A stretch of DNA of 64,000 bases from Rhizodiscina lignyota (taxonomy: Eukaryota; Ascomycota; Dothideomycetes; Aulographales; Rhizodiscinaceae). The position numbers and the translations under genes were made by a program. The stretch covers positions 682,001-746,000 of the forward strand of contig ML978129.1 of NCBI GenBank assembly GCA_010015805.1, in the 5' to 3' direction. The stretch's first letter is position 1. Each line of letters opens with the position of its first letter. Shown here piece by piece: positions 1 to 64,000 of this stretch. A model generated the notes under the pieces. That model did not search any database and was not told the DNA's origin. It saw only the letters and a program-made list of their open reading frames with translations.

Positions 1-388
1 TCTCCTCAAGAAAATGAAAGATGATAGTGGCGATGTTTTGAATTGGTGTCCGTCGATGATTTTGTAGCTGTATCATTTCATACCCAAGAGTTGGAATACG
101 AAAACTGGGCGACGTTTAGGAGTTGATTTTTGTAGTAGCTTCTAGAGTTTCGATAGTGCATCGGGCTCACATCTGTCTTTACAAGAGGTGGAGTTGGCGC
201 AACCTGATATCTTCTTCGAGGTATTATCGGATCACTACTGTACATATAATTGCAAACTGCAGCCTTTATGGCGCGGTCGTACATGCTCGGACAGCGTCGC
301 TGAAATGGACAAAGCGCATTTCTAGCGCTATCGTACAATCTATTTACAATACCGGTGTGAATCGGTTCACCAGGTCTGATGTCGAGTC
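1..388. other. left edge, no gene seen
   Basis: No convincing coding region. It lies just downstream of the mS35 stop codon on the minus strand and probably contains that gene's 3' UTR. Short open frames on both strands lack recognisable protein features. Confidence 0.5.
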
Positions 389-1900
389 TCATCGGAAACG
401 CATAGGTTTGGCTGACGTCCTCCCCACCATGACAGGCTCCCGTTCTCTTGTCGGTTCCGGCACTGGCGCTGCTAACGCACGGTTTACAATTTCTGCACCA
501 TCAATCATGCTCCCGCGCATAGCGCGCTCCTGCTCCAGAATACGAGTTTGGCTCACCTTCTCTATCAACTGTGCTCTTCGTTCTTCCGTCATGATCCACT
601 CTTTGGGAAACTCATGCCGGACCTTGGGCTTGTGGTGTCTGAAATCGAATGGGACGTCTTCGAATGTGTCCTTGGGGTCTCTCGCCTCTTCCAGTAGCTC
701 CTCTACTTTATCTGCGAGATAGCGCTTGTTCTGTGCTTGAGTAACAAAGGATTCGCAGCTTATTTTTGCAACACCAGTGGAAGGGTTGAAACGTGCACCA
801 AGAAGCTTGATCAGCTTATTTCGTTGAATGTCGGTCAGTTCGGGTAGGTCTGCAGGAGAGAATTCGAGGATGACTTTAGAGGCAGCTGGATGGGACTCGC
901 CCAAATAGGACGTATATCGAAACCTGAGTGGCTGGGCTTTGGTTGGTGGAGTGAAGGGTTTGGCTAGCTCTGTTGACGTTGCTCAGTTGAAATTGTCCCA
1001 ATAAGTAAAACTCCGGCACGGCAAGTACTCACTGCTCAAAAGAGGGAGTTCCCAGGCTGCAAATCTGGCATACTCCCTGTATTCTCTTTGCTGTTCTAAC
1101 TCGTCGTGGCCCAAGGACGAGACGTTCTCTTTCAGAAACCCTTCGTCGCCATCACCCTCTGATGCGTATTTCCAGAAGCTACCCTTCCTCCCTTCGCTCA
1201 ACAGAGCTGATATGTCCTCGTTAGCCTGGGTTCGGATTTGCTCCAAATCGTCGGCCTCATCTAGAACTTCGTCCTCGATAAGCGTTGCAAGCTCGTCATT
1301 ATCCGCTGTCGGCTCCTCGACCGCTACTTCAACCGCCGCATGTTGCTGGCCTTTGGATATTTGTGCATCGATAGCGGATGGTGGGTTCTCCTCGCTAGGT
1401 ATAGGTTGAGCAGATGCTGGACTAGATTCCCTGCCACTGCCCAACTCTAATTCTAGTGCTCTCCGCGAGCCTGATAGTTCTGGGAAGAGTTCGTCTGCTG
1501 ATTCACCCGGAGCAATTGCATCCAACTCTCCTTTGACTTCTGACACTGGCCCCTGCAGAGGACGGTCCTTGGTCTGGTCTGTCTCTAGCTTGGCCTGGGG
1601 CAGTATCTCGCCTCCTACACGTTGATTTTCTCCGGAGGTCGTACCAGGAGCAACTCCCGCTTCTTCTATCCCATCGGACTCGCGAAGCTCGTGCTTCTCT
1701 GAATGTGTCTGGACATTCTGAACGGGCTTTGCGGACGTCTGGTCTTTCGGAGGTTTCGATTCGTCGTTCAATTGTCGCGCTGTTATGGAGAATGGTCTCT
1801 GCCACTGCGGTCTTCGTATCCGGAGAACCCGAGGCTTGGGGCGTATTTGAAGAGAGCAATTGATCGCAATCGCATTGAACCTCTTCGCCGTGGATGCCAT
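389..1900 (-). CDS. mitochondrial small-subunit ribosomal protein mS35 (Rsm24-like)
   Basis: Predicted structural protein of the mitochondrial small ribosomal subunit. Two exons, 1033-1900 and 389-969, are separated by a 63-bp intron (970-1032; donor GTGAGT, acceptor AACAG); the join keeps phase and gives 482 residues. I chose the ATG at 1898-1900 because the frame upstream of it offers only a TTG. The N-terminus is rich in Arg, Ser and Ala without acids (MASTAKRFNAIAIN), as expected for a mitochondrial presequence. Residues ~60-270 are low-complexity, rich in Glu, Ser and Pro. The conserved core is C-terminal: a KPFTPPTKAQPLRFRYTSYL segment spans the intron, followed by the LEFSPADLPELTDIQRNKL block typical of the mS35/Rsm24 (MRP-S28) family. 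The long acidic insert before the core is unusual in length. It shares a short upstream region with ALG13. Confidence 0.88.
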
Positions 1901-2127
1901 TACCGCTATCAAAGCTGCTGGAAAGTTGCGCTAAAAAGTTCCACGATCGCATCGGCAGCGCGCAGACCGGGAGTTCGGAGAAACGAAGCGCCGAAACCAA
2001 CGTCACGCTCTGCTAGCATGACCTTCGACGCGTTTCTTGGCAGGGCAGGCCCCCAGAATCTCTAAATAGCTACTCTTCCCGTAGGTTTGAGCTTCCTCCC
2101 ATTTATCTCTCAAACAATGTCCTAAAA
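1901..2127. promoter_or_regulatory. short divergent promoter region, mS35 / ALG13
   Basis: Only 227 bp separate the two start codons, which face away from each other, so both core promoters and 5' UTRs must share this interval. I see no convincing TATA box. The call rests on gene arrangement alone. Confidence 0.5.
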
Positions 2128-2838
2128 ATGTCACATCACGACGCCGAAGAGAACAAGGTCTCCCCCAAAGTCTGTTTCGTTACCATTGGTGCTACAGCTG
2201 CTTTTGACACGCTCATACGCGCGTGCTTCAAGCCCGATTTCCTCAAAGAGCTTTCCAAGCAAGGTTACGAGTGCCTCCAAGTTCAATACGGCAGGGATGG
2301 CAAGATCTTGTTCGATCAGCTGGTGGCCCAAGTGCCCAACAAAGAGGAGCTAGGACTGCTCTTCGACGGATTCGACTTTGATGCTGATGGCCTAACGGAC
2401 TACTTCGTGCACGCGAGAGAGAGCGAAGGCGTGGTCATCAGCCACGCTGGTGAGACTAGAAAGAATATGCACTGCATTAACTCTTTGCTCTGATTTCATC
2501 ACAGGCTCTGGCACGATACTCGATGTCATGCGAATCAGCGCCGCGCTTGTTGTTGTCCCGAATCCGGAGCTACTTGACAACCACCAAGTTGAACTCGCGG
2601 CTGAGCTCGCGCGCCAGGGTTACGTAGTCCATGGGAACTTGGAGTCAGTGAAACCTTATGCTAAAGCAAGACTGGAACATTTGCTTACTACAGGTGAAGC
2701 AACCTCGTCAACGCAATTACTGATGCAGAGGCAGTGAAGCAGCGTCGCAAGCAATGGCCACCTGTCAACAGTGATGTAAGTCAGCGCGCAAATCCGCTTG
2801 CAGATGTCATGGAAGAGGAAATGGGTTACTTGGATTAG
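2128..2838 (+). CDS. ALG13: UDP-GlcNAc transferase catalytic subunit ALG13
   Basis: Catalytic subunit of the ER enzyme that adds the second GlcNAc to the dolichol-linked precursor of N-glycans; in fungi it is recruited to the cytosolic ER face by membrane-bound Alg14 (family knowledge). Three exons, 2128-2449, 2505-2643 and 2700-2838, with introns of 55 and 56 bp, give 199 residues, the usual size of fungal ALG13. The N-terminus shows the GT-B strand [16 protein letters not shown]. The C-terminal half carries the nucleotide-sugar site: [14 protein letters not shown], joined across intron 1, then [18 protein letters not shown]. The protein ends EEEMGYLD. Intron 2 has the less common donor GTCAGT and acceptor GAAG; this choice is supported by the continued frame reading [20 protein letters not shown]. 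Confidence 0.92.
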
Positions 2839-3578
2839 GTTCAGGTTCAGGCTCCACAGCATTTTGGATCATTAACCACCACGGAAGAAGGTGGCTTTTT
2901 TTAAGAGTTTGGAAACCTGCCCACTGAAAGCTTGCTTTTCAATTATCATAAATTCACTCTACGGCTACTTGGAACCCCACTGGCTATTCGAATTGCAATA
3001 GCACATGCTACAAAAGCTAGGATCACCTAAAGGCTTGCTTTCTCCCTGAATCCCACAACTTCCTTTGCCGTGAAACCCTTGAAAATCTCAGTTCGACTCG
3101 TCTGCATCAACGCTGGCCAGACAGTTTGCCATCATGTTGTTGCTTCCTTTGCCCTCTTCCTCGAGGCTTTACTGATAATCGACATGTCCGATCAGCGTAT
3201 CAGTTCGGCAGAGATTCCGATTGAGTGAACTACCTGCATATACGTATGGAATGGTGCAATTTCGACCTTTTTCCTGCTCCCAGCTTGACAGCGAAGTACG
3301 TACCTTATCTGAGAAGGGAGCACAGCGCTTTGCCAACGAAATACTTCATTTCTTAATGCCTGGAGATCACACGACACTGGAGACAGGCCAGACTAAACTG
3401 GAGTTTGACAAGTAACTGAACGGATTATGCACAAGATTTGTGCATGCAGAATCTCATGAATGATTTTCACAGAAACTCGACGCCGACCTAGGTACATTCC
3501 TGCTTCTTGCATTTTGCGGTGCAAATTCAATATCAGATCGCACGACCTCCCAGTCTCCCTCACACCAACGCCACCCGC
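2839..3578. other. intergenic, no gene seen
   Basis: Convergent interval between ALG13 and the MMSDH gene. It should hold two 3' UTRs and terminators. Open frames here are short, start with TTG or lack similarity to known proteins. Confidence 0.5.
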
Positions 3579-5416
3579 CTAGCTATGCGTCGGCATGTTT
3601 ACTCTCGCCTTCGTGTTCACCGCGTCCTCGCTCCTCCACAGACTGGTCACCGTCTTAGTTTGTGTGTAGAAAGCAATACCAGGCTTTCCATAGAACGTGT
3701 TTGCGCCGCCACCCGCAATGCTCTTCTTGTTGCCCGTGAAGCTGAACATGGGCAAGGGTACCGGGATCGGGACGTTGACACCAACCTGGCCGGCCTCGAT
3801 CTCATGCTGGAAGCGGCCGGCGGTTGCGCCGCTACGCGTGAAGATGGCGGTGCCGTTCCCGTACTCGTTGGCGTTGATGAGGTCGATCGCCTCGTCAATA
3901 GTGTCAACGTTCAGACACACAAGCACGGGGCCAAAGATCTCTTCAGTGTAGCAGCGCATGTGTGGTTTGACGTTGGCGATGATGGTGGGTCCGATCTTCC
4001 GGCGCATTAGCATTTTCCACTCTTCCAATTCCTGACTCGGGGATTCTAGGAGGGAAAAAGCTCACCCAGTTGCCATTAGGATATTTCTCTGGCTTCTTGC
4101 CCCGTCCATCCATAATGATTGTCGCGCCCTCTTGCTCTGCGCTGGCAATGATATCCTCAATCCTTTGCTTCGCCTGAGGGCTGATCACAGGGCCCAGATC
4201 CGCACCCTCCTCAAAACCACCGTTCATGCTGATCTCCTTCGCGCGCTCGCCAATCTCCGGCACCCAGTCCTTCGTCTCGCCCACCATGACAAGCGTGCTC
4301 AGCGCCATGCATCGCTGTCCTGCGGCACCAAATGCGGCACCCGCAATCGCGTTCAACGCGTGGTTCTTGTTGCAGTCCGGCAGCACTGCAGCGTGGTTCT
4401 TCGCGCCCAGGTTCGCCTGTACTCTCTTACCGTTCGCGGAACCTCTGGTGTAGATGTACTCTCCAGCACGGTTGCTGCCGACGAAGCTGATGGCCTTGAT
4501 GCGTGGCTCGTCGATGATGAAATCGACTGTCTTGGCGGCACCGTGAACGACGTTGACGACACCTGGTGGGAAACCGGCCTTAACGGCGAGCTCAGCGAGG
4601 ATCATGGCTGCACCGGGGTCGCGCTCAGAGGGCTTGATGACGAGTGTATTGCCGGTAATAGTAGCGATAGGAATGCACCAGAGCGGAATCATGGCAGGGA
4701 AGTCTAAGAAACGTCCACATTAGCATCTCGAATGTAGAAGTCATACGATGGGACCAGGAAAACCTACTAAATGGGCAAATAGCAGCCACAACGCCCAATG
4801 GCTCCTTATACGTCCTCGTTTCCATATCCTTCGAAACCTCCAAGACCTCGCCAGTCATTTGAGTCGTGATACCGCATGCCGTCTCCGCGACCTGCAGACC
4901 TCTGAGGACATCACCCCTCGCATCCGGGAACGTCTTGCCTTGCTCAATCGTGATGCTCGCAGCCAGCCTGTCCCAGTTCTCTCGGATCAATGCGACATAC
5001 TTGAACATTATCTGCTGCCTATGCAGCAAGCTCGTCTCTCTCCAGCTCTTAAAAGCCTTCTGCGCGCTGTCGACGGCTGCCACCAGCTCGGCATCTGTGC
5101 TCTGCGGCACCCGCGTAACGAGGTTGTTCGTGGCTGGGTCGTGCAGATCGATCCATTGTGAGGTCTGCGAAGGGACGAACTCGTTGTCGAGGAAATTGTG
5201 CGTCTCCCACGTCGAAGGAGCTTCGTGGGTTGTGTGGTGACCCTGCGGAGCTACGGAAGCCGAGGCAGCGGGGGCGAGGTGCTTTGTCGTTGCGTGAAGA
5301 CGCCGTACTGCGACCTGGCTGGATGGCATTCTCGAGGCAAGGCAGACGGCGGACCTGAGACGGGGAGGTCTAGAGAGCGCTGTGAAGCTTCGAATGGCGG
5401 CGCGACGAGCGGCCAT
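3579..5416 (-). CDS. methylmalonate-semialdehyde dehydrogenase, mitochondrial
   Basis: CoA-acylating aldehyde dehydrogenase of valine, thymine and inositol breakdown, converting methylmalonate semialdehyde to propionyl-CoA in the mitochondrial matrix. Exons 4768-5416, 4066-4703 and 3579-3995 with introns of 64 and 70 bp give 567 residues. The first ~45 residues are Arg/Ala/Ser-rich ([20 protein letters not shown]), a likely presequence. Family landmarks: [18 protein letters not shown] at ~158, [12 protein letters not shown] at ~214 (joined across intron 1), [11 protein letters not shown] at ~291, and [12 protein letters not shown] with the catalytic Cys near 348. At the position where most aldehyde dehydrogenases have a glutamate general base the protein reads [10 protein letters not shown], as is usual for this CoA-dependent class. 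Intron 2 ends at CGGAAG after a TGCTAATG branch site, giving NGNWIGPTI. Confidence 0.95.
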
Positions 5417-6165
5417 TGTATGAAGTTAAAGAGCGGAGATAGATGCAAGAGACGAAAACGAGGAAAGGACAGCTGCCAATCGATTCAGGCTATTCCTAGC
5501 AGGGGCACCTACAGCTATTTGAGATGCTCAGAGAGAGTCAGCGTGCAAAGAAATTTAATGGCGAGCTAACGATATGTCGCCGGCATAGCTTGAGGGGAAG
5601 CTCTTCGGCTAGCTCTGGGCCGCTGCGGAGAATGAGATCCATCGCACATCGCGCCGAATGGGCGGCGAGCCATGTCCGAATTTGGGAGCATTCTGAGTGC
5701 TGAGAAACTTTCGGTAGCCATGATGGGTCCAATTGACGGCAATAACCGCATAGCCGCGGAGCAAAGGAACTGCTGCAAGCTGTATCTTGGAGGTTGCTGT
5801 GTAAAGTACAGTCGGGGCCAGATTTATCGCCGAAGACGATCTTCACTGTGGTCTCAAAAGCGCTCTGTAATCAGCCAATTAGACGACAGTAGCGAGGAGA
5901 TGCGAGAGATGTGTGAAGTATCAGCTCTTTTCACATTGCTGCTAGGATACAACGTTCAATGTGGTCACATTAGAAAGACCTTTCGCAAATTGCTAATGCT
6001 CAAAAAAGGAAATCTGACTCCGTGGTCGCCTCAAATCAGCAAGGACGCTTTTGATCAGCTCCGCTGCAAACACCTTATCATCCCCAGATGCCTCTCGTTT
6101 TATGTCTGTGCGCCTAGTAGGCTCTTTCACTGTTCACCGTTTCCAACATAGCCCAAGGATTCCTC
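5417..6165. other. intergenic, no confident gene
   Basis: 749 bp holding the MMSDH 5' region and the calnexin 3' region (both genes are on the minus strand). A 159-codon ATG frame on the plus strand at 5672-6151 has no recognisable feature and is not called as a gene. Confidence 0.5.
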
Positions 6166-8131
6166 TTACGAAGCTTGGCTCCTGGTGGTCCTCTTGTTAA
6201 CCTCATCCTTTGCCTTGTCTGCCCCAGACGCGACAGCCTCAGCCGCCTTGTCCTTAGCATCCACCGCCGCAGCCTTAGCCTTGTCAGCGGCACCCTTGAC
6301 CTGCTCCTTCGAAGGCGCGGCACCACTGCCAAGAACGCCAGCGATGAGAGCGACCAGGAGGATAACAAGACCAGCAGCACCGCCAGCAATTTCGGGAACT
6401 TCCTTGACTGCAGTGACGGGGTCCTTCTGGGCAAGCGTGATAAAGAGATCAAACTTCTCCTTGACGTATTTGACGGGGTCATCCATGAACTTGAGGTCAG
6501 AATCCGAGGTCGGCTTGTCATCGAGCTTGGGCTTGGTGGCTTCCTCCTCAGCCTTCTCAACATCCTTCTTGATGTCAAAGGTCTCAGTCTTGAGCTTCTC
6601 AGCGTCCTCAACAGAGTGGCCAATATAGATATTGTCGAAGAGGATGTCCTTTTGCATGGTCCAGATCTCAAAACCAATCTATTGATGCTGTCAGTCGCTT
6701 GATGCAGAAATCAAAAGTGAGTTGAACTTACAGCACCCATAGGCTCAAAGTTGGACGGAGTCTTGTCCTCGAAGTACTTGGGGTTGGCAATCTTCCTTGG
6801 TGCCCACACACCCTTGTACGCCGGGTTCTCAATCAATGGTGGATTCCACTTGCCCTTGTAATCTGGGTTGCGCTTCATAGGCTTCTCCCACGGGCCACAG
6901 CCAGAGACGTCGTCGCACTTGGGGTTGGGAACCTGAGGAGCGATCCAGTCACCATCCTCCTCATCATCCCAGTCCTCAGGCTTCTCAGCCTCTGGATCAG
7001 GCACCATGGTGGGCTCATCCTCGAGCCAGTCCTCGGGCTTCTCAGCCTCGTCGTCGACAATTTCGAATGGAGCGTCCTCGTCCCAGTCTTCCGGCTTCTT
7101 AGCCTCAGGGTCTGGAATCTGGGACTCGTCGACCCAGTCATCGGGCTTCTTGTCATCAGCATCGTCAATCTCCTTCTCGGGATTGACGGAGGGAGAGAAG
7201 TCTTCGAGGAGAGAGCCAGTCTTCTTAGATTCGCCGTCAATCTTGATCTCGAAGGACTGGTCGGGACGGACGATGAGGGTGTAAAGGGAGGTCGTCTTGG
7301 TGATCTGAGCGAGAGGTGGGCTCTTCAAGTGCTTCTCCTCGTATTCGCCAGTCTTGGGGTTCTTGTGACGGAAGATGAAGTGGACCTAGGAATGTCAGAC
7401 GTGAAACCCAGCGCTTGCGCATTTGCATGAAGTACCTTGTTAGTGGAACCGCACTTATCGGGGCCAAACATGATGATATAAGGAGAAGCATTGGAGAATT
7501 CCTCGTTGGCGAGCTTCTTGTTGTCTTGGAGGAGCTTAAGATACGCTCCACCGCACTCCAGACCATCTGTGTGGCAACGTTAGCGACACAGATCAATTGG
7601 TGGCGCAAAGTGACTTACCCTGAAGCTTGACCTCGTATTGAACAACAAGAGTATCCTTCTTGTTAGAGATGGCCTTGGGGAACTTCGCAGAGATGGCATG
7701 ATGGGCGGCCTTGTCCTTCACAACAAGACCCTTGTCGCCCTCAATGCCCTTCAATACGGTGGGCTCCTCGACAGACCAAGTGCCAACGTATGCCCACTCC
7801 TCCTCCGAGGACTGGTCATTCTCCTTCTTCGCATGTGAAGGCTTCCACCGCGTCTCCCAGTCATCTGTGAACTGTTCGAGGAAAGGCGCTTTGAGGGTAG
7901 TGGGCTATGATGAGTGGTTGTGTTAGCTAGGGATACCTGTCCTGTTTGAGGCTTTAGAAGTGCGCAAGCAGAGTGGCTTACAGTGAAAGTGGGCCTCTCA
8001 ACAGCTGAAGAGGTTGCGGACTCTGCTGCTGAAGAGGCGGATGATGCAGCATCCTTAACATCCTCGACGACATCTGCAGCGCAGACGACGGTAGCTCCAA
8101 GCAAAGCGGAGGCAAGCGCTGCGATACGCAT
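6166..8131 (-). CDS. calnexin, ER lectin chaperone
   Basis: Membrane-bound chaperone that holds monoglucosylated glycoproteins during folding in the ER. Exons 7982-8131, 7619-7904, 7436-7566, 6732-7385 and 6166-6678, with introns of 77, 52, 50 and 53 bp, give 577 residues. It starts with a signal peptide ([20 protein letters not shown]), followed by an Ala/Ser-rich stretch. The lectin domain contains [17 protein letters not shown] and [10 protein letters not shown]. The P-domain has tandem KPEDW-type arm repeats ([38 protein letters not shown]), then the second repeat set [17 protein letters not shown] and [15 protein letters not shown]. One membrane segment ([15 protein letters not shown]) lies about 70 residues from the end, followed by an Ala/Lys-rich cytosolic tail. 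Five exons with conserved phase make this one of the most secure models here. Confidence 0.96.
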
Positions 8132-9831
8132 AGCGGTGGTATTATTTCAACGACCAATGCGTTGGGTAGATTTGAAAGACAATGACAACAGACGAAAGGA
8201 TTGGAGGATTGGAGGATTGGGGTGTTCTTTTGTAGCTGGAGGGTTTGGAAGAAGTAGCCACGTTCGCATAAAAAGTCAGGAAGGTACCGCCCGCGGGCTT
8301 TAGTTATAATGTCCAGACGGTGGTAGCCTGACTAAGACCGACTTGGCTTAGCCTTTCCAGTCACGTGCGTACTAACGCACAGGGAAGTCCTTAGAGACTC
8401 CGCTAAGATACATGTAAGAGAAGGGAAAGCTGACATAAACATTTAAGGTTTCTGACCATATGGACATTATAACTATTAACTAGAGCCCCACCCGCGCACA
8501 GGCTACAGAAGCCTCTCGCATAGCTCTCACCATAATTTCCGCGGCAGCTGCTTCAAAATGACACGTTTCGATTCTCCTTCGCTACAATCCATTCCGTCAC
8601 CACGCTACCCTCCTGCTCGATACAGCCAAGTCCCTTCTTGCTTGTTCCTCATCCCGCCGCAATTCACTTCCAAGGTTGCGGAGTCCGTCCAGCCTCCTCC
8701 GATGTCCAGGAGCCCAGACGACATGGGAGGCTCACTTCACATGTCGAAGCCCTTCAATCCCCCTCAACTTGGAGATAAACCGTGGTAGCTCCTCTCCTGT
8801 TGGGTCTTCTGATCTTTGCAATGAAAAAATGTCTTTCAACACCGTATCCAACTAAGCTACTTTACCAGTCTGTCTCATGTATGGCGTATTCCAAATTCTC
8901 AGGAAAGAGAGACCAAAAATTTCGGTATTTCATAACATATGCCGACGAAAATACCCCCCTTTGTTGTCTCTAGCACACCTACAATTCGTATACTTCAAGG
9001 TTTATTTCGTCGAGAAGCATAGCATACTCATGTTCCCTATCTCCGTCCCACTAAAAGCTCAAACTTGTCTGATAGTATTTCTGATGGTGGAAGTCCAAAG
9101 CAATATCTCGTCCAGAGCTGCGCGAGATCATCCCAACTTCTAAGCCGAGTACAGCCTGCGCTGCCCAGACCATGTAAGATACCTGTATAGTATTGGAAGA
9201 CGCCAGCAGCAGCACCAATTCATGATATTGAATCTTTGATTGACATATGTCGCTACTGATATTCCGCCGTCTGTTGGAGTTACTTGCATTGGGCGATCGA
9301 GGTCTGTCTTTCATTTACGCTATAAGAAATGGGTTAAGATGCGAGTCGACGGGAGTACTGCCGCAGCAAAAAGCATCTCAGAGGAGCACTTGCTTAAGCT
9401 GCTATGTAGTGTGGAGGAAGAGACGGGGTGTGCTGAAGCTGTTAAACAACACTGCCTGCGAGGTATGCGTTCATCTTTCTGGAACCATCCTTTACCGACA
9501 CGGAACTTACCCTCGAGGCTTTGCATGGAAGCTTGTGTTACTAGGTAGCCGCCGGCAGATTTCACGTTTACCCTCACCTCATGACGTGAACATAACACGA
9601 AGTTACCGCTAGGGCGCTGTTCGCAACACGATTTCAAACACCTCGGGGCCCGAGCTCCGCGAATACATAATCTCGCGAACTTTTGCAAGCTTTCAAACCT
9701 TTCTTCCTTCTCCATGCTCCTGGCACATTCAGACACAGACACAAGCACCCACAGAGTACCCCCTTTCCAAGACACCACTCTCACAGCCAACTCCAGCTAG
9801 CCGAGCATTTACGACCTCGCCTCCATCCACC
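8132..9831. other. 1.7 kb intergenic, divergent promoters
   Basis: Lies between calnexin (-) and the large unknown gene (+). It should hold both promoters. A 76-codon ATG frame at 8558-8788 is Pro/Ser-rich with no recognised feature. A GGATTGGA direct repeat (about three copies) lies near 8198-8222. No gene is called. Confidence 0.5.
8362..8367. promoter_or_regulatory. CACGTG palindrome upstream of calnexin
   Basis: A CACGTG core lies about 230 bp upstream of the calnexin start codon. ACGTG cores are bound by bZIP (Hac1-like) and bHLH factors, and calnexin is a usual target of the unfolded-protein response. A six-base match is common by chance, so this is only a candidate site. Confidence 0.25.
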
Positions 9832-12800
9832 ATGGAGGACCTTGTCGTTATCGCTCTGGCTTGTCTTCCTATTCCAGTGATCATCATACTCTTCGCTATC
9901 TTTGCCCCCTATGTGGCTAAGATGATGTTCTTCATCGCCAATCACGCTCAAGATGTTGAAGATATCGGGCACAAGTCGAATAAGCTCATTGAGCGCCTCT
10001 ACAACTACGCTATCGGTCGACCCAACGATATTCAGGCCTCCCTTCCCCGCAATGGCTATCAGCACATCGCGCTGATCTTCAGCAGCGTGGTGTTAGCGTT
10101 GGTCTTCGTGTTTCGGCAGTCTTGGTGTTTAGCTACGAAGCTACACCAATCTCTTAGCACTCCTTATACGAATGTCCACAAGACTAGTGAGGAGGTTGCG
10201 CCTATCCCTTGTGCAAATAATTGTATGGCGACAGCTATTCCGTTCGGCAAGTGTCTTAATCAAGGTTTCAGAAACGGTTTTCTAATCTCACAATAGCTAT
10301 TCGAATCCGTAATGGCTCTGAGCTCTTGGTGAACATCATCACTACAAAGGGCACAATCATCATCATCCCCTTAGTGCCAGTATTCCTCTACGAGCCGATT
10401 GCTCCGCATGTGTATCATGAAGTTCAAGGTAAGGCAGCTATTGCGCATTGATAATACTATATGATGCTAACGAACTCAAAACAGTTGTGCTGATGGCAGC
10501 CATCGAGCTTCGATGTCGTCCATCCAAGCCTCTAGCCCCTTCCAAGGCTGTCATACTTCAGGAGGAGGATATCATTTCTGAGCACTTTGAACACGATGAC
10601 CACCCGCTTCCTGGTACTCACAAGAATGATGACGGCGTTCACCATATTGTCGACATGAAGGCCGTCTCCGATGCTGAGTCTCGTACTCCTACCCTCGATG
10701 AAACTCGCAGCACTAGCTCAGATGAAGTTCGCTCTCGCTCTAGTTCAGCGAGCTCGTCAACCTCTACTGATGAATCGAAGTCCTCTAGATATAGCACGCC
10801 GACAACTCCTACCTCACCGAAATCTGTGCCGCTCGAGAATGTTGACCCTGCTGTGGAAGTCGAAGGTGATGATGGCTGGACCTGGGCGAAGGACGAGTCC
10901 GAGAACAAGTTTCTTTGTGAGATTTTGCAGGAGATGGTCTCGCAGGGATGCTTCTCACATCCTCATGCCGTTCGTCAATCACCGGATGTTGCGCTGCCGA
11001 AAGATGATACCCCATTGGATGTCGACATTGAGATCGATGATGAATTACCAACCTCTTTCTCCGACGACGATGACTATACTTCGCCGCTGCCTGCACATGC
11101 CTCCGATTCGCACCACTGGACCTATGTCCTCCCCTTGGAGGTTAAGTCTACCGAGAACACAACATCCGCTACATCTGACGCTACACCAAGCTCGAATGCA
11201 GACTTTGATGTTCCATCAGCGGTTACGATCCCGTTTCCACTCCGTGTGCCAACATCTTCACCACAGGAGACCTCACCCAACACTTTGTCGCCTCTACCTC
11301 TAGAGGAAGGAATTCCAGTGGTAGAAAACAACTTCATCAGCGATGACAATATCAACAAGAGTGTTCTTCTCGCTGACTTTGCGTCCGATCACTCTTCTGC
11401 CGAGCCTACTGAGGCTGCGCCTTTTCCCCAGCCGGTCGATGTCGAGGTTTCTCTGGAAGAGGTCATTGAGGCATATCGCAAAGAGCGCTATAATGCAATA
11501 TACTCAGAGTTGCGGAAGAAGAAGCTTGCTGAGAAGAAGGCTAAAAAGCTTGGCAGCAAGAAGAAGCAGCACAAGAAGAAGCATGCTCGCGAGGTGGATG
11601 TTGAATTGGAGCAGGGCGAGATCAGAACAATTTCTAGGGAAGCTGAAGATGCGGCTGAGAAATTGGTTCGCGAGAAATTCACTGGTGAGCTTGGCGGCTC
11701 GGATGTCGATGAGCAGGTCGATGAGCAGGTCAACGAGCAGATCAACGAGCAGGCGATCGAGCAGACCGACGAGCAGGCCGATATGCTGACTGATGAGCAA
11801 TGCGAAGGGACATTGTCGGACTTCACGCCTCCTGCGGCCCTTATGGAGGAGGACGAAATTGTCTCGGAGTTTGACGACGACATTTATGACGAGGATCTCG
11901 ATGAGTCCGCTTTCCAGGAATTCGACGAAATCTCTGATATCCCTACTCGGGCCGGCATCATTGACGATGCGATCGCTCAAAACTACTTCTCCACTCCAAC
12001 TGTCACAGATGCTGTTTACGATACGGTCGCGGACAATGAAGGAGGTGCTGGTGTGAACGAGAACGTTGGTACCTCATCCGATACCCCGTGCGATGTTGCA
12101 GCAGAAGTATCCTTCGACGACACTACTAGCATTGGCTCTCACAAAGACGAGGCTTCTGGTTCCCCTTGCAATGCTTTGGTGATTTACCAGGACATCGACG
12201 AGATGATTAAAATTGCCTTAGCGAAGTCCCAAGTTCCCATGTCGATAATGGACGACTCAGATGATGAACCAGACTTTATGTACGATTATACTGACATAAA
12301 GGATTGTCCTCTCGGAAAAGGATGTCCACACGAAGACGACTATCCTCACATAAACGGCTGTCCACACGAAGACAAATGTCCTCACGGAGACGATTGTCCT
12401 CACGTAGATGACTATCCTCACAAGATCTGCTTCAAGGCAGCTCAGCGCTATAATCCGAACCACGTTAAGCTCCTCCTTGAGGAGGCGCTTAGCGGGAAAT
12501 CCGTGCTTGGTATGCATTATGTATGGAGAATAGTGCGTTACCTCTCCCTGGATCCAACCATGAACGAGCAAGGCAAAGCACGAGAGGCGAACTTTACGAA
12601 CCTTGTTGATCTCGAAGATGAGGACAACTTGGACCAAGAAGATCTCAGCGAGGAGGATTTGATAGCGGCTGAAAACACAGAGAAAGAGTATCAGGAAATC
12701 TTTGAAGCCCTTCGGAAGTCGATGGTGACCGATGTCACTGATGCAAACAAGCCAGGATTCGATGAGGTCACCGCGATGAGGTACTTTGACGGTCTCGTAT

Positions 12801-14629
12801 TGCTGCACAAGCTCAACGGTCGACACGACAAGGCTCGCAAGTTACAGGCTGTCTTAGACAGATTGAAAAGTCCTGGATTTCGCAGCAAGGCGTGGTTCGC
12901 AGCCAAGACAATATTCTACCGCCTCACGAAACAGGATAACCTGTATTTTGCCTTTTTGGATTTCCTGAAGCGTGTCCGTCTAGCGGAAGACTATCGATTG
13001 GAATACGATACACCGTACAACCTTGACTGGGTTGTGATCACTGGAGAAGGAGACGGTAGAGACTACGGTACTTTCTTTCAGGCGTGGTACTCCTCCCTGC
13101 ACGTCGATGCATGCGTTGCTGAGGCTGGGGAGAATGAGGACAAAGGGGTCACTCAAACGGACAACATGGGTTGGGGAGCATTGAACATCTCTAAAGACGA
13201 CAACATAACGCTCAAGCGCACTATTGGAAAAAATACGCTAATCCTTCAAGGACTGAAGCATGATCACACTCTCATGCAAGAGGTTATGAAGCAAAAAGAG
13301 GATGTTAAATCAGAAGCATTCCAAGCTTTCGGGTCCTGGCTCACAAACCGGTTTCGGAAAATCTCGCATGCAACTTCCCATCGCTTTGCTAAACATTGTT
13401 CGGCGGCGAAGGTTCGCGAGGAGGTTCGCAAGACTCTTCCTGGCTACGGCACTTTTAAGTGCCCACCTACCGATAACTACTTCGAGTGGGAAGACTACAT
13501 TATGGCCAAGTTCAGCGAGCTTTCAGAGCAAGAGCAAGGGAATATGAACGACTTGAGCGATGCTCTTTGGGATGAGTCCAACATCTTCGAGGAATGGCAG
13601 ATCAAGGAAGCTCTTCAATACGAAAACCAGATTGCCATGGACTTCTTTACCATTGTCAGGGCCCACCCGAAGGACTTCGACATGCATCTTCAAGTACTTG
13701 AAGACAATCATGATCTCCGTCGCAAATACTACAAACAACAGAAGAAGATTCTCTCCGATTTCGAGGAGAGTTTGCGGAAAGCGTACGACCAGGCCATGAA
13801 TTTTGCTCTTCGCCGAGATAGGGGCCGGTGGCCTCCCGCACAGCCGTATCGCGTTGAATTCGACAAGCTGAAAAACTTACAAAAGAAGCAGAATGAGCAG
13901 CTGGCCACGCTGAGGAAAATTCAAAACACAGAGTATTTCTCGCATCTGAAATCAATTAGTGCGGAAGAGGAGCGACGTCGATCCCTGAGATGCCCCGAGA
14001 CGCGAATCAATCTGTGGCGTTCACAGTACACCGACAAGTTCCTGGCGGAAGATAGTAAGAAGTTCAATAAGTTTGTTCTTCAACAATTTGACTATCTGAA
14101 CACTTGGATCGAGAAGGCGATTCAGCAGTGTCCGCCAACGAATCCACCTCCTGCCTCTCGTGGCTTCAATTTCGCCTCGCCCGGGCAAAATAGCACGCTC
14201 TTCAACTTCTCTGGTTCGGCTACGCAGTCTTCATCACCAGCACCATTTGCTGGTCTGGGCACCACTCCTCAGCCATTTGCATTTACTGGCAGTGCCAACA
14301 ACGAAATGCTGCGCCAGGCTCCCAACGCTCCATCACAAAACGGTGCATTCAACTTTGGTAGCACTCCCCAATCTGCGTCCACCTCCGCCGACTGGCGCCC
14401 AAAGGCGACGCCGAAGTCTAGAGCGACGCCGGCCACTTCGCAATCGGGCACCCCATCAGATTCCAACAACCCCTTTGCTGGACCATCTACTACCTCATTC
14501 AATTTCAGCAACACTGAGCAGACATTCCCATTTGCTTCGACTAACAACAATAACGACCAGGGATCTCGGTCTGGCCCGACTCCGAGCGGCAAGAGCCGTT
14601 TCGCTGATATGTGGGCTGAGAAATCTTGA
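9832..14629 (+). CDS. large unknown protein: N-terminal membrane segments, hexapeptide CPH repeats, FG-like tail
   Basis: Not recognised as a known family. Exons 9832-10246, 10297-10428 and 10485-14629 keep phase and give 1,563 residues. The first intron begins GC (GCAAGT donor) and the second is GT..AG. Residues 4-34 and ~78-94 are strongly hydrophobic, with a weaker stretch at ~158-170 (TIIIIPLVPVFLY), suggesting membrane attachment. Residues ~230-790 are acidic and Ser/Asp/Glu-rich, with a Lys-rich patch (EKKAKKLGSKKKQHKKKH) near 373 and six x-[DNI]-E-Q units near 590-613. Seven hexapeptides of form x-[C/Y]-P-[H/L]-x-x follow at ~789-830. Residues ~830-1390 look folded and helical, with coiled-coil-like stretches. 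The last ~155 residues carry FNF, FAF, FNFG, PFAG and FPF motifs in a Ser/Thr/Asn-rich context, like nucleoporin FG regions, ending SRFADMWAEKS. Confident as a gene; role unknown. Confidence 0.8.
11705..11776 (+). repeat. 12-bp coding tandem repeat (x-D/N/I-E-Q units)
   Basis: Six 12-bp units of pattern GTCGATGAGCAG with small changes, inside the large unknown gene. The GAGCAG half is constant and the other half varies, giving V-D-E-Q, V-N-E-Q, I-N-E-Q, A-I-E-Q and T-D-E-Q. Likely a recent replication-slippage expansion that could differ in length between strains. Confidence 0.85.
12302..12427 (+). repeat. 18-bp coding tandem repeat (hexapeptide CPH units)
   Basis: Seven 18-bp units in frame inside the large unknown gene. 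They encode, in order, DCPLGK, GCPHED, DYPHIN, GCPHED, KCPHGD, DCPHVD and DYPHKI. Cys (replaced by Tyr in two units), Pro and His keep their places while the outer residues vary, so selection on the motif is plausible. The Cys/His spacing would suit metal binding, but that is inference. Confidence 0.85.
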
Positions 14630-15064
14630 AAGGGCACGGCGAACGGCGCCTATTCACTGATGCGATTTCATTTCTGAAAAGATGTCATTGTGGCTATGAA
14701 TTCGGAGGCTCTGCTAAATGCATAGCGAAGGGAATGATCATTGATGAAAATTGGGTCAAAACAACGGGAAAATCGGAGTTCATGGATTTCCAAGTTTGAA
14801 AGTGTACTGATTTCGCGGGCTTTGTTCCCGCTATGCGATCACCGGAAATTCCGATACGGCGTCATGGAGAATACAGTTGTTGCTTGTTTAAAAGTGTGCA
14901 TAGAACGAATTCTTCTAAGGTACATTATACCAAACAAAGAGACAGAGATTGGAGAAGCCGTGAGATCGTGAAGTGAGCGCTCGTCTTCTTTGCCTTCCAA
15001 TGCAACCGCCTCCATATCCGCTACATATCATCCCCAATACAACATCCTTCAGCTTCAGCTTAGG
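14630..15064. other. convergent intergenic, no gene seen
   Basis: 3' regions of the large unknown gene (+) and the OPT transporter gene (-). Short open frames only. Confidence 0.5.
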
Positions 15065-17825
15065 TTAGCTTTGGGTAGCTGGGTCGACCATGCAGTAGTC
15101 GAGATTGTGGACGCTGGTGTCCGGGTTGCCGGCCCAAGTTCTGCACGCGATATCAGCATTCGGCACATCTTCATGTCATCAAATTGAGTAACTTACGGGA
15201 AAGAGTGAGCATTTCCACTGCCACCAAAGACTGCAAACGTCAAGATGAACACCATGACCTGGGTACCGCCGTCCAAAGCCGCCGAGAGGATATAGTTGTA
15301 GTCGACGAACCACTGCGGGCGGAACTTGCGCAGCCAGAATTGCGCCATGAATCCAACGATGAAGTAGCTCAGAATCGAAGCATTGATACCGACGAACAAC
15401 CATCCCATGTACCAAAGGATAATCGACAAGTTGATGTACGAGAACACGCGCCAGCCAGTGTAGCGGTATGCGATCCAGAAGGGGAACGGCACGGCGAAAC
15501 CGACTATATAGCTGATTGTAACCCATTGGTACTTCGAGCCAATGGAAAACATGTCCTTGGCGATGGACCATGCAATGGCGAGAGTATTGAACTGCTGGAC
15601 GTTCTGGCCGGACCAGATGTTCGAACCCTCAATGGACGTCAGGATCGGCGCTTGGTTGTCGACAATGGTCAACATCATGCTGTAGTTCAGCAGAGCGCCG
15701 ACAATGCAGCCAATCACTTGCACGGTGAAGGTGCAGCGTGGCGAAAGATGGACGTATTGCGCGAGCTTGAGATCACGTGCAAGCACTTGACCCATTTGCA
15801 GAGCATTGAAGGTGTAGCAAGTAAAGTACAAGTCTGACGCTCATTAGCTTACGGTCACTGATGCCCTGGTATGCGAGAAACTTACTAGCAAGCGGACGTC
15901 CCGGAAACATGTATCCCGCAATCATCTGGCAGAATGGTTGGATATTGAACTGGAATCCGGTAATACCGAACTGCGCGCCGAAGAACAACATGAATATGAT
16001 GGAGAAGAGCAGCGCGAGGATAAAGCCCCACCATGGCAAGGTCGATTTCATCACGTAAAGACAGATAATGCCTATGACCCACGAGACCAGTAGGATAGCA
16101 CCCCACCACCAGAGCGGCACCTCGGGGTAGAGGTTTCGGAGCATAAGCTTGTAGTGTGGATCCAAAGCCGGGTCGTTCATCTTGCGCTCCAGACGCTCCT
16201 CGGGGGTCTCCTGGTTCTTCCAGAAAACGTACCAGGAGGGATTGAAGAACGTCTTCTTCAGAGCAGATGGAGCGGCCCAGGCCCAGCCGACTTTGATGTC
16301 ATCCCAATTCTACCAAATTTTGGTTAGACTCCCGAGTTGTATCAACCCATGATTACGAAAAGTCACTTACCCATAAAAGCATGTGCGTGAAGGTCGCGGT
16401 GAAGCCCATGGCTGAAGTGATAAGGTAGCCAAGATAAGTAGCTGTAAGGTTCGGTATGCCCTTCGCATGCATCGCATCAAAGTCAACCTCGAAGTTGCTG
16501 TCCAGAATATCGCTTTGGTTGTAGACAGAGTAGAAGGTGCCATTGGATGAGTCGTCAAACAAGAACTGGGACAGGAATGGGAATTTCCGTGCGTCCCACG
16601 TGTTGCGGTAGAAGAGGGCCATGAAGAGCATGATACATCCCAGATAGCCGATTAAGGTGTTCGTCAGAGAATACAGAGGGTACCACATGGGAGATCCAAG
16701 AGAGGCAATGTACTGCCAATCGAAGCAGACGGAGACTGTAATCTCTCAGTATACTCGGCGAATCCAAGAGGCAGAGAACTTACGGAAACCAAGACCCTCG
16801 TTACCACTGGCACCGCCGAACAGGTTCGTGAAAACCAAGCTGTCTTGGTGTGCAAGACAGAAGATTGACACACCTTCGAGCACAGGGAAAATGTACTGTT
16901 ATCTCGTAGTCAGCTCCTCAATCATGGATCATGTCTCGCCTAATGACTGACCTCAGGAACAACTTCCCAGAAGAACAAGACAAAGAATACAATATAGAAG
17001 AGTCGAAGCCGTTTCTTCGTCGCTGCCTTATCCTTGTGCAGAGACTCAAGCAGTGAAGCCACGGGCAAGTTGTAAGGCCAAAGCATCTTCGTTGGGTAGA
17101 CGAGCACGTCACGGAGCAGACCTGCGATGCCGTAGCCGATGAGCTGTGAGGAGAGGGTGATGAAGACCGCCGCAGCACGACTTGGAAATCCTCCATAGAA
17201 GAGCTGCTGTGCAGCCAATGCTTCCGTAGAAAGCGCGGATTGTGCGGCGGCGGAAGCCATGAGAGCAATGGCGGCGTGCTCCTTGCCATTGAAGGGACCT
17301 GGGTTGAGGAATCGGCCGATTGCGCCTTTTCGAGGAATAGTATATGCCATAAATTCGCCGAGAATATACGCAAGCACTGTCAAGAACACAACGGAGACGT
17401 AGATGACTTGAGGCTTGAAGTAGAAGATTTCCTGCAACACAGAGCCGAAGACTGCGAAACCAATGCCTAGTATATCGCGTGGTTAGCGGGTATTCGAGCG
17501 CATCTTGATAGTCCGTCGTGGATCTCTGGACGTATCAAGAATCATTTTACGCACCGAGGAAGAACATTCGGAATGTCCATGGATTTACAGTGGGATCGTC
17601 CTCTACGGTCAGCACCTGTGTGGTGATGTCTTCGACTGTGTCGGCATGGATATCATGCTTTTCCATATCTTCATAGTGAGGAACCGGATCTGAGGAGACG
17701 CCCATCTCTTTGACGTCGTCGGCGCCATTGGACGCCCCATCCCCAGAGGTCTTCTTCACATCCATATTGCTCAACGGCACCGAGTCTGTGTCGACACGTG
17801 AGAAACCAGGTCTCTTGGAGGCCAT
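15065..17825 (-). CDS. OPT-family oligopeptide transporter
   Basis: Proton-coupled transporter of the OPT family (small peptides, glutathione or metal chelates; the substrate cannot be read from sequence), in the plasma or vacuolar membrane. Seven exons: 17555-17825, 16952-17466, 16784-16895, 16371-16735, 15886-16309, 15197-15833 and 15065-15140. Six introns of 48-88 bp all fit GT..AG and keep phase, giving 799 residues. The hydrophilic N-terminus (~85 residues, Asp/Ser-rich) is followed by many membrane segments. Family motifs: RFLNPGPFNGKEH at ~143, SSQLIGYGIAGLLRD, FDWQYIASLGSPMWYP, and GQVLARDLKLAQYVHLSPR. The C-terminus reads TWAGNPDTSVHNLDYCMVDP. The last exon is only 76 bp, but its frame and the usual OPT ending support it. 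Confidence 0.95.
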
Positions 17826-20800
17826 TTTGGCTATAATGAGATGAAGTTGAGGCCAAGCAAATGTAGCCAAGGAAACGACGGGAAGTAGGATTCGAGAAGG
17901 GGTAACCAAGTATACTTATTAGAACTAGGTGGCGCGCATAGCATCGGGGCACGATCTACTTCCAGCTCATCCCAGATACCACTCTAGACACGAATCCACG
18001 ATCCAGAATAGAAGGTTCGATACGATGTCACACCAGGTTTCGCTAGTTGATAAGGGTATGACGTTGGGTTGCAACGCACAAAAGGGAAGCTGGGGAAGCG
18101 ATAAGCGGGCGTGAAGGAAATTGATTGATTTGGAACAGAACGCGAATGAGGAGTTCGTCACGGTGGCTAGAGGGCTCGATCCTGTGCGTCGGGTGTGCAG
18201 CGGGTTGGTTTCTTCCCCGAATAGTACCACCATGTTTGGAGTAGACCCCTGTTGGTGGCGCCGCAGAGGCGGAGGTGACGCTATATGAGGCGAATCAGTA
18301 TGCCGCTCGCTGTATTTTCGAGATTCGATGAAGTCATGCCAATTCGCCTTTTCTCCTTCTTCTGCTCTTTTCTACGATTTGAATTGATATGAGACTGAAC
18401 AATTCGTGTTCCTACACTCGCAATGGCAAACAAATCGCAGGTATGTCAAACCTCTGTATTAGGAAGGTAAGTATCTGATATCGCTCGCACAGACACTGCG
18501 CAGAGGAGCGAGCTTGTCGAGCTTCTAAAAGGGCGCGAAGTCAATGCCCTCTGAGCTGTCTCCCTCGTCAAACCATAGGGTACCACAGCTCGTCAGCGCT
18601 CCTAGGATCAGGCTCGTGCAGTCCACTTAGACGAGAACGCAGTGATGAATCCTACAAAGTGAGCTCTGCATACACACCATATTTACAAAGCGTATAGGGT
18701 GTCAAACCACTACCGGGGATTACAGTCCCAGCGGAGTGGCACGCGCGCGGATTTGAATTCGGAAAATGCAGACCATGCCGAAAGTGGGAGTTCAGCGAGC
18801 CTGCTCCGGCTCTTTCTCCTGAGGCGTAACAGCGTCGCGTAGGCAGGAGACTAAGGAGACGAGCCACTGAGCCAGACGGCTCGGTCAAGATAAGCGCGAG
18901 CATTGTCCAGAGAGACGTTTGGTAGCCAAAGTAGGTATGTAGAACAGAGAGACCGACGAATGGTGACGTTCGTCTACCTGGAGGCTGGATCCTAGACGAT
19001 CGTTGAAACAAGCATTTCTCGGCAACGGACAAGCATCGTTGGCGTTGATTTCGGCGCCCCCGATGCAGTCCACGAGCGATCTCCAGCACATGAGAGGGCC
19101 ACTATCGCGTGCGGCAAAGCAAGAAAAGCTGTGTGCCCTCGTGATAAGAGGTAAGATGGCGGCCGCTTGCGATCGTATTCTTGGAAGTACTGTGCGTGGA
19201 ACGGACCGGCTTATCTCCCCAGGAAAAGTGCCTGCCAAACTGGGTGAGAGTGAGAGTCCACAAATCGTGACTCGCGTGTCGTGAGTGGGGAGGGTGACAG
19301 TGGCAAGCGGCAGAGCGTCTCTGCCTCTCTTCGTCCACCACTCGACGCTTCGGAGATGTCGTCTTCTCTGGAAGTAAAATGGAGATCTGCTCGCTGGGCC
19401 GCTGCAACATGAATCCACGCGCCAGGCGACGGGTCGTCCAGCAGCTGTTATTTCCTGAAGAGCTCGCGCCGCTGTGCCGACTCTCTTTGTAAGAGCCACA
19501 TGTCATCAACGAGGTGGGCCAGGGTTGGGAAATTCCAGATGCGGCCTGCTAGGCGACGAACACATCGTTATTGGGACATCATACGGAGTAAAAGTCTCTG
19601 CAAAGGACGGTCGTAAATGCGAGCAGTTTCCCGTCAGATATATATATTCGACGGTGGCCTGCGCGATCGGTGTCTGGTTCCCGCAGCCTGGAAATTCCGG
19701 TGACTCGATCCAGTGCGAGAGGATCCAGCCACGCACGCACAGCTTCCTGGATGTGGTCATTGGTCAATTCGACTCACCACACACGCCATCGATGTTAGGA
19801 TAAATGGAATTTCAGAATAACCACGACCCCTCAACGACGTCTGTCTTCATATATGTATGCGGCCCCCTTTTCTTCCGTCTTCCTCCAGCAAGCATTATTT
19901 CGGAGACAATTGGAACCGTACTTTGTCGTCGTAGCTTACGTCCGGATCTTCCCTCGCGACTGAGTACCTGGCAATCCTGAGAGCTCGCCAGTGAATCTTG
20001 GGACTATTTGCCCAATGGAATCAATGCTTGGACTCTAGCCTCATCACTGACGCACGAGACCCCATTACAAAAGCGCCATGTGCGGGTTTGATTGGCAAGA
20101 GTAAGGACATCGGCCCTCGGAGTTCAGAACTGTGACTACTTCATCAAAGGATTGAACTCCGAATCCAGCCATATTTGGCTCCCTGCTTCACAGTTCAGCT
20201 GTTATTGGACCAATATTGCAACATTTGCATATGGGGTAGTCTCCTCCGATCAGTGTTTCGATTTTCGATGCCGCTCTTGGAGCAGGGAAGATGAGGCTCT
20301 ATGACCTCTATTGCAACTTGAAATCCATGCAGCTAGGAGGACGAACGATCAAGTGGTAGAACATTGGATGCAAGTCATCAGGTCAATATCGATAGAGCCT
20401 GGAATACTCGCACCTATGTCATGCTTTGGATGTCAATGCCGATGGCAGCGGAAGAACGACCAAGTCATGTCACATGAGATGCTAACTTGTCAGATCAGCA
20501 TCGATAGACGAGCGCATGAGGTTATTTATGTTATGATTTCGTGAGTTCCCGACAGTAGAAGGGCAAGGATGGACAAATGATAATTAATCTTTAATTTGCT
20601 ATCCATTTCCCAAGCAACCAACAGATAAGCTCCGACTGAACATCGATTCGGCATCTTATAATACATATCATAACAAATGCTACGAGAACGCCGTCTAGAT
20701 ATCCCATAGGTATAGAAAGAAGGAACTCGAGATATGTACAACGAAACCTGCTCCTCGGAAAAAGGGGGTGTATCCAAATTGGCTACGTAATTAGAAGAGC

Positions 20801-20904
20801 CAGAGCTTGAAAGTTTTGTGCCCACCGTGAAAACCGTTGCCATGCTTCAAAGGATATCAAACCCTGTGAAAGATCGGAAAGCATCATGTCTCAGAACTAA
20901 CGCC
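17826..20904. other. 3.1 kb intergenic, no confident gene
   Basis: No protein recognised on either strand. Overlapping open frames at 18.9-19.5 kb on both strands start with TTG or lack family features. A start-like ATG at 18423 is followed by a plausible short intron, but only 17 codons result. The proximal part must hold the OPT promoter. Confidence 0.5.
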
Positions 20905-22545
20905 TCACCGGGCGGCTTTGTCCGTCTCTTCCCTGGAGCCAATGCCCTCCATAACCTCCGGCTCAGCAGCTGCGTCAGCTTTTTCATTAAGCTTGCGCAC
21001 CTTGGCCAGACCCTCCCTCATCCACTCCGCGACCAGACCTTTGTTCATTTCTACCCTCTGCTCGTTGGCCTTTCTGACCGCCTCCTTCTTCTTCTTGCGG
21101 TCTTCCGGCTTCATTGCTAATATTTTTCCAATCACGTCGAAATCCTCCTCGTTTTCTTCTTGTAGCCACACTGCTTCTGGAGGAAGATAGGTATATGCAT
21201 CCAATATGGCTTGAGTCGCTACGAGCGGTGTACCAGCAATGAGCGAGGCAGGGACAGTGGAGGAGGCCTTGCGGTCGAGGTATTCCGCGTTGGCAAAGCC
21301 AGGCAAGAGCGCAAACGTCCGTGAGATGATGCCATAGAAATTAAGATATTCGAGGCCTTCGTCAAACTTGACGTGCGGCTCCAGCTCTTTGGGAACTTCG
21401 GGTTTGCGGCCGTGACCAAGGAGGTGAAGTTGAATGTCGGGGTGGGAATCGTGGTCGTTGAGGTCGGCTGCCTCCTCTCCAGGGGTGGAGCTGTTGAGGA
21501 ACTTGCCTAGATGGTTGAAAATCTTCTTATAGTCCCTTCGACTGCCATCGTAATTGCCCTGTAACGCAAAAGAGAGTTCGTCTTCTTTCGCATCGGTAAC
21601 GGTCTTGGTCAGGTCGACGGGGAAGACGGGGATGAAATGGCGTGTGACAGCCTGCACGCCGCCAGTGTCCCACTTCTTCAGTTCGGCGTCGAGGAAGGTT
21701 TGGGTGTGCTTGCTGAGACAGAGGAAGTCGACCAAGCCCTTCTTGACCCAGGGCAGGATGATTCTAGCGCTCTTGTTGTTCACCCACCTGTCAGCGTGGT
21801 GGACCACGCAGAACAGATATGTCTGCTCCTTCTCCATTAGCATGGTGAATTCCTTGTCCTTCTCCATACTGTCGAGCTCGCACGTCGTCGAGACGAGGAT
21901 GCGCGGCTGCTTCTCGGTGGCGTTGAACTTCGTCTTGTGCGTGAATTCGGCGGGGAGGGGGTGGGAGAGCTCGAACTGGTCGAATATGTCCTTGATGCCG
22001 AAGCGCTGCAGGCGCTGGTACAGCTCGATTTGGACATTTGGTTGCGAGCCGAACGAGTGGATCAGGGCGGCGATAACCTCGTCATGTGAGCCTCCGACCT
22101 CTATCATCCATGTCGGAATTACCTCGTCATGAAAGCCGCCCGTCTCGAGTATCGTGGCGTTGAGAGGACCGTTCTTTGGGTCGTCCAACTCTTCTTCGCC
22201 CCCTACAGGCTTGTCGTCGCTCTCTGCGCTGTCTCCTCCTTCCGGCGCCTTATTCTGCTCCTCTTCCTTCTTCTCGTCCGCTGGATCCGCAAGCGCGGGA
22301 GAAGGAGCTTTGTCGTGCTCGTCGAGCTCTGTTGAGTCGCTAGAGGCATCATCGCCACCATTGTCTGCAACGATGCCGTCAATGTGCTCCTTTAACCATG
22401 AATCAGACCCTGACGAGGAATCCGAGCCCCATGGCTTCGGGAATAGAGGGCGCGCAAAGTCACTCCTCCCTTGTAGCAGCACAAAACTTGCGAGGAAGAT
22501 TGCGGCTACAGAGAGGGTGGCGAGGAGGATAACGCGGCGGGACAT
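20905..22545 (-). CDS. type II membrane protein, glycosyltransferase-like
   Basis: Single-exon gene, 546 residues, starting at the ATG at 22543-22545. Residues ~5-25 form one hydrophobic segment after SRR (VILLATLSVAAIFLASFVLL), a signal-anchor typical of Golgi/ER type II enzymes. Residues ~40-140 are an acidic Ser/Asp/Glu-rich stem. The folded part begins near 150. It contains ILVSTTCELD (~220), HHADRWVNNKSARIILPW (~250), HFIPVFPVD (~300), FALQGNYDGSRRDYKK (~325) and, near 415-440, FANAEYLDRKASSTVP then ASLIAGTPLVATQA. The last piece resembles the C-terminal donor-binding part of GT-B glycosyltransferases, but I cannot name the CAZy family. The C-terminal ~60 residues are Lys/Glu-rich. Several N-x-S/T sites are present. 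A role in cell-surface or protein glycosylation is inferred. Confidence 0.8.
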   Translation of the reverse strand: MSRRVILLATLSVAAIFLASFVLLQGRSDFARPLFPKPWGSDSSSGSDSWLKEHIDGIVADNGGDDASSDSTELDEHDKAPSPALADPADEKKEEEQNKAPEGGDSAESDDKPVGGEEELDDPKNGPLNATILETGGFHDEVIPTWMIEVGGSHDEVIAALIHSFGSQPNVQIELYQRLQRFGIKDIFDQFELSHPLPAEFTHKTKFNATEKQPRILVSTTCELDSMEKDKEFTMLMEKEQTYLFCVVHHADRWVNNKSARIILPWVKKGLVDFLCLSKHTQTFLDAELKKWDTGGVQAVTRHFIPVFPVDLTKTVTDAKEDELSFALQGNYDGSRRDYKKIFNHLGKFLNSSTPGEEAADLNDHDSHPDIQLHLLGHGRKPEVPKELEPHVKFDEGLEYLNFYGIISRTFALLPGFANAEYLDRKASSTVPASLIAGTPLVATQAILDAYTYLPPEAVWLQEENEEDFDVIGKILAMKPEDRKKKKEAVRKANEQRVEMNKGLVAEWMREGLAKVRKLNEKADAAAEPEVMEGIGSREETDKAAR

Positions 22546-23379
22546 GGTGCCCGCGGGAGAAGGGAGAAAATGAGCGACGGCGGATACGAAGGGAGTGTAG
22601 AGTTTATGATGATTCTCTCATGTCTCACGTGGTGGTGAAAGGGTCCGCGCTGGAAGATGAAAAGGGTGACGCGAATTTTCTTTCTGGAGATAGGGATGGC
22701 CAGGGAGAGGGAGCGCTCAGCCTCAGGAGCGGAAGTGCAGCGGTGCGTTGGGTGGAGCTGAACACCAGCCAATCCCATCGAGCCGCTGGCCTGGGCCTGG
22801 CCAAGTATTGCCGTCACTAATGCGTAAGCGGCATGGCGCCCCTTGAACGCGCGTTGCTATTTCATATTAAGCAATAAGTGCTCGCTTTGGCCGCATGAAC
22901 GGAGTGCTCCTCTGCACTCCCTCAGCTCTGCACAAGAGTGAAGATGATGTCTTCGAGATGTGGATAGACGTTGAAGCCGTCTCCCCGCATCTCGAGAGAA
23001 ACCGTTAAGCACAGCCGTCGGTACACTAGCACCTGTCAACGCTCGACCTGGCCCCCTTTGAACCGACTACACCATCCTCAACAGTCTGGAATGACTGGCA
23101 CAGAATGTTACCATTCGAATCTTCTGATCAATCCATCTACGTGGTCATGTTCACCAAATAGTTTGATGATTGGGTTAAGTTATCAACATAAACATGCTTG
23201 TATTAGCCTAAACAATGGGATCGAGGCTGGGTAGCGTTGCTTCGCCTCAGCCTTGTGGTACAACAGCTTCCATGAGATCGCAACCTTATAGTCGTCTTGT
23301 GAACTTCCAGTCATCCAGAATTGGACGGAATTAATGTTGACGTGAATGAACCAGGAGAGCCTGTCTGTACCACTTCAGC
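22546..23379. other. intergenic, no gene seen
   Basis: Divergent interval between the glycosyltransferase-like gene (-) and the ankyrin/HET gene (+). No coding region is supported. It marks the left border of the accessory island. Confidence 0.5.
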
Positions 23380-24757
23380 ATGGATACTCAGTTCCCCAGC
23401 GGATGGCCACCTTCGCATCTTAGCATGTCGCGACTACGGTTTCCCCCAAGCACATTAAATGATTTTGAGTCCAAAATGACTTGGCCACATGCACAAGATG
23501 GAGGACCGTATTCATTTACCGCGCCGGGGGACGACGACCTATTAATATACTTTTACGGCGGTGCCAATCCGCTATGGCAAGCGGTTCACAGGACACCCAG
23601 CCCAGATCGTGAGCACGCTCGAAGGCTTCTAGAGGGAGGAGTCGATCTGCATGAACCCTGGAATACTGAAAAATGGATGGAAGAACATGTTTATTCGAAG
23701 CAATGGGGGGTGTAGACCACCAGAAGGCGATCTGATTGACCCAAAGCGGTGCACGCAAGCGCTCTTCAGCCCAGTATTGAATGGCTCCCCGGATCTTGTG
23801 GAGCTATTAGTGAACTTCGGTGCACGCATTGAAGCTCATAATCGAAAGGGCATGACAGCTCTACACGAAGCCGTCCGCACGCATAAGGCAAATATTGTTC
23901 GGATTTTGATCGACAATGGTGCCGATATAAACGGAACTGTTTCGACCGGCGGTTACGGCCATGAGTACCTTTCCGGCTTTACTGCTTTGCACCTTGCTGT
24001 GCTGGAGGGCCAAGGCGATATCGTAAGGATTCTACTTGATGCCGGTGTTGATGTACACATTTCCACATCATACAATTGGACCGCATTCGATCTAGCCCTC
24101 GTCGAACGACAAACAATTATTGCCAACATTTTGGAAGAGTATGCTGGAGATCTCAAACAAGAACTCAATTATCGGGCTCATTGCTTCAGTAAGACCTTCC
24201 AAAACCCGGAGCAAGACGAAGACGTAAAGCTCTCGCGGTTTGTGCTTGATCACGGATTCCAATACTGGGATGGAAAATACAGGACCTTTTATGTGCGCCT
24301 CATTTTGGAAATCCAAGGAAATCGCTCCGACGTCGAGAGGAACTCCAACAAATCATGTATGCAACTCGGGAATGAGATCCAAGATCAATTGAAAAAGCTT
24401 GCCCAACTTTCAAACACCGTAGAATGGGATCGACATCTCTGTTCGAAATGTGAAGCATTCCAGCAGCAAGAAGTATCAACCATGTATCAGCCATTCGAGC
24501 ATTACCCGAGCGAACGCGCACTCGTAGAGTCTAGCTCGAATGGCTGCGTCCTTTGTACAATGTTAGCGGAGTCACTTCATCTGAGTCAAACTGCTTTGCA
24601 ACCCGATCGAGACATGTCTCAGACGGATTTACAGAAAAGGTACGAAGATATGGATAATACAGTTTTGGATGTAGCACCTGTGGTGCTACGAATGGCAAAA
24701 CAGGGCTGGAGTGACCTTGCCGTGGTTGCTCGCTGTGGCGAAAGAGTGGTAGTCTAG
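23380..24757 (+). CDS. ankyrin-repeat N-terminal part of a HET-domain protein
   Basis: Upstream half of what is probably one ankyrin/HET gene together with the next entry. The first frame starts at ATG 23380 and reaches an ankyrin-like unit (LWQAVHRT..EHARRLLEGGVDLHE) ending near 23.7 kb. The ankyrin array then continues in another frame: LFSPVLNGSPDLVELLVNFG, MTALHEAVRTHKANIVRIL, and FTALHLAVLEGQGDIVRIL followed by LDAGVDVHI. After the repeats come a C-x2-C pair (HLCSKCEAF) and SNGCVLCTMLAES, often seen just before HET domains. No intron of normal size explains the frame change, which coincides with a run of six G. A stop also lies shortly before the expected intron at the end of this part. 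So the gene may be decayed, or the assembly may carry an error. Coordinates outline the coding-like region. Confidence 0.6.
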
Positions 24758-24944
24758 AGCTTTTACCCGTTGGAGGTAAGCACTCTTCTTACCCAGTTCA
24801 TCTTCCTCTACAAAGCTCGCGCTGTGTGAGGAGGTTGGCCTATTATATTTCACCTTCGATCAAGCTCACACTGATCCAGCAATGTGGCTTCATTATTTCA
24901 TTATTGGAGCAAGAGAAATCTCAAAACGGCAGGCTAACTTCAAG

Positions 24945-26599
24945 AAGCTCCCGTTGCGAAGGCCATTGCGAAGACTGAACCGTACGATCGACAGAGCTCT
25001 GGATCTGAGCGTAGCATTGCAATTGCAGCAGCTTGGCTCGAAACGTGCACCACAAGCCATAAGACCTGCGGACTTAACGCCATGTCTGAACTACCGTCCC
25101 GCGTGATAGATGTTGGAAGCGAGGGATCACACCCTTTTCTATGTATCTCAGCACAAGACAAGGCGCGGTACACCGCACTCTCGTACTGTTGGGGGACAAA
25201 GCACAATTTCGTCACCACATCGTCTACACTTGATGATATGATGAGCGGCGTTCCTCTTCACCGATTTCCAAAAACAATGCGGGATGCCATCATCATCACA
25301 CGAGGCTTGGGCATCCGTTATCTGTGGATAGACGCTCTCTGCATAATACAAGATTCCGAAGAAGATTTCGCTAAAGAAGCAGCGGAGATGGGTGATATTT
25401 ATTCCCATGCAACAGTTACAATTGCTGCTACGGACTCGAAAAGCTGCCAGGATGGCATTTTTGAGGAACGGAATTGGAGAACTGGAGCATTGCTGCACCT
25501 TGATTTGAGAATCCCTTCAGGTTCCGGTACGATCAGTCCTCATGAAGGAACCTCAAGCATCAAAAGGATCTTAGCTCGTCGTGATATGCCATGGTCTCAC
25601 GAATCGCATCAAATTCTTGATACGCGTGGCTGGACGATGCAAGAGAAGCTCCTCTCCAGGCGCTACTTGAGCTGCAGTACTCTCGAACTCCACTGGAGTT
25701 GTCTCGAGGCCACTTCCTCCGAAACAAGGGCATATCTGCTTCCTCGGTCCTTCGATACAGACCGTTATCTTCACAGCGATGAAATGCAAAATATCCAAAA
25801 CATCCAAAACATGCTGGCAATACAATGCAACGAACGTGATGATGGCGATGCTTTTAGTGTTTGGTTGGGTTTGGTAGCCGAATACTCCAAACGAACGTTT
25901 TCAGAGTCGACAGACAAGATAATCGCACTTGCCGGCTTTCAAGACCAGTTGAGCGTGCTTTTCAATGATGTCCCCATCGCGGGCATGTGGAAAAATCGAT
26001 TTTTCTTGCGGAGCCTGCTGTGGACTCCTTGTCCATACTCGAACTTGTTTGACTCCGGAAACACCGCTGACGACAGCGACGTAATGGGAAATAGGTTCCA
26101 CGGTCCGTCGTGGAGCTGGACGTCTGCGGACGGCGAGATCACTTACGAGAATTTTAGCTCTGCCGAATTCTCATTTCTCATGGAGGTTCTGTCATGGGAT
26201 CTTAAGATCTCACCGGGACAGCGTTCTATTGAAGGAAGTATCACCATTCGAGGCAAGATCGTATTCTCAAAAGCTGCAGACCAATTCTGGTGGGGAATGG
26301 ACGACGACGAAGTCGACCCACTAATGCAATATTGCTCACACTATTACCGCGAGAAGTGCCGCTTTTTGAAGGAACCGGGGAAAAAGTGGTGTCTGTTGCT
26401 GGCTGAACGGCCTTTCGAACCACCGTCGAAAGTAGGGCGTCCACGCTGGCCAAATGGACGCAAGCCCGCCATGGTTTGCATGGTACTCGAGCCAGTCAAT
26501 CTCCAACAGCTGGAGTTCCGTCGAGCATGCATTGTGGAATTGGCGAAGCCGAAGAGAATGTTGCGACGATCCTTTACTAAAGTCATCAAGCTATTGTGA
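24945..26599 (+). CDS. HET (heterokaryon incompatibility) domain protein, C-terminal part
   Basis: HET domains act in fungal non-self recognition and trigger cell death when hyphae of unlike genotype fuse; many are the effector part of NLR-like proteins (family knowledge). The longest ATG frame starts at 25082, but coding resemblance runs further upstream (AIAAAWLETCTTSHKTCG) to a likely acceptor site near 24944, so this is a 3' exon. Landmarks in order: LPSRVIDVG, YTALSYCWG, FPKTMRDAIIITRGLGIRYL followed by WIDALCIIQDSEEDF, IYSHATVTIAA, then RGWTMQEKLLSRRYL. These are all three classical HET blocks. The remainder (FHGPSWSWTSADGEI and beyond) matches the usual region after HET. The HET part itself is uninterrupted to the TGA at 26597-26599. 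Its link to the ankyrin part is inferred from order and spacing. Confidence 0.82.
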
Positions 26600-26910
26600 G
26601 TTGTCGTCATCTGCAGACGGCCATGTTTCCAGATCAGAAGCCAAAAGAACTCACTGGATAACCTGTGGAGTCCATGCAAAGCATCTGTAGAGACTACGCA
26701 CACTATCGAGCAAATGCTCCGCAAGCAAGAGAAGGACTGCCTCTCTGAGTTAGCAAAGCAAACCTTGCATCCTCGACTTATCTTGACGGTGTCTTGAATA
26801 CTTCTTCATCGCGCAGTGTCTCAGCACTATCGAACAGGGACGTCGACAGTGATGCGAAGCCTTGTTTCCACAAGAGAAATGGATTTCAAAGGTACCGTCG
26901 AAATATCTCA

Positions 26911-28968
26911 TCACAATTTCGCCTTTGCCTGAGTCTCCCCTAAACACCCTGCTTCCTTCAGTTTGTGCCACACTTCCAAACCATTCTCCCACATCTCCTT
27001 GTCCTTCCAAATATCCGTCTCGCCGCTCGGTTTAATTCTCCTCACCTCCTGAGGCCCATGTGTCCCCCACTTCGTCCTGATATCCTTTCCGTGCACAAAA
27101 TCACAAAATGCGTCATGCATCCATGTCTTCACCAAGCCTTTCTCTTTCTCTGTGAGCCCTTCCCCCCTTCCTTCACCCCACAACCAGAGAACTATATCAG
27201 TACCATGAGTCACTCCCCACTCTCGTGGCCAACTGGTATCGGCGCATTGCGCCCGCCATTCGACGCGATATCGATGCACAAGATCCCCAGCGCCGAACTT
27301 GTCAAGGCAGTCAACGAACCCACGTTCCATGTTATGGATCTGCGTATCTGCATAGATCCTGCCGAACGCGTCGTTCCAGTCCTTGCAACCCTTCGGGAGT
27401 TTTCCGTCAGGAGAGTAATGCTGCATGATCACCCGCACGACCGACAGTGGGTAGTCACCCTGAAGGCGATCGAAAGTCTTTCTGTACGACTGTGTACGCG
27501 CGTCGGGAGTCCTCCATGATTCGTACACGAAGTGCTCGTCCCGGCACTCGCCAGTGATTATCTCGACACCACGGTCACGCATGCGCTGCGCGAAGTCACC
27601 GGAGCAGATGCTGGTGAAGAGATGCGATGAAATGAAGGCGTTATCGGTGACCGCGCGGAATTCGTGCAACGCCATACTGTTGTTTGCGTCGACTAGTGCT
27701 TTCATTGGTAGGGCGCGGAGACGAGCCATTTTTTCCGTAGCGGTGAGAGAAAGTGGAATAGAGAGTTTTGTGAGCAGCTCGTTGAACTGCTCTTGCCGCT
27801 CGATCAGAGTATGTGGCTGCACGCCGGGGCCATTCGACCACATCACCGCACGGCGGATGATGGACTTATCAGTTGGCAGATAGAGATCATACTGCAATTG
27901 CTGGAATGTGGAGTGTGATCCTGAGGACTGTGTCAGTTTTGATCCTTCCCACAGCAGCTGGTACCAAAGGACATCTCCTTACCCGCAGAATACCCAGCTA
28001 CAGTGATGTTTCCTGCATTTCCGCCAAAGTAGCTGATGTTCTTGTACGTCCATTCAAGCGCGAGCCGCTGGTCCCAGAAACCGACGTTGAAGTCAGGTGC
28101 GTTTGGAGACTCGGCGAGCAATTCTTCGCTGGCGAGGAAGCCGAACAGATTGAGACGGTATGCTGGCTTTACAATGATGGCTCCGAAATTAGTCTCACTG
28201 AGGAGAGCGGAAAGGTCGCCGCCATTAGCTGTGCCGAATTGGAGAAATCCTCCATCTGTGCAAGACTTGAGTTCACGAGATATGGAAAGGAGGCGGATAT
28301 GGCTTACGGATGTAAATGAATACGGGCCAGCCTTCATATACACGTCAGTAAGTGGTCCCGAAAATCAACAGGAAAAGAGCATCCGACTCGCTTGGGAAGA
28401 ACAATTCTTGCGTTGACTACTAGGGAATTGCCGAAGCATCAAGGCCTTCAATCCAAAAGATTTTGAAGTTTTCGGAAAGAAAGAACAAATGAGGACTTTG
28501 GTAAAGAAGATCATCTATTATCAAGGCTGTAATGCCTCAATTGAACAGCGACAAGAATGAAAGCATCGGATTTAAGCAAGATTTCGGCATACCTCCCTTT
28601 GGTGGCTGCCCACCTGGAATCCATATGTTTACCTGTAAACAATCCTCTTCCCATACATTCTCTTCCACCGTAGGCTGTGGACAAACTCCAGTTCCCCCGT
28701 TGAACCTTCCAGGATTAGAATGCGTGCCATATCTGTAGCACGATGGCAATGCTCTGGGTTTCTTGAATCTATACGGCCCAACTGGCGGAAGGGCGTACGG
28801 TATCCCGCCAAAGTAATGACACAAGACTCGAGGCCGGAGATTTTTGGGGTAAGGATAGTTGTCAGATGGAGTGGTTGGGGTTTGAGAGATGTAAGAAAGG
28901 CCTTCGATGACACCGAGGGCTGAGAGATCCAGAACATAAGGCACCTTCTTCGGCTCCGATGCTGCCAT
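26911..28968 (-). CDS. type-B carboxylesterase / lipase
   Basis: Alpha/beta hydrolase of the cholinesterase (COesterase) family; substrate unknown. Exons 28593-28968, 28308-28331, 27983-28255 and 26911-27920 keep phase and give 560 residues. The second exon is only 24 nt (encoding WPVFIYI), and the intron before it is 261 bp, long for this genome. Motifs: YFGGIPYALPPVGPYRFKKP near the start, EEDCLQVNIWIPGG, IHGGFLQFG (oxyanion hole), and GYSAG with the nucleophile Ser near 223, where most relatives have GESAG. The family's Glu and His are expected downstream; GVTHGTDIVLW fits the His-containing block. There is no obvious signal peptide (MAASEPKKVPYVLD), so the enzyme is probably intracellular, unlike many fungal secreted relatives. 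It sits inside the accessory island between the HET gene and the DUF7708-like gene. Confidence 0.88.
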
Positions 28969-29415
28969 TGTGACCAGTGTAACTCCTTCGCGATTTTGGT
29001 GTTATATCTGAGATGAATTGAGCTGTTAGAAGGGACAGATTGTGCTGCAATTCATTTACATTTACACCATTTCCGCCTGTTACTTAATGGAATCCTAAGA
29101 CATAGATATCGGCACAATTGCCGAACCAAAATGGCCCGCAGCAGACCCCAGACAAGTCACAGCGCCACCTATCGATAGGGGGCTCATGCACCTAAAAGCA
29201 GAGGTGTTGGGGTGCTGGAAGGTACGAGCGGCTGCCGTTCGGCAATTGCCGGCAGCGCGGAAATGGTTCAAATCCGATCTGAAATTCATTGGAAGGTCTC
29301 TCTCTCCGTCTTTGCCTTCACCCATGCTAAATATTCCCCTGATTTGCGCAGACGATCCTTCTTCAATCAAATCTCTTTTGCAATCAATTCAGGTCGATCT
29401 ATATTTGCCATGTAT
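28969..29415. other. intergenic, no gene seen
   Basis: Lies between the 5' end of the esterase gene and the 3' end of the DUF7708-like gene (both minus). Only short frames. Confidence 0.5.
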
Positions 29416-31680
29416 TCACCAATCGTCATCATCCTCATCCTCATTCGAACTTGACGCCGCCTTCTGTCCCTGGCCTGGAACGTCTAGAAGCAAGGAGTTA
29501 TTCTCACGCTCTAAGGCTTCAAGATTCAGTCCGAATTTTCCTCCGTCGACGTGATCCGGTACACGCAATGATAGATGCGCCAAATCCTTGACTGGGCAGT
29601 CCGACATGCAATCAGTCACGAGGAGTTTGATGATCGCATTTGGAGTTTCATCGATCATCTTGATGATCCTTTCCACGACCCTATTTCCTTCGTCAAGGTT
29701 TCCAGATATCCTCGAAAACGAATCCAACAAAATGAAGACTCCGTCGTTTTCAGGCAACATTCCGAGTAGCCGCTTGAAAAGGGCTAGAGCATATTTTATC
29801 TTTTCCTGGGACTTTTGGGAGTACTCGGCTTCTTTAAGAAACGAGAGATCGATGGTCGGTCTTTGATCGGTGAGAAACCTGAGCAGTTGGCCGTTCATGC
29901 TCTTTAACATCGCAATCGGCCCGGATTCGTCCTCTTCTCTCGAAGAATTTGCTCGTAGTCCGCAAAAGAAGGAGAGAACCGGCAACTCAGTATTGTTACT
30001 GAGCATCTTGACGAGTAAGCCCGTGGTGAACGATAAGGAGTTGATCAATTTATCTGGCGGAGACTCGGCTTCGACCTCGAGGACGCAAGAGCTACTTCGA
30101 GTGAACCACTCGTACAACTCACCAGAATTCATAATCCATCGGATTTTGTCTTTCTCTTCGAGGTCAAGAGTCTCAACAGCATTGGAGCATTCTCCGAGGT
30201 CCTTGGACACCTCTGGATCGAATGGAGCCAGGCCATCAATCCATTCATCAATGATGCGTCTGTTGGTGTCAACTGAGAAGAGCGCGCCGCCGCTCGGAGC
30301 AATGGCGCTTCGGTTCGAGGTCAAGATGTACTTCAAACGGTCCTGGATCACTGTCATTCCTTTGTTAGCTTCGGAAGTTGCAAGGGATAAGCTAAGCTCG
30401 CTTCACCTGTCCCGTCAATAGGATTGAAAGTTGGATCACTCGCGACGAGCCGATAGAATTCATTCCAAACTGCAGCTTGGGCTCGCTCAAAAATCGTTTG
30501 TTGCTCGCCATTAAGAAATTTCCGCTGGTTTTCTTCGATTCTTGCAATTGCCGATCTCATCTGAGTCATCTCTGCAGAATATCTCAGTCTGTCTTGTTGT
30601 GGATTCTGGACACGAATGCTCGCTTACCTGTTATTCCAGCTCTCATCTCATGTCTTATCTGCATACCGTTCTCTTCGATTCTACCCATCCTGACCTGGGC
30701 ACAGATCTCCACTTCCTCTTTGAACTCAGCAATGCTGCGATTTAACGAACCGAGCGCGTCCTTGATATCGCCACTCCGACCCTTCACTTTTGAGAGCATA
30801 CTCTCTATGTTCTTTTCAGTCATGTGTAGTGCTTTGTAGGGATCCCAATACTAACCTCCGAAATTCATAGACAAACTATCAATGATTCGCTCAAGCGCGA
30901 TGAATATGCATATAAAGACGGAATTCGCATGCACATGAAGGCCTTTTGACTTTACGTGAACCTCGGTCAGTCTTTGTACGGTGCTCAGCCTTCGCGGTAT
31001 CTCGGCCAGGCTCGCCTGCATATCGTTTCGGAGCTTTTCATGATCACATATCACCTAGTATAAGACTGTTAACTCAAAGTCTTTCGACGATAGGCAAGCA
31101 GCATACAGCAAGGACCACCGTAAAGCCACCTGCAATGATCGAGCCATAAATATCATTCGGGACGCAGCTTAGGATATTTTCCAGCGTGCTTCTGTGTTTC
31201 GCAGTGGCCTTGAAACAATTGCGAATGACACGCATGCAGGTACGTGTGTTCTCTGAGTTCTTGTTTCTGTCCTGAACCAATTTGGCAATTTCAAGAACAT
31301 CTGCCATTTTGTAGTCCGCGGGATCTTTGATGTGAATGCCCAGTCTTTGGTCGAGCTTCCTTCTCTGGATCGTTTACAAAACCTTTGAAGAGTGTCTTTG
31401 AATTCTTTCATCTTCTCGGCTGACTCGACATAGTAGTCCTCCTCGCTGCCTACTATGAGTATACATCGGAAGTGAGAGATGTGGAACTTTACCGATGAAC
31501 CTCTCCTGGTGGGACAAAGCCATCGAGGCCACTCACGAATTCTGGCGATCTAGTGCCGTGATACCTACGAACAGTTGCAGCTTGAGATGTGAGTGCTGGT
31601 CCGGCTCTGGTCTCAACGAATTCAGCGGCGCTGTTGGTCATGACCCTGGATCTGGAGACGAGAGGCTGATCTTCTGCCAT
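29416..31680 (-). CDS. DUF7708/STAND-like fungal protein, degenerate NTPase
   Basis: Resembles fungal proteins with an N-terminal DUF7708-type helical region followed by a NACHT-like domain. Exon joins I can support: 31107 (end of an upstream exon), 30856-31054, 30628-30804, 30407-30571 and 29416-30350, with introns of 52, 51, 56 and 56 bp in phase. The start is likely the ATG at 31678-31680, with an intron at 31446-31492. Between ~31.44 and 31.33 kb the frame changes and I found no good intron, so this part is unresolved. Landmarks: VPNDIYGSIIAGGFTVVLA (DUF7708-like), coiled-coil-like helices, then WIMNSGELYEWFTRSSSCVL, ELPVLSFFCGLR, and VFILLDSFSR in the place of a Walker B strand. No Walker A GxxGxGKT is visible, so ATP binding is doubtful. 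The C-terminus is acidic (NEDEDDDDW). A non-self-recognition role is inferred from architecture and its HET neighbour. Confidence 0.65.
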
Positions 31681-32625
31681 ATCAATCGAAGCTCGCCACA
31701 ATTCTTGAAGTTATATCTTTTTTTGGAAATCACACTTGCGATAAGGGAGACAGCCTTGTCACGATATTGTTATTTGAATCTAAAACTTCTGTCACAGACT
31801 ATATCTGTTGCATAGCTGCCTTGAAAAGATGCCACGCTATGTCAGCAGGTGATTTTCATCTCGGCTCTGAGCACAGCCTGCGAGGCTGAAGGAATGATTT
31901 TCGTCCGAGTTTTAGCGGATTGTGGAAACGAGCAGGTGAATAATAAAACATGGCGATGACAGCCTTGAGCGGCAGCGACCTTCTAATTCTGCAACGCTGA
32001 AGAGGCATAACACGACTGCGATATGGGGCCTCTGGTGACGCCTTTTCGTTCGCACCGAGATGCTTCATCGCGAGTTCAATACGCCCTGCATGGCCAAGGA
32101 TTTGTCTGGTATCGCCATCCTGCCCACCGGTGCCGTAGACTGGGTAGCGATTGGCTCTATTGTGCAGGAGCTGAGGAGCTGCGGGGGAGAAAACGAATAC
32201 TTCACTTTGCACGGGAGAGTACCACACCATATCGTCCATCTCAGGAACTGTATTGGTGGCCTCGACGGCTCTCTTACTATCCCTACAATAGTGTGCATGT
32301 GCTGGAGAACCCGGAACGAGTGCTGGCGCGTCCTTTCTCAGGGAGATTTGAAGCCCTATGTGAGTTCGCATAGGGAAATCCATAATTAATGTCATAAGCT
32401 CAACCAAATTTATCCGCTCATCATTTCCGCCGCAGAGCCTCATCTGTTATTAATTCGTATTCCCATCCGGGTTCTTTCCTTTTCGCTCGAAGAGGTTGCT
32501 CGTTCATCGTTTGACTTCCTGGTTTGCGTTATTTCTGTCGCAATTCCTTGGTTCTATTGAAATCTCTTGATTCTCTATTCTTCTAGACATATCCGGTACA
32601 TGCGCAAGTTTCCTTGAAGTGGGCA
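31681..32625. other. divergent intergenic, no gene seen
   Basis: 945 bp between the DUF7708-like gene (-) and the AAA gene (+); it should contain both promoters. Overlapping frames around 31.86-32.44 kb show no family features. Confidence 0.5.
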
Positions 32626-35600
32626 ATGGCAGACCCGTCATACACAAAATCGGCTGCTGAAGTCAGCTACAGCAGCCTTCCTGCAACGCCTTTACGAGAC
32701 GGAGAAGTTTCAGCTAACGCCCCTACCTCAGGTAAAGATTCCGATACGGTCGCAACGAAAATGAGTACTACAGAAGACAATGCTCAATTGCAGAGTACAA
32801 ACCGGGCACTGCCCTCTGAAGCGCCTGGCGAGCCTGCAAAGAGCGAGGACTCACTAAAGGAACACGGTGACTCGATCGAATCTAGCATAGATGGCGACAA
32901 TCCAAAGAAGGCTGACAACGAAAATGGGGCGAAGGCTCCGACTGTTCACCTACGCCATTCAAGAGATACGGGGATTGACTCGGACTCCGGGACCGATGAT
33001 GAAGAAACTATGCACGCCGCAAGTGAACTGACATCGTCCAGCCTGTACGAGGCCTATGTCGAAAAGCTGGAACGTGAAAACGGCCCTGACCCCAACCACG
33101 ATAAGGAAATGGCTCCAAAACTTGTGAAGGGTTTCATTGACTACGTCCGCACACTTGAGAGGCGTGTTACCATTCTAGAATCTGGGATGGGCAAGGGCCT
33201 TCCAACAGGACCTCCCGCACCGCCCACGGTTAAACAAAAAGAAGTTGTACCGGAGGTCAAATTTTTCAATGCCGCCAATGAAGTTGATCCAGATGGGGAT
33301 TTTATACCTCGCAAAGCGACGGAAGAAGACACGTATTCAAGTGCAACAGCGGACAGGTGCCTCATTCGAGTCCTTTATAATTGGAACACAGACGAATACG
33401 ATATTGGAAGAGTTCTGTCGTTGGATGGGAAACAACAACCGGAGCCGGAGGATATCGATATCGTAGCAATTGGTATCGAATCAGTGCATATCTGGTCCTT
33501 TTTCTCGGGACATGGAGGGCCTTGGAACCTCTAGAAATTTTTTATTGCGATTATCAAAGCCATTTCGCGCCCTACTTCCATATGTCCAGTCAATGAAGGA
33601 TCATCTCTCCATGCTTGAGAGAGAATTTAGGTCGGTCGCCTGTGTAAAGCTGTCAGTCACGGTGAACATGAGCTAACCTAGTAGCAGATCACTCGTCGTA
33701 AATGACTCTCAAGACGATCATGAAGAAACCAAATATGTATCTAAGGAGAAGTCCGAAGGTGAAGCGACTTCAAGTACGCGGCCTCCCGAGCTGGTGTCAC
33801 CTGAGCAGGCTCTTAAGCACTTTCGTATTGTGGTTCAGTTTATCGATAAGTACCTGAGCAAACATCAGGCTGTCTTTGAAAAACTGAGGACTGGCAGAGA
33901 GGACAAAGTTACGTTTGAGGATCTCTGGATGCTATTCAACTCTGGTGATACCATTTATTCCCCTTTCCAAGAAGGGGGCCATACTTTGGAAGACAATGGG
34001 GACACACATACAACGAATAGGAGAGATGTTCCACAAGCATACCGCGTTCTGACAGCACAAGGTGGAATTCCTTTGACGAAAACTATTGCTCCGAGAACGA
34101 AAAGGCAAAATCTGTCCCTGCAGGTGGATCCCCTAGGGAAAAGGAACGACATAAATACCTCCTTAAGGATGAAGGACAAATACAGCACGTTTTATGTCTA
34201 CTGCTTCTACATAGACTTCGATGGTGGTAATTACGGAACAGTGCCCGAGATCTTTGAGTTTAAGCCGTACGAAGGTGAAGTCGACATTCGATCACTCGAC
34301 GCGTATCCGTTGCATCATTCCTACCGCACGGACACAACAATCACAGACGCGGAGCTCGGAATTCAATTACAGGATATGCTTGTAGATCGAGGTAAAAAGT
34401 TCATTGATCTTACAGCAGTTTCTCACATGACGTATGAAGGCCTCACTGTCGGAGAGCGGCGGGAAGAGGTATCGAACCAGTGCGACGACTTCCATATGGC
34501 AGACGCTAATGACGTGACAGATAAACAGCGCAGTCATCGTGGATATCAAATTGGCGTTCCAGCAGTATAAAGGCTCATTTCGAAATCCTGACGCTGTCGT
34601 CCCAACATTCTCAGCGCTGAACGGTTCATTATTGTTGACACCTCTGACTATTGGCCAAACAGTTGAACTGCACGGTGGTATATGCCGATGTGGCAGTAGC
34701 AACGAATGGTGTCACAATTTCCAATGCACCTTCGATCAATATCCAAACCTGCAGAAGGTAAAAAGACAGAAGGCCGTGACGGTCATCCGGGCGCTACTCG
34801 AAGAATGCGAGAACGAAAAGTCGAATCAAAGAGACGGACTCAACAACATCAAAAACTTCATGGAAGAAAGGGACCTAATTCGACTACTACCAGGCGTTGT
34901 CCCGGGATTTGCATTGAGAAACCGGAAATGGAGTAAGGCCACGAATTCCGAACAGAACTGACGCATGTCGCTCACCACAAACACAGTTCAACTCGATATC
35001 AACTTTTTGGAACACGTAAAGCAAGAGAACAATTGGGACGATCTCGTACTTCCAAAGGGACATAGGAACATGGTCCAGGGGATGGTTGAGACCCACGCTC
35101 AGGGCTCGAGATCGACCACGGGCCGTCAGCAAGATAAGATAGAAATGGATCTTGTTCGTGGAAAGGGAAGGGGTTGCATCATGCTACTCCACGGGGCACC
35201 TGGAGTTGGCAAGACATCAACTGCGGGTATGATAAACGTTCGCTTCTCATGCACGGATATGTTCAGCTCACTGACGTCTACTCTCAGAATGTGTGGCAGC
35301 GTACACAAAGAGGCCGTTGTATCCGATTACTTGTGGTAGGTTTCAATTTCAGAGATACCTCTGGAACAGAATTTCTCACAGGAGCAGGCGACATTGGCTA
35401 CGTGCCAGATGAGGTCGAAAAAAACATGGAACAACATTTCGAACTGGCTCACAAGTGGGGATGTGTACTACTACTTGACGAAGCGGATGTGTTCCTGGCG
35501 AAGCGTAACAAGGAAGACGTCAAGCGTAACGGGCTTGTCTCTGTGTTTTTGAGGATCCTGGAGTATTACTCTGGCATCCTGTTCCTCACAACGAATCGTG

Positions 35601-36274
35601 TAGGCATGATCGATGACGCGTTTCGCTCAAGGCTCCATCTCACACTGTACTACCCGCCACTCGGCCGCAGTCAAACGAAGAAAATCTGGCGTACCAATTT
35701 CAAGCGTCTCGAAGTCATCAATGCCGAGCGTGAGAAGTACGACCGTCCTCGCATAGAGTTCGACGACAAGCGAATCATTCGATGGGCTGATAAGTACTTC
35801 GAAGAGCTGAAATGGAACGGGCGGCAGATTCGCAATGCGTTCCAGACAGCTGTGGCGCTCGCGGAGTTCGCCGTGAAGAAGTCTGAGCGGAATGAGGAAT
35901 CTTCAGCAACAAAGTCGCTGGTCATGAGCGTCAAGGACTTCAGGACGATCGCGGAGGCGTCGATACAGTTTAATGAGTACTTGCTGGAAACGCATGGCCT
36001 TGATGAGGATCGGACAGCGAAGAGGGATTTGATTCGCGCGAATCGGGAGTTCAAATCGAAGGTCAAGATAGATCTCGATGAGAGCGAAGAGGAAGATGCC
36101 TCTGACGAAGATGAAGAATCGAGCGACGACGCGGATCATGATTCAGGTGATGACTCCGATGATGAGTCTGAGGAATCTGAGAAAGACAAGAAAAAGACGA
36201 AGAAGGGGAAAAAGAAGGCAAAGATGGATTCTGCCAACAAACCAAAGTCGAAGAAAAAGAAGAAGGATAAATAA
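32626..36274 (+). CDS. AAA ATPase with N-terminal DUF7025-like region
   Basis: Fungal AAA protein of the large, mostly uncharacterised group with an N-terminal recognition-like half and one AAA module. Start ATG is at 32626 (the frame upstream has only TTG). Supported introns: ~33631-33684, 34469-34520, 34933-34986, 35227-35287 and 35336-35381. They give VGERREEINSAVIVDIKLAF, RKWIQLDINFLEHVK, the Walker A block HGAPGVGKTSTAECVAA, PITCGAGDIGYVPDEVE, and Walker B VLLLDEADVFLAKR; then SVFLRILEYYSGILFLTTNR, and sensor-2-like FRSRLHLTLYYPPL. The N-terminal ~200 residues are Ser/Glu-rich and disordered. The C-terminal ~70 residues are acidic then Lys-rich (KKKTKKGKKKAK), resembling a nuclear localisation tail. 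Near 33.5 kb the frame changes between IVAIGIES and LSKPFRALLPYV with no acceptable intron, so the gene may be damaged or contain an assembly error. The ATPase core looks intact. Confidence 0.8.
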
Positions 36275-36774
36275 GTTAACTGCAGAGTCACATATAGTTT
36301 CCAGATGCCCTCGAAGGTGACACAAATATTTGCCGCAGCTTTCAGCACATTAAGCATCTGCTCTGTATAAGCTCTATTAGCAATGAAGCGTAAAGTCTTT
36401 CAACAGCAAGTTATTGTACGATCCACTCCAAAGAACGTACTACTAAGCTTCCAAGAATAATCTCGCTTGCCTTGAAGTATGAGAGCTACTTACCTTTAAG
36501 CGGTACAACCTTACTAAGCTCTCATTCTAAGTTAGCAGAAGTGTTGCTTTCTCCTCATTGCCTGGCTTGAGCCTTCATTCGCCATAGATGAAGCGTATTA
36601 ACTTAATTTAACATAGATATCTAAGCTCCAACATCTCCTTAACACACAATACTAATAGACTTTGAATTCATCTTAACTCCGTTATGCTATGCTTCATGAC
36701 AACCCATCACCACAATGTGCCTACCCATCCCCATCCCCACTCCCCAAACACTCTACTTATCCATATGTAACCAC
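36275..36774. other. convergent intergenic, no gene seen
   Basis: AT-rich 3' flank of the AAA gene and of the U1-C gene. No coding region supported. Confidence 0.5.
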
Positions 36775-37570
36775 TCATTGCCCTGGTGGCTTAGAACCAG
36801 GGGGTCCACCCATGCCTGGCGGCGCACCCATACCTGGTGGCGGAAACGGAAAATTTGGCGGCATTCCTCCAGGTGGCGGGAAGGGCATAGCGTTAGGCGG
36901 GGATCCCGAATGCGGCGGGAAGGCCTGCGGGAATGGCATCTGTCCTGGTGGCATGTTTGGTGGGAACGGTGGCATTGGAGGCATGTTCGGAGGCATATTT
37001 GGAGGCATTCCTCGACCTCCTGGCGGCATCGGGAACGGTGGTGGCCCGCCGGGGGGGAAGCCGAACGGCGGAGGAGGGAAGCCTGGGCCAGCGCCCGGCA
37101 TTGGTGGGCCACCCATGAGGTGGTTGTGTTGGAGCATCGGGTTCGAGTCTGACTGGCCGGCGGCGGCGTACGAGGAAGTGATTGAGTCGATTACAGATTG
37201 AGCTTTCTCGTGGCCGATTTCTGGACCAATATTGTTAGCAATTGCTTCCAGAGACAAGCCAAGTGAAGCACAGCGTTTGTGTGTTGAGAATAACCAGAGT
37301 GAATGGAGGGTGTGTCCTGAAGGCAAAGCTCCAGCATTCGGAGACGTACGCTGATAGTAGTCGACGACATTGCGCAGGTGATTTCGGCCGCTATTGTGAG
37401 CCTTGCGCACGCTCATCGAGTCGTGAGTGAGGTAGACATCGCAGTAGTCACCTATGGAATTAGCTGCTTTGCATTGAATGAAGCTGCTCGCGTGAACCTA
37501 CAAAAGAGTGCACAGATGGTAAGCTTGCGGTTTCATTTAGCAGTGTGAATGGATACTTATATTTTGGCAT
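36775..37570 (-). CDS. U1 small nuclear ribonucleoprotein C (U1-C)
   Basis: U1 snRNP subunit that stabilises pairing of U1 with the 5' splice site. Exon 37350-37451 encodes the second half of the U1-type C2H2 zinc finger ([19 protein letters not shown], then [14 protein letters not shown]). A 129-bp intron (37221-37349, donor GTACGT) leads into exon 36775-37220, which continues [20 protein letters not shown] and ends in a long Pro/Gly/Met/Phe-rich tail of GMPPN- and PFPPP-type repeats, as in other fungal U1-C proteins. The ATG at 37568-37570 opens MPKY, the expected N-terminus. However, the only donor just after it (AA|GTATCC) is out of phase with the finger exon, and no GT..AG choice I tried yields the needed Cys before DYC. 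The first exon junction is therefore unresolved. The family call is secure. Confidence 0.88.
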
Positions 37571-37856
37571 CTTTGCGACTGTGGTGAGAGCTTTGTTGTG
37601 TGGCGAAGAGTGTATTGAAGCGTGATATGCGGGGGTTGGAAGGTTGGAAGTTTCGAGAGATCCGAGCTTGAAATTATGCAGCAGCTCGGCTGATCTTCGG
37701 GGATCTGGATGTCTTGGCACTTTCGACGCGTCTAGACGCGTCGTGAAAACCAAAGCTTCGTTTATCGACCAATAGGGTAGGCTCTCAACTTTACCATTGG
37801 TGCAAGTTTTGAAGGCTTGAACTGTTCTAATCAACAAAGTCTTCAGATTCAACAAG
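37571..37856. promoter_or_regulatory. short divergent promoter region, U1-C / Cys-rich protein
   Basis: 286 bp between two start codons pointing away from each other, so both promoters must share it. An imperfect inverted repeat around TTCGACGCGTCTAGACGCGT (about 37721-37740) is the only striking element: two ACGCGT copies flank TCTAG. ACGCGT is the yeast MCB (MluI cell-cycle box) core; a role here is speculative. Confidence 0.4.
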
Positions 37857-38389
37857 ATGGCTCCAGTCCCGGCGAATAGCATTTGGTCGCAAATGGATTA
37901 TGTCCCGCCTCGTGGCAGTTGTAATCACAAGGATGGTATCATGTATCCCAAATGCTCGTGTATGAGATTCATGCTGCATCCTTTGAAAGTAAGGGAAGGA
38001 TTGGTTTGACGGTGTCACTCTGTCTGACGGATATCTAGTCTGCAACATCATTTGACTGCGACGGTTGTGGTCATCATGCTTCCTTTCACAACATGGAGAA
38101 TAAGGACGACGAGGAGATCATCAAGAGGTGGGAGACTCAAGAGCAGGGCCAGAATCCAGAAAAGCCCCAAAAGAAGAGGCGGCTAAAGGAGATCGAGAAC
38201 GGTGCGAAAGAGGAAATCTTCAATCTGCCCACAGTCCCAGCCTTAGCAGGACGTCGAAAGCCTCCTGCGAATCGAGGTCCAAATGCAAAGATCAAACCGA
38301 GTCGAAAGGCGCCTTCCCATAGCGCAGTTCAGACGCGTGGCTCCCAAGTCATTCATGAAGATGAACGTTTCATTGAACTCGACGACTAG
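37857..38389 (+). CDS. small Cys/His-containing protein of unknown function
   Basis: Not recognised. Exons 37857-37988 and 38039-38389 with a 50-bp intron (GTAAGG..CTAG) give 160 residues. The N-terminal half has regularly spaced Cys and His: GSCNHKDGIMYPKCSCMRF, then after the intron FDCDGCGHHASFHNME. That arrangement (C-x-H, C-x-C, C-x2-C-x-H-H) suggests a small zinc-binding fold. The C-terminal half is charged and basic, with KPQKKRRLKEIE near residue 87 as a possible nuclear localisation signal, and ends DERFIELDD. The start was chosen because it is the first ATG in frame and the Cys pattern begins soon after it. It is divergent from U1-C. Confidence 0.72.
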
Positions 38390-38994
38390 AAAGATGATTA
38401 TTAGAGTCGGCCTCGTTAGGATCCTATCGATGTTATAGGATCGTGTATCACTGTACCAGCATCGACATTTGGCTCATTTAGATGGACTTGATCATGGTAC
38501 ATGTCGTGGGACCGTGTTTGCATTGATTGCGTATATCATTTCAAGCGTCTAGAGCATTTCGACATGGAGTCACGGGTGGAATTGCATAGCGAGATACCCA
38601 TCTGCAGAGTTAAACATGCAATTGAATTCCAATTTGATATATGTAAGATCCATAGGACGTCCTATCACTGATGAACCGGACAAACACACCAGCCATTCCC
38701 GTGTTGCGTTTCTAATGGGCTTTGCGTCATTTGGCCCCAGCGCCATGTGCCCTGCATGGATCCTTTTTCGCAAACGCGACCTCCGACTGCATCCTTGTCA
38801 ACCTTCAAGTATCGTCCTCTCAGTTATCTGGGGAAACCAGCGCAACGAATTGGATTGGGAGCGCTCATATCCATATTCTACATCACTGACACATTGATGC
38901 TCCTCCACCCCAGACGCGCTCTTTGGACGCGTTGCGCGTGAAGCGCTTAACCTCACCACCGAGCTTCTCACGAACAGCACATCTTTTCAACGCA
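38390..38994. other. intergenic upstream of Med1, no gene seen
   Basis: Holds the 3' end of the Cys-rich gene and the Med1 promoter. An open frame runs in phase into Med1 from 38923, but with TTG instead of ATG. Confidence 0.5.
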
Positions 38995-41517
38995 ATGGCG
39001 ACACCAACGCCCTCAGGCACACACGGCTCCAAGCACCCTCTGACCGCGCACTCAACCGCGACGCCTCCCTCCGTCTCGCACCTCCCAAACTTCTCCTCCC
39101 CAGCGCCGCGCTCCGTCCCCTCGCCCGCAACACATCGCAACCAAGCTGGCAAATCGCCCTTCAACACCTCCAGCCATGCGCCAAACAGTGTCGGCAGCAC
39201 TGCAACAGCCGGCGCACAGAACCACCCGACTGGCAGCTCGGGCAAGGGCTCGCAGGGCGTCGCAGGAGGTCTGCTTGGAAGCTCACCGGCAGGCATGAAC
39301 ATCGATTCACCTGCGGCGCTAGCCATGGGCCTGGGACAGATGGGCGGTGTGGAGATGGGACTGGGAATGAGCATGAGTGGGATCAGCCAGATGGGATTTG
39401 GAAACCTGGGTATGGGAATGGAGATTGGAGGCAGCAGAGGGGTGCAAGGCCGCGCGATGGACGACGAGGAGAGGAGAAAGAGACTGGAGCAGGTTATTGC
39501 GATGGTAGGCAGTAGACCGGGACGTGTGAGTGAAGAGTCGTTGGAGAGATTGGGGAGACGGCTTGGTTTAGATACTCAATGCGACCCACCACTTGGGCAG
39601 GGCAAGGGCGCGAATTGGAATGGGGTGAGGCAGTTGGCGATCGCCGGACAGACGTTCGTGGTCGATATCAGCTCACGGAGCGATAGCGTGGAGAACGTTT
39701 CGATTACGTGGGGAGCGGATCCGACGAAAGTCGATGAGTCGGCAAGTAAGTTGCTGATGGAAAGCATCACGCCTCCTCCAGGTGGTTCGAGCATCACATA
39801 TACGCTCGATAAATTCGAGAAAAATCTAGAACGTTTGGCGCGCCTGGATAAGCTGGAAGGAGCATCGTTCAATTGCTACGAGGCGATAACTGGGGTTTAC
39901 GAGAGCCTGAAGAGACTATATGAGCATGAGAAGAAGACTGCCTTAGCACTCATCGGCGAAGGTGCAAACAGGAGGGAAGAGCGCGCCGAGAGAGAGACAA
40001 TGTGCAAGAAGAGTGGCATACCACGGCTGAATGCCCACGGAAGAATTGGAGTATCGCTTGAATATTGGATGGATGGCCGCTTCCAGTTCAAATCGCCGTC
40101 CACAGACCAGGGTAATACCATGGACGTAGACAAACCTAGTTCATCGTCAGAACATGAAGATGATGGGGATGGGCAAGTCTACTCGCTTGTCATCGATTGC
40201 GAGTCTCATCCCGCCACACTCTACACTCCTATACGTACGTCTACAGCATGGATCTCCGAGGCTGTAGAGAAGCTCTCCGACGACCCTCACGGCCTTTTCG
40301 GACAGCAGGCCGAAATTGACTGGCAGGAGCCACCGTCATCGTATCTAAATAATCCGCACGAAGATGCTCCGCAGCAGCCAGATCCAATGAACCTCCAAGA
40401 CCTAGGTATGGGGAAACTGCCGAACATCAGATTCGTGGCCAGATTGGACCCGCCACTGCCTATGCCAGTGCAGATGTGGAACAGCATCTTGCATGCAGTA
40501 GGCGTGCAGCCGGATCTCCAGAGTCTGCGACATCATTCCTATGACGGGTTGGTGCTCAGAGCGGAAAGCTTGGAAGAACTGGCTGAAGCGCGCGATATTG
40601 CATCTCAGATGGAACGACAGGTTTACAGCAAGCGCGACATACTAGTTCCGGCGACGAATAGCAAAGAAGAATTCGAACGAATCCATTCAAGCACTCTAAT
40701 CGCTAAAGCCGAGTTTGGCAAAGTGCTCGAGGAGATCCCCTTCAGCCATCCTAGGGACATTGTCAACATTCTTGGTGTGTTGCGACAATACGCGTTCCTC
40801 AACTCCCTGTTGAAGCGGTCATTCGCAGCATCTAATCCGTCACTCACTCACGGCATGACCAACGGCACCAGCAATGGCGATCTCAACGGCGATACGGACA
40901 AGAAGCTTCCATCCCTCCCTGTGGACGTCCTCCTCACCACCGCGACCGCAACGTCCACATCTCCGCAACTCGTCATCACATTCCCTCGACCGATCCCACC
41001 TGCACCAACTCCAGCACCACGCTCACCAGTCCCGTCTGAGTCAAAAACTCTTCCTAGCAATACAAAACGCCTCGTGCCATACAGCTCTAGTACAGCGGCT
41101 TCTGACGCAGACGGAGATATCACACTCGACGACATCCTCGACGCTGAGGGTGCATCTGCCGATCCTTCGTTCGGGGCCAAAGACGTGGAAGCGGAAGCGA
41201 CAGTGCTAAGTCTCACAATCGAAATTTCAGCGCATAATGCCGATGTGAGCATCGTGGAGCAGAATGCCGTGCCGCCACCCACATCCGCTGTTACCACTAA
41301 TGAGAAAAGTTCCGGCTCCGATGGAGCAGAGAAGCAGGAAGGAACAGAAACAGGAGTGAAACAAGAAGGCGAGGATGTCATGGAAGGTATTTCGAAAGAC
41401 ATGGCGAACCAGCAGGAGGAGACGAAGAGGCTGGAGAAGGTACAGCGGTTCGCAAAGGCGTTAGAAGTATGTGGGGATATCGACGTGTGGGTGGAGTGGA
41501 TCGCGAAGCAATCGTAG
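38995..41517 (+). CDS. Mediator complex subunit 1 (Med1)
   Basis: Subunit of the Mediator middle module, which links activators to RNA polymerase II. Single exon, 840 residues; start ATG at 38995 (the frame upstream has only TTG). The first ~170 residues are Ser/Thr/Pro/Gly/Met-rich and disordered (TPTPSGTHGSKHPLT, GMGLGMSMSGISQMG-like runs). The Med1 domain follows, from ~165 to ~620: RRKRLEQVIAMVGSRPGRVS, LERLGRRLGLD, IAGQTFVVDISSRSD, ITYTLDKFEKNLERLARLD, and GRIGVSLEYWMDGRFQF. Later come VARLDPPLPMPVQMWNSI and PFSHPRDIVNILGVLRQYAF. The C-terminus is again disordered and ends KALEVCGDIDVWVEWIAK. The 840-residue length and the order of blocks fit fungal Med1. No introns are needed. Confidence 0.92.
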   Translation: MATPTPSGTHGSKHPLTAHSTATPPSVSHLPNFSSPAPRSVPSPATHRNQAGKSPFNTSSHAPNSVGSTATAGAQNHPTGSSGKGSQGVAGGLLGSSPAGMNIDSPAALAMGLGQMGGVEMGLGMSMSGISQMGFGNLGMGMEIGGSRGVQGRAMDDEERRKRLEQVIAMVGSRPGRVSEESLERLGRRLGLDTQCDPPLGQGKGANWNGVRQLAIAGQTFVVDISSRSDSVENVSITWGADPTKVDESASKLLMESITPPPGGSSITYTLDKFEKNLERLARLDKLEGASFNCYEAITGVYESLKRLYEHEKKTALALIGEGANRREERAERETMCKKSGIPRLNAHGRIGVSLEYWMDGRFQFKSPSTDQGNTMDVDKPSSSSEHEDDGDGQVYSLVIDCESHPATLYTPIRTSTAWISEAVEKLSDDPHGLFGQQAEIDWQEPPSSYLNNPHEDAPQQPDPMNLQDLGMGKLPNIRFVARLDPPLPMPVQMWNSILHAVGVQPDLQSLRHHSYDGLVLRAESLEELAEARDIASQMERQVYSKRDILVPATNSKEEFERIHSSTLIAKAEFGKVLEEIPFSHPRDIVNILGVLRQYAFLNSLLKRSFAASNPSLTHGMTNGTSNGDLNGDTDKKLPSLPVDVLLTTATATSTSPQLVITFPRPIPPAPTPAPRSPVPSESKTLPSNTKRLVPYSSSTAASDADGDITLDDILDAEGASADPSFGAKDVEAEATVLSLTIEISAHNADVSIVEQNAVPPPTSAVTTNEKSSGSDGAEKQEGTETGVKQEGEDVMEGISKDMANQQEETKRLEKVQRFAKALEVCGDIDVWVEWIAKQS

Positions 41518-41954
41518 CCATGAATATAAATTTTTGCGCAAAGAAGATAGGCCCAAAGGCTTATTGAAGTAGAAAAAGGGTGTTCTTGCATCTCAATTGT
41601 GCTTCGGTCTTTTTAGCTACATGAGCATGCTTTCGGGAAGGAAGTGGAGGGTGCTTTGAACAAGACTGGGGCTCGAAGAGAAAAATCAATCTCGCACGCA
41701 TGCGGATGCAGTTGCAACAGCTCCCAGCTTCTGAAGATATCATACCAATCCACGACAAAACAACGGTCTAGATATAACGAGCAGACCAGCACCGCACCAA
41801 CTCCATCGAGGGTGTTATTTGCATTGTGGTTCGTACCCCAAACCGATGGCCACCATTGCTCTTCTTCCGCTCAATCAACGTCCTCGACGTCCCCGACTTC
41901 TGCCTGCATCACCGTCGCATCAGTCAAAGAAAACAGAAAAGCCAGGTATTGGAA
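41518..41954. other. convergent intergenic, no gene seen
   Basis: 3' flanks of Med1 (+) and glutamine synthetase (-). No coding region supported. Confidence 0.5.
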
Positions 41955-43579
41955 TTAGACGGTCTTGGGGACCGGCACAACCATCTCCTGCTCTACCATC
42001 GAGACCTCGGTGCTCTTCTTCGCCATATCGGCACCCTTCACCTTGCCGCAGAGCGTCTCGACGATCATGCCGGTGACCTGGTACGGATCTGCGTTCGAAG
42101 CGGGTCTCCTGTCCTCGAAGTATCCCTTGCCCTCCTCGGCGCACGCCCTGTTCACACGGACTGACGCGCCACGGTTAGCAACGCCCCAGCTAAACTTGTC
42201 GAACGAGGCGGTCTCGTGCGCGCCAGTCATACGCTGGTCGTTGTCTTCACCGTATACCTCCATGTGCACCTTGTGGCGCTCAGCCAACTTCTCCATAGCT
42301 GCCTCGATGTGCTTCATACCACCATCAGCGCGCATTTCCTTGGTCGAGACGTTCGTGTGGAGACCAGCGCCGTTCCAGTCGCCGGGGATGGGCTTGGGTG
42401 CGAAGGTAATCTTGGTGCCGAAGTCTTCAGCGACGCGTTGGAGGATAAAGCGGGACATCCAGAGCTGGTCGCCAACTACCACCCCAGTTAGTTTATGGTA
42501 CATTGAAGTAGGAAGGGGAGATTCTCACGCTCAATGCCAACGCAAGGTCCGACTTGGTACTCCCACTGAGCAGGCATGACCTCGGCGTTCGTGCCAGAGA
42601 TGTTGATACCGGCATACAAGCAAGCCTTGTAATGCGACTCGACGATATCTCTCCTCATGACCTTACCAGTGCCTACACCGCAGTAGTACGGGCCTTGTGG
42701 GGCTGGGAAGCCATTCTTGGGCCAGCCATACGGCCAGCCATCAGCGCCCAGCATGGTGTACTCCTGCTCCAGACCGAACCAGAACACGTGGCTCTCATGG
42801 GCCTTCATAATGACCGCTGCGTCATGACGGAAGTTGTATGCATTGGGCTTGCCATCGGCCATCCAGCACTCAGCCATGACGAGGATGTTGTCGCCCAAGC
42901 GGAAGGGGTCTGCGAAGAATGCTACGGGGCGCAGATAGACATCGGAGTTGTCGCCTGGTGCTTGTCCAGTTGATGAGCCGTCGAAGTTCCATTCTGGGAG
43001 GTCATCGATCGATTTTGGCTTTTCCGTCAGGGTCTGATTGACATTTCGTAATTAGCACATAATCTTTGAATCTAGAATGCGGCTAATATGCAAAACAGCC
43101 GATCTCAGCAGCTTCGTGAAATAGCCACAATCGCGGTCCTTAACTACAAGCCGCTGCATTGTGGTTGGAGCTCTTATCGCGGGGTAGGGGTAGGCGATAA
43201 GGCGTAGGAGCGGCGTGCAGGAAAAAGCAAAAGCTAGCCCGCGTGCGTGCGTCATGGCTAGACGTCAGGAAGCAACTTGCAGCTGCGAAGTGCTTCAAAA
43301 GTTGAAATTGAGAAATCGCTCACCTTGCACTTTGAGCGCAGACCGCCAGAGGCGTCGATCCAGACATACTCTGCAATGACGCTGCCCTTCTGATCGAGCT
43401 GGAGGTATTTTTGCAACTGTTGTGAGTGCGGTTAGTCGCTCGCGTGATGCCCTGCCAATCCCGTGGATCTTACAGTTGCGGTGTTGGAAATAACCGTGCT
43501 TTCAGTAGCCTGGAAATTGTCAGCTACGCTGTACATTGCGGCGGCCCAGAGCCATTGTTGGGTGAGGCGAGCATACCAT
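41955..43579 (-). CDS. glutamine synthetase
   Basis: Cytosolic ATP-dependent ligase making glutamine from glutamate and ammonium; eukaryotic GSII type. Exons 43577-43579 (the ATG alone), 43474-43509, 43324-43416, 42529-43033 and 41955-42475 with introns of 67, 57, 290 and 53 bp keep phase and give 385 residues. The start reads [20 protein letters not shown] across two introns. Landmarks: [36 protein letters not shown] (glycine-rich substrate loop), [64 protein letters not shown], and [10 protein letters not shown], ending [20 protein letters not shown]. The C-terminus is somewhat longer than the usual ~355 residues. The 290-bp intron is far longer than its neighbours. In fungi the gene is usually under nitrogen control; I did not identify convincing GATA-factor sites. 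Confidence 0.96.
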
Positions 43580-46542
43580 GGTGGCGAGTGTGTAATGTAC
43601 AAAGACGGGTGATGAGAGGGAATTGGGTATCAAGCGATTGCTTCAGCACAAAGCGATACTTGAGAAAGACGGGTTTGCCGGTTTGAGGTCAGCGAGGAGT
43701 AGTTCGGGAAGTTGAACGAAGATGTTGGAGGGGCGCTGGCACTTATTATTTACGCCTCGATGCCAAGAGCGACAGGCATCGCCCTTTGATCCGTGCGGGC
43801 GAACCTGGACGATGCTTTCCGCCCACCCTCAAAGGACAAGCAGAAGAAAACTTCCCACATCACCGCTCCCTGTTCCGCTGCAAGAGCCTGCAGGGTCCCT
43901 CACCCCACTGCAATCCAGGCGAATTAGCCTGCCTCCCTCTCATCAGCTTCAGATCCGCTCGGTCTCAATGGAGCGAGCTCTCGCTGGTTCAAGCGCGCCG
44001 TTCATCGCGGTCCACCATCGCTGCCATCCGATCATGACGGGTGAAAGCGGCCGTCCAGCGTAACCACGGCTACTTCGAACCCGATCCACGAGCTCAGACT
44101 GCTAGTTGCTCACTCGTTACCCCGGATCATCATGGCACGACGAGTAATCCTGCCCTATCCAGAGTACGGATCCGCCAAGTGGTGAGACACAGGAAGAAAC
44201 GCGCAGTATCACTCGTGAGCCAGAAAATTTTCATATTTCCCCCATTTGAGGCATTTCTTGCATTCAATTCTTCTCCACGCGCCAGCTGCGGAAGTGCTTG
44301 CACATGCATCATGGTGCATCAAGGCCATGTGTCTGGAGTCCCCCAAGACGACCGGCAGTGGGGGTTCATGTCGGTTCATGTCAATCTCTGAAGCACTTGC
44401 AGCTGCCCGATAAGGGGACAGAGAATGCTTCGCTGGAAGCACACGACCAATGTGCTTGGCTTCTAGAAGCTTGCCTTCTTCCGTAATATCTCACGACAAC
44501 TGCCTGCACGCTTATTACTATGGAGTTGGAGTACGAGTCGCCGAGTGGCCGAAGCAACACCAACACAGTCTATTTCCTCAACAAGCGATATTCGTTACTC
44601 GATGGAAATGCTGCGCCTCGATAGCAAACGCTCAGAGGCACGAATATTTCCCGCAACAAAGGCCGCGCCGGCGACATCGGCCTCAGCCTCACTGGTGCTA
44701 CACAAAGGACGTCAACGGCTAGATCAGCCGCCACTGCACCCTGCACGCCACCCGACCCGGCTGTCTGGCAGCTTATCGGAGAGCGCTCATTCGCTGGAGC
44801 CCGACGAGACGTAAGCCGATTTCCAACGTCTTCACAACAACATCACGAACATGTCGCGATGCTGGGCACCAAACTTTTGCGCAAGAAGAAAATGCGACGA
44901 AAATTTTCTGCTTCATGCACACCTCACGCAGCTCCGGAGAAGTTGGAATAAGAAAATAGGATGCGCAGCTGACATTACGCCGCTCAGGCTTGAATCGGCC
45001 ACCGTCAGCATCACGACAACGAGGACCAGAATCAGCTTGAATCGGCCTGACGGAGACATCCGACCTCTCGAGAGACAGCAATGCTTCTTGGAGAGCACGC
45101 AACGCTGATGGTAGGACGATGCCTGACCTTATCTTTCGCTTTCGCTAGAGGCTCAAAGCTGGAGGAGCAAACGCTGTCATCGTGACAGCAACACGCTCTT
45201 CAGGCATCTGGAGCTTTCCCCAGATTCTCACAAACCCACCCTGGCACGGGCATGAAGACATCTGGTTCCTGCATCCCGCCAAGCGGGCCGTTTTGCGCAG
45301 GATCGGCAGCCCAACTGCGCGGTTCAATTCGGGTGCCCCGGAGAGAAGAATCTGGGGAAGCATACGGGCAGCTTACACTTGCCACTTGCGGTGTAAGGCC
45401 GGGCTCACTAAGCTCTTCAGATTCTACAAGTAGCCTCTACTCCTTCCTCGTGGAACAGTTGGGACTACTGAGCCTTTGATGTCTTCCAGCAGCATACCTG
45501 GCAGTCGTTTATTTTCTAGCGGAAGTAGCGAGCTCGGTAAGCTTTCAGGGCAATAAACAGAACCCAACCATATCCTGTGGACATGATTGCCTGAACTCAC
45601 AATAGAGGACCGTTTGCAACGAACCTCCGTTGCTGTCATAACGAGCAAGCATATCTTTTGTAACATCCCCCAGATTGCCAACCTCCGATCCTTTGGTAAA
45701 CTATTTAAATGTAAGCATACGACGAAATTTCATTTCTATTATCGTTTACACGCGCCGCTATTTTTCAAACGACAGTGTTTCCGTATATACCTTACTTCTC
45801 ATTAGTCGGTATTGCGCCATCTCTAGCACGCTCTTCCTAGCCGTCTTGCATATCGCGTAGATTAGCGCGATTGCTTCGCCAGCTTTTAATCGCTCCGTCG
45901 CTTGTCTTCATAAGGAAAATCGCGAATGCGCTGTTGCAATGCCCGGATGAGCTCAACGCGTTCGCGCATCTCCAACTTTTGCACGACCAAACTTTGTTCC
46001 ACGGTCGCAATCACGTGGCATATCAACATCACAACGCGTTCGCAGCACGATGGGAAAGACGCACGTAGATTTAGCAGATGATCTTGCGGCGCCTATCCGT
46101 TGACGTGGCTATTGTCACAAAGTATTCATTCGCAGTGACGGGCTTTGCGAGGCACGGACCAGCATCGTCACCACACAATGCTATTGTGTGCCTGTGACAA
46201 TGACCAACCACCCGAATTGCTCGACGGATTGGTCTTTTGGTTGCATCTTCTCCTCTTCGCTCACATTTCTTTCACCTCACTAATTGCTGATTGCTTCCTT
46301 CTCTTGTCTCTGCTGGCAGTCTCAAGAACCCTTTGTCCCAGCTTCGTCTTCCTTTTCGATAGCAGTCATTCTCCCGTCCTCGCTCTGTCACAATAGTTCG
46401 ATCAGGCAGGCCTTGATCCATCTAATTGGTTACGGCCTCACGACTCCTCTGCTTCTGGACAGGCGGACAGGACCTCGGCGACTCGCTTTCCACACTTCGA
46501 GCAGCGCTCTTTGCAACACCATCCCGAGTTCAGACAGCAACG
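43580..46542. other. 3 kb intergenic, no confident gene
   Basis: The glutamine synthetase promoter lies at the left end. Many short frames on both strands around 44.0-45.4 kb are typical chance ORFs of moderately GC-rich DNA, with no recognised motif. Confidence 0.5.
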
Positions 46543-47223
46543 ATGTGCTGGACGGAGTGTGTTTTCCACCTCCCCTGTAAGCATTGGGGTCCCGATCGCT
46601 TCGTCGGCGAGCCATGTGTGCGCGCTCGACCAGTGGTGTCTCGCCAGCTCTCCCCCGTCGCCGGGACATCCTCTCGCTCTTCATCGGTGTCGGTATACAG
46701 TACTGTCTACGACCCCAGCGTTCACTCCACTGCTTCGACTGTCTCTTCGACGAATGGCATTTCCTCCTGTTCTTCGGTCCGCAGCCCCAGCATCGATTCG
46801 GCCTCTTCAACCTCGTCTAGCACTGATGCCGCGTCTTCGGTCTTCAGCGCCACTCATGCCCGCAACTCAAGCGTCGACTCCACCACCTCCATCTCATCCT
46901 CCCGCACCGATGCCGCCGCCGCCGAACCCTCCAGCGACCGCACAGATTCGCTTGGGAGTGGCGTTGTCGTCTGCGGTCACCACATGACGGCAGTATCAGA
47001 GCTGGGTCCGATCGCGAAGGAACTGGTGCTGTGGGCGGCGACTGACGCCACGATTGTGGAGAAGACCGTGTACTTGCCATGCCTGTACCAGGAGAAGATT
47101 GGCTGCTCGAACAGCGACGAGGACTGTCCGCGGTGCGTGAAGCTGGCGGAGAGGAGGGGGAGGAGCGAGTATAGGTTGGTGAGGGATGTGAGGCCGTGGT
47201 TGGAGGGGTACAGAATGGTGTGA
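46543..47223 (+). CDS. Cys-rich, Ser/Thr-rich protein of unknown function
   Basis: Not recognised. One exon, 226 residues from the ATG at 46543; the open frame extends upstream, but only from a TTG. Cys residues cluster at both ends: CWTECVFHLPCKHWGPDRF with EPC near the N-terminus, then VVVCGHHM near residue 144, and LPCLYQEKIGCSNSDEDCP followed by RCVKL near the C-terminus. Between them lies ~100 residues of Ser/Thr/Ala-rich low complexity (SSRSSSVSVYSTVY-like). The C-x5-C-x-H-W start and C-x2-C end suggest metal-binding ends joined by a flexible linker. Short fungal proteins with a similar C-x-H-W start are common and mostly unstudied. There is no signal peptide. Confidence 0.6.
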   Translation: MCWTECVFHLPCKHWGPDRFVGEPCVRARPVVSRQLSPVAGTSSRSSSVSVYSTVYDPSVHSTASTVSSTNGISSCSSVRSPSIDSASSTSSSTDAASSVFSATHARNSSVDSTTSISSSRTDAAAAEPSSDRTDSLGSGVVVCGHHMTAVSELGPIAKELVLWAATDATIVEKTVYLPCLYQEKIGCSNSDEDCPRCVKLAERRGRSEYRLVRDVRPWLEGYRMV

Positions 47224-48210
47224 GGGGAGGTGGGATGGGAGAGCAGGTGGGAGTGGGTAGGTGGAAATCTGTAGTTTATGGGATGGGATGTTTCAAGGCG
47301 AAGATAGGACGAAGACTCTACGATATCATGATAATGAGAGACGATTTTGCTTGGCCTTGCCAATGTAGTCATTCTTACTCAGTGCATGTTGTGATTGAAG
47401 CTCGCCGCTAAGTCGGCTTTCAACGCTCAGACTCCTAATGTAATGAAATGAATGCTCATGCAATGCTGTTCGAACGAGAGATTGAAGGATTAACGTGAAG
47501 AAGAGTCCTGGCATCGGCTCAAGGTGATAGCAGAGGAAGATGGTTCTCTCCAATCCAATCTCTGCCTAGACAAGTGTGCATTTCAACAACAGATTTCGAT
47601 TATAACAAAGCCTATACTCAGACATTAAGGCGCAGAGAGCAGAGCTGGAAATCTGATATGTAGAAAGTACAGAATTGCATTGAGCTCGAAACGGAGGAAG
47701 AACGTTCTGTCCAATGCGACATATCTCTACCGTCACCGGTGTCGATTTCAATAAGAGACTCCGGATGCAATCAGGCCAATCTTCAGAGAGTCAGCTGGAA
47801 TAGTGAGCTCATGGAGTTTAACTTATAGAAAGGACGGTGCGGGCTAAATGTCGAAATAGAGGAAGAAAGGGCTCTTCAGTTCAGCGTGTCTCTACTATGA
47901 CAGATGTGAATCCCGATAAGTGACTCCGGACCCAATCAAATCAATGTTCAAACAGTAGGACGCCGAAAGTAGATGTGTGAGTTTGACAGAGATGCTAAAC
48001 TTCGATGGCGTCGCTGTGTGGAGTGATATATAAATTTAAAAGTAACGTTGGGTCACCTCATGGTGGGGCGCTGCTTCTTGCCCTCGAGTCCACCTTTACT
48101 CTTCCAGATGACTACACCCAGTCTATTCTTACAAGCTTCACTTCGTGTTTAAGCATGAAAAGTGTCTCTAATAACGCTCGCTTTTCTCCATTAGACCTTC
48201 AACTTCCGTC
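47224..48210. other. intergenic between Cys-rich gene and PME-1
   Basis: Contains the degenerate ~165-bp repeat listed separately and the PME-1 promoter. A possible upstream ATG frame of 69 codons (48005-48214) overlaps the PME-1 start by four bases and could be an upstream ORF, but nothing else supports it. Confidence 0.45.
47531..47965 (+). repeat. degenerate ~165-bp tandem repeat, about three copies
   Basis: Three diverged copies begin near 47531, 47693 and 47858. Each has GAGGAAGA then a TTCTCTCC/TTCTGTCC/CTCTTCAG-like stretch, followed by a TATCTCTACC/TGTCTCTACT-like element and GAxTCCGGA(T/C)(G/C)CAATCA in copies 2 and 3. Copies 2 and 3 are the most alike over about 130 bp. It sits upstream of PME-1. 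Confidence 0.6.
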
Positions 48211-49386
48211 ATGAGCGACTTGGCAAGGTCTTTTGCAAAGACCAAGCTTACATCACTCCCTCCAGAAGCGCCCCTCGCCGAAGAAGAACGAGAAGATGAT
48301 TCCTCCTCTGCCTCCTCCATGTCCTCCGTGGGCACAATCAGACCTTCGTCGAGTCACAAGCCTGCAAATCGCGTTTCCTGGGCCGATTTCTTCTCGCAAG
48401 AGCTCTATCTCGAGCAGAAAACGGAGAAGGACCACGCCAAATACCACGTCTATTATACCCCTCCTGCTTCGCTGAAGCTACCGCTACTAGTCCTACATCA
48501 TGGTGCTGGTTCCTCCGGGCTCTCCTTCGGCCTCTTCGCTAGAGACTTCCGAAAACTCATGCCAGACACTGGCATCCTCTGCCTCGAGGCACGCGACCAC
48601 GGCTCGGTTGTGTGGAGGAATGATACGGGCGACATAGATACCGACCTCTCCATTGACACACTGAGCCAGGATATGGCAGACATGATACACTTGACACAGG
48701 CGAAGTTGGGCTGGGCGGACTTGCCAGAGATGATGTTGGTTGGCCATAGTTTGGGAGGGGCTGTGGTCACCAATACTGCGAAGAAGGGACTGCTGGGCAA
48801 CAAAGTGCTTGGCTATGCGGTGCTAGATGTTGTAGAAGGCTCAGCCATGGATGCCCTCAAGAGCATGCAATCCTATCTGGCGACGCGGCCCTCCGTCTTC
48901 CCAACGCTTGCGGATGCCATTGATTGGCATATCAGGTCACGGACACTGCGGAACATTGAGTCTGCACGCGCTTCCGTACCGCCGCTCCTCTTACAAACTT
49001 CAACTGGCAAATGGATATGGCGGACGGATCTGAGCAAGACGGAAGCATACTGGGAAGATTGGTTTGGAGGCATGAGCAGCAAGTTTCTAAACGCGCGCGG
49101 TGCAAAGCTCCTTCTGCTGGCAGGCACGGATCGGCTCGACAAAGAGTTAATGATCGGACAAATGCAAGGTAATGGTATTTGGCCATCTTATGATGACACC
49201 ATCTAATGCATGTTTATAGGGAAGTTTCAACTCCAAGTCCTGCCCGCCGCGGGCCATTTCATTCAAGAAGATCTACCCGAGAAGACTGCGGAGATTATTG
49301 TGGAATTTTTGAAGAGGAATGACAGGAGTGCGTTAGTTCTGCCACCGAAGGTCTCCGATTTGCTAGCGCAGGGAAAGAAGGTGTGA
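48211..49386 (+). CDS. protein phosphatase methylesterase 1 (PME-1)
   Basis: Serine hydrolase that removes the methyl ester from the C-terminal leucine of the PP2A catalytic subunit, so controlling which regulatory subunits bind. Exons 48211-49168 and 49220-49386 with a 51-bp intron (GTAATG..TATAG) give 374 residues. The N-terminal ~55 residues are Ser/Glu-rich. The alpha/beta hydrolase core follows: VLHHGAGSSGLSF (oxyanion loop, ~94), CLEARDHGSV, LVGHSLGGAVV with nucleophile Ser180, and VLDVVEGSAMDAL, VEG being typical of PME-1. Later come WIWRTDLSKTEAYWEDWFGG and LLLLAGTDRLDKELMIGQMQ, then across the intron LQVLPAAGHFIQEDLPEKTA with the catalytic His. The order and W-R-T-D-L-x-K motif are diagnostic of the family. 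Confidence 0.94.
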
Positions 49387-49688
49387 ATGTTTTACCAAGT
49401 AAAATCTCGTCAATGAAAATTCCAAGTCAAACGGAAGTTCTTCTTTGAAGAGCAAACCGGAAGTGATTGAAGGTTGAGGTCGTTGGAGGAGTCTCCAGAG
49501 TATTCCGCAGACGCTAGAAACAGCGTTTGCACAAGCAGCACACGCATGTTGCAGAAAACACTCGTTTGTATGTTGGCCACCTGCATATATATCCTCTTAT
49601 ACCACGTCTACTCACGCTCTCACGGCAGGCAACCCTGAATTTCCTCAGACTGTGACAAATTTGACGCGCTACAATCACCCGGTCTACC
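49387..49688. other. intergenic, no gene seen
   Basis: 302 bp between PME-1 and the RBR ligase gene, both plus strand. A TATATAT run near 49587 is about 100 bp upstream of the next ATG and could be a TATA-like element. Confidence 0.4.
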
Positions 49689-51056
49689 ATGGATCTCCCC
49701 TCTACCGAGCTCGCACTCCAGCTACAGATCGAAGATGCGAATCAATCCCTGGCTGAAATCGATGACCTTGATGCCAGAACAGCTATCATACTTTGGAGAG
49801 ATGAGGTTCGCCAGCAGCTTCGTGAGGTGACTGATAGACGCACAGCCTTACTACTCTCAAGCGCTACCCAAGCAGATCGACAGGCAATAGATCAGGCTAT
49901 GCAAGAGGAGACACGGGCACGAGATGACAGACTGGTCGCACAGCGTCTTGGTGGCCAAGCTCAAGCCGACGATGCCACGACGAGAGCAGGATCAGTGATC
50001 GACGAGACTACATCAGTCCTATCTGCATTTGATGCACACGAACAACTTCATAACGACTTCGGTGCTTTGCAGCTGAACGACCCTGCTGAAGAGAATCTTG
50101 GAGAGGCGCCAACCGCAGAAGGCGAAGGCAAAGAGCCAGCCGAACCACAGCGCGTATGCCTCGTTTGTTTCGAACCCAAGCCAATATCCGATACGATACT
50201 CACGGAATGTGGGCATATCTATTGTCGAGAGCACATCGTCGAACTGTTCGAGCATTCCATGATCGATAGAGAGCTTTTTCCTCCTCGATGCTGCACACAA
50301 GAGATTAGCCTTGAGACTATCCGACATTTCCTCACTGACGACTTTATTGAGCGATATCTCGAGAAGAGCGTGGAATTCACTACTGATAATGCTCTGTATT
50401 GCTGTGGGAGGAACTGTTCGGCCTTCATCCATCCATCCCGCGTAAACGCAGACACTGGAACTGTGATCTGCCCCAAATGTGGGATGGAAACATGTGCGAC
50501 GTGCCGACAGGAAGCGCATATTGGCAGTCTCTGCCCTGAAGATCCCAATGCTCAGGCCTTGCAAGAACTGGCACGAGAAAATGGGTGGCAGCAGTGTTTT
50601 AGCTGCCGCAATATGGTAGAGCTATCCCACGGATGCTACCACATGACGTGAGTATATCCTACAAGTTCAGGCTTGTGTATGAACATCCACTGACCGCCTG
50701 ATAGTTGTCGTTGTACCGCACAATTTTGCTACGTCTGCGGAGTGGAGTGGAAGCACTGCAATTGCCCCCAATGGGATGAGAACAGGCTTGTTGCTCAAGG
50801 TCAACAAATCGTTGCCCGAGACGCCGGACGTGGTGCGCCTGGCCCCAATGCCGTTGCAGAAGCTGTGCGTGACCTCCGCGACAATCATGATTGCGAACAC
50901 CGAAACGGATTCGAGCGTGTGTATCGTAATCAGGGCTTTGGGACTAATTGTGAGTGGTGTGATCACCGCACTGGAGCCTATCTTCCTTGGATCTGGCAGT
51001 GTGCGGTCTGCCCACTACGTGTGTGCAATAGCTGTCGGTTAAATCGCTTGCGCTGA
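49689..51056 (+). CDS. RBR (RING-IBR-RING) E3 ubiquitin ligase
   Basis: Predicted ubiquitin ligase of the hybrid RING/HECT type. Exons 49689-50647 and 50705-51056 with a 57-bp intron give 436 residues. The N-terminal ~150 residues are helical and Gln/Glu/Asp-rich with no named domain. RING1 starts near 157: CLVCFEPKPISDTILTECGH, then IYCREHIVELF and PPRCC. The IBR follows: LYCCGRNCSAFIHPSR, ICPKCGMETCATCRQEAH. RING2 reads CFSCRNMVELSHGCYHMT, then CRCTAQFCYVCGVEWKHCNC; the Cys in HGCYHM is the expected catalytic cysteine, and the intron splits RING2 just after it. The C-terminus has another Cys/His-rich part (HDCEHRNGFERVY, CEWCDHR, CAVCPLRVCNSCR). Multi-copy families like this are common in Pezizomycotina; a short relative lies 0.9 kb downstream in opposite orientation. 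Confidence 0.92.
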
Positions 51057-51985
51057 AGGGCTATTCGCTGTGGAGTAGAATAGCACTTGACTTTGTAATT
51101 GGATCGCTCTGGTCCAAGGTACTCAAGTCGGAAGTAAGATAATACTTGCATTACGGGGACAGGGTCATTGCGGAGATCCCGTTCTAGCTGAACTGGGAGC
51201 TCGAGCACTGTGTGTTAAGCGCTAAGCGGTTCAACACTTAGCACAATATTAGACGACGCAAGGAAAGCCCAAAGTTGTCAGAGAGATTCTCCTTTCAATT
51301 GAATGCACGTTCATAGATCGTCCGCCGAATGAGTTCAAGATTCAGCTTCAGGCACAACCCATCTTCAAGAATAATGCGCCAAACTGTGAAGAGGACTCCG
51401 TTTTAGCTACAATGCATGCCCAGACACAGAGTGCCTAAATGTTACTAAGCGATGTGTGAGAGGTATGTTGAGACTATTGAGACTTCGCATTTGCTTCGAA
51501 CAGGGATGAAGCAAAATACCTCTAACCCAGCGTCGGTGATTTCGCCTGTAATGAACAGACCACCTTGGTTGTTGAACGTTGCCGTGGGACTGATTGAACT
51601 GTTCCTTCTTGGTCGCTTCTGTAAACAGTGCACCGTAAGCTCAGGTACAGCTTGATATCGTGGGAGCTTTACTTAACGAAGGGAGTACAACTGTATCAAA
51701 TGGATAGCAGTAAGCTCAAGAAAGCTATCCTGATGTATTTGCACAGTTATTGAGCAGGTTGAAGCTTTGTTTGTTATCGTCCTCTCCAAGAATCCGGCCA
51801 TAACTCAATTGATTGCTCCACAGGATTTCGGGGCTAGTCTACATGAAAGCTCCATCGCCGAAACGCTTTCCCCGGAATATTCGCAAGCATAAGCGATCAC
51901 TTGCGCCGACTATCGAGCTCGAGTAACCTATCATATCTTGACACTGATCTAAGCTTAAGGCCCGCTCTCCTGTCATTTAGTTGAA
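51057..51985. other. convergent intergenic between RBR and RING genes
   Basis: 929 bp, AT-richer than its neighbours, with no coding region supported. It should hold both 3' ends. Confidence 0.5.
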
Positions 51986-52839
51986 TTAATTGAATAAACT
52001 CTTTCGGGGTCTTGGCTCTTGCTGAGTGAGAGCAAGGAGTTTCCCCGCCACACCCTCTTCCTCACACCTCTTCATGTACAGACAGATGTAGCCAAGATCC
52101 AGAAAGTCTGCCGCCATCCACAATTGTATAGGGCTACAGCAGCGCGGCGGAAACAATCCATCGTCAATGAGAGATCCATCGAACGCCCCGAGGATACATC
52201 TCTTGCACACACTATGACCACAGTCCAGTGTAATCATCTCGAAAAAGGCAGCCTGCTGGAAACAGAATGCGCATTCGCGAAACAACCATTCCTGGCCAAT
52301 CTCCTTCAGGTATTTATCAAGAGAGTCGCCACATTGACCTTCGGAGCTGTGAGATGGTCTGCAGTTCGACGTCTGCGAAGTGAGGGTTGAGATCGGAGTT
52401 TCCTCGCGGGTGGAGGCGGCGGATGTTGCCATCATTGAAGATCGGTCGTCGTCGTCATCGTCGTCATCGTTGTCGATAATTGATTGCGCCCGAAGCCAAT
52501 GCTCATATCCAGTGTCTGCATCAGTCAAGGCAAAAGCGATCTCACGGTCCTCGATCGCCAATTTCTCCTCGTGCAGTATCAGCGCTCTCGTATGAGTATC
52601 GTCGGTGGTCGGAGTTGTGAGATTTGTAGTTGACTGAGAGTGTGTAGCTCGTGCCGAGTCCGGTACCGGTCGGGGATCTTTCACATGTCGGAGCCTCTCG
52701 CGAGCTTTGCTAATCTCGCTCGTGCTGCTGTCTTTTCCTCATGGGAACTCTTCTTATTTTGCTTGACGAACGCCAAAGATTGATGGGCGCGATCGATCTC
52801 AGCCCTGAGAGCAAGCTTGAGGATCCGACCACGATCCAT
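51986..52839 (-). CDS. short RING protein, RBR relative lacking IBR and RING2
   Basis: Exon 52685-52839 starts at an ATG (MDRGRILKLALRAEIDRAHQ). A 98-bp intron (52587-52684, GTGAAA..ACGAG) then joins in phase to 51986-52586, giving 251 residues; the join reads GSDIALILHEEKLAIEDREI. This is my inferred model; without the intron the downstream frame has no ATG. The middle has an eight-Asp run (DNDDDDDDDD). RING1 matches the neighbouring RBR protein: CAFCFQQAAFFEMITLDCGH, SVCKRCILGAFDGSLIDDGL, FPPRCC. The paralogue's equivalent is RELFPPRCC. The protein then ends about 45 residues later, before any IBR or RING2, so it has no catalytic cysteine and cannot act as a normal RBR ligase. It could be a truncated duplicate or a regulator. 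Confidence 0.7.
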
Positions 52840-53369
52840 GTTAATCGGCCTCTGCTGTTATACAAAGTAACACGCATATTGCTAAAGCTCCCACAGATAC
52901 ACGGAAGAGACTTACACAACTGTATTACACCAGATTTTCACAAATGTCATATGGAGAAGTGTGAGAGAGCGAAAGAGAAAACAAGAAGCAAGAGAAGGAG
53001 TAGTGAATTTATAGTTCTCGGATGGCTGGTGCCTCGGAATGTTCTTTTATGTTACATGAGAGCTGAGTGTTTAGCCATAATTTTACGATCTCTTTCGAAT
53101 TTGGTTAACACAATGGGCAGAACAGCCATTTAAAGGACAAACGCAAAACGGCTCAAGTGTAAGACTCCGACAGATGTGGAAGCAGCCTAGTGGGCGAATT
53201 GCCATATGTTAATCGCTTGCATTCAGCCTATTTTTATGCAATGAAATCTATTTCTGGTTTCTATCTTCGTCAGTTGAATCTTCTGCGTAATAGAGCTTGG
53301 AGTCACTCTGCGGAGTCGCAACTCCACACTATTAGATTCAAGCTCTGAGGAGGATACAACTCACACAAA
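52840..53369. other. intergenic, no gene seen
   Basis: 5' region of the short RING gene and 3' region of the dehydrogenase gene. Only short frames. Confidence 0.5.
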
Positions 53370-54581
53370 TCATAGTAGGTTAAGGAGCTCTTTACCATCC
53401 AGATATCTTTCCAAGTTCTCCGCTTGCTCTGCATACCAGTTGTTGATAGTGCGTTCCTCCACATAGCCCATATGCGGCGTAAGTAAGACGTGACTGCTAC
53501 CATTCTGACCCCAATCTTGTGAGCGCCAGGGGCTGTTGGTGGGTAGTGGTTCAATGTCGAATACATCTAGTGCTGCTCCCCTGATCGAACCATTCCGCAC
53601 CGTCTTCAGGAGGGCAATCTCGTCTACTAGCGGACCACGTGAGGTATTGACGAAAAAGGCACTCTTCTTCATCGCGGAAAGCTCCTTCTCCCCAATAATA
53701 CCTATCGATCTCGCGCTGAGGACGTAGTGGATGCTGACAATGTCAGACCCCTTGAATAGCTCTTCTTTCGATACTGATTTGAACGTCTTCTCGCCCGATT
53801 CGTCCTCTACTGGAAGTCCCATCTGTTTTGCCATATCATCGGCCTTTTCTTGATTAAGGTTCTCACTCCATGCAATGATCTTCATCCCCCATGCCAGGAC
53901 ACCGATGCGAGCAGTAGCAGCCCCAAGACGGCCGAGTCCAACCAATCCCAAGGTCTTGCCAGTCAGGCCCACGGCAAGTTCAGTCTCCCACCCACCGGTT
54001 TTGACGACAAGATCATCCCTGGCAATATTTGATGCCAGCCCAAGAATCATCGCCCAGGAGTGCTGCACAGTGTGATGAGTGCCACCCTTCGGTGCTGGGA
54101 TCCTTGGTCGGTCAGTTCGTCCTTTGCCAGTTGAAGTAGCTACTGTGATGCCAAGTTCTTTCATTGCTCCGAGATCAAACGTTTGAAATTGGGTTCCAGT
54201 TGCTAGCAGGACTTTGAGGTTCGGCAAAGCCTCAAGAAGCTCACGAGGAAAGGCCGTCCGCTCACGAAGACTCGCGATTACCGTGAAAGGTTTCAACCGA
54301 TTGATCAGGGCCGCCTTGTCCTCCTTCGAAGTAGCTGCATGCGTAAATGGCGGCAAACTGTCCTTGAACACCGTAATAGATGCCTTTGAAGGGTCAATTT
54401 GGGCAAAGTGCTTCCTGGCGACATCTAGGTAGTCATCCAGGATCGCAACCTGCACTGGCCCAGAGGACGGCATTGTTGAGAATCTTTGACTTTGACTTGT
54501 CCGTGGCGAACCGATATGATTTACGATGGTTTGAAGTCTCCCTGATGCAACTGCCTTCACGACTTGTTGGGGCTTGGACAT
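53370..54581 (-). CDS. D-isomer-specific 2-hydroxyacid dehydrogenase
   Basis: NAD(P)-dependent oxidoreductase that interconverts 2-keto acids and D-2-hydroxyacids; exact substrate unknown. Single exon, 403 residues from the ATG at 54579-54581. The catalytic domain is split around the Rossmann domain in the usual way. Landmarks: VQVAILDDYLDVARKHF, TVIASLRERTAFPRELLEA, LKVLLATGTQFQTFDL, HHTVQHSWAMILGLASNI. The nucleotide site reads GLVGLGRLGAATARIG near 212. Likely catalytic residues are R315 (VNTSRGPLVDE), E344 (FDIEPLP) and H370 (LLTPHMGYVEE). The first ~37 residues are Lys/Arg/Ser-rich with few acids and could be a mitochondrial presequence; a second Met at 37 (MPSSGPVQVAIL) could give a cytosolic form. 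Confidence 0.93.
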   Translation of the reverse strand: MSKPQQVVKAVASGRLQTIVNHIGSPRTSQSQRFSTMPSSGPVQVAILDDYLDVARKHFAQIDPSKASITVFKDSLPPFTHAATSKEDKAALINRLKPFTVIASLRERTAFPRELLEALPNLKVLLATGTQFQTFDLGAMKELGITVATSTGKGRTDRPRIPAPKGGTHHTVQHSWAMILGLASNIARDDLVVKTGGWETELAVGLTGKTLGLVGLGRLGAATARIGVLAWGMKIIAWSENLNQEKADDMAKQMGLPVEDESGEKTFKSVSKEELFKGSDIVSIHYVLSARSIGIIGEKELSAMKKSAFFVNTSRGPLVDEIALLKTVRNGSIRGAALDVFDIEPLPTNSPWRSQDWGQNGSSHVLLTPHMGYVEERTINNWYAEQAENLERYLDGKELLNLL

Positions 54582-55959
54582 TTATGATGAAGTTGAGAGC
54601 CCGTAGCTCAGAGGTTTCACGGAAAGTCGAGTTCCAGGATGACAAATGTACACAGCCAAACGAATGCAGGAACGAGATTTTCAGGACATACATACCTTTG
54701 CGCCTTAATTGTAATAAGATAGATAGCATCATTTCAGATGGCCGACTCGCTCACAATGCCGACGTCGGCGAGTTGCGCAGCGCGGCAGATACTTTCGTGG
54801 AGCGAAAAACGGAGGGTCATCTTCCACTCGCGTTCATAACTCCGCGGTTTTACTAAGCAAGGGGGATCGGATAGGGGCAAGCGTGATATATCAAACTGTC
54901 TGGCGCATTGTCCGAGTTATTGGAGTCATGAGCGCTTGGAATAGAGCGAGCTCGAGTGTCTGGCGCAGCGGAATTCGAAGAGTGAAGCAGAGAGTCTGGA
55001 GTGTACCAATTCATCTCGACAAATCCAGGGCTTAATCAGGCGGTTGAACTATTGCATTTGGTCTGCTGCCTCTGTTCGACTTTTGAGATCATAATCTCCT
55101 CTGCTCTATACATTTCACCTGACTCGGAAGTATAATGTGACTTTGATTCGAGTACTTGTGACTCGCGTATAAGCCACTTTCCTTCGCTAATGTTTCGGAC
55201 GATGAAAAGCGTGCCATTCGATAAAGTTGACCTTCAGTACATCTAATACAAACAGCTGAAGTCACAAGCAGCCGAAGCTACAGATCCAACCATTTATGTC
55301 CCGCTCCAGACCCTAGTGTCCAATATCAACTTGTCCTAGTACTAGGTGTACTAGTTGCACACTTTCTCGCACACACAATCGCACTCGGATAGGCTCGTCG
55401 TGCACACACGATAGGTACTAGCTATCGTGACTTTCGAAACGGAAGGGCGGTAAACTCCTCGAGGAACTGGAGCGCCGAGAGTTAGTTATCGACTCGAGGG
55501 AGAAGGAGCCGTAGGGAGGCGAGTTCGAGTCGAGTCGGGTCAGGGACCACTACGCGGCACAGCGCAGGCGGAGAGGAGGTATTCGTTATCGTAAGAATAG
55601 TCTCAGCTTCATCTCTACAGAGTAGAGGCTACTATATGCCTAGCACCGCGTGAAGATGCTATCCTATCGCCGGTCGAGCCGAGACAAATGGCAAGTGCAC
55701 TAGGTGAAAACCGCTAGATGCCAGGCCCTTTCAAGACGAAGTAGCGGATATGACTGTTTTGTGAGGAGCACCGTCTTCCCTCCCACACTGAAGACAATCC
55801 CACAATAACTGGGCCGTTTGTAAGCTCGTGCAGATACGCACAAAAGCGAATGTAATCTTACCTTCCTAAATCTCCAGTATGTATTACAGCCGCGATCATT
55901 GGGCAACTGGTGTAGCCTCTCGTCATGGTTCAAACGCTCTGGTATGTCTTCCCATTATC
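54582..55959. other. gene-poor stretch, probable degraded repeat
   Basis: No intact gene. Around 55.44-55.62 kb one frame reads KLLEELERRELVIDSREKEP and then DHYAAQRRRR-like sequence with stops between, which looks like old coding DNA, but I cannot name its source. Treat as unidentified. Confidence 0.4.
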
Positions 55960-56397
55960 TTAATCGCTGTTGATCGTCCGGGCCCCAGCATCTGTCTGCG
56001 GTTCCAAGGCTTGGGTCTTTCTGATCTTCCTCTCTCTTCGCCCAATAGCCACTCTTGATCTACGGCGGACCTTTTCTACTGTCAACGATCCGTCGCTATA
56101 CCGTTTCGCAGCCATAGCCAATATACCCGCGGTGGCCCAGCCCGCGCGAACCTCCACCTCACGGAGACGATTCACCAGCCAGGCCTTCTGCAATCGCGTT
56201 TGATGCTGCATACCCGCAAAGAAGCGCGGCATCGTGATCCCGCAAAGCATGCCAGCAATGCAGGGATGAGCGCCTTTCTCGATCCGCCCATCTCTTCGGC
56301 CATCTCGGTCGCAAAGTATCCCGATGTTAGGAGTTGTGACGCCTCGTAGTTCGGTCTCGACGTGAAGCAATGCAGAGGAAGGAAGGTAAAGTATCAT
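55960..56397 (-). CDS. hypothetical protein, 145 codons
   Basis: Not recognised. One open frame from ATG at 56395-56397. The middle and end look protein-like rather than random: PRFFAGMQHQTRLQKAWLVN, then RLREVEVRAGWATAGILAMA and AKRYSDGSLTVEKVRRRSRV, with a strongly basic C-terminal third. There is no signal peptide; the RAGWATAGILAMAA stretch is weakly hydrophobic. It may be the remaining exon of a larger gene, since it sits among degraded sequence. No promoter or intron evidence. Confidence 0.35.
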   Translation of the reverse strand: MILYLPSSALLHVETELRGVTTPNIGILCDRDGRRDGRIEKGAHPCIAGMLCGITMPRFFAGMQHQTRLQKAWLVNRLREVEVRAGWATAGILAMAAKRYSDGSLTVEKVRRRSRVAIGRRERKIRKTQALEPQTDAGARTINSD

Positions 56398-57413
56398 CTA
56401 GAGCTCTAGAGAGCGCTTTATCGATGAGATGCGGGTTAGTTGTTAGCAGCTATAGTTCGCCAGTTTTGAGAACACACGGAATAGACAGGTTGTGCTCTAC
56501 TGAAGATGTTCTCGTAGCTGCTACGAGGTGAAGTAAATGTGTAGAGAAGCGAGCGAGCTGAACGCTGATTCCGCCGGTCTTCCACGCACCACTGGCATGA
56601 GCAAAGCTGTAGTAGGACCGAAAAAGAAGGTGCAGGTATACACAAAGGGAGAGGGGAGAGAGCCACCGCTTTCCCCAGCCTAAGTTTGATGATGGCGCTC
56701 CGAGAGACGTCTCGCGCTGGTGAGAACGAGGACAAAGGTAGCGATTATCGCAACTGAAGCGCCCCAAACTCCAGAGTGGGAGAGACCTCCTTATGTGTTG
56801 ATCAACATGGTCAGAAGCTCCTCTAGGTGTGCTGTGTCTTCATTGTAGAATAGCTCTCTACACAGAGTGGCTCACTTTGACCATTACTGATCACTCTCTG
56901 GGACGACACAACACGCAACACGTGGTAGGCGTCCGCGTGAGTGATAATAGCCCTATGTTCCTCGCACACAACCATTCATACGTCGCAGTGCGCGGCAGTG
57001 CCATCTCCGTCCCTCATCTTCGCGATCATTTTATCCTGCTAGCCTCGACAGCAGCATAAGATCATACACGTGCTATAGTGCATGCTAAAGGCATAGCCGT
57101 CAGCTTTCTGCCCTCCACCCACCGCTCAAAAACCGCCGGGCTGAAGGAGATCTGAGAGAATGCTTTGCTTGATCGTCCACAAGGACGCCGCGTCCTGTTA
57201 TGGCGACTACAAGCAAGCAACGCTTGCGACGTCACTCTGGGGTAGAAGGCCGGCTTTGAGAGCGCGTCACAATATGGCATCTCCTTCGAGTAAGTAAACA
57301 TCAGCACTGGGACTCGCAATCAGTGCTTCCTTCTCTTCTCCACACACTCCATCGATACAGCAGTGTACCGGAGAAGCTTGCGTAATCGCCCAAGTTACGC
57401 TCCTGGATCTTCT
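56398..57413. other. gene-poor stretch, nothing identified
   Basis: Short overlapping frames only. No family recognised. Confidence 0.45.
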
Positions 57414-57796
57414 CTACAGCAGTATACTCCTCCGGCTAGTTGCAATACGCTCACCATGCCTCTGATCCTCAGCGCGCAAGTAGGCGGCCATGACGAAGCT
57501 GAGGAGAGCAGCGATGGCGCATCTTCTAGCAAGCTTGCCATGGCCAGGAGCGTTAGCTCATCACATGGCAAGAAGCTGTAGCTGGAGATGAAGCCATCGG
57601 AGTTACCAAGAAGCACCTGCATAGCGTCTCCAACGCTACGCTTGGTGCTGCCACCGATGTGGTTGCCATTCCAGGCGACACAGGTGGGAACATCAGGGCC
57701 CACATCCCCCAGGGTTTGTGTCTGTATCGGCCGCCTCATTGCGAGGTAATCCAGATAGAGCAAGATAAACGCCTTGTGGGAGAGCATACTCACCAT
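57414..57796 (-). pseudogene. remnant of an MFS transporter (allantoate/nicotinate permease type), C-terminal part
   Basis: One frame reads DVPTCVAWNGNHIGGSTKRS then VGDAMQVLLGNSDGFISSYS and FLP, which matches the late transmembrane region of Dal5/Tna1-type MFS permeases (W-N-x-N-x-x-G-x-T-K-R is their hallmark; here WNGNHIGGSTKR). The last membrane helix and tail, IAALLSFVMAAYLRAEDQRH, lie about 60 bp further on in a different frame. The first ten or so membrane segments are not found upstream (higher coordinates), so at most a quarter of the gene is left. It is a decayed copy of a host transporter gene. Confidence 0.6.
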
Positions 57797-57908
57797 CGAT
57801 GCCGCCGAAGAAACGCGGTTACTGACTCGATGGCTTTCAGCTGCGGTCCTCCACGTCAGATCTCATCAAAACCCTGTCCTTGAATCTACGACCTTATCGC
57901 ACATATAT

Positions 57909-58032
57909 CATGTCATTATATAAAGTATTGTCGGGGGACCACGTGGGTAGTGTACCTCTGTAACGCCCCTCATGTTATTATACAAAGGATTGTCCAGGGA
58001 CCATAGGGGTGGTGTACCTCTGTAACGCTCCT
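57909..58032 (+). repeat. 62-bp tandem duplication
   Basis: Two adjacent 62-bp copies, 57909-57970 and 57971-58032, starting CATGTCATTATATAAAG and CATGTTATTATACAAAG and both ending with GTGTACCTCTGTAACGC(C/T)CCT. They differ at about ten positions, mostly C/T or G/A transitions, so the duplication is not brand new. It lies next to the MFS remnant. Confidence 0.85.
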
Positions 58033-60032
58033 CTGGCAATGACATAGGGGTGGAGGGTTGCATATCCTTCTGCGTGTGCCTCTGTTGTTCTACAGCGCCG
58101 CATCTCCTCTAAGTTCGATCTGTCAACGGCGGGGGGTATATTTCCCTCCTATCTTGAAAGAGTCCTCGAGATTTGGCATCGCGGTGAAATCCATGACAAA
58201 GGCTGGGGGAAGGAGTGAGTCCCAGTGCTGCGATCACCGAGCCGGGACAGAGTAGGACTCAACCTCAGATACTGCTATCAAGGTTGTTTTCGATTCTACT
58301 ATATGGCCGTCCGTGGCATGACGGCGCTGGCATATTGTACATGTTTGCTAGCAGTCAATTTATCCACTTATTGGAGACAGTAGTCAGTCACCAATCAGGG
58401 GGGTGAAGCCACCGAGACCACGGCTGATACAGGATCGCAACGCTGATCGCTGGAATAAAAGTTCCCTGGTGCTTGGTGTACAGCTGTACTCAAAGATCCA
58501 TTGGAAACCACAAGCAGTGTCCGTCTAACTGTTGTTGTACTAAGGCGGATACCCGCATTGGAAGCACCCCAACAGAGGACAGATCATGTCACAAACGGTG
58601 GCAACCGGCAGTGCCACCGAAGCCTGCAGTACGGGCTTGTTGAGTGCGAGAATGGCCGGCCGAGCAGACGCGTGATTGTAGCCAGAGGGGAAGGAGGAGT
58701 AGACCGCAGAGTTAAAGGGAGAATATCTAGGATCCCTACCCCTGGCCGGCCGTAGGCGATTTTATATTAGCTAATTGAGCACCACCCAGGCGTTCTTTCG
58801 CTAGTCCTCATCAAGGACTGGCGCAATCCTAAGCTAGACCTTTCCGGTGGGACCGAGCTTGAAACCGTTTAACGAAATGGGGACCCACCGTCAACCGTCC
58901 GCGCGGAGACTTGAGGGGCAGCAATGTGATTCCCAAGAGGATATCTGTCACGAGGCATCGCTCCGCGATAGAACCGGCCAAATTGATGCGCATGCAGGTC
59001 TAAAGGGAAGGCCAGACGTGTAGAAGCAGGGTAAAAAGATCGCCATCGAATGATAGGCTCGTCTTACGCAGGGCTCGCCTTCCTCCACCGTCCCCGGGCG
59101 CTTCCTGGCCATCAGAGGGTCGCTTTTTGGATGGCGGACTAGGCCAACATTGGACTGGCCTTCTCCGCATTTTCACCAAGCGTGCCTTTAAGCCCCTTGT
59201 CCTTGCACGAGACCGTGCTGGAGTGCAGGAAAGCCTCAAAGGCGTTGAGCTCTGCTGCTTCTCGACAACCTCTGCAATGTGCTGCCCACGCTGGGAACGG
59301 ACGACACTGCGTGGAGCCCTCGACAGCAACGAGACGCGCAACAACTGCCCGACGCATCGCGCTTGTGCAGGACAATAGAGATCGTCGCTGCCAGTCAGCA
59401 CGCGCCCCGAAGCGGAACAACGCAGCTACCGCCGCTTTGGAAATCCTCTTCCCCACAACGGCCTCGCAAGACTCGACGTCTTGTCTTGCATCCACCGCGC
59501 AACGAGGGTCAAACCTCACCACGCGATACACCCTAGGGGGCAGGCCGTCGCTCTTCGTGGAGCGCGACAATGCGACAACGAGCGACGACCCTGTACTGAG
59601 TTCAGGTGCTCAGCGTTGTTGTTCGGTGCATGTGGGACGGAGAATAGCTGTCGTCCCGTACTGCACTCCGCCTCCGCTTGTTAGAGCGCGACGACCTGCT
59701 TCTGAGATTTACCGTTCGGCCGCCCTGAAGACTTTGGGGGATCCAATTTTGCCTCCACACTTGACGGGCCGTATAGATTGGCGGGCAAACAGGCGCATTC
59801 CGGTTTTCTATTGAACGGTACTGCTGGACCGCTCCACCACCACTGGCGACCAAGAGTTCGTCGAGTGTGGTTTTGGCTATCATAAGCTGACACTTATCAG
59901 TCTATCGGTCGACTAAAAGTTTATTGCTGTTGCATTCAGGTCTTATAGAGCAAGCATTGGTGAGCCTTCCCGCACTGGGGTATCCCCTCTGGACACCTGA
60001 TCTAGAAGCCCTAGACGGCGCCATAATTCGAG
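58033..60032. other. gene-poor stretch, no confident gene
   Basis: Between 59.0 and 59.9 kb long open frames overlap on both strands (up to 210 codons) because the DNA is GC-rich there. None shows a recognised motif. No gene is called. Confidence 0.45.
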
Positions 60033-60380
60033 CTAATGGGGATATAGTATTGTAATATAAGTCGATTTAGAGCATCGGGTCGTTCGAAAGAGATCGTACT
60101 CGTCAGTGTGAGGAGGCGATTCCTGAGTGTAAGTTAGCACTGGCCCATTCTGTTTACTGCGGTGCACTCCTGAGGAGTGGCATTTCTCCTCGAAATTATC
60201 TCTGGTATCGCCGTGCCATTGTCGCCGAAGAGTACTGCCTCCAGAGAGCTCGCGTCGGCCATCTCCCCCACCGGGTCGGGTACGACTTGTGTAGGCTAGA
60301 GGGGAGCTCGCTGTCGGAGACACCGTGCTGTGCTTCTGGAAGTGGCGCACAAGCTTTTGATTGATGGTCAAATTCTCCAT
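60033..60380 (-). CDS. hypothetical protein fragment, 115 codons
   Basis: Not recognised. Open frame from ATG at 60378-60380 starting MENLTINQKLVRHFQKHSTV. Protein-like sequence continues upstream in the same frame (YRIDIETAAAFLREMENLTI), past the ATG to about 60430, where it meets a stop that follows another in-frame ATG (MSSTTIQQPP) at about 60475. Either an intron acceptor (CTTAG) precedes this part, or the gene is interrupted. The downstream half is Arg/Gly/Ser-rich. Low confidence that it is expressed. Confidence 0.35.
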   Translation of the reverse strand: MENLTINQKLVRHFQKHSTVSPTASSPLAYTSRTRPGGGDGRRELSGGSTLRRQWHGDTRDNFEEKCHSSGVHRSKQNGPVLTYTQESPPHTDEYDLFRTTRCSKSTYITILYPH

Positions 60381-62143
60381 CTCTCGAAGGAAGGCCGCTG
60401 CCGTCTCGATATCGATTCTGTATCTCTTCTAAGTTGAGAAAGAACATGGTGGTTGTTGGATGGTTGTGGAAGACATGGCGAATATTTTGTGGGCTAAGGG
60501 ACCTACAAGTGGCCAACGCCAACCACGCGACTGATTTCACCACAGGGAGGCCCGCAGCCTCTACAGAAAGGGCGAAACGATCAGCCGGTGGCCTTCATTC
60601 TATTTCGAACGCTCAGTCTTGCTTGCGTCTGTTTGTCTATGATTTCCCGAGCATGTTGCGCTGACAAACAGGCACACATAGTACACCGTCAGCACCAAAG
60701 CGACGACCATCTGCTCCTGCTGCCACAGCGCGCCCAAACTATTCCGCCCCTAGCCCCCGTGGAAGGGACGCAGATTTTAACTTGACTTTATCCCTCACCT
60801 CGTCTTCGTCTCCCTTCATCAATCAAGACTAACAATTATTTTGCAATCTACTTCCATCAAACGGCATTCTCTTGAAGGTTTTGTTCCTTTACAGCAGACA
60901 ACAAAGGTGCATTTCGGACGTCTGCTACTATTCAGGGTCATCCGTTTGAGAAAGGTCAGTGCTTCGCTTCCAACCCAACCTCCATTTTCGCTGCATGCAC
61001 TTCGTGATGCCAACGAGCTAGACTCACAGGGGTGTTGGAGACTCCTCGTTGGCATCTCTTCTCCTTGGGTGCTTGATGAGATTTCGCTGTCGAACATGGC
61101 CCCGGTCTTCAAGCACTGTGCTTGGGCTGCGTCTAAGTTCACCACTTTGAACCATCATCCCACCCATTAGTGTACAGCGGCATTGGGCATGCAGGTCACC
61201 AAAGTCTTTCAAGCGCTTTGAGGCCGTCCTATCATTATGTCATTTCCATAAACAACCAAGTCGTTGGTTCTTTTTGGATGCTGACTGCTCTATAGACATC
61301 TGATTGTTGTCTACTCTGGGTGCTCTAGGGACCAGCTCCATCTTGCATCAAAACAATCGTTCCTACCTCTCCTCCTACAACGAGTTGCATTCCATTCAGA
61401 CCAGTCTGAACGACTGTTTAAGCACAAATTTGCCCTTAATTTGTCTCGCTTTCACACCAGTCAGCAGCGTCACAAGACCTGTGACCTGATCAACCCTCCG
61501 CGGCCCTTATTTCGCTCAGACGCCGAGCTGCGTCCTCTCTATTTCTTCGAGGCTCCATACCATACCTCCACATCAAACATTGAGCAAAGTGGCCACGAAG
61601 ACGCACAAGCATCGAACCAGTTCAACAGAGAGTTTGGGACCAAGCACGTTTCCCTCGCACAAACTTCTGATACTTTGTACCTTTAAACGCTTGACGGTGA
61701 GTAGACTGCTTAGCTGTGCAGTTGCATCTCCACACTCTCCGATACAAATCCGCTAATCTCCTGTTTTGTGCGAGACTAGTAATCAGAACTACTCGAGCAA
61801 ATACGACCGCAGCCGCCCTAGCGCACTACACCATCGTATCCACATTTCCTCCTCGAATATCACTCGCGAGTCCACCAGCGAAAGACCTACATTAGATCTA
61901 CATTGGCAGGGTCGGATCACGTGAGCGGTCATTGCCCCCGCCTTAACGTTACGGAACTGGTCTTCTGATCTTGCCCTCAACACCTGACCTTACTTCCTTT
62001 CAATACGTTCCCTAAACCTCGCCAACGCTTCACACTCCGAAAGTCGTGACCTACATACATCAACGCAATACCTGGAGATCGATGTTTTGAACATTCAATC
62101 TTTGGCGCCTAGACTATTCGGAGAAGAGAGATCTTTCAGGGGA
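60381..62143. other. intergenic, promoter side of PSP1-domain gene
   Basis: No gene recognised. The right end, with pyrimidine-rich tracts around 61.3-62.1 kb, probably contains the promoter and 5' UTR (possibly with an intron) of the PSP1-domain gene. Confidence 0.45.
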
Positions 62144-64000
62144 ATGGCTTCCTCCATGTCTTCTCCGTACAAAATGGCGACAAATCAGAACGGCAAAACA
62201 CCAACTACACAATCTCACACCTCAAACGCCTCGAAGATCTTAGAGAAGAAGACCTCGGGCATCCACCACATGCGTCGCTCTACTCCTGACTCTGAAGCTT
62301 TGGCTTCTTCCGACGATGACCATGACCAGAACGCCCTATCACAGTCTGCGCACTCGGCACACTCTGCTCAAAGCGCAAATCTACCAAAACCTGCCCGCCG
62401 CGCCTCATGGCTTAGCGAAGTCCAAGCAGGTTCCCAACAACGCAAGTTCTCTATCGGCTCCGCCTCCAATGTCCAGCCAGGTTCTGGCCCTTCGACTCCT
62501 GCCCTTGAAGGTGGACCTGGTGGTTGGGGTGTTGGACCAGGCACCATGCGTCCTGGACCATGGTCCGGTGCATGGCAGAGAGAACCTCCAGCCCGTCTGG
62601 TAGAAGACGTCCAAGTGGAGGGGTTTATGGGTCGTTATCCTCCCGATGACGATGCCTTGGTCTCACCGACCACCTACCAGTACCCAGGCGAGGACAATGA
62701 TGGGTCGTTTCCTTTTCCCATTCCGATGCAGCCTGTAAGAAAGACTTTTCGCTCCCAGTCCTACTCCGTAGGACAAATGGAGGCAGAAGCAAATGCATCA
62801 GCCGCCTCCTCAATAAACAACCCTACCATTGCCGCGGGTCACTCAAGAGCTGGAGGACACCAGCACCGCCCATCTCGACCAAGCATGCTTGGCGATGCCA
62901 GCGCTGGAAGTGGTCGCCCTGTTCTAGGACAACTTCTTGAGGATGAAGATGATCCACCGCACTCACCTGTCGGCTATACAGGCGCAAACATACCACGTCC
63001 CAACCTTGGGAAGAACGAGCAATCTTCCAACCTCGCTTACGCAAGCTCCGCCTTGTTGAAGCAAGCTGCTGTTGAGAATGCCCTTGCGAAGCAAAGAATA
63101 TCTGGATCCTCAGGACTGGCTGCCTCTGCCGATCCTTACGCTAGGTTTGGTCTCGCTCAGCGTCCCCATCCTGGCATGGCCTCCGATTCCGCTGTTGATG
63201 ACTTGAGCGAAGGTTTGCAGACCCAAGATCCCAACCTTTCCATTGCATCGTCTCGAGAAGGCTCTTACACAATGCTAACATCACGTGCAGAACAAGACTA
63301 CGGAGATAATCGAAGGACTGAGGCGAAGAAGGCATTGTGGCAGACCTCGCTTGGCTTTGGTCCCGTGGATGATGGCTCTCAGAGCCGTCGCCACTCATTC
63401 GCGGAGGTTCCATCGAGGTCCCGCGCGATGTCTTCGTCTCTCCTGTCTCCACGAAGCCATGAAGGACTTGGACCCTCTGCATCTGGTCAACACGACATGG
63501 CAATCAATGATGACCGTAAGTCGCCAGTATTTCGTCTTAGTTCCGAAGATCAGTTTTCCCCAGAAGATTTTCGCGACAATTCTATACTATTTCGCATTGT
63601 CCGGCAAGAATTAGACAAGCAACCCTCTTTTGACCACACGTTCGCAGCACTGTACTTTCGCGGCATCATAACAGACCTACGAACACAGCAGGCAGCCGGC
63701 CAGACTGCTGCACTCCGCGATGCCGCTCATCGTGGCGCTGACGTATCGCAACTTGCGTCTATGAACCCATTTGCGGTACCAAGCGTCATTACAAACCCAC
63801 AGCCGGATCTCTACATCGTTACATTCAAATGCGCGCGCGCTGATGTGTACTACATTCCGGCAAACACTGGATTGCAGGTCAAAGTTGGAGATATGGTCGT
63901 CGTTGAAGGTGATCGTGGCATCGACCTTGGAACTGTCAGCCATGCTCGAATGAGCATGAGCGAGGCGAAGCAGCTAAAAGAGGCGGCAACAGATCAACAC
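62144..64000 (+). CDS. PSP1 C-terminal domain protein (partial, runs off the window)
   Basis: Open frame of 619 codons from ATG 62144 to the window edge, no stop reached. The first ~430 residues are Ser/Pro/Gly/Gln-rich and disordered (LSQSAHSAHSAQSANLPKPA, GGPGGWGVGPGTMRPGPWSG), with SRRHSFAEV- and RRASWLSEV-type basic-Ser motifs that look like kinase sites. A folded part begins near 510: RIVRQELDKQPSFDHTFAAL, YFRGIITDLRTQ. The PSP1 domain then reads DLYIVTFKCARADVYYIPAN, TGLQVKVGDMVVVEGDRGID, LGTVSHARM. In yeast PSP1 was found as a suppressor of DNA-polymerase mutants and is linked to RNA-granule biology; the molecular role is unclear. A GTAAGT at about 63514 could start a short in-frame intron; reading through also keeps the frame. 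Confidence 0.9.
   Translation, partial: MASSMSSPYKMATNQNGKTPTTQSHTSNASKILEKKTSGIHHMRRSTPDSEALASSDDDHDQNALSQSAHSAHSAQSANLPKPARRASWLSEVQAGSQQRKFSIGSASNVQPGSGPSTPALEGGPGGWGVGPGTMRPGPWSGAWQREPPARLVEDVQVEGFMGRYPPDDDALVSPTTYQYPGEDNDGSFPFPIPMQPVRKTFRSQSYSVGQMEAEANASAASSINNPTIAAGHSRAGGHQHRPSRPSMLGDASAGSGRPVLGQLLEDEDDPPHSPVGYTGANIPRPNLGKNEQSSNLAYASSALLKQAAVENALAKQRISGSSGLAASADPYARFGLAQRPHPGMASDSAVDDLSEGLQTQDPNLSIASSREGSYTMLTSRAEQDYGDNRRTEAKKALWQTSLGFGPVDDGSQSRRHSFAEVPSRSRAMSSSLLSPRSHEGLGPSASGQHDMAINDDRKSPVFRLSSEDQFSPEDFRDNSILFRIVRQELDKQPSFDHTFAALYFRGIITDLRTQQAAGQTAALRDAAHRGADVSQLASMNPFAVPSVITNPQPDLYIVTFKCARADVYYIPANTGLQVKVGDMVVVEGDRGIDLGTVSHARMSMSEAKQLKEAATDQH

Follow-up and report, generated by a model that had tools for sequence, protein, structure and literature searches.

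FG nucleoporins are distinguished by many FG dipeptides (FxFG, GLFG) within a disordered domain rich in Gly, Asn, Gln, Ser and Thr, and vertebrate POM121 is built in the order N-terminal membrane anchor, NLS-like region and F-motif C-terminus. Pore-membrane proteins differ among lineages, and POM121 was restricted to vertebrates in a 2010 survey, as far as its available text goes (PMC2951903). In Tetrahymena, TtPom121 and TtPom82 were found by an expression profile together with a transmembrane (TM) search, and both GFP and immuno-EM showed them at pores; the available part of that report describes TtPom121 as having an N-terminal TM segment, C-terminal FG repeats and a suggested NLS in the N-terminal region, and its authors regard the protein as a likely ortholog of human POM121 (PMC5450191). 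Yeast Nup60, in an extract of another report, has N-terminal helices which anchor it at the nuclear envelope and four C-terminal FxF repeats which are said to bind transport receptors (PMC9071577). The FDFI piece of Nup1 binds the Sac3 complex of TREX2, while Kap95 binds it only very weakly and bound the FxFG piece instead, and since FDFI binds Sac3, partners can dock on FxF motifs that lack Gly, to judge from an extract of that study (PMC4041426). Heh1 and Heh2 have been proposed to reach the inner nuclear membrane by means of an NLS and a disordered linker, and a fold like that of their NLS is reported for the one in Pom121 (PMC4695851, in part). Among the SPP proteins of the septal pore, 13 of 23 have high predicted disorder and 9 of the 10 Pezizomycotina-specific ones are without a known domain; compared with other sets of disordered sequences, the disordered parts of SPP and SPA proteins favour Arg and His and avoid Lys and Gly (PMC10023807, in part).

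The gene described here lies in a window of 64,000 nucleotides of the Rhizodiscina lignyota genome (contig ML978129.1, positions 682,001 to 746,000), to which all coordinates refer. When the segments 9832-10222, 10297-10428 and 10485-14629 are joined, the translation agrees letter for letter with NA57DRAFT_78172 (P0001), which is deposited for this species as a “hypothetical protein” of 1,555 aa, and by this sequence identity NA57DRAFT_78172 is a real gene encoding 1,555 residues. A first-pass annotation had placed a single gene, with hydrophobic exons and an F-motif exon, at 9832..14629; both its limits (ATG at 9832, stop at 14627-14629) and its joining of the exons agree with the deposited model. 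Intron 1 offers eight in-frame choices, of which five were compared with P0001 and only 10223-10296 matches; the removal of intron 2 keeps the frame and joins the hydrophobic exons to exon 3, which is held in a stop-to-stop frame of 1,398 codons (10433-14629). The features of the locus are collected in Table 1.

Table 1. Features of NA57DRAFT_78172 in window coordinates.
Feature	Position	Strand	Residues	Remarks
Exon 1	9832..10222	+	1-130 + one base	start codon; hydrophobic segments 1 and 2
Hydrophobic segment 1	9844..9900	+	5-23	KD 3.08
Hydrophobic segment 2	10057..10113	+	76-94	KD 2.08
Intron 1	10223..10296	+		74 bp; GTATGG...TAG; CTAAT upstream of acceptor
Exon 2	10297..10428	+		carries hydrophobic segment 3
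Hydrophobic segment 3	10335..10391	+	144-162	KD 1.84; weakest, borderline, spanning uncertain
Intron 2	10429..10484	+		56 bp; GTAAGG, GCTAACG branch-like site, ACAG
Exon 3	10485..14629	+		linker, core and tail; uninterrupted frame up to stop
Acidic, Ser-rich low-complexity linker	10487..12421	+	176-820	D 12.2%, E 10.2%, S 10.2%
Lysine-rich patch	11507..11581	+	516-540	K/R 14/25
Short in-frame repeat, xxEQ type	11705..11782	+		period 12 bp
Hexapeptide Cys/His array	12305..12433	+	782-824	tandem repeats, period 18/36 bp
Core	12434..14137	+	825-1392	probably mostly helical; without family
FxF/PFA tail	14138..14626	+	1393-1555	163 aa; 15 F, 0 Y, 0 H

Hydrophobic peaks were taken as 19-residue stretches with a Kyte-Doolittle (KD) value of at least 1.4. 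Three are listed for the protein, every one within the first 170 residues, where the first-pass annotation had reported hydrophobic segments. To judge from these peaks the protein is probably membrane-anchored, and the segments would span the membrane; if just two do so, the N- and C-terminus lie on the same side. The topology is ambiguous, the loop charges being compatible with more than one arrangement, and there are ten N-glycosylation sequons along the chain, with which a lumenal arm is still compatible; an arm facing the cytosol or the nucleoplasm is the arrangement we infer.

The long acidic low-complexity middle that had been described earlier corresponds to the linker, in which Asp and Glu together make up 22.4% of the residues and Arg, His, Lys and Gly account for raw percentages of 2.6%, 3.3%, 5.1% and 3.6%. 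The lysine-rich patch within it resembles a classical nuclear localisation signal and may serve as one. The Cys/His array consists of the units CPLGKG, CPHEDD, YPHING, CPHEDK, CPHGDD, CPHVDD and YPHKIC, and a search of the species' own genome returned the array itself as the sole matching place.

The tail contains FNF four times, PFA four times (two of the four as PFAG), and FAF, FPF and FNFG once each, which bears out the motifs previously noted at the C-terminus; its composition is 3.7% Arg, 0 His, 2.5% Lys and 8.0% Gly. The enrichment of nine motifs, picked after having been seen, was assessed against 20,000 shuffles of the tail. FxF occurs 6 times compared with a shuffle mean of 1.28 (p 0.0004), FNF 4 times compared with 0.14 (equalled in 0/20,000 shuffles), PFA 4 times compared with 0.21 (p 5e-5) and PFxG twice compared with 0.14 (p 0.008), while FG shows no excess over shuffles (1 compared with 1.2 expected, p 0.73), and nor do FxFG (1, p 0.10), PF (4, p 0.09), NPF (1, p 0.18) and GLFG (0). 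The four copies of FNF lie at some distance from one another and are encoded by different synonymous codons, and so are not the product of a fresh tandem DNA duplication. A sample of 127 stop-to-stop frames of at least 200 aa was also taken, in all six frames and so not made up of genes alone, from 264 kb of the own genome (the window and 20 stretches of 10 kb); no frame in it but this one exceeds 3 FxF in a stretch of 163 aa.

The tail does not qualify as a genuine FG repeat of the nuclear-pore type. The four FG-nucleoporin-type frames of the own genome have 8-17 FG per 163 aa and 20-35% Gly, compared with 1 FG and 8% Gly in the tail, and the Pfam profile Nucleoporin_FG (PF13634) gives no match at E <= 1 at the locus or for the tail alone, while it gives 10 matches at 4 places elsewhere in the genome. 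The description of the tail as “FG-nucleoporin-like” is not supported. The genome also has an FG-rich frame immediately downstream of one of the dynamin family.

Homologue searches covered 5.8 billion proteins and can pick up a relative only through exact 5-residue words in common, so that “orphan” denotes a protein for which a relative was not found rather than one for which a relative does not exist. With residues 640-1380 of the long frame as query, only NA57DRAFT_78172 was found among the 7,992 scored candidates sharing most words, and with its residues 1-200 it was again the only one found, among 354 candidates; the core alone gave 0 relatives at E <= 10 among 7,993 scored, NA57DRAFT_78172 itself lying outside the length limits of that query. 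These searches likewise gave no kinship with Nup60 or Nup1 within the reach of exact words. No convincing match was obtained in Pfam, in PDB sequences or as a paralogue in the own genome, and the absence of a recognised family, the core included, accords with the earlier assessment. The Pfam scan was run up to E 10, with HMMER filters removing most matches above 0.1; under these filters the POM121 family is absent, and no match was obtained to PF08058, PF24097 or PF09531 (Pom34 / Pom152 / Ndc1). OppC_N (E 0.23), Exonuc_VII_L (0.89) and Nab2p_Zf1 (3.5) fell far below the cut-offs and were rejected, as were TrbL_3 on the tail (E 0.83), the uL22-type ribosomal proteins that gave the best PDB sequence matches (E 0.09-0.29, regarded as chance) and a tail-like stretch on contig C8 (E 0.16, 24% identity, one internal stop). 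A phage tblastn and a viral-contig scan, both long shots, gave no relative.

The helical central part proposed earlier could not be confirmed from single-sequence structure models, which are of low confidence for the core (mean pLDDT 36.4) and for residues 1165-1392 (mean pLDDT 54.5), the latter being modelled as long helices; on these models the core is probably mostly helical. When the model of residues 1165-1392 was compared with the PDB by Foldseek, 168 matches were obtained at E <= 10 and 0 at E <= 0.001, and all of them, the best (E 0.45, to Vipp1 filaments) included, were set aside as generic helix matches.

The explanation that we prefer, and to which we give about an even chance, is that NA57DRAFT_78172 is a membrane tether, either restricted to its lineage or evolving very fast, which recruits partners by its FxF/PFA tail and has the linker and core as an arm. 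It is supported by the agreement of the deposited gene model with the spliced reading, by the three peaks in the first 170 residues, by the excess of FxF, FNF and PFA and the rarity of so many FxF among the sampled frames, by the spacing and codon use of the FNF copies, by the Nup1 precedent for docking without Gly, and by the outcome of the searches, which gave neither a family nor a paralogue or homologue; the ambiguous topology and the borderline third segment speak against it. Two or three N-terminal hydrophobic segments would hold the protein in a membrane, most likely that of the ER/nuclear-envelope system, the acidic linker of ~650 residues and the helical core would form a long arm and an assembly part, and the tail, presumably disordered, would give partner proteins several short hydrophobic motifs on which to dock. 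The “unrelated membrane protein” with a “disordered sticky tail”, which the first-pass annotation had offered as its alternative, fits best.

A specific form of this explanation, which is unlikely by our estimate, is an independently evolved nuclear-envelope or nuclear-pore protein that works like Nup60/Nup1 or Tetrahymena Pom121. Its hydrophobic segments would sit in the pore membrane or the inner nuclear membrane, its NLS-like patch would serve for import, and transport receptors or TREX2 would dock on its FxF tail. The order of anchor, linker, basic patch, helical part and F-motif tail resembles that of TtPom121 and Nup60 as far as these are described, the lysine patch and the FxF excess of the tail would suit such a role, and so would the Heh1/Heh2 import route with its NLS and disordered linker (PMC4695851, in part). 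It is because of the parallels with Nup60 and Tetrahymena Pom121 that the nuclear-envelope reading is kept at all, and then only tentatively: FG is at chance level, Gly is far below that of the FG-nucleoporin-type frames, a Nucleoporin_FG match is missing at E <= 1, Kap95 hardly bound the Nup1 FDFI piece in the available text (PMC4041426), and an FG-rich frame adjoins a dynamin frame in the same genome. Pfam profile searches also place Pom34, the Pom152 TM domain and Ndc1 elsewhere in the Rhizodiscina lignyota genome (PF08058, PF24097 and PF09531 over the cut-off on contigs C10, C5 and C4), so that there is no vacant pore-membrane post. Since 14 control genomes are silent for PF08058, PF09531, PF24097, PF13634 and PF05064, the own-genome matches are to be read on their scores alone; the NUP50/Nup2 profile (PF08911), which matches neither the own genome nor the controls, is uninformative. 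What is left of the “lineage-specific pore-membrane protein” proposed earlier is a weaker version that draws on the parallels with Nup60 (FxF repeats) and Tetrahymena Pom121. It would be a protein of the pore membrane or the inner nuclear membrane that arose within the Rhizodiscina lineage, whose multi-pass anchor, long acidic arm carrying an import signal and FxF tail add an extra, Nup60-like docking surface beside Ndc1, Pom34 and Pom152. In domain plan it would match Tetrahymena Pom121 while being of separate origin, and we consider this rather unlikely.

Quite improbable is a place at the septal pore, or at some other membrane site of the hypha, where the protein would accumulate through its disordered regions as a lineage-specific counterpart of the SPA/SPP proteins of filamentous ascomycetes. 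Like some of these, it is an orphan with long disorder and without a known domain (PMC10023807, in part), and the low Gly (3.6%) and the 3.3% His of the linker could agree with their composition as described there. The disordered parts depart from them in the balance of Lys and Arg, however, with linker Lys (5.1%) above Arg (2.6%) and with 0 His and 8% Gly in the tail (all as raw percentages), and the homologue searches gave no sequence match to these proteins.

Very improbable, too, is the case of two genes run together, a small membrane protein and a soluble exon-3 protein starting at Met178. This Met lies a few codons past the acceptor, and intron 1 has eight in-frame alternatives; against this, the start context at 9832 (CCACCATGG) is graded strong, the signals of intron 2 (GTAAGG, GCTAACG, ACAG) accompany a frame that is kept, the deposited model joins the exons, and GC by codon position is alike in exons 1, 2 and 3. 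NPF/PF motifs are linked to EH-domain partners, and an endocytic or trafficking adaptor of this kind, for which the four PFA and one NPF of the tail might speak, is hardly credible, since the single NPF has p 0.175 in shuffles and FNF is, to our knowledge, not an EH motif.

If the nuclear-pore form of the tether were true, a fungal protein with the Pom121 plan beside Ndc1, Pom34 and Pom152 would suggest that a pore already complete can take on new membrane anchors; if the protein works elsewhere, it would be a caution that F-rich disordered tails may be found off the pore too. Among published systems, yeast Nup60 and Tetrahymena Pom121 are the closest parallels. The hydrophobic peaks of NA57DRAFT_78172 at residues 5-162 and the 6 FxF in its tail resemble the N-terminus by which Nup60 and Nup1 contact a membrane and the FxF motifs that follow it there (PMC9071577, PMC8700311, PMC4041426, each in part), but Nup60 and Nup1 use amphipathic helices in place of 2-3 hydrophobic segments, and Nup60 has 539 aa compared with 1,555. 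With vertebrate POM121 it would share the order of membrane anchor, NLS-like region and F-motif C-terminus (PMC5450191, in part), although the POM121 tail has FG, which is not enriched here, and no POM121 Pfam match was obtained. TtPom121 and TtPom82 have one TM segment each together with FG repeats, whereas NA57DRAFT_78172 has FG at chance level. In the available part of the report, the TM domain and the F-repeats of both lie at opposite ends of the chain, the layout also proposed for NA57DRAFT_78172, and TtPom82 has a coiled coil in its centre (PMC5450191).

The tail of the deposited hypothetical protein NA57DRAFT_78172 (1,555 aa) was called FG-nucleoporin-like in the first-pass annotation, and this likeness does not hold: FG occurs once against 1.2 expected, glycine makes up 8% of the tail, and the Nucleoporin_FG profile, which matched 10 stretches at four places in the organism's own genome, gave no match at the tail locus at E <= 1. 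When nine motifs, chosen post hoc with the tail already seen, were counted against 20,000 shuffles, overrepresentation was found for FxF (6 against a shuffle mean of 1.28, p 0.0004), FNF (4, equalled in 0 of 20,000 shuffles), PFA (4, p 5e-5) and PFxG (2, p 0.008), with no excess of FG, FxFG, GLFG, PF or NPF. Among 127 stop-to-stop frames (200 aa or longer) from 264 kb of the genome, only the tail-bearing frame exceeds three FxF per 163 aa, the runner-up being a hydrophobic frame with three; synonymous codons are mixed among the four FNF copies. The genome's own FG-nucleoporin-type frames differ from the tail: in three GLFG-type frames (L008, L009 and L012) the densest 163 aa contain 12, 17 and 10 FG, lack FxF and are 21-35% Gly, and the F-densest 163 aa of an Nsp1_C-bearing frame hold 8 FG and one FxF at 20% Gly. 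The hydrophobic N-terminus, acidic middle and F-motif tail described earlier all stand, once "FG" is corrected to FxF/PFA.

The weakest Nucleoporin_FG place (E 0.41, under the cut-off) is a frame of 241 aa that contains 9 FG and lies immediately downstream of a dynamin-family GTPase frame (Dynamin_N 3.3e-31, Dynamin_M 8.8e-23) in L020, a stretch of another contig (G000:C14:60000-68000). That the two form one gene, a dynamin with an FG-like tail, is a guess, because the 60-bp intron that could link them in frame has weak signals and is one of 17 possible joins. The case counsels caution: an F-rich tail does not by itself prove that a protein is a nucleoporin.

The three hydrophobic peaks are the only ones of at least 1.4 listed for the protein. 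The linker's short in-frame xxEQ repeat perhaps grew by recent slippage. The Cys/His hexapeptide array (CPHxDD-type units, two with Y for C), whose coding DNA is an imperfect 18/36-bp tandem repeat, is possibly metal-binding; a genome search matched only its own place. The core is probably mostly helical; its single-sequence structure models (pLDDT 36.4 and 54.5) are too weak for comparison, and Foldseek with a core-region model gave a best E of 0.45.

Features of the gene, its product and other frames
Feature	Position	Strand	Remark
Exons	window 9832-10222, 10297-10428, 10485-14629	+
Hydrophobic peak 1	residues 5-23		at least 1.4
Hydrophobic peak 2	residues 76-94		at least 1.4
Hydrophobic peak 3	residues 144-162		at least 1.4
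Linker	residues 176-820		acidic low complexity, D+E 22.4%
Lysine patch	residues 516-540		14/25 K/R
xxEQ repeat	window 11705-11782	+	period 12 bp, 6.5 copies
Cys/His array	window 12305-12433 (residues 782-824)	+
Core	residues 825-1392
F-motif tail	residues 1393-1555
Aldehyde dehydrogenase	window 3946-4719	-	ordinary neighbour
Calreticulin	window 6714-7385	-	ordinary neighbour
OPT transporter	window 15196-15840	-	ordinary neighbour
Ankyrin-repeat frame	window 23633-24754	+	adjoins HET frame
Heterokaryon-incompatibility (HET) domain frame	window 24938-26596	+
Mediator subunit Med1	window 38890-41514	+	ordinary neighbour
Dynamin-family frame	L020 4039-6213	-
FG-rich frame	L020 3265-3990	-

The statement that the protein has no recognised family is borne out by the lack of any Pfam family, credible PDB sequence match or paralogue in its own genome, where one weak stretch was the only further candidate copy of the tail. 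Database searches with its parts, reaching relatives that share exact five-residue words, returned no protein but itself, and at this sensitivity it is an orphan.

The best explanation, which we hold about as readily as we doubt it, is that the protein is a membrane tether restricted to its lineage and that its tail serves for docking. The nuclear envelope is the leading specific site for such a tether, though unlikely in itself. The pore-membrane post is not vacant, since Pom34 (PF08058, 9.5e-20), Ndc1 (PF09531, 3.1e-131, with three stops within the match, as expected from introns) and the Pom152 TM domain (PF24097, 2.0e-31) are present above cut-off; their presence is still compatible with an additional pore component. 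A septal or other hyphal membrane site is improbable, and agrees with the orphan, disordered character of the protein in the excerpted account of septal-pore proteins (PMC10023807). In composition the disordered parts fit that account in some respects and depart from it in others: the linker's low Gly (3.6%) and its His (3.3%) could match, whereas its Lys (5.1%) exceeds its Arg (2.6%) and the tail lacks His.

A split gene is somewhat more improbable still. One model in the assembly of Rhizodiscina lignyota (Dothideomycetes, Aulographales; 33.4 Mb, 29 contigs; window G000:C9:682001-746000) fills exactly the span noted earlier, and its spliced product equals the deposited protein at every residue. 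The two introns carry signals usual for fungi (GTATGG...TAG; GTAAGG...GCTAACG...ACAG), the start codon lies in the context CCACCATGG, and the three exons resemble one another in GC by codon position. Core and tail share a single frame of 1,398 uninterrupted codons, and the predicted joining of the hydrophobic exons to it is the sole part resting on the splice model. An EH-type adaptor is very improbable. The gene is a good candidate for a localisation study, and not yet evidence for a new pore component.

The published parallels are drawn from excerpts of the sources cited. Yeast Nup60 has two helical N-terminal regions that aid nuclear-envelope anchoring and C-terminal FxF repeats (n=4) reported to bind transport receptors (PMC9071577); deletion of Pom34 makes the amphipathic helices of Nup1 and Nup60 vital (PMC8700311). 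Gly-free FxF motifs can be selective, as is the Nup1 GFDFI motif, being bound by the Sac3 complex and only very weakly by Kap95 (PMC4041426); in RGFNFA, the tail's first motif, Gly likewise stands before the first Phe, a resemblance that amounts to no more than a lead. A 2010 survey placed Pom121 in vertebrates only and Pom34/Pom152 in fungi only (PMC2951903). Tetrahymena Pom121 and Pom82 each combine a single TM with FG repeats; expression profiles and a TM search singled them out, and GFP and immuno-EM subsequently showed both at pores (PMC5450191). Because the authors regard TtPom121 as probably orthologous to human POM121, it is no proof of convergence; it is a precedent for the domain plan and the route of discovery.
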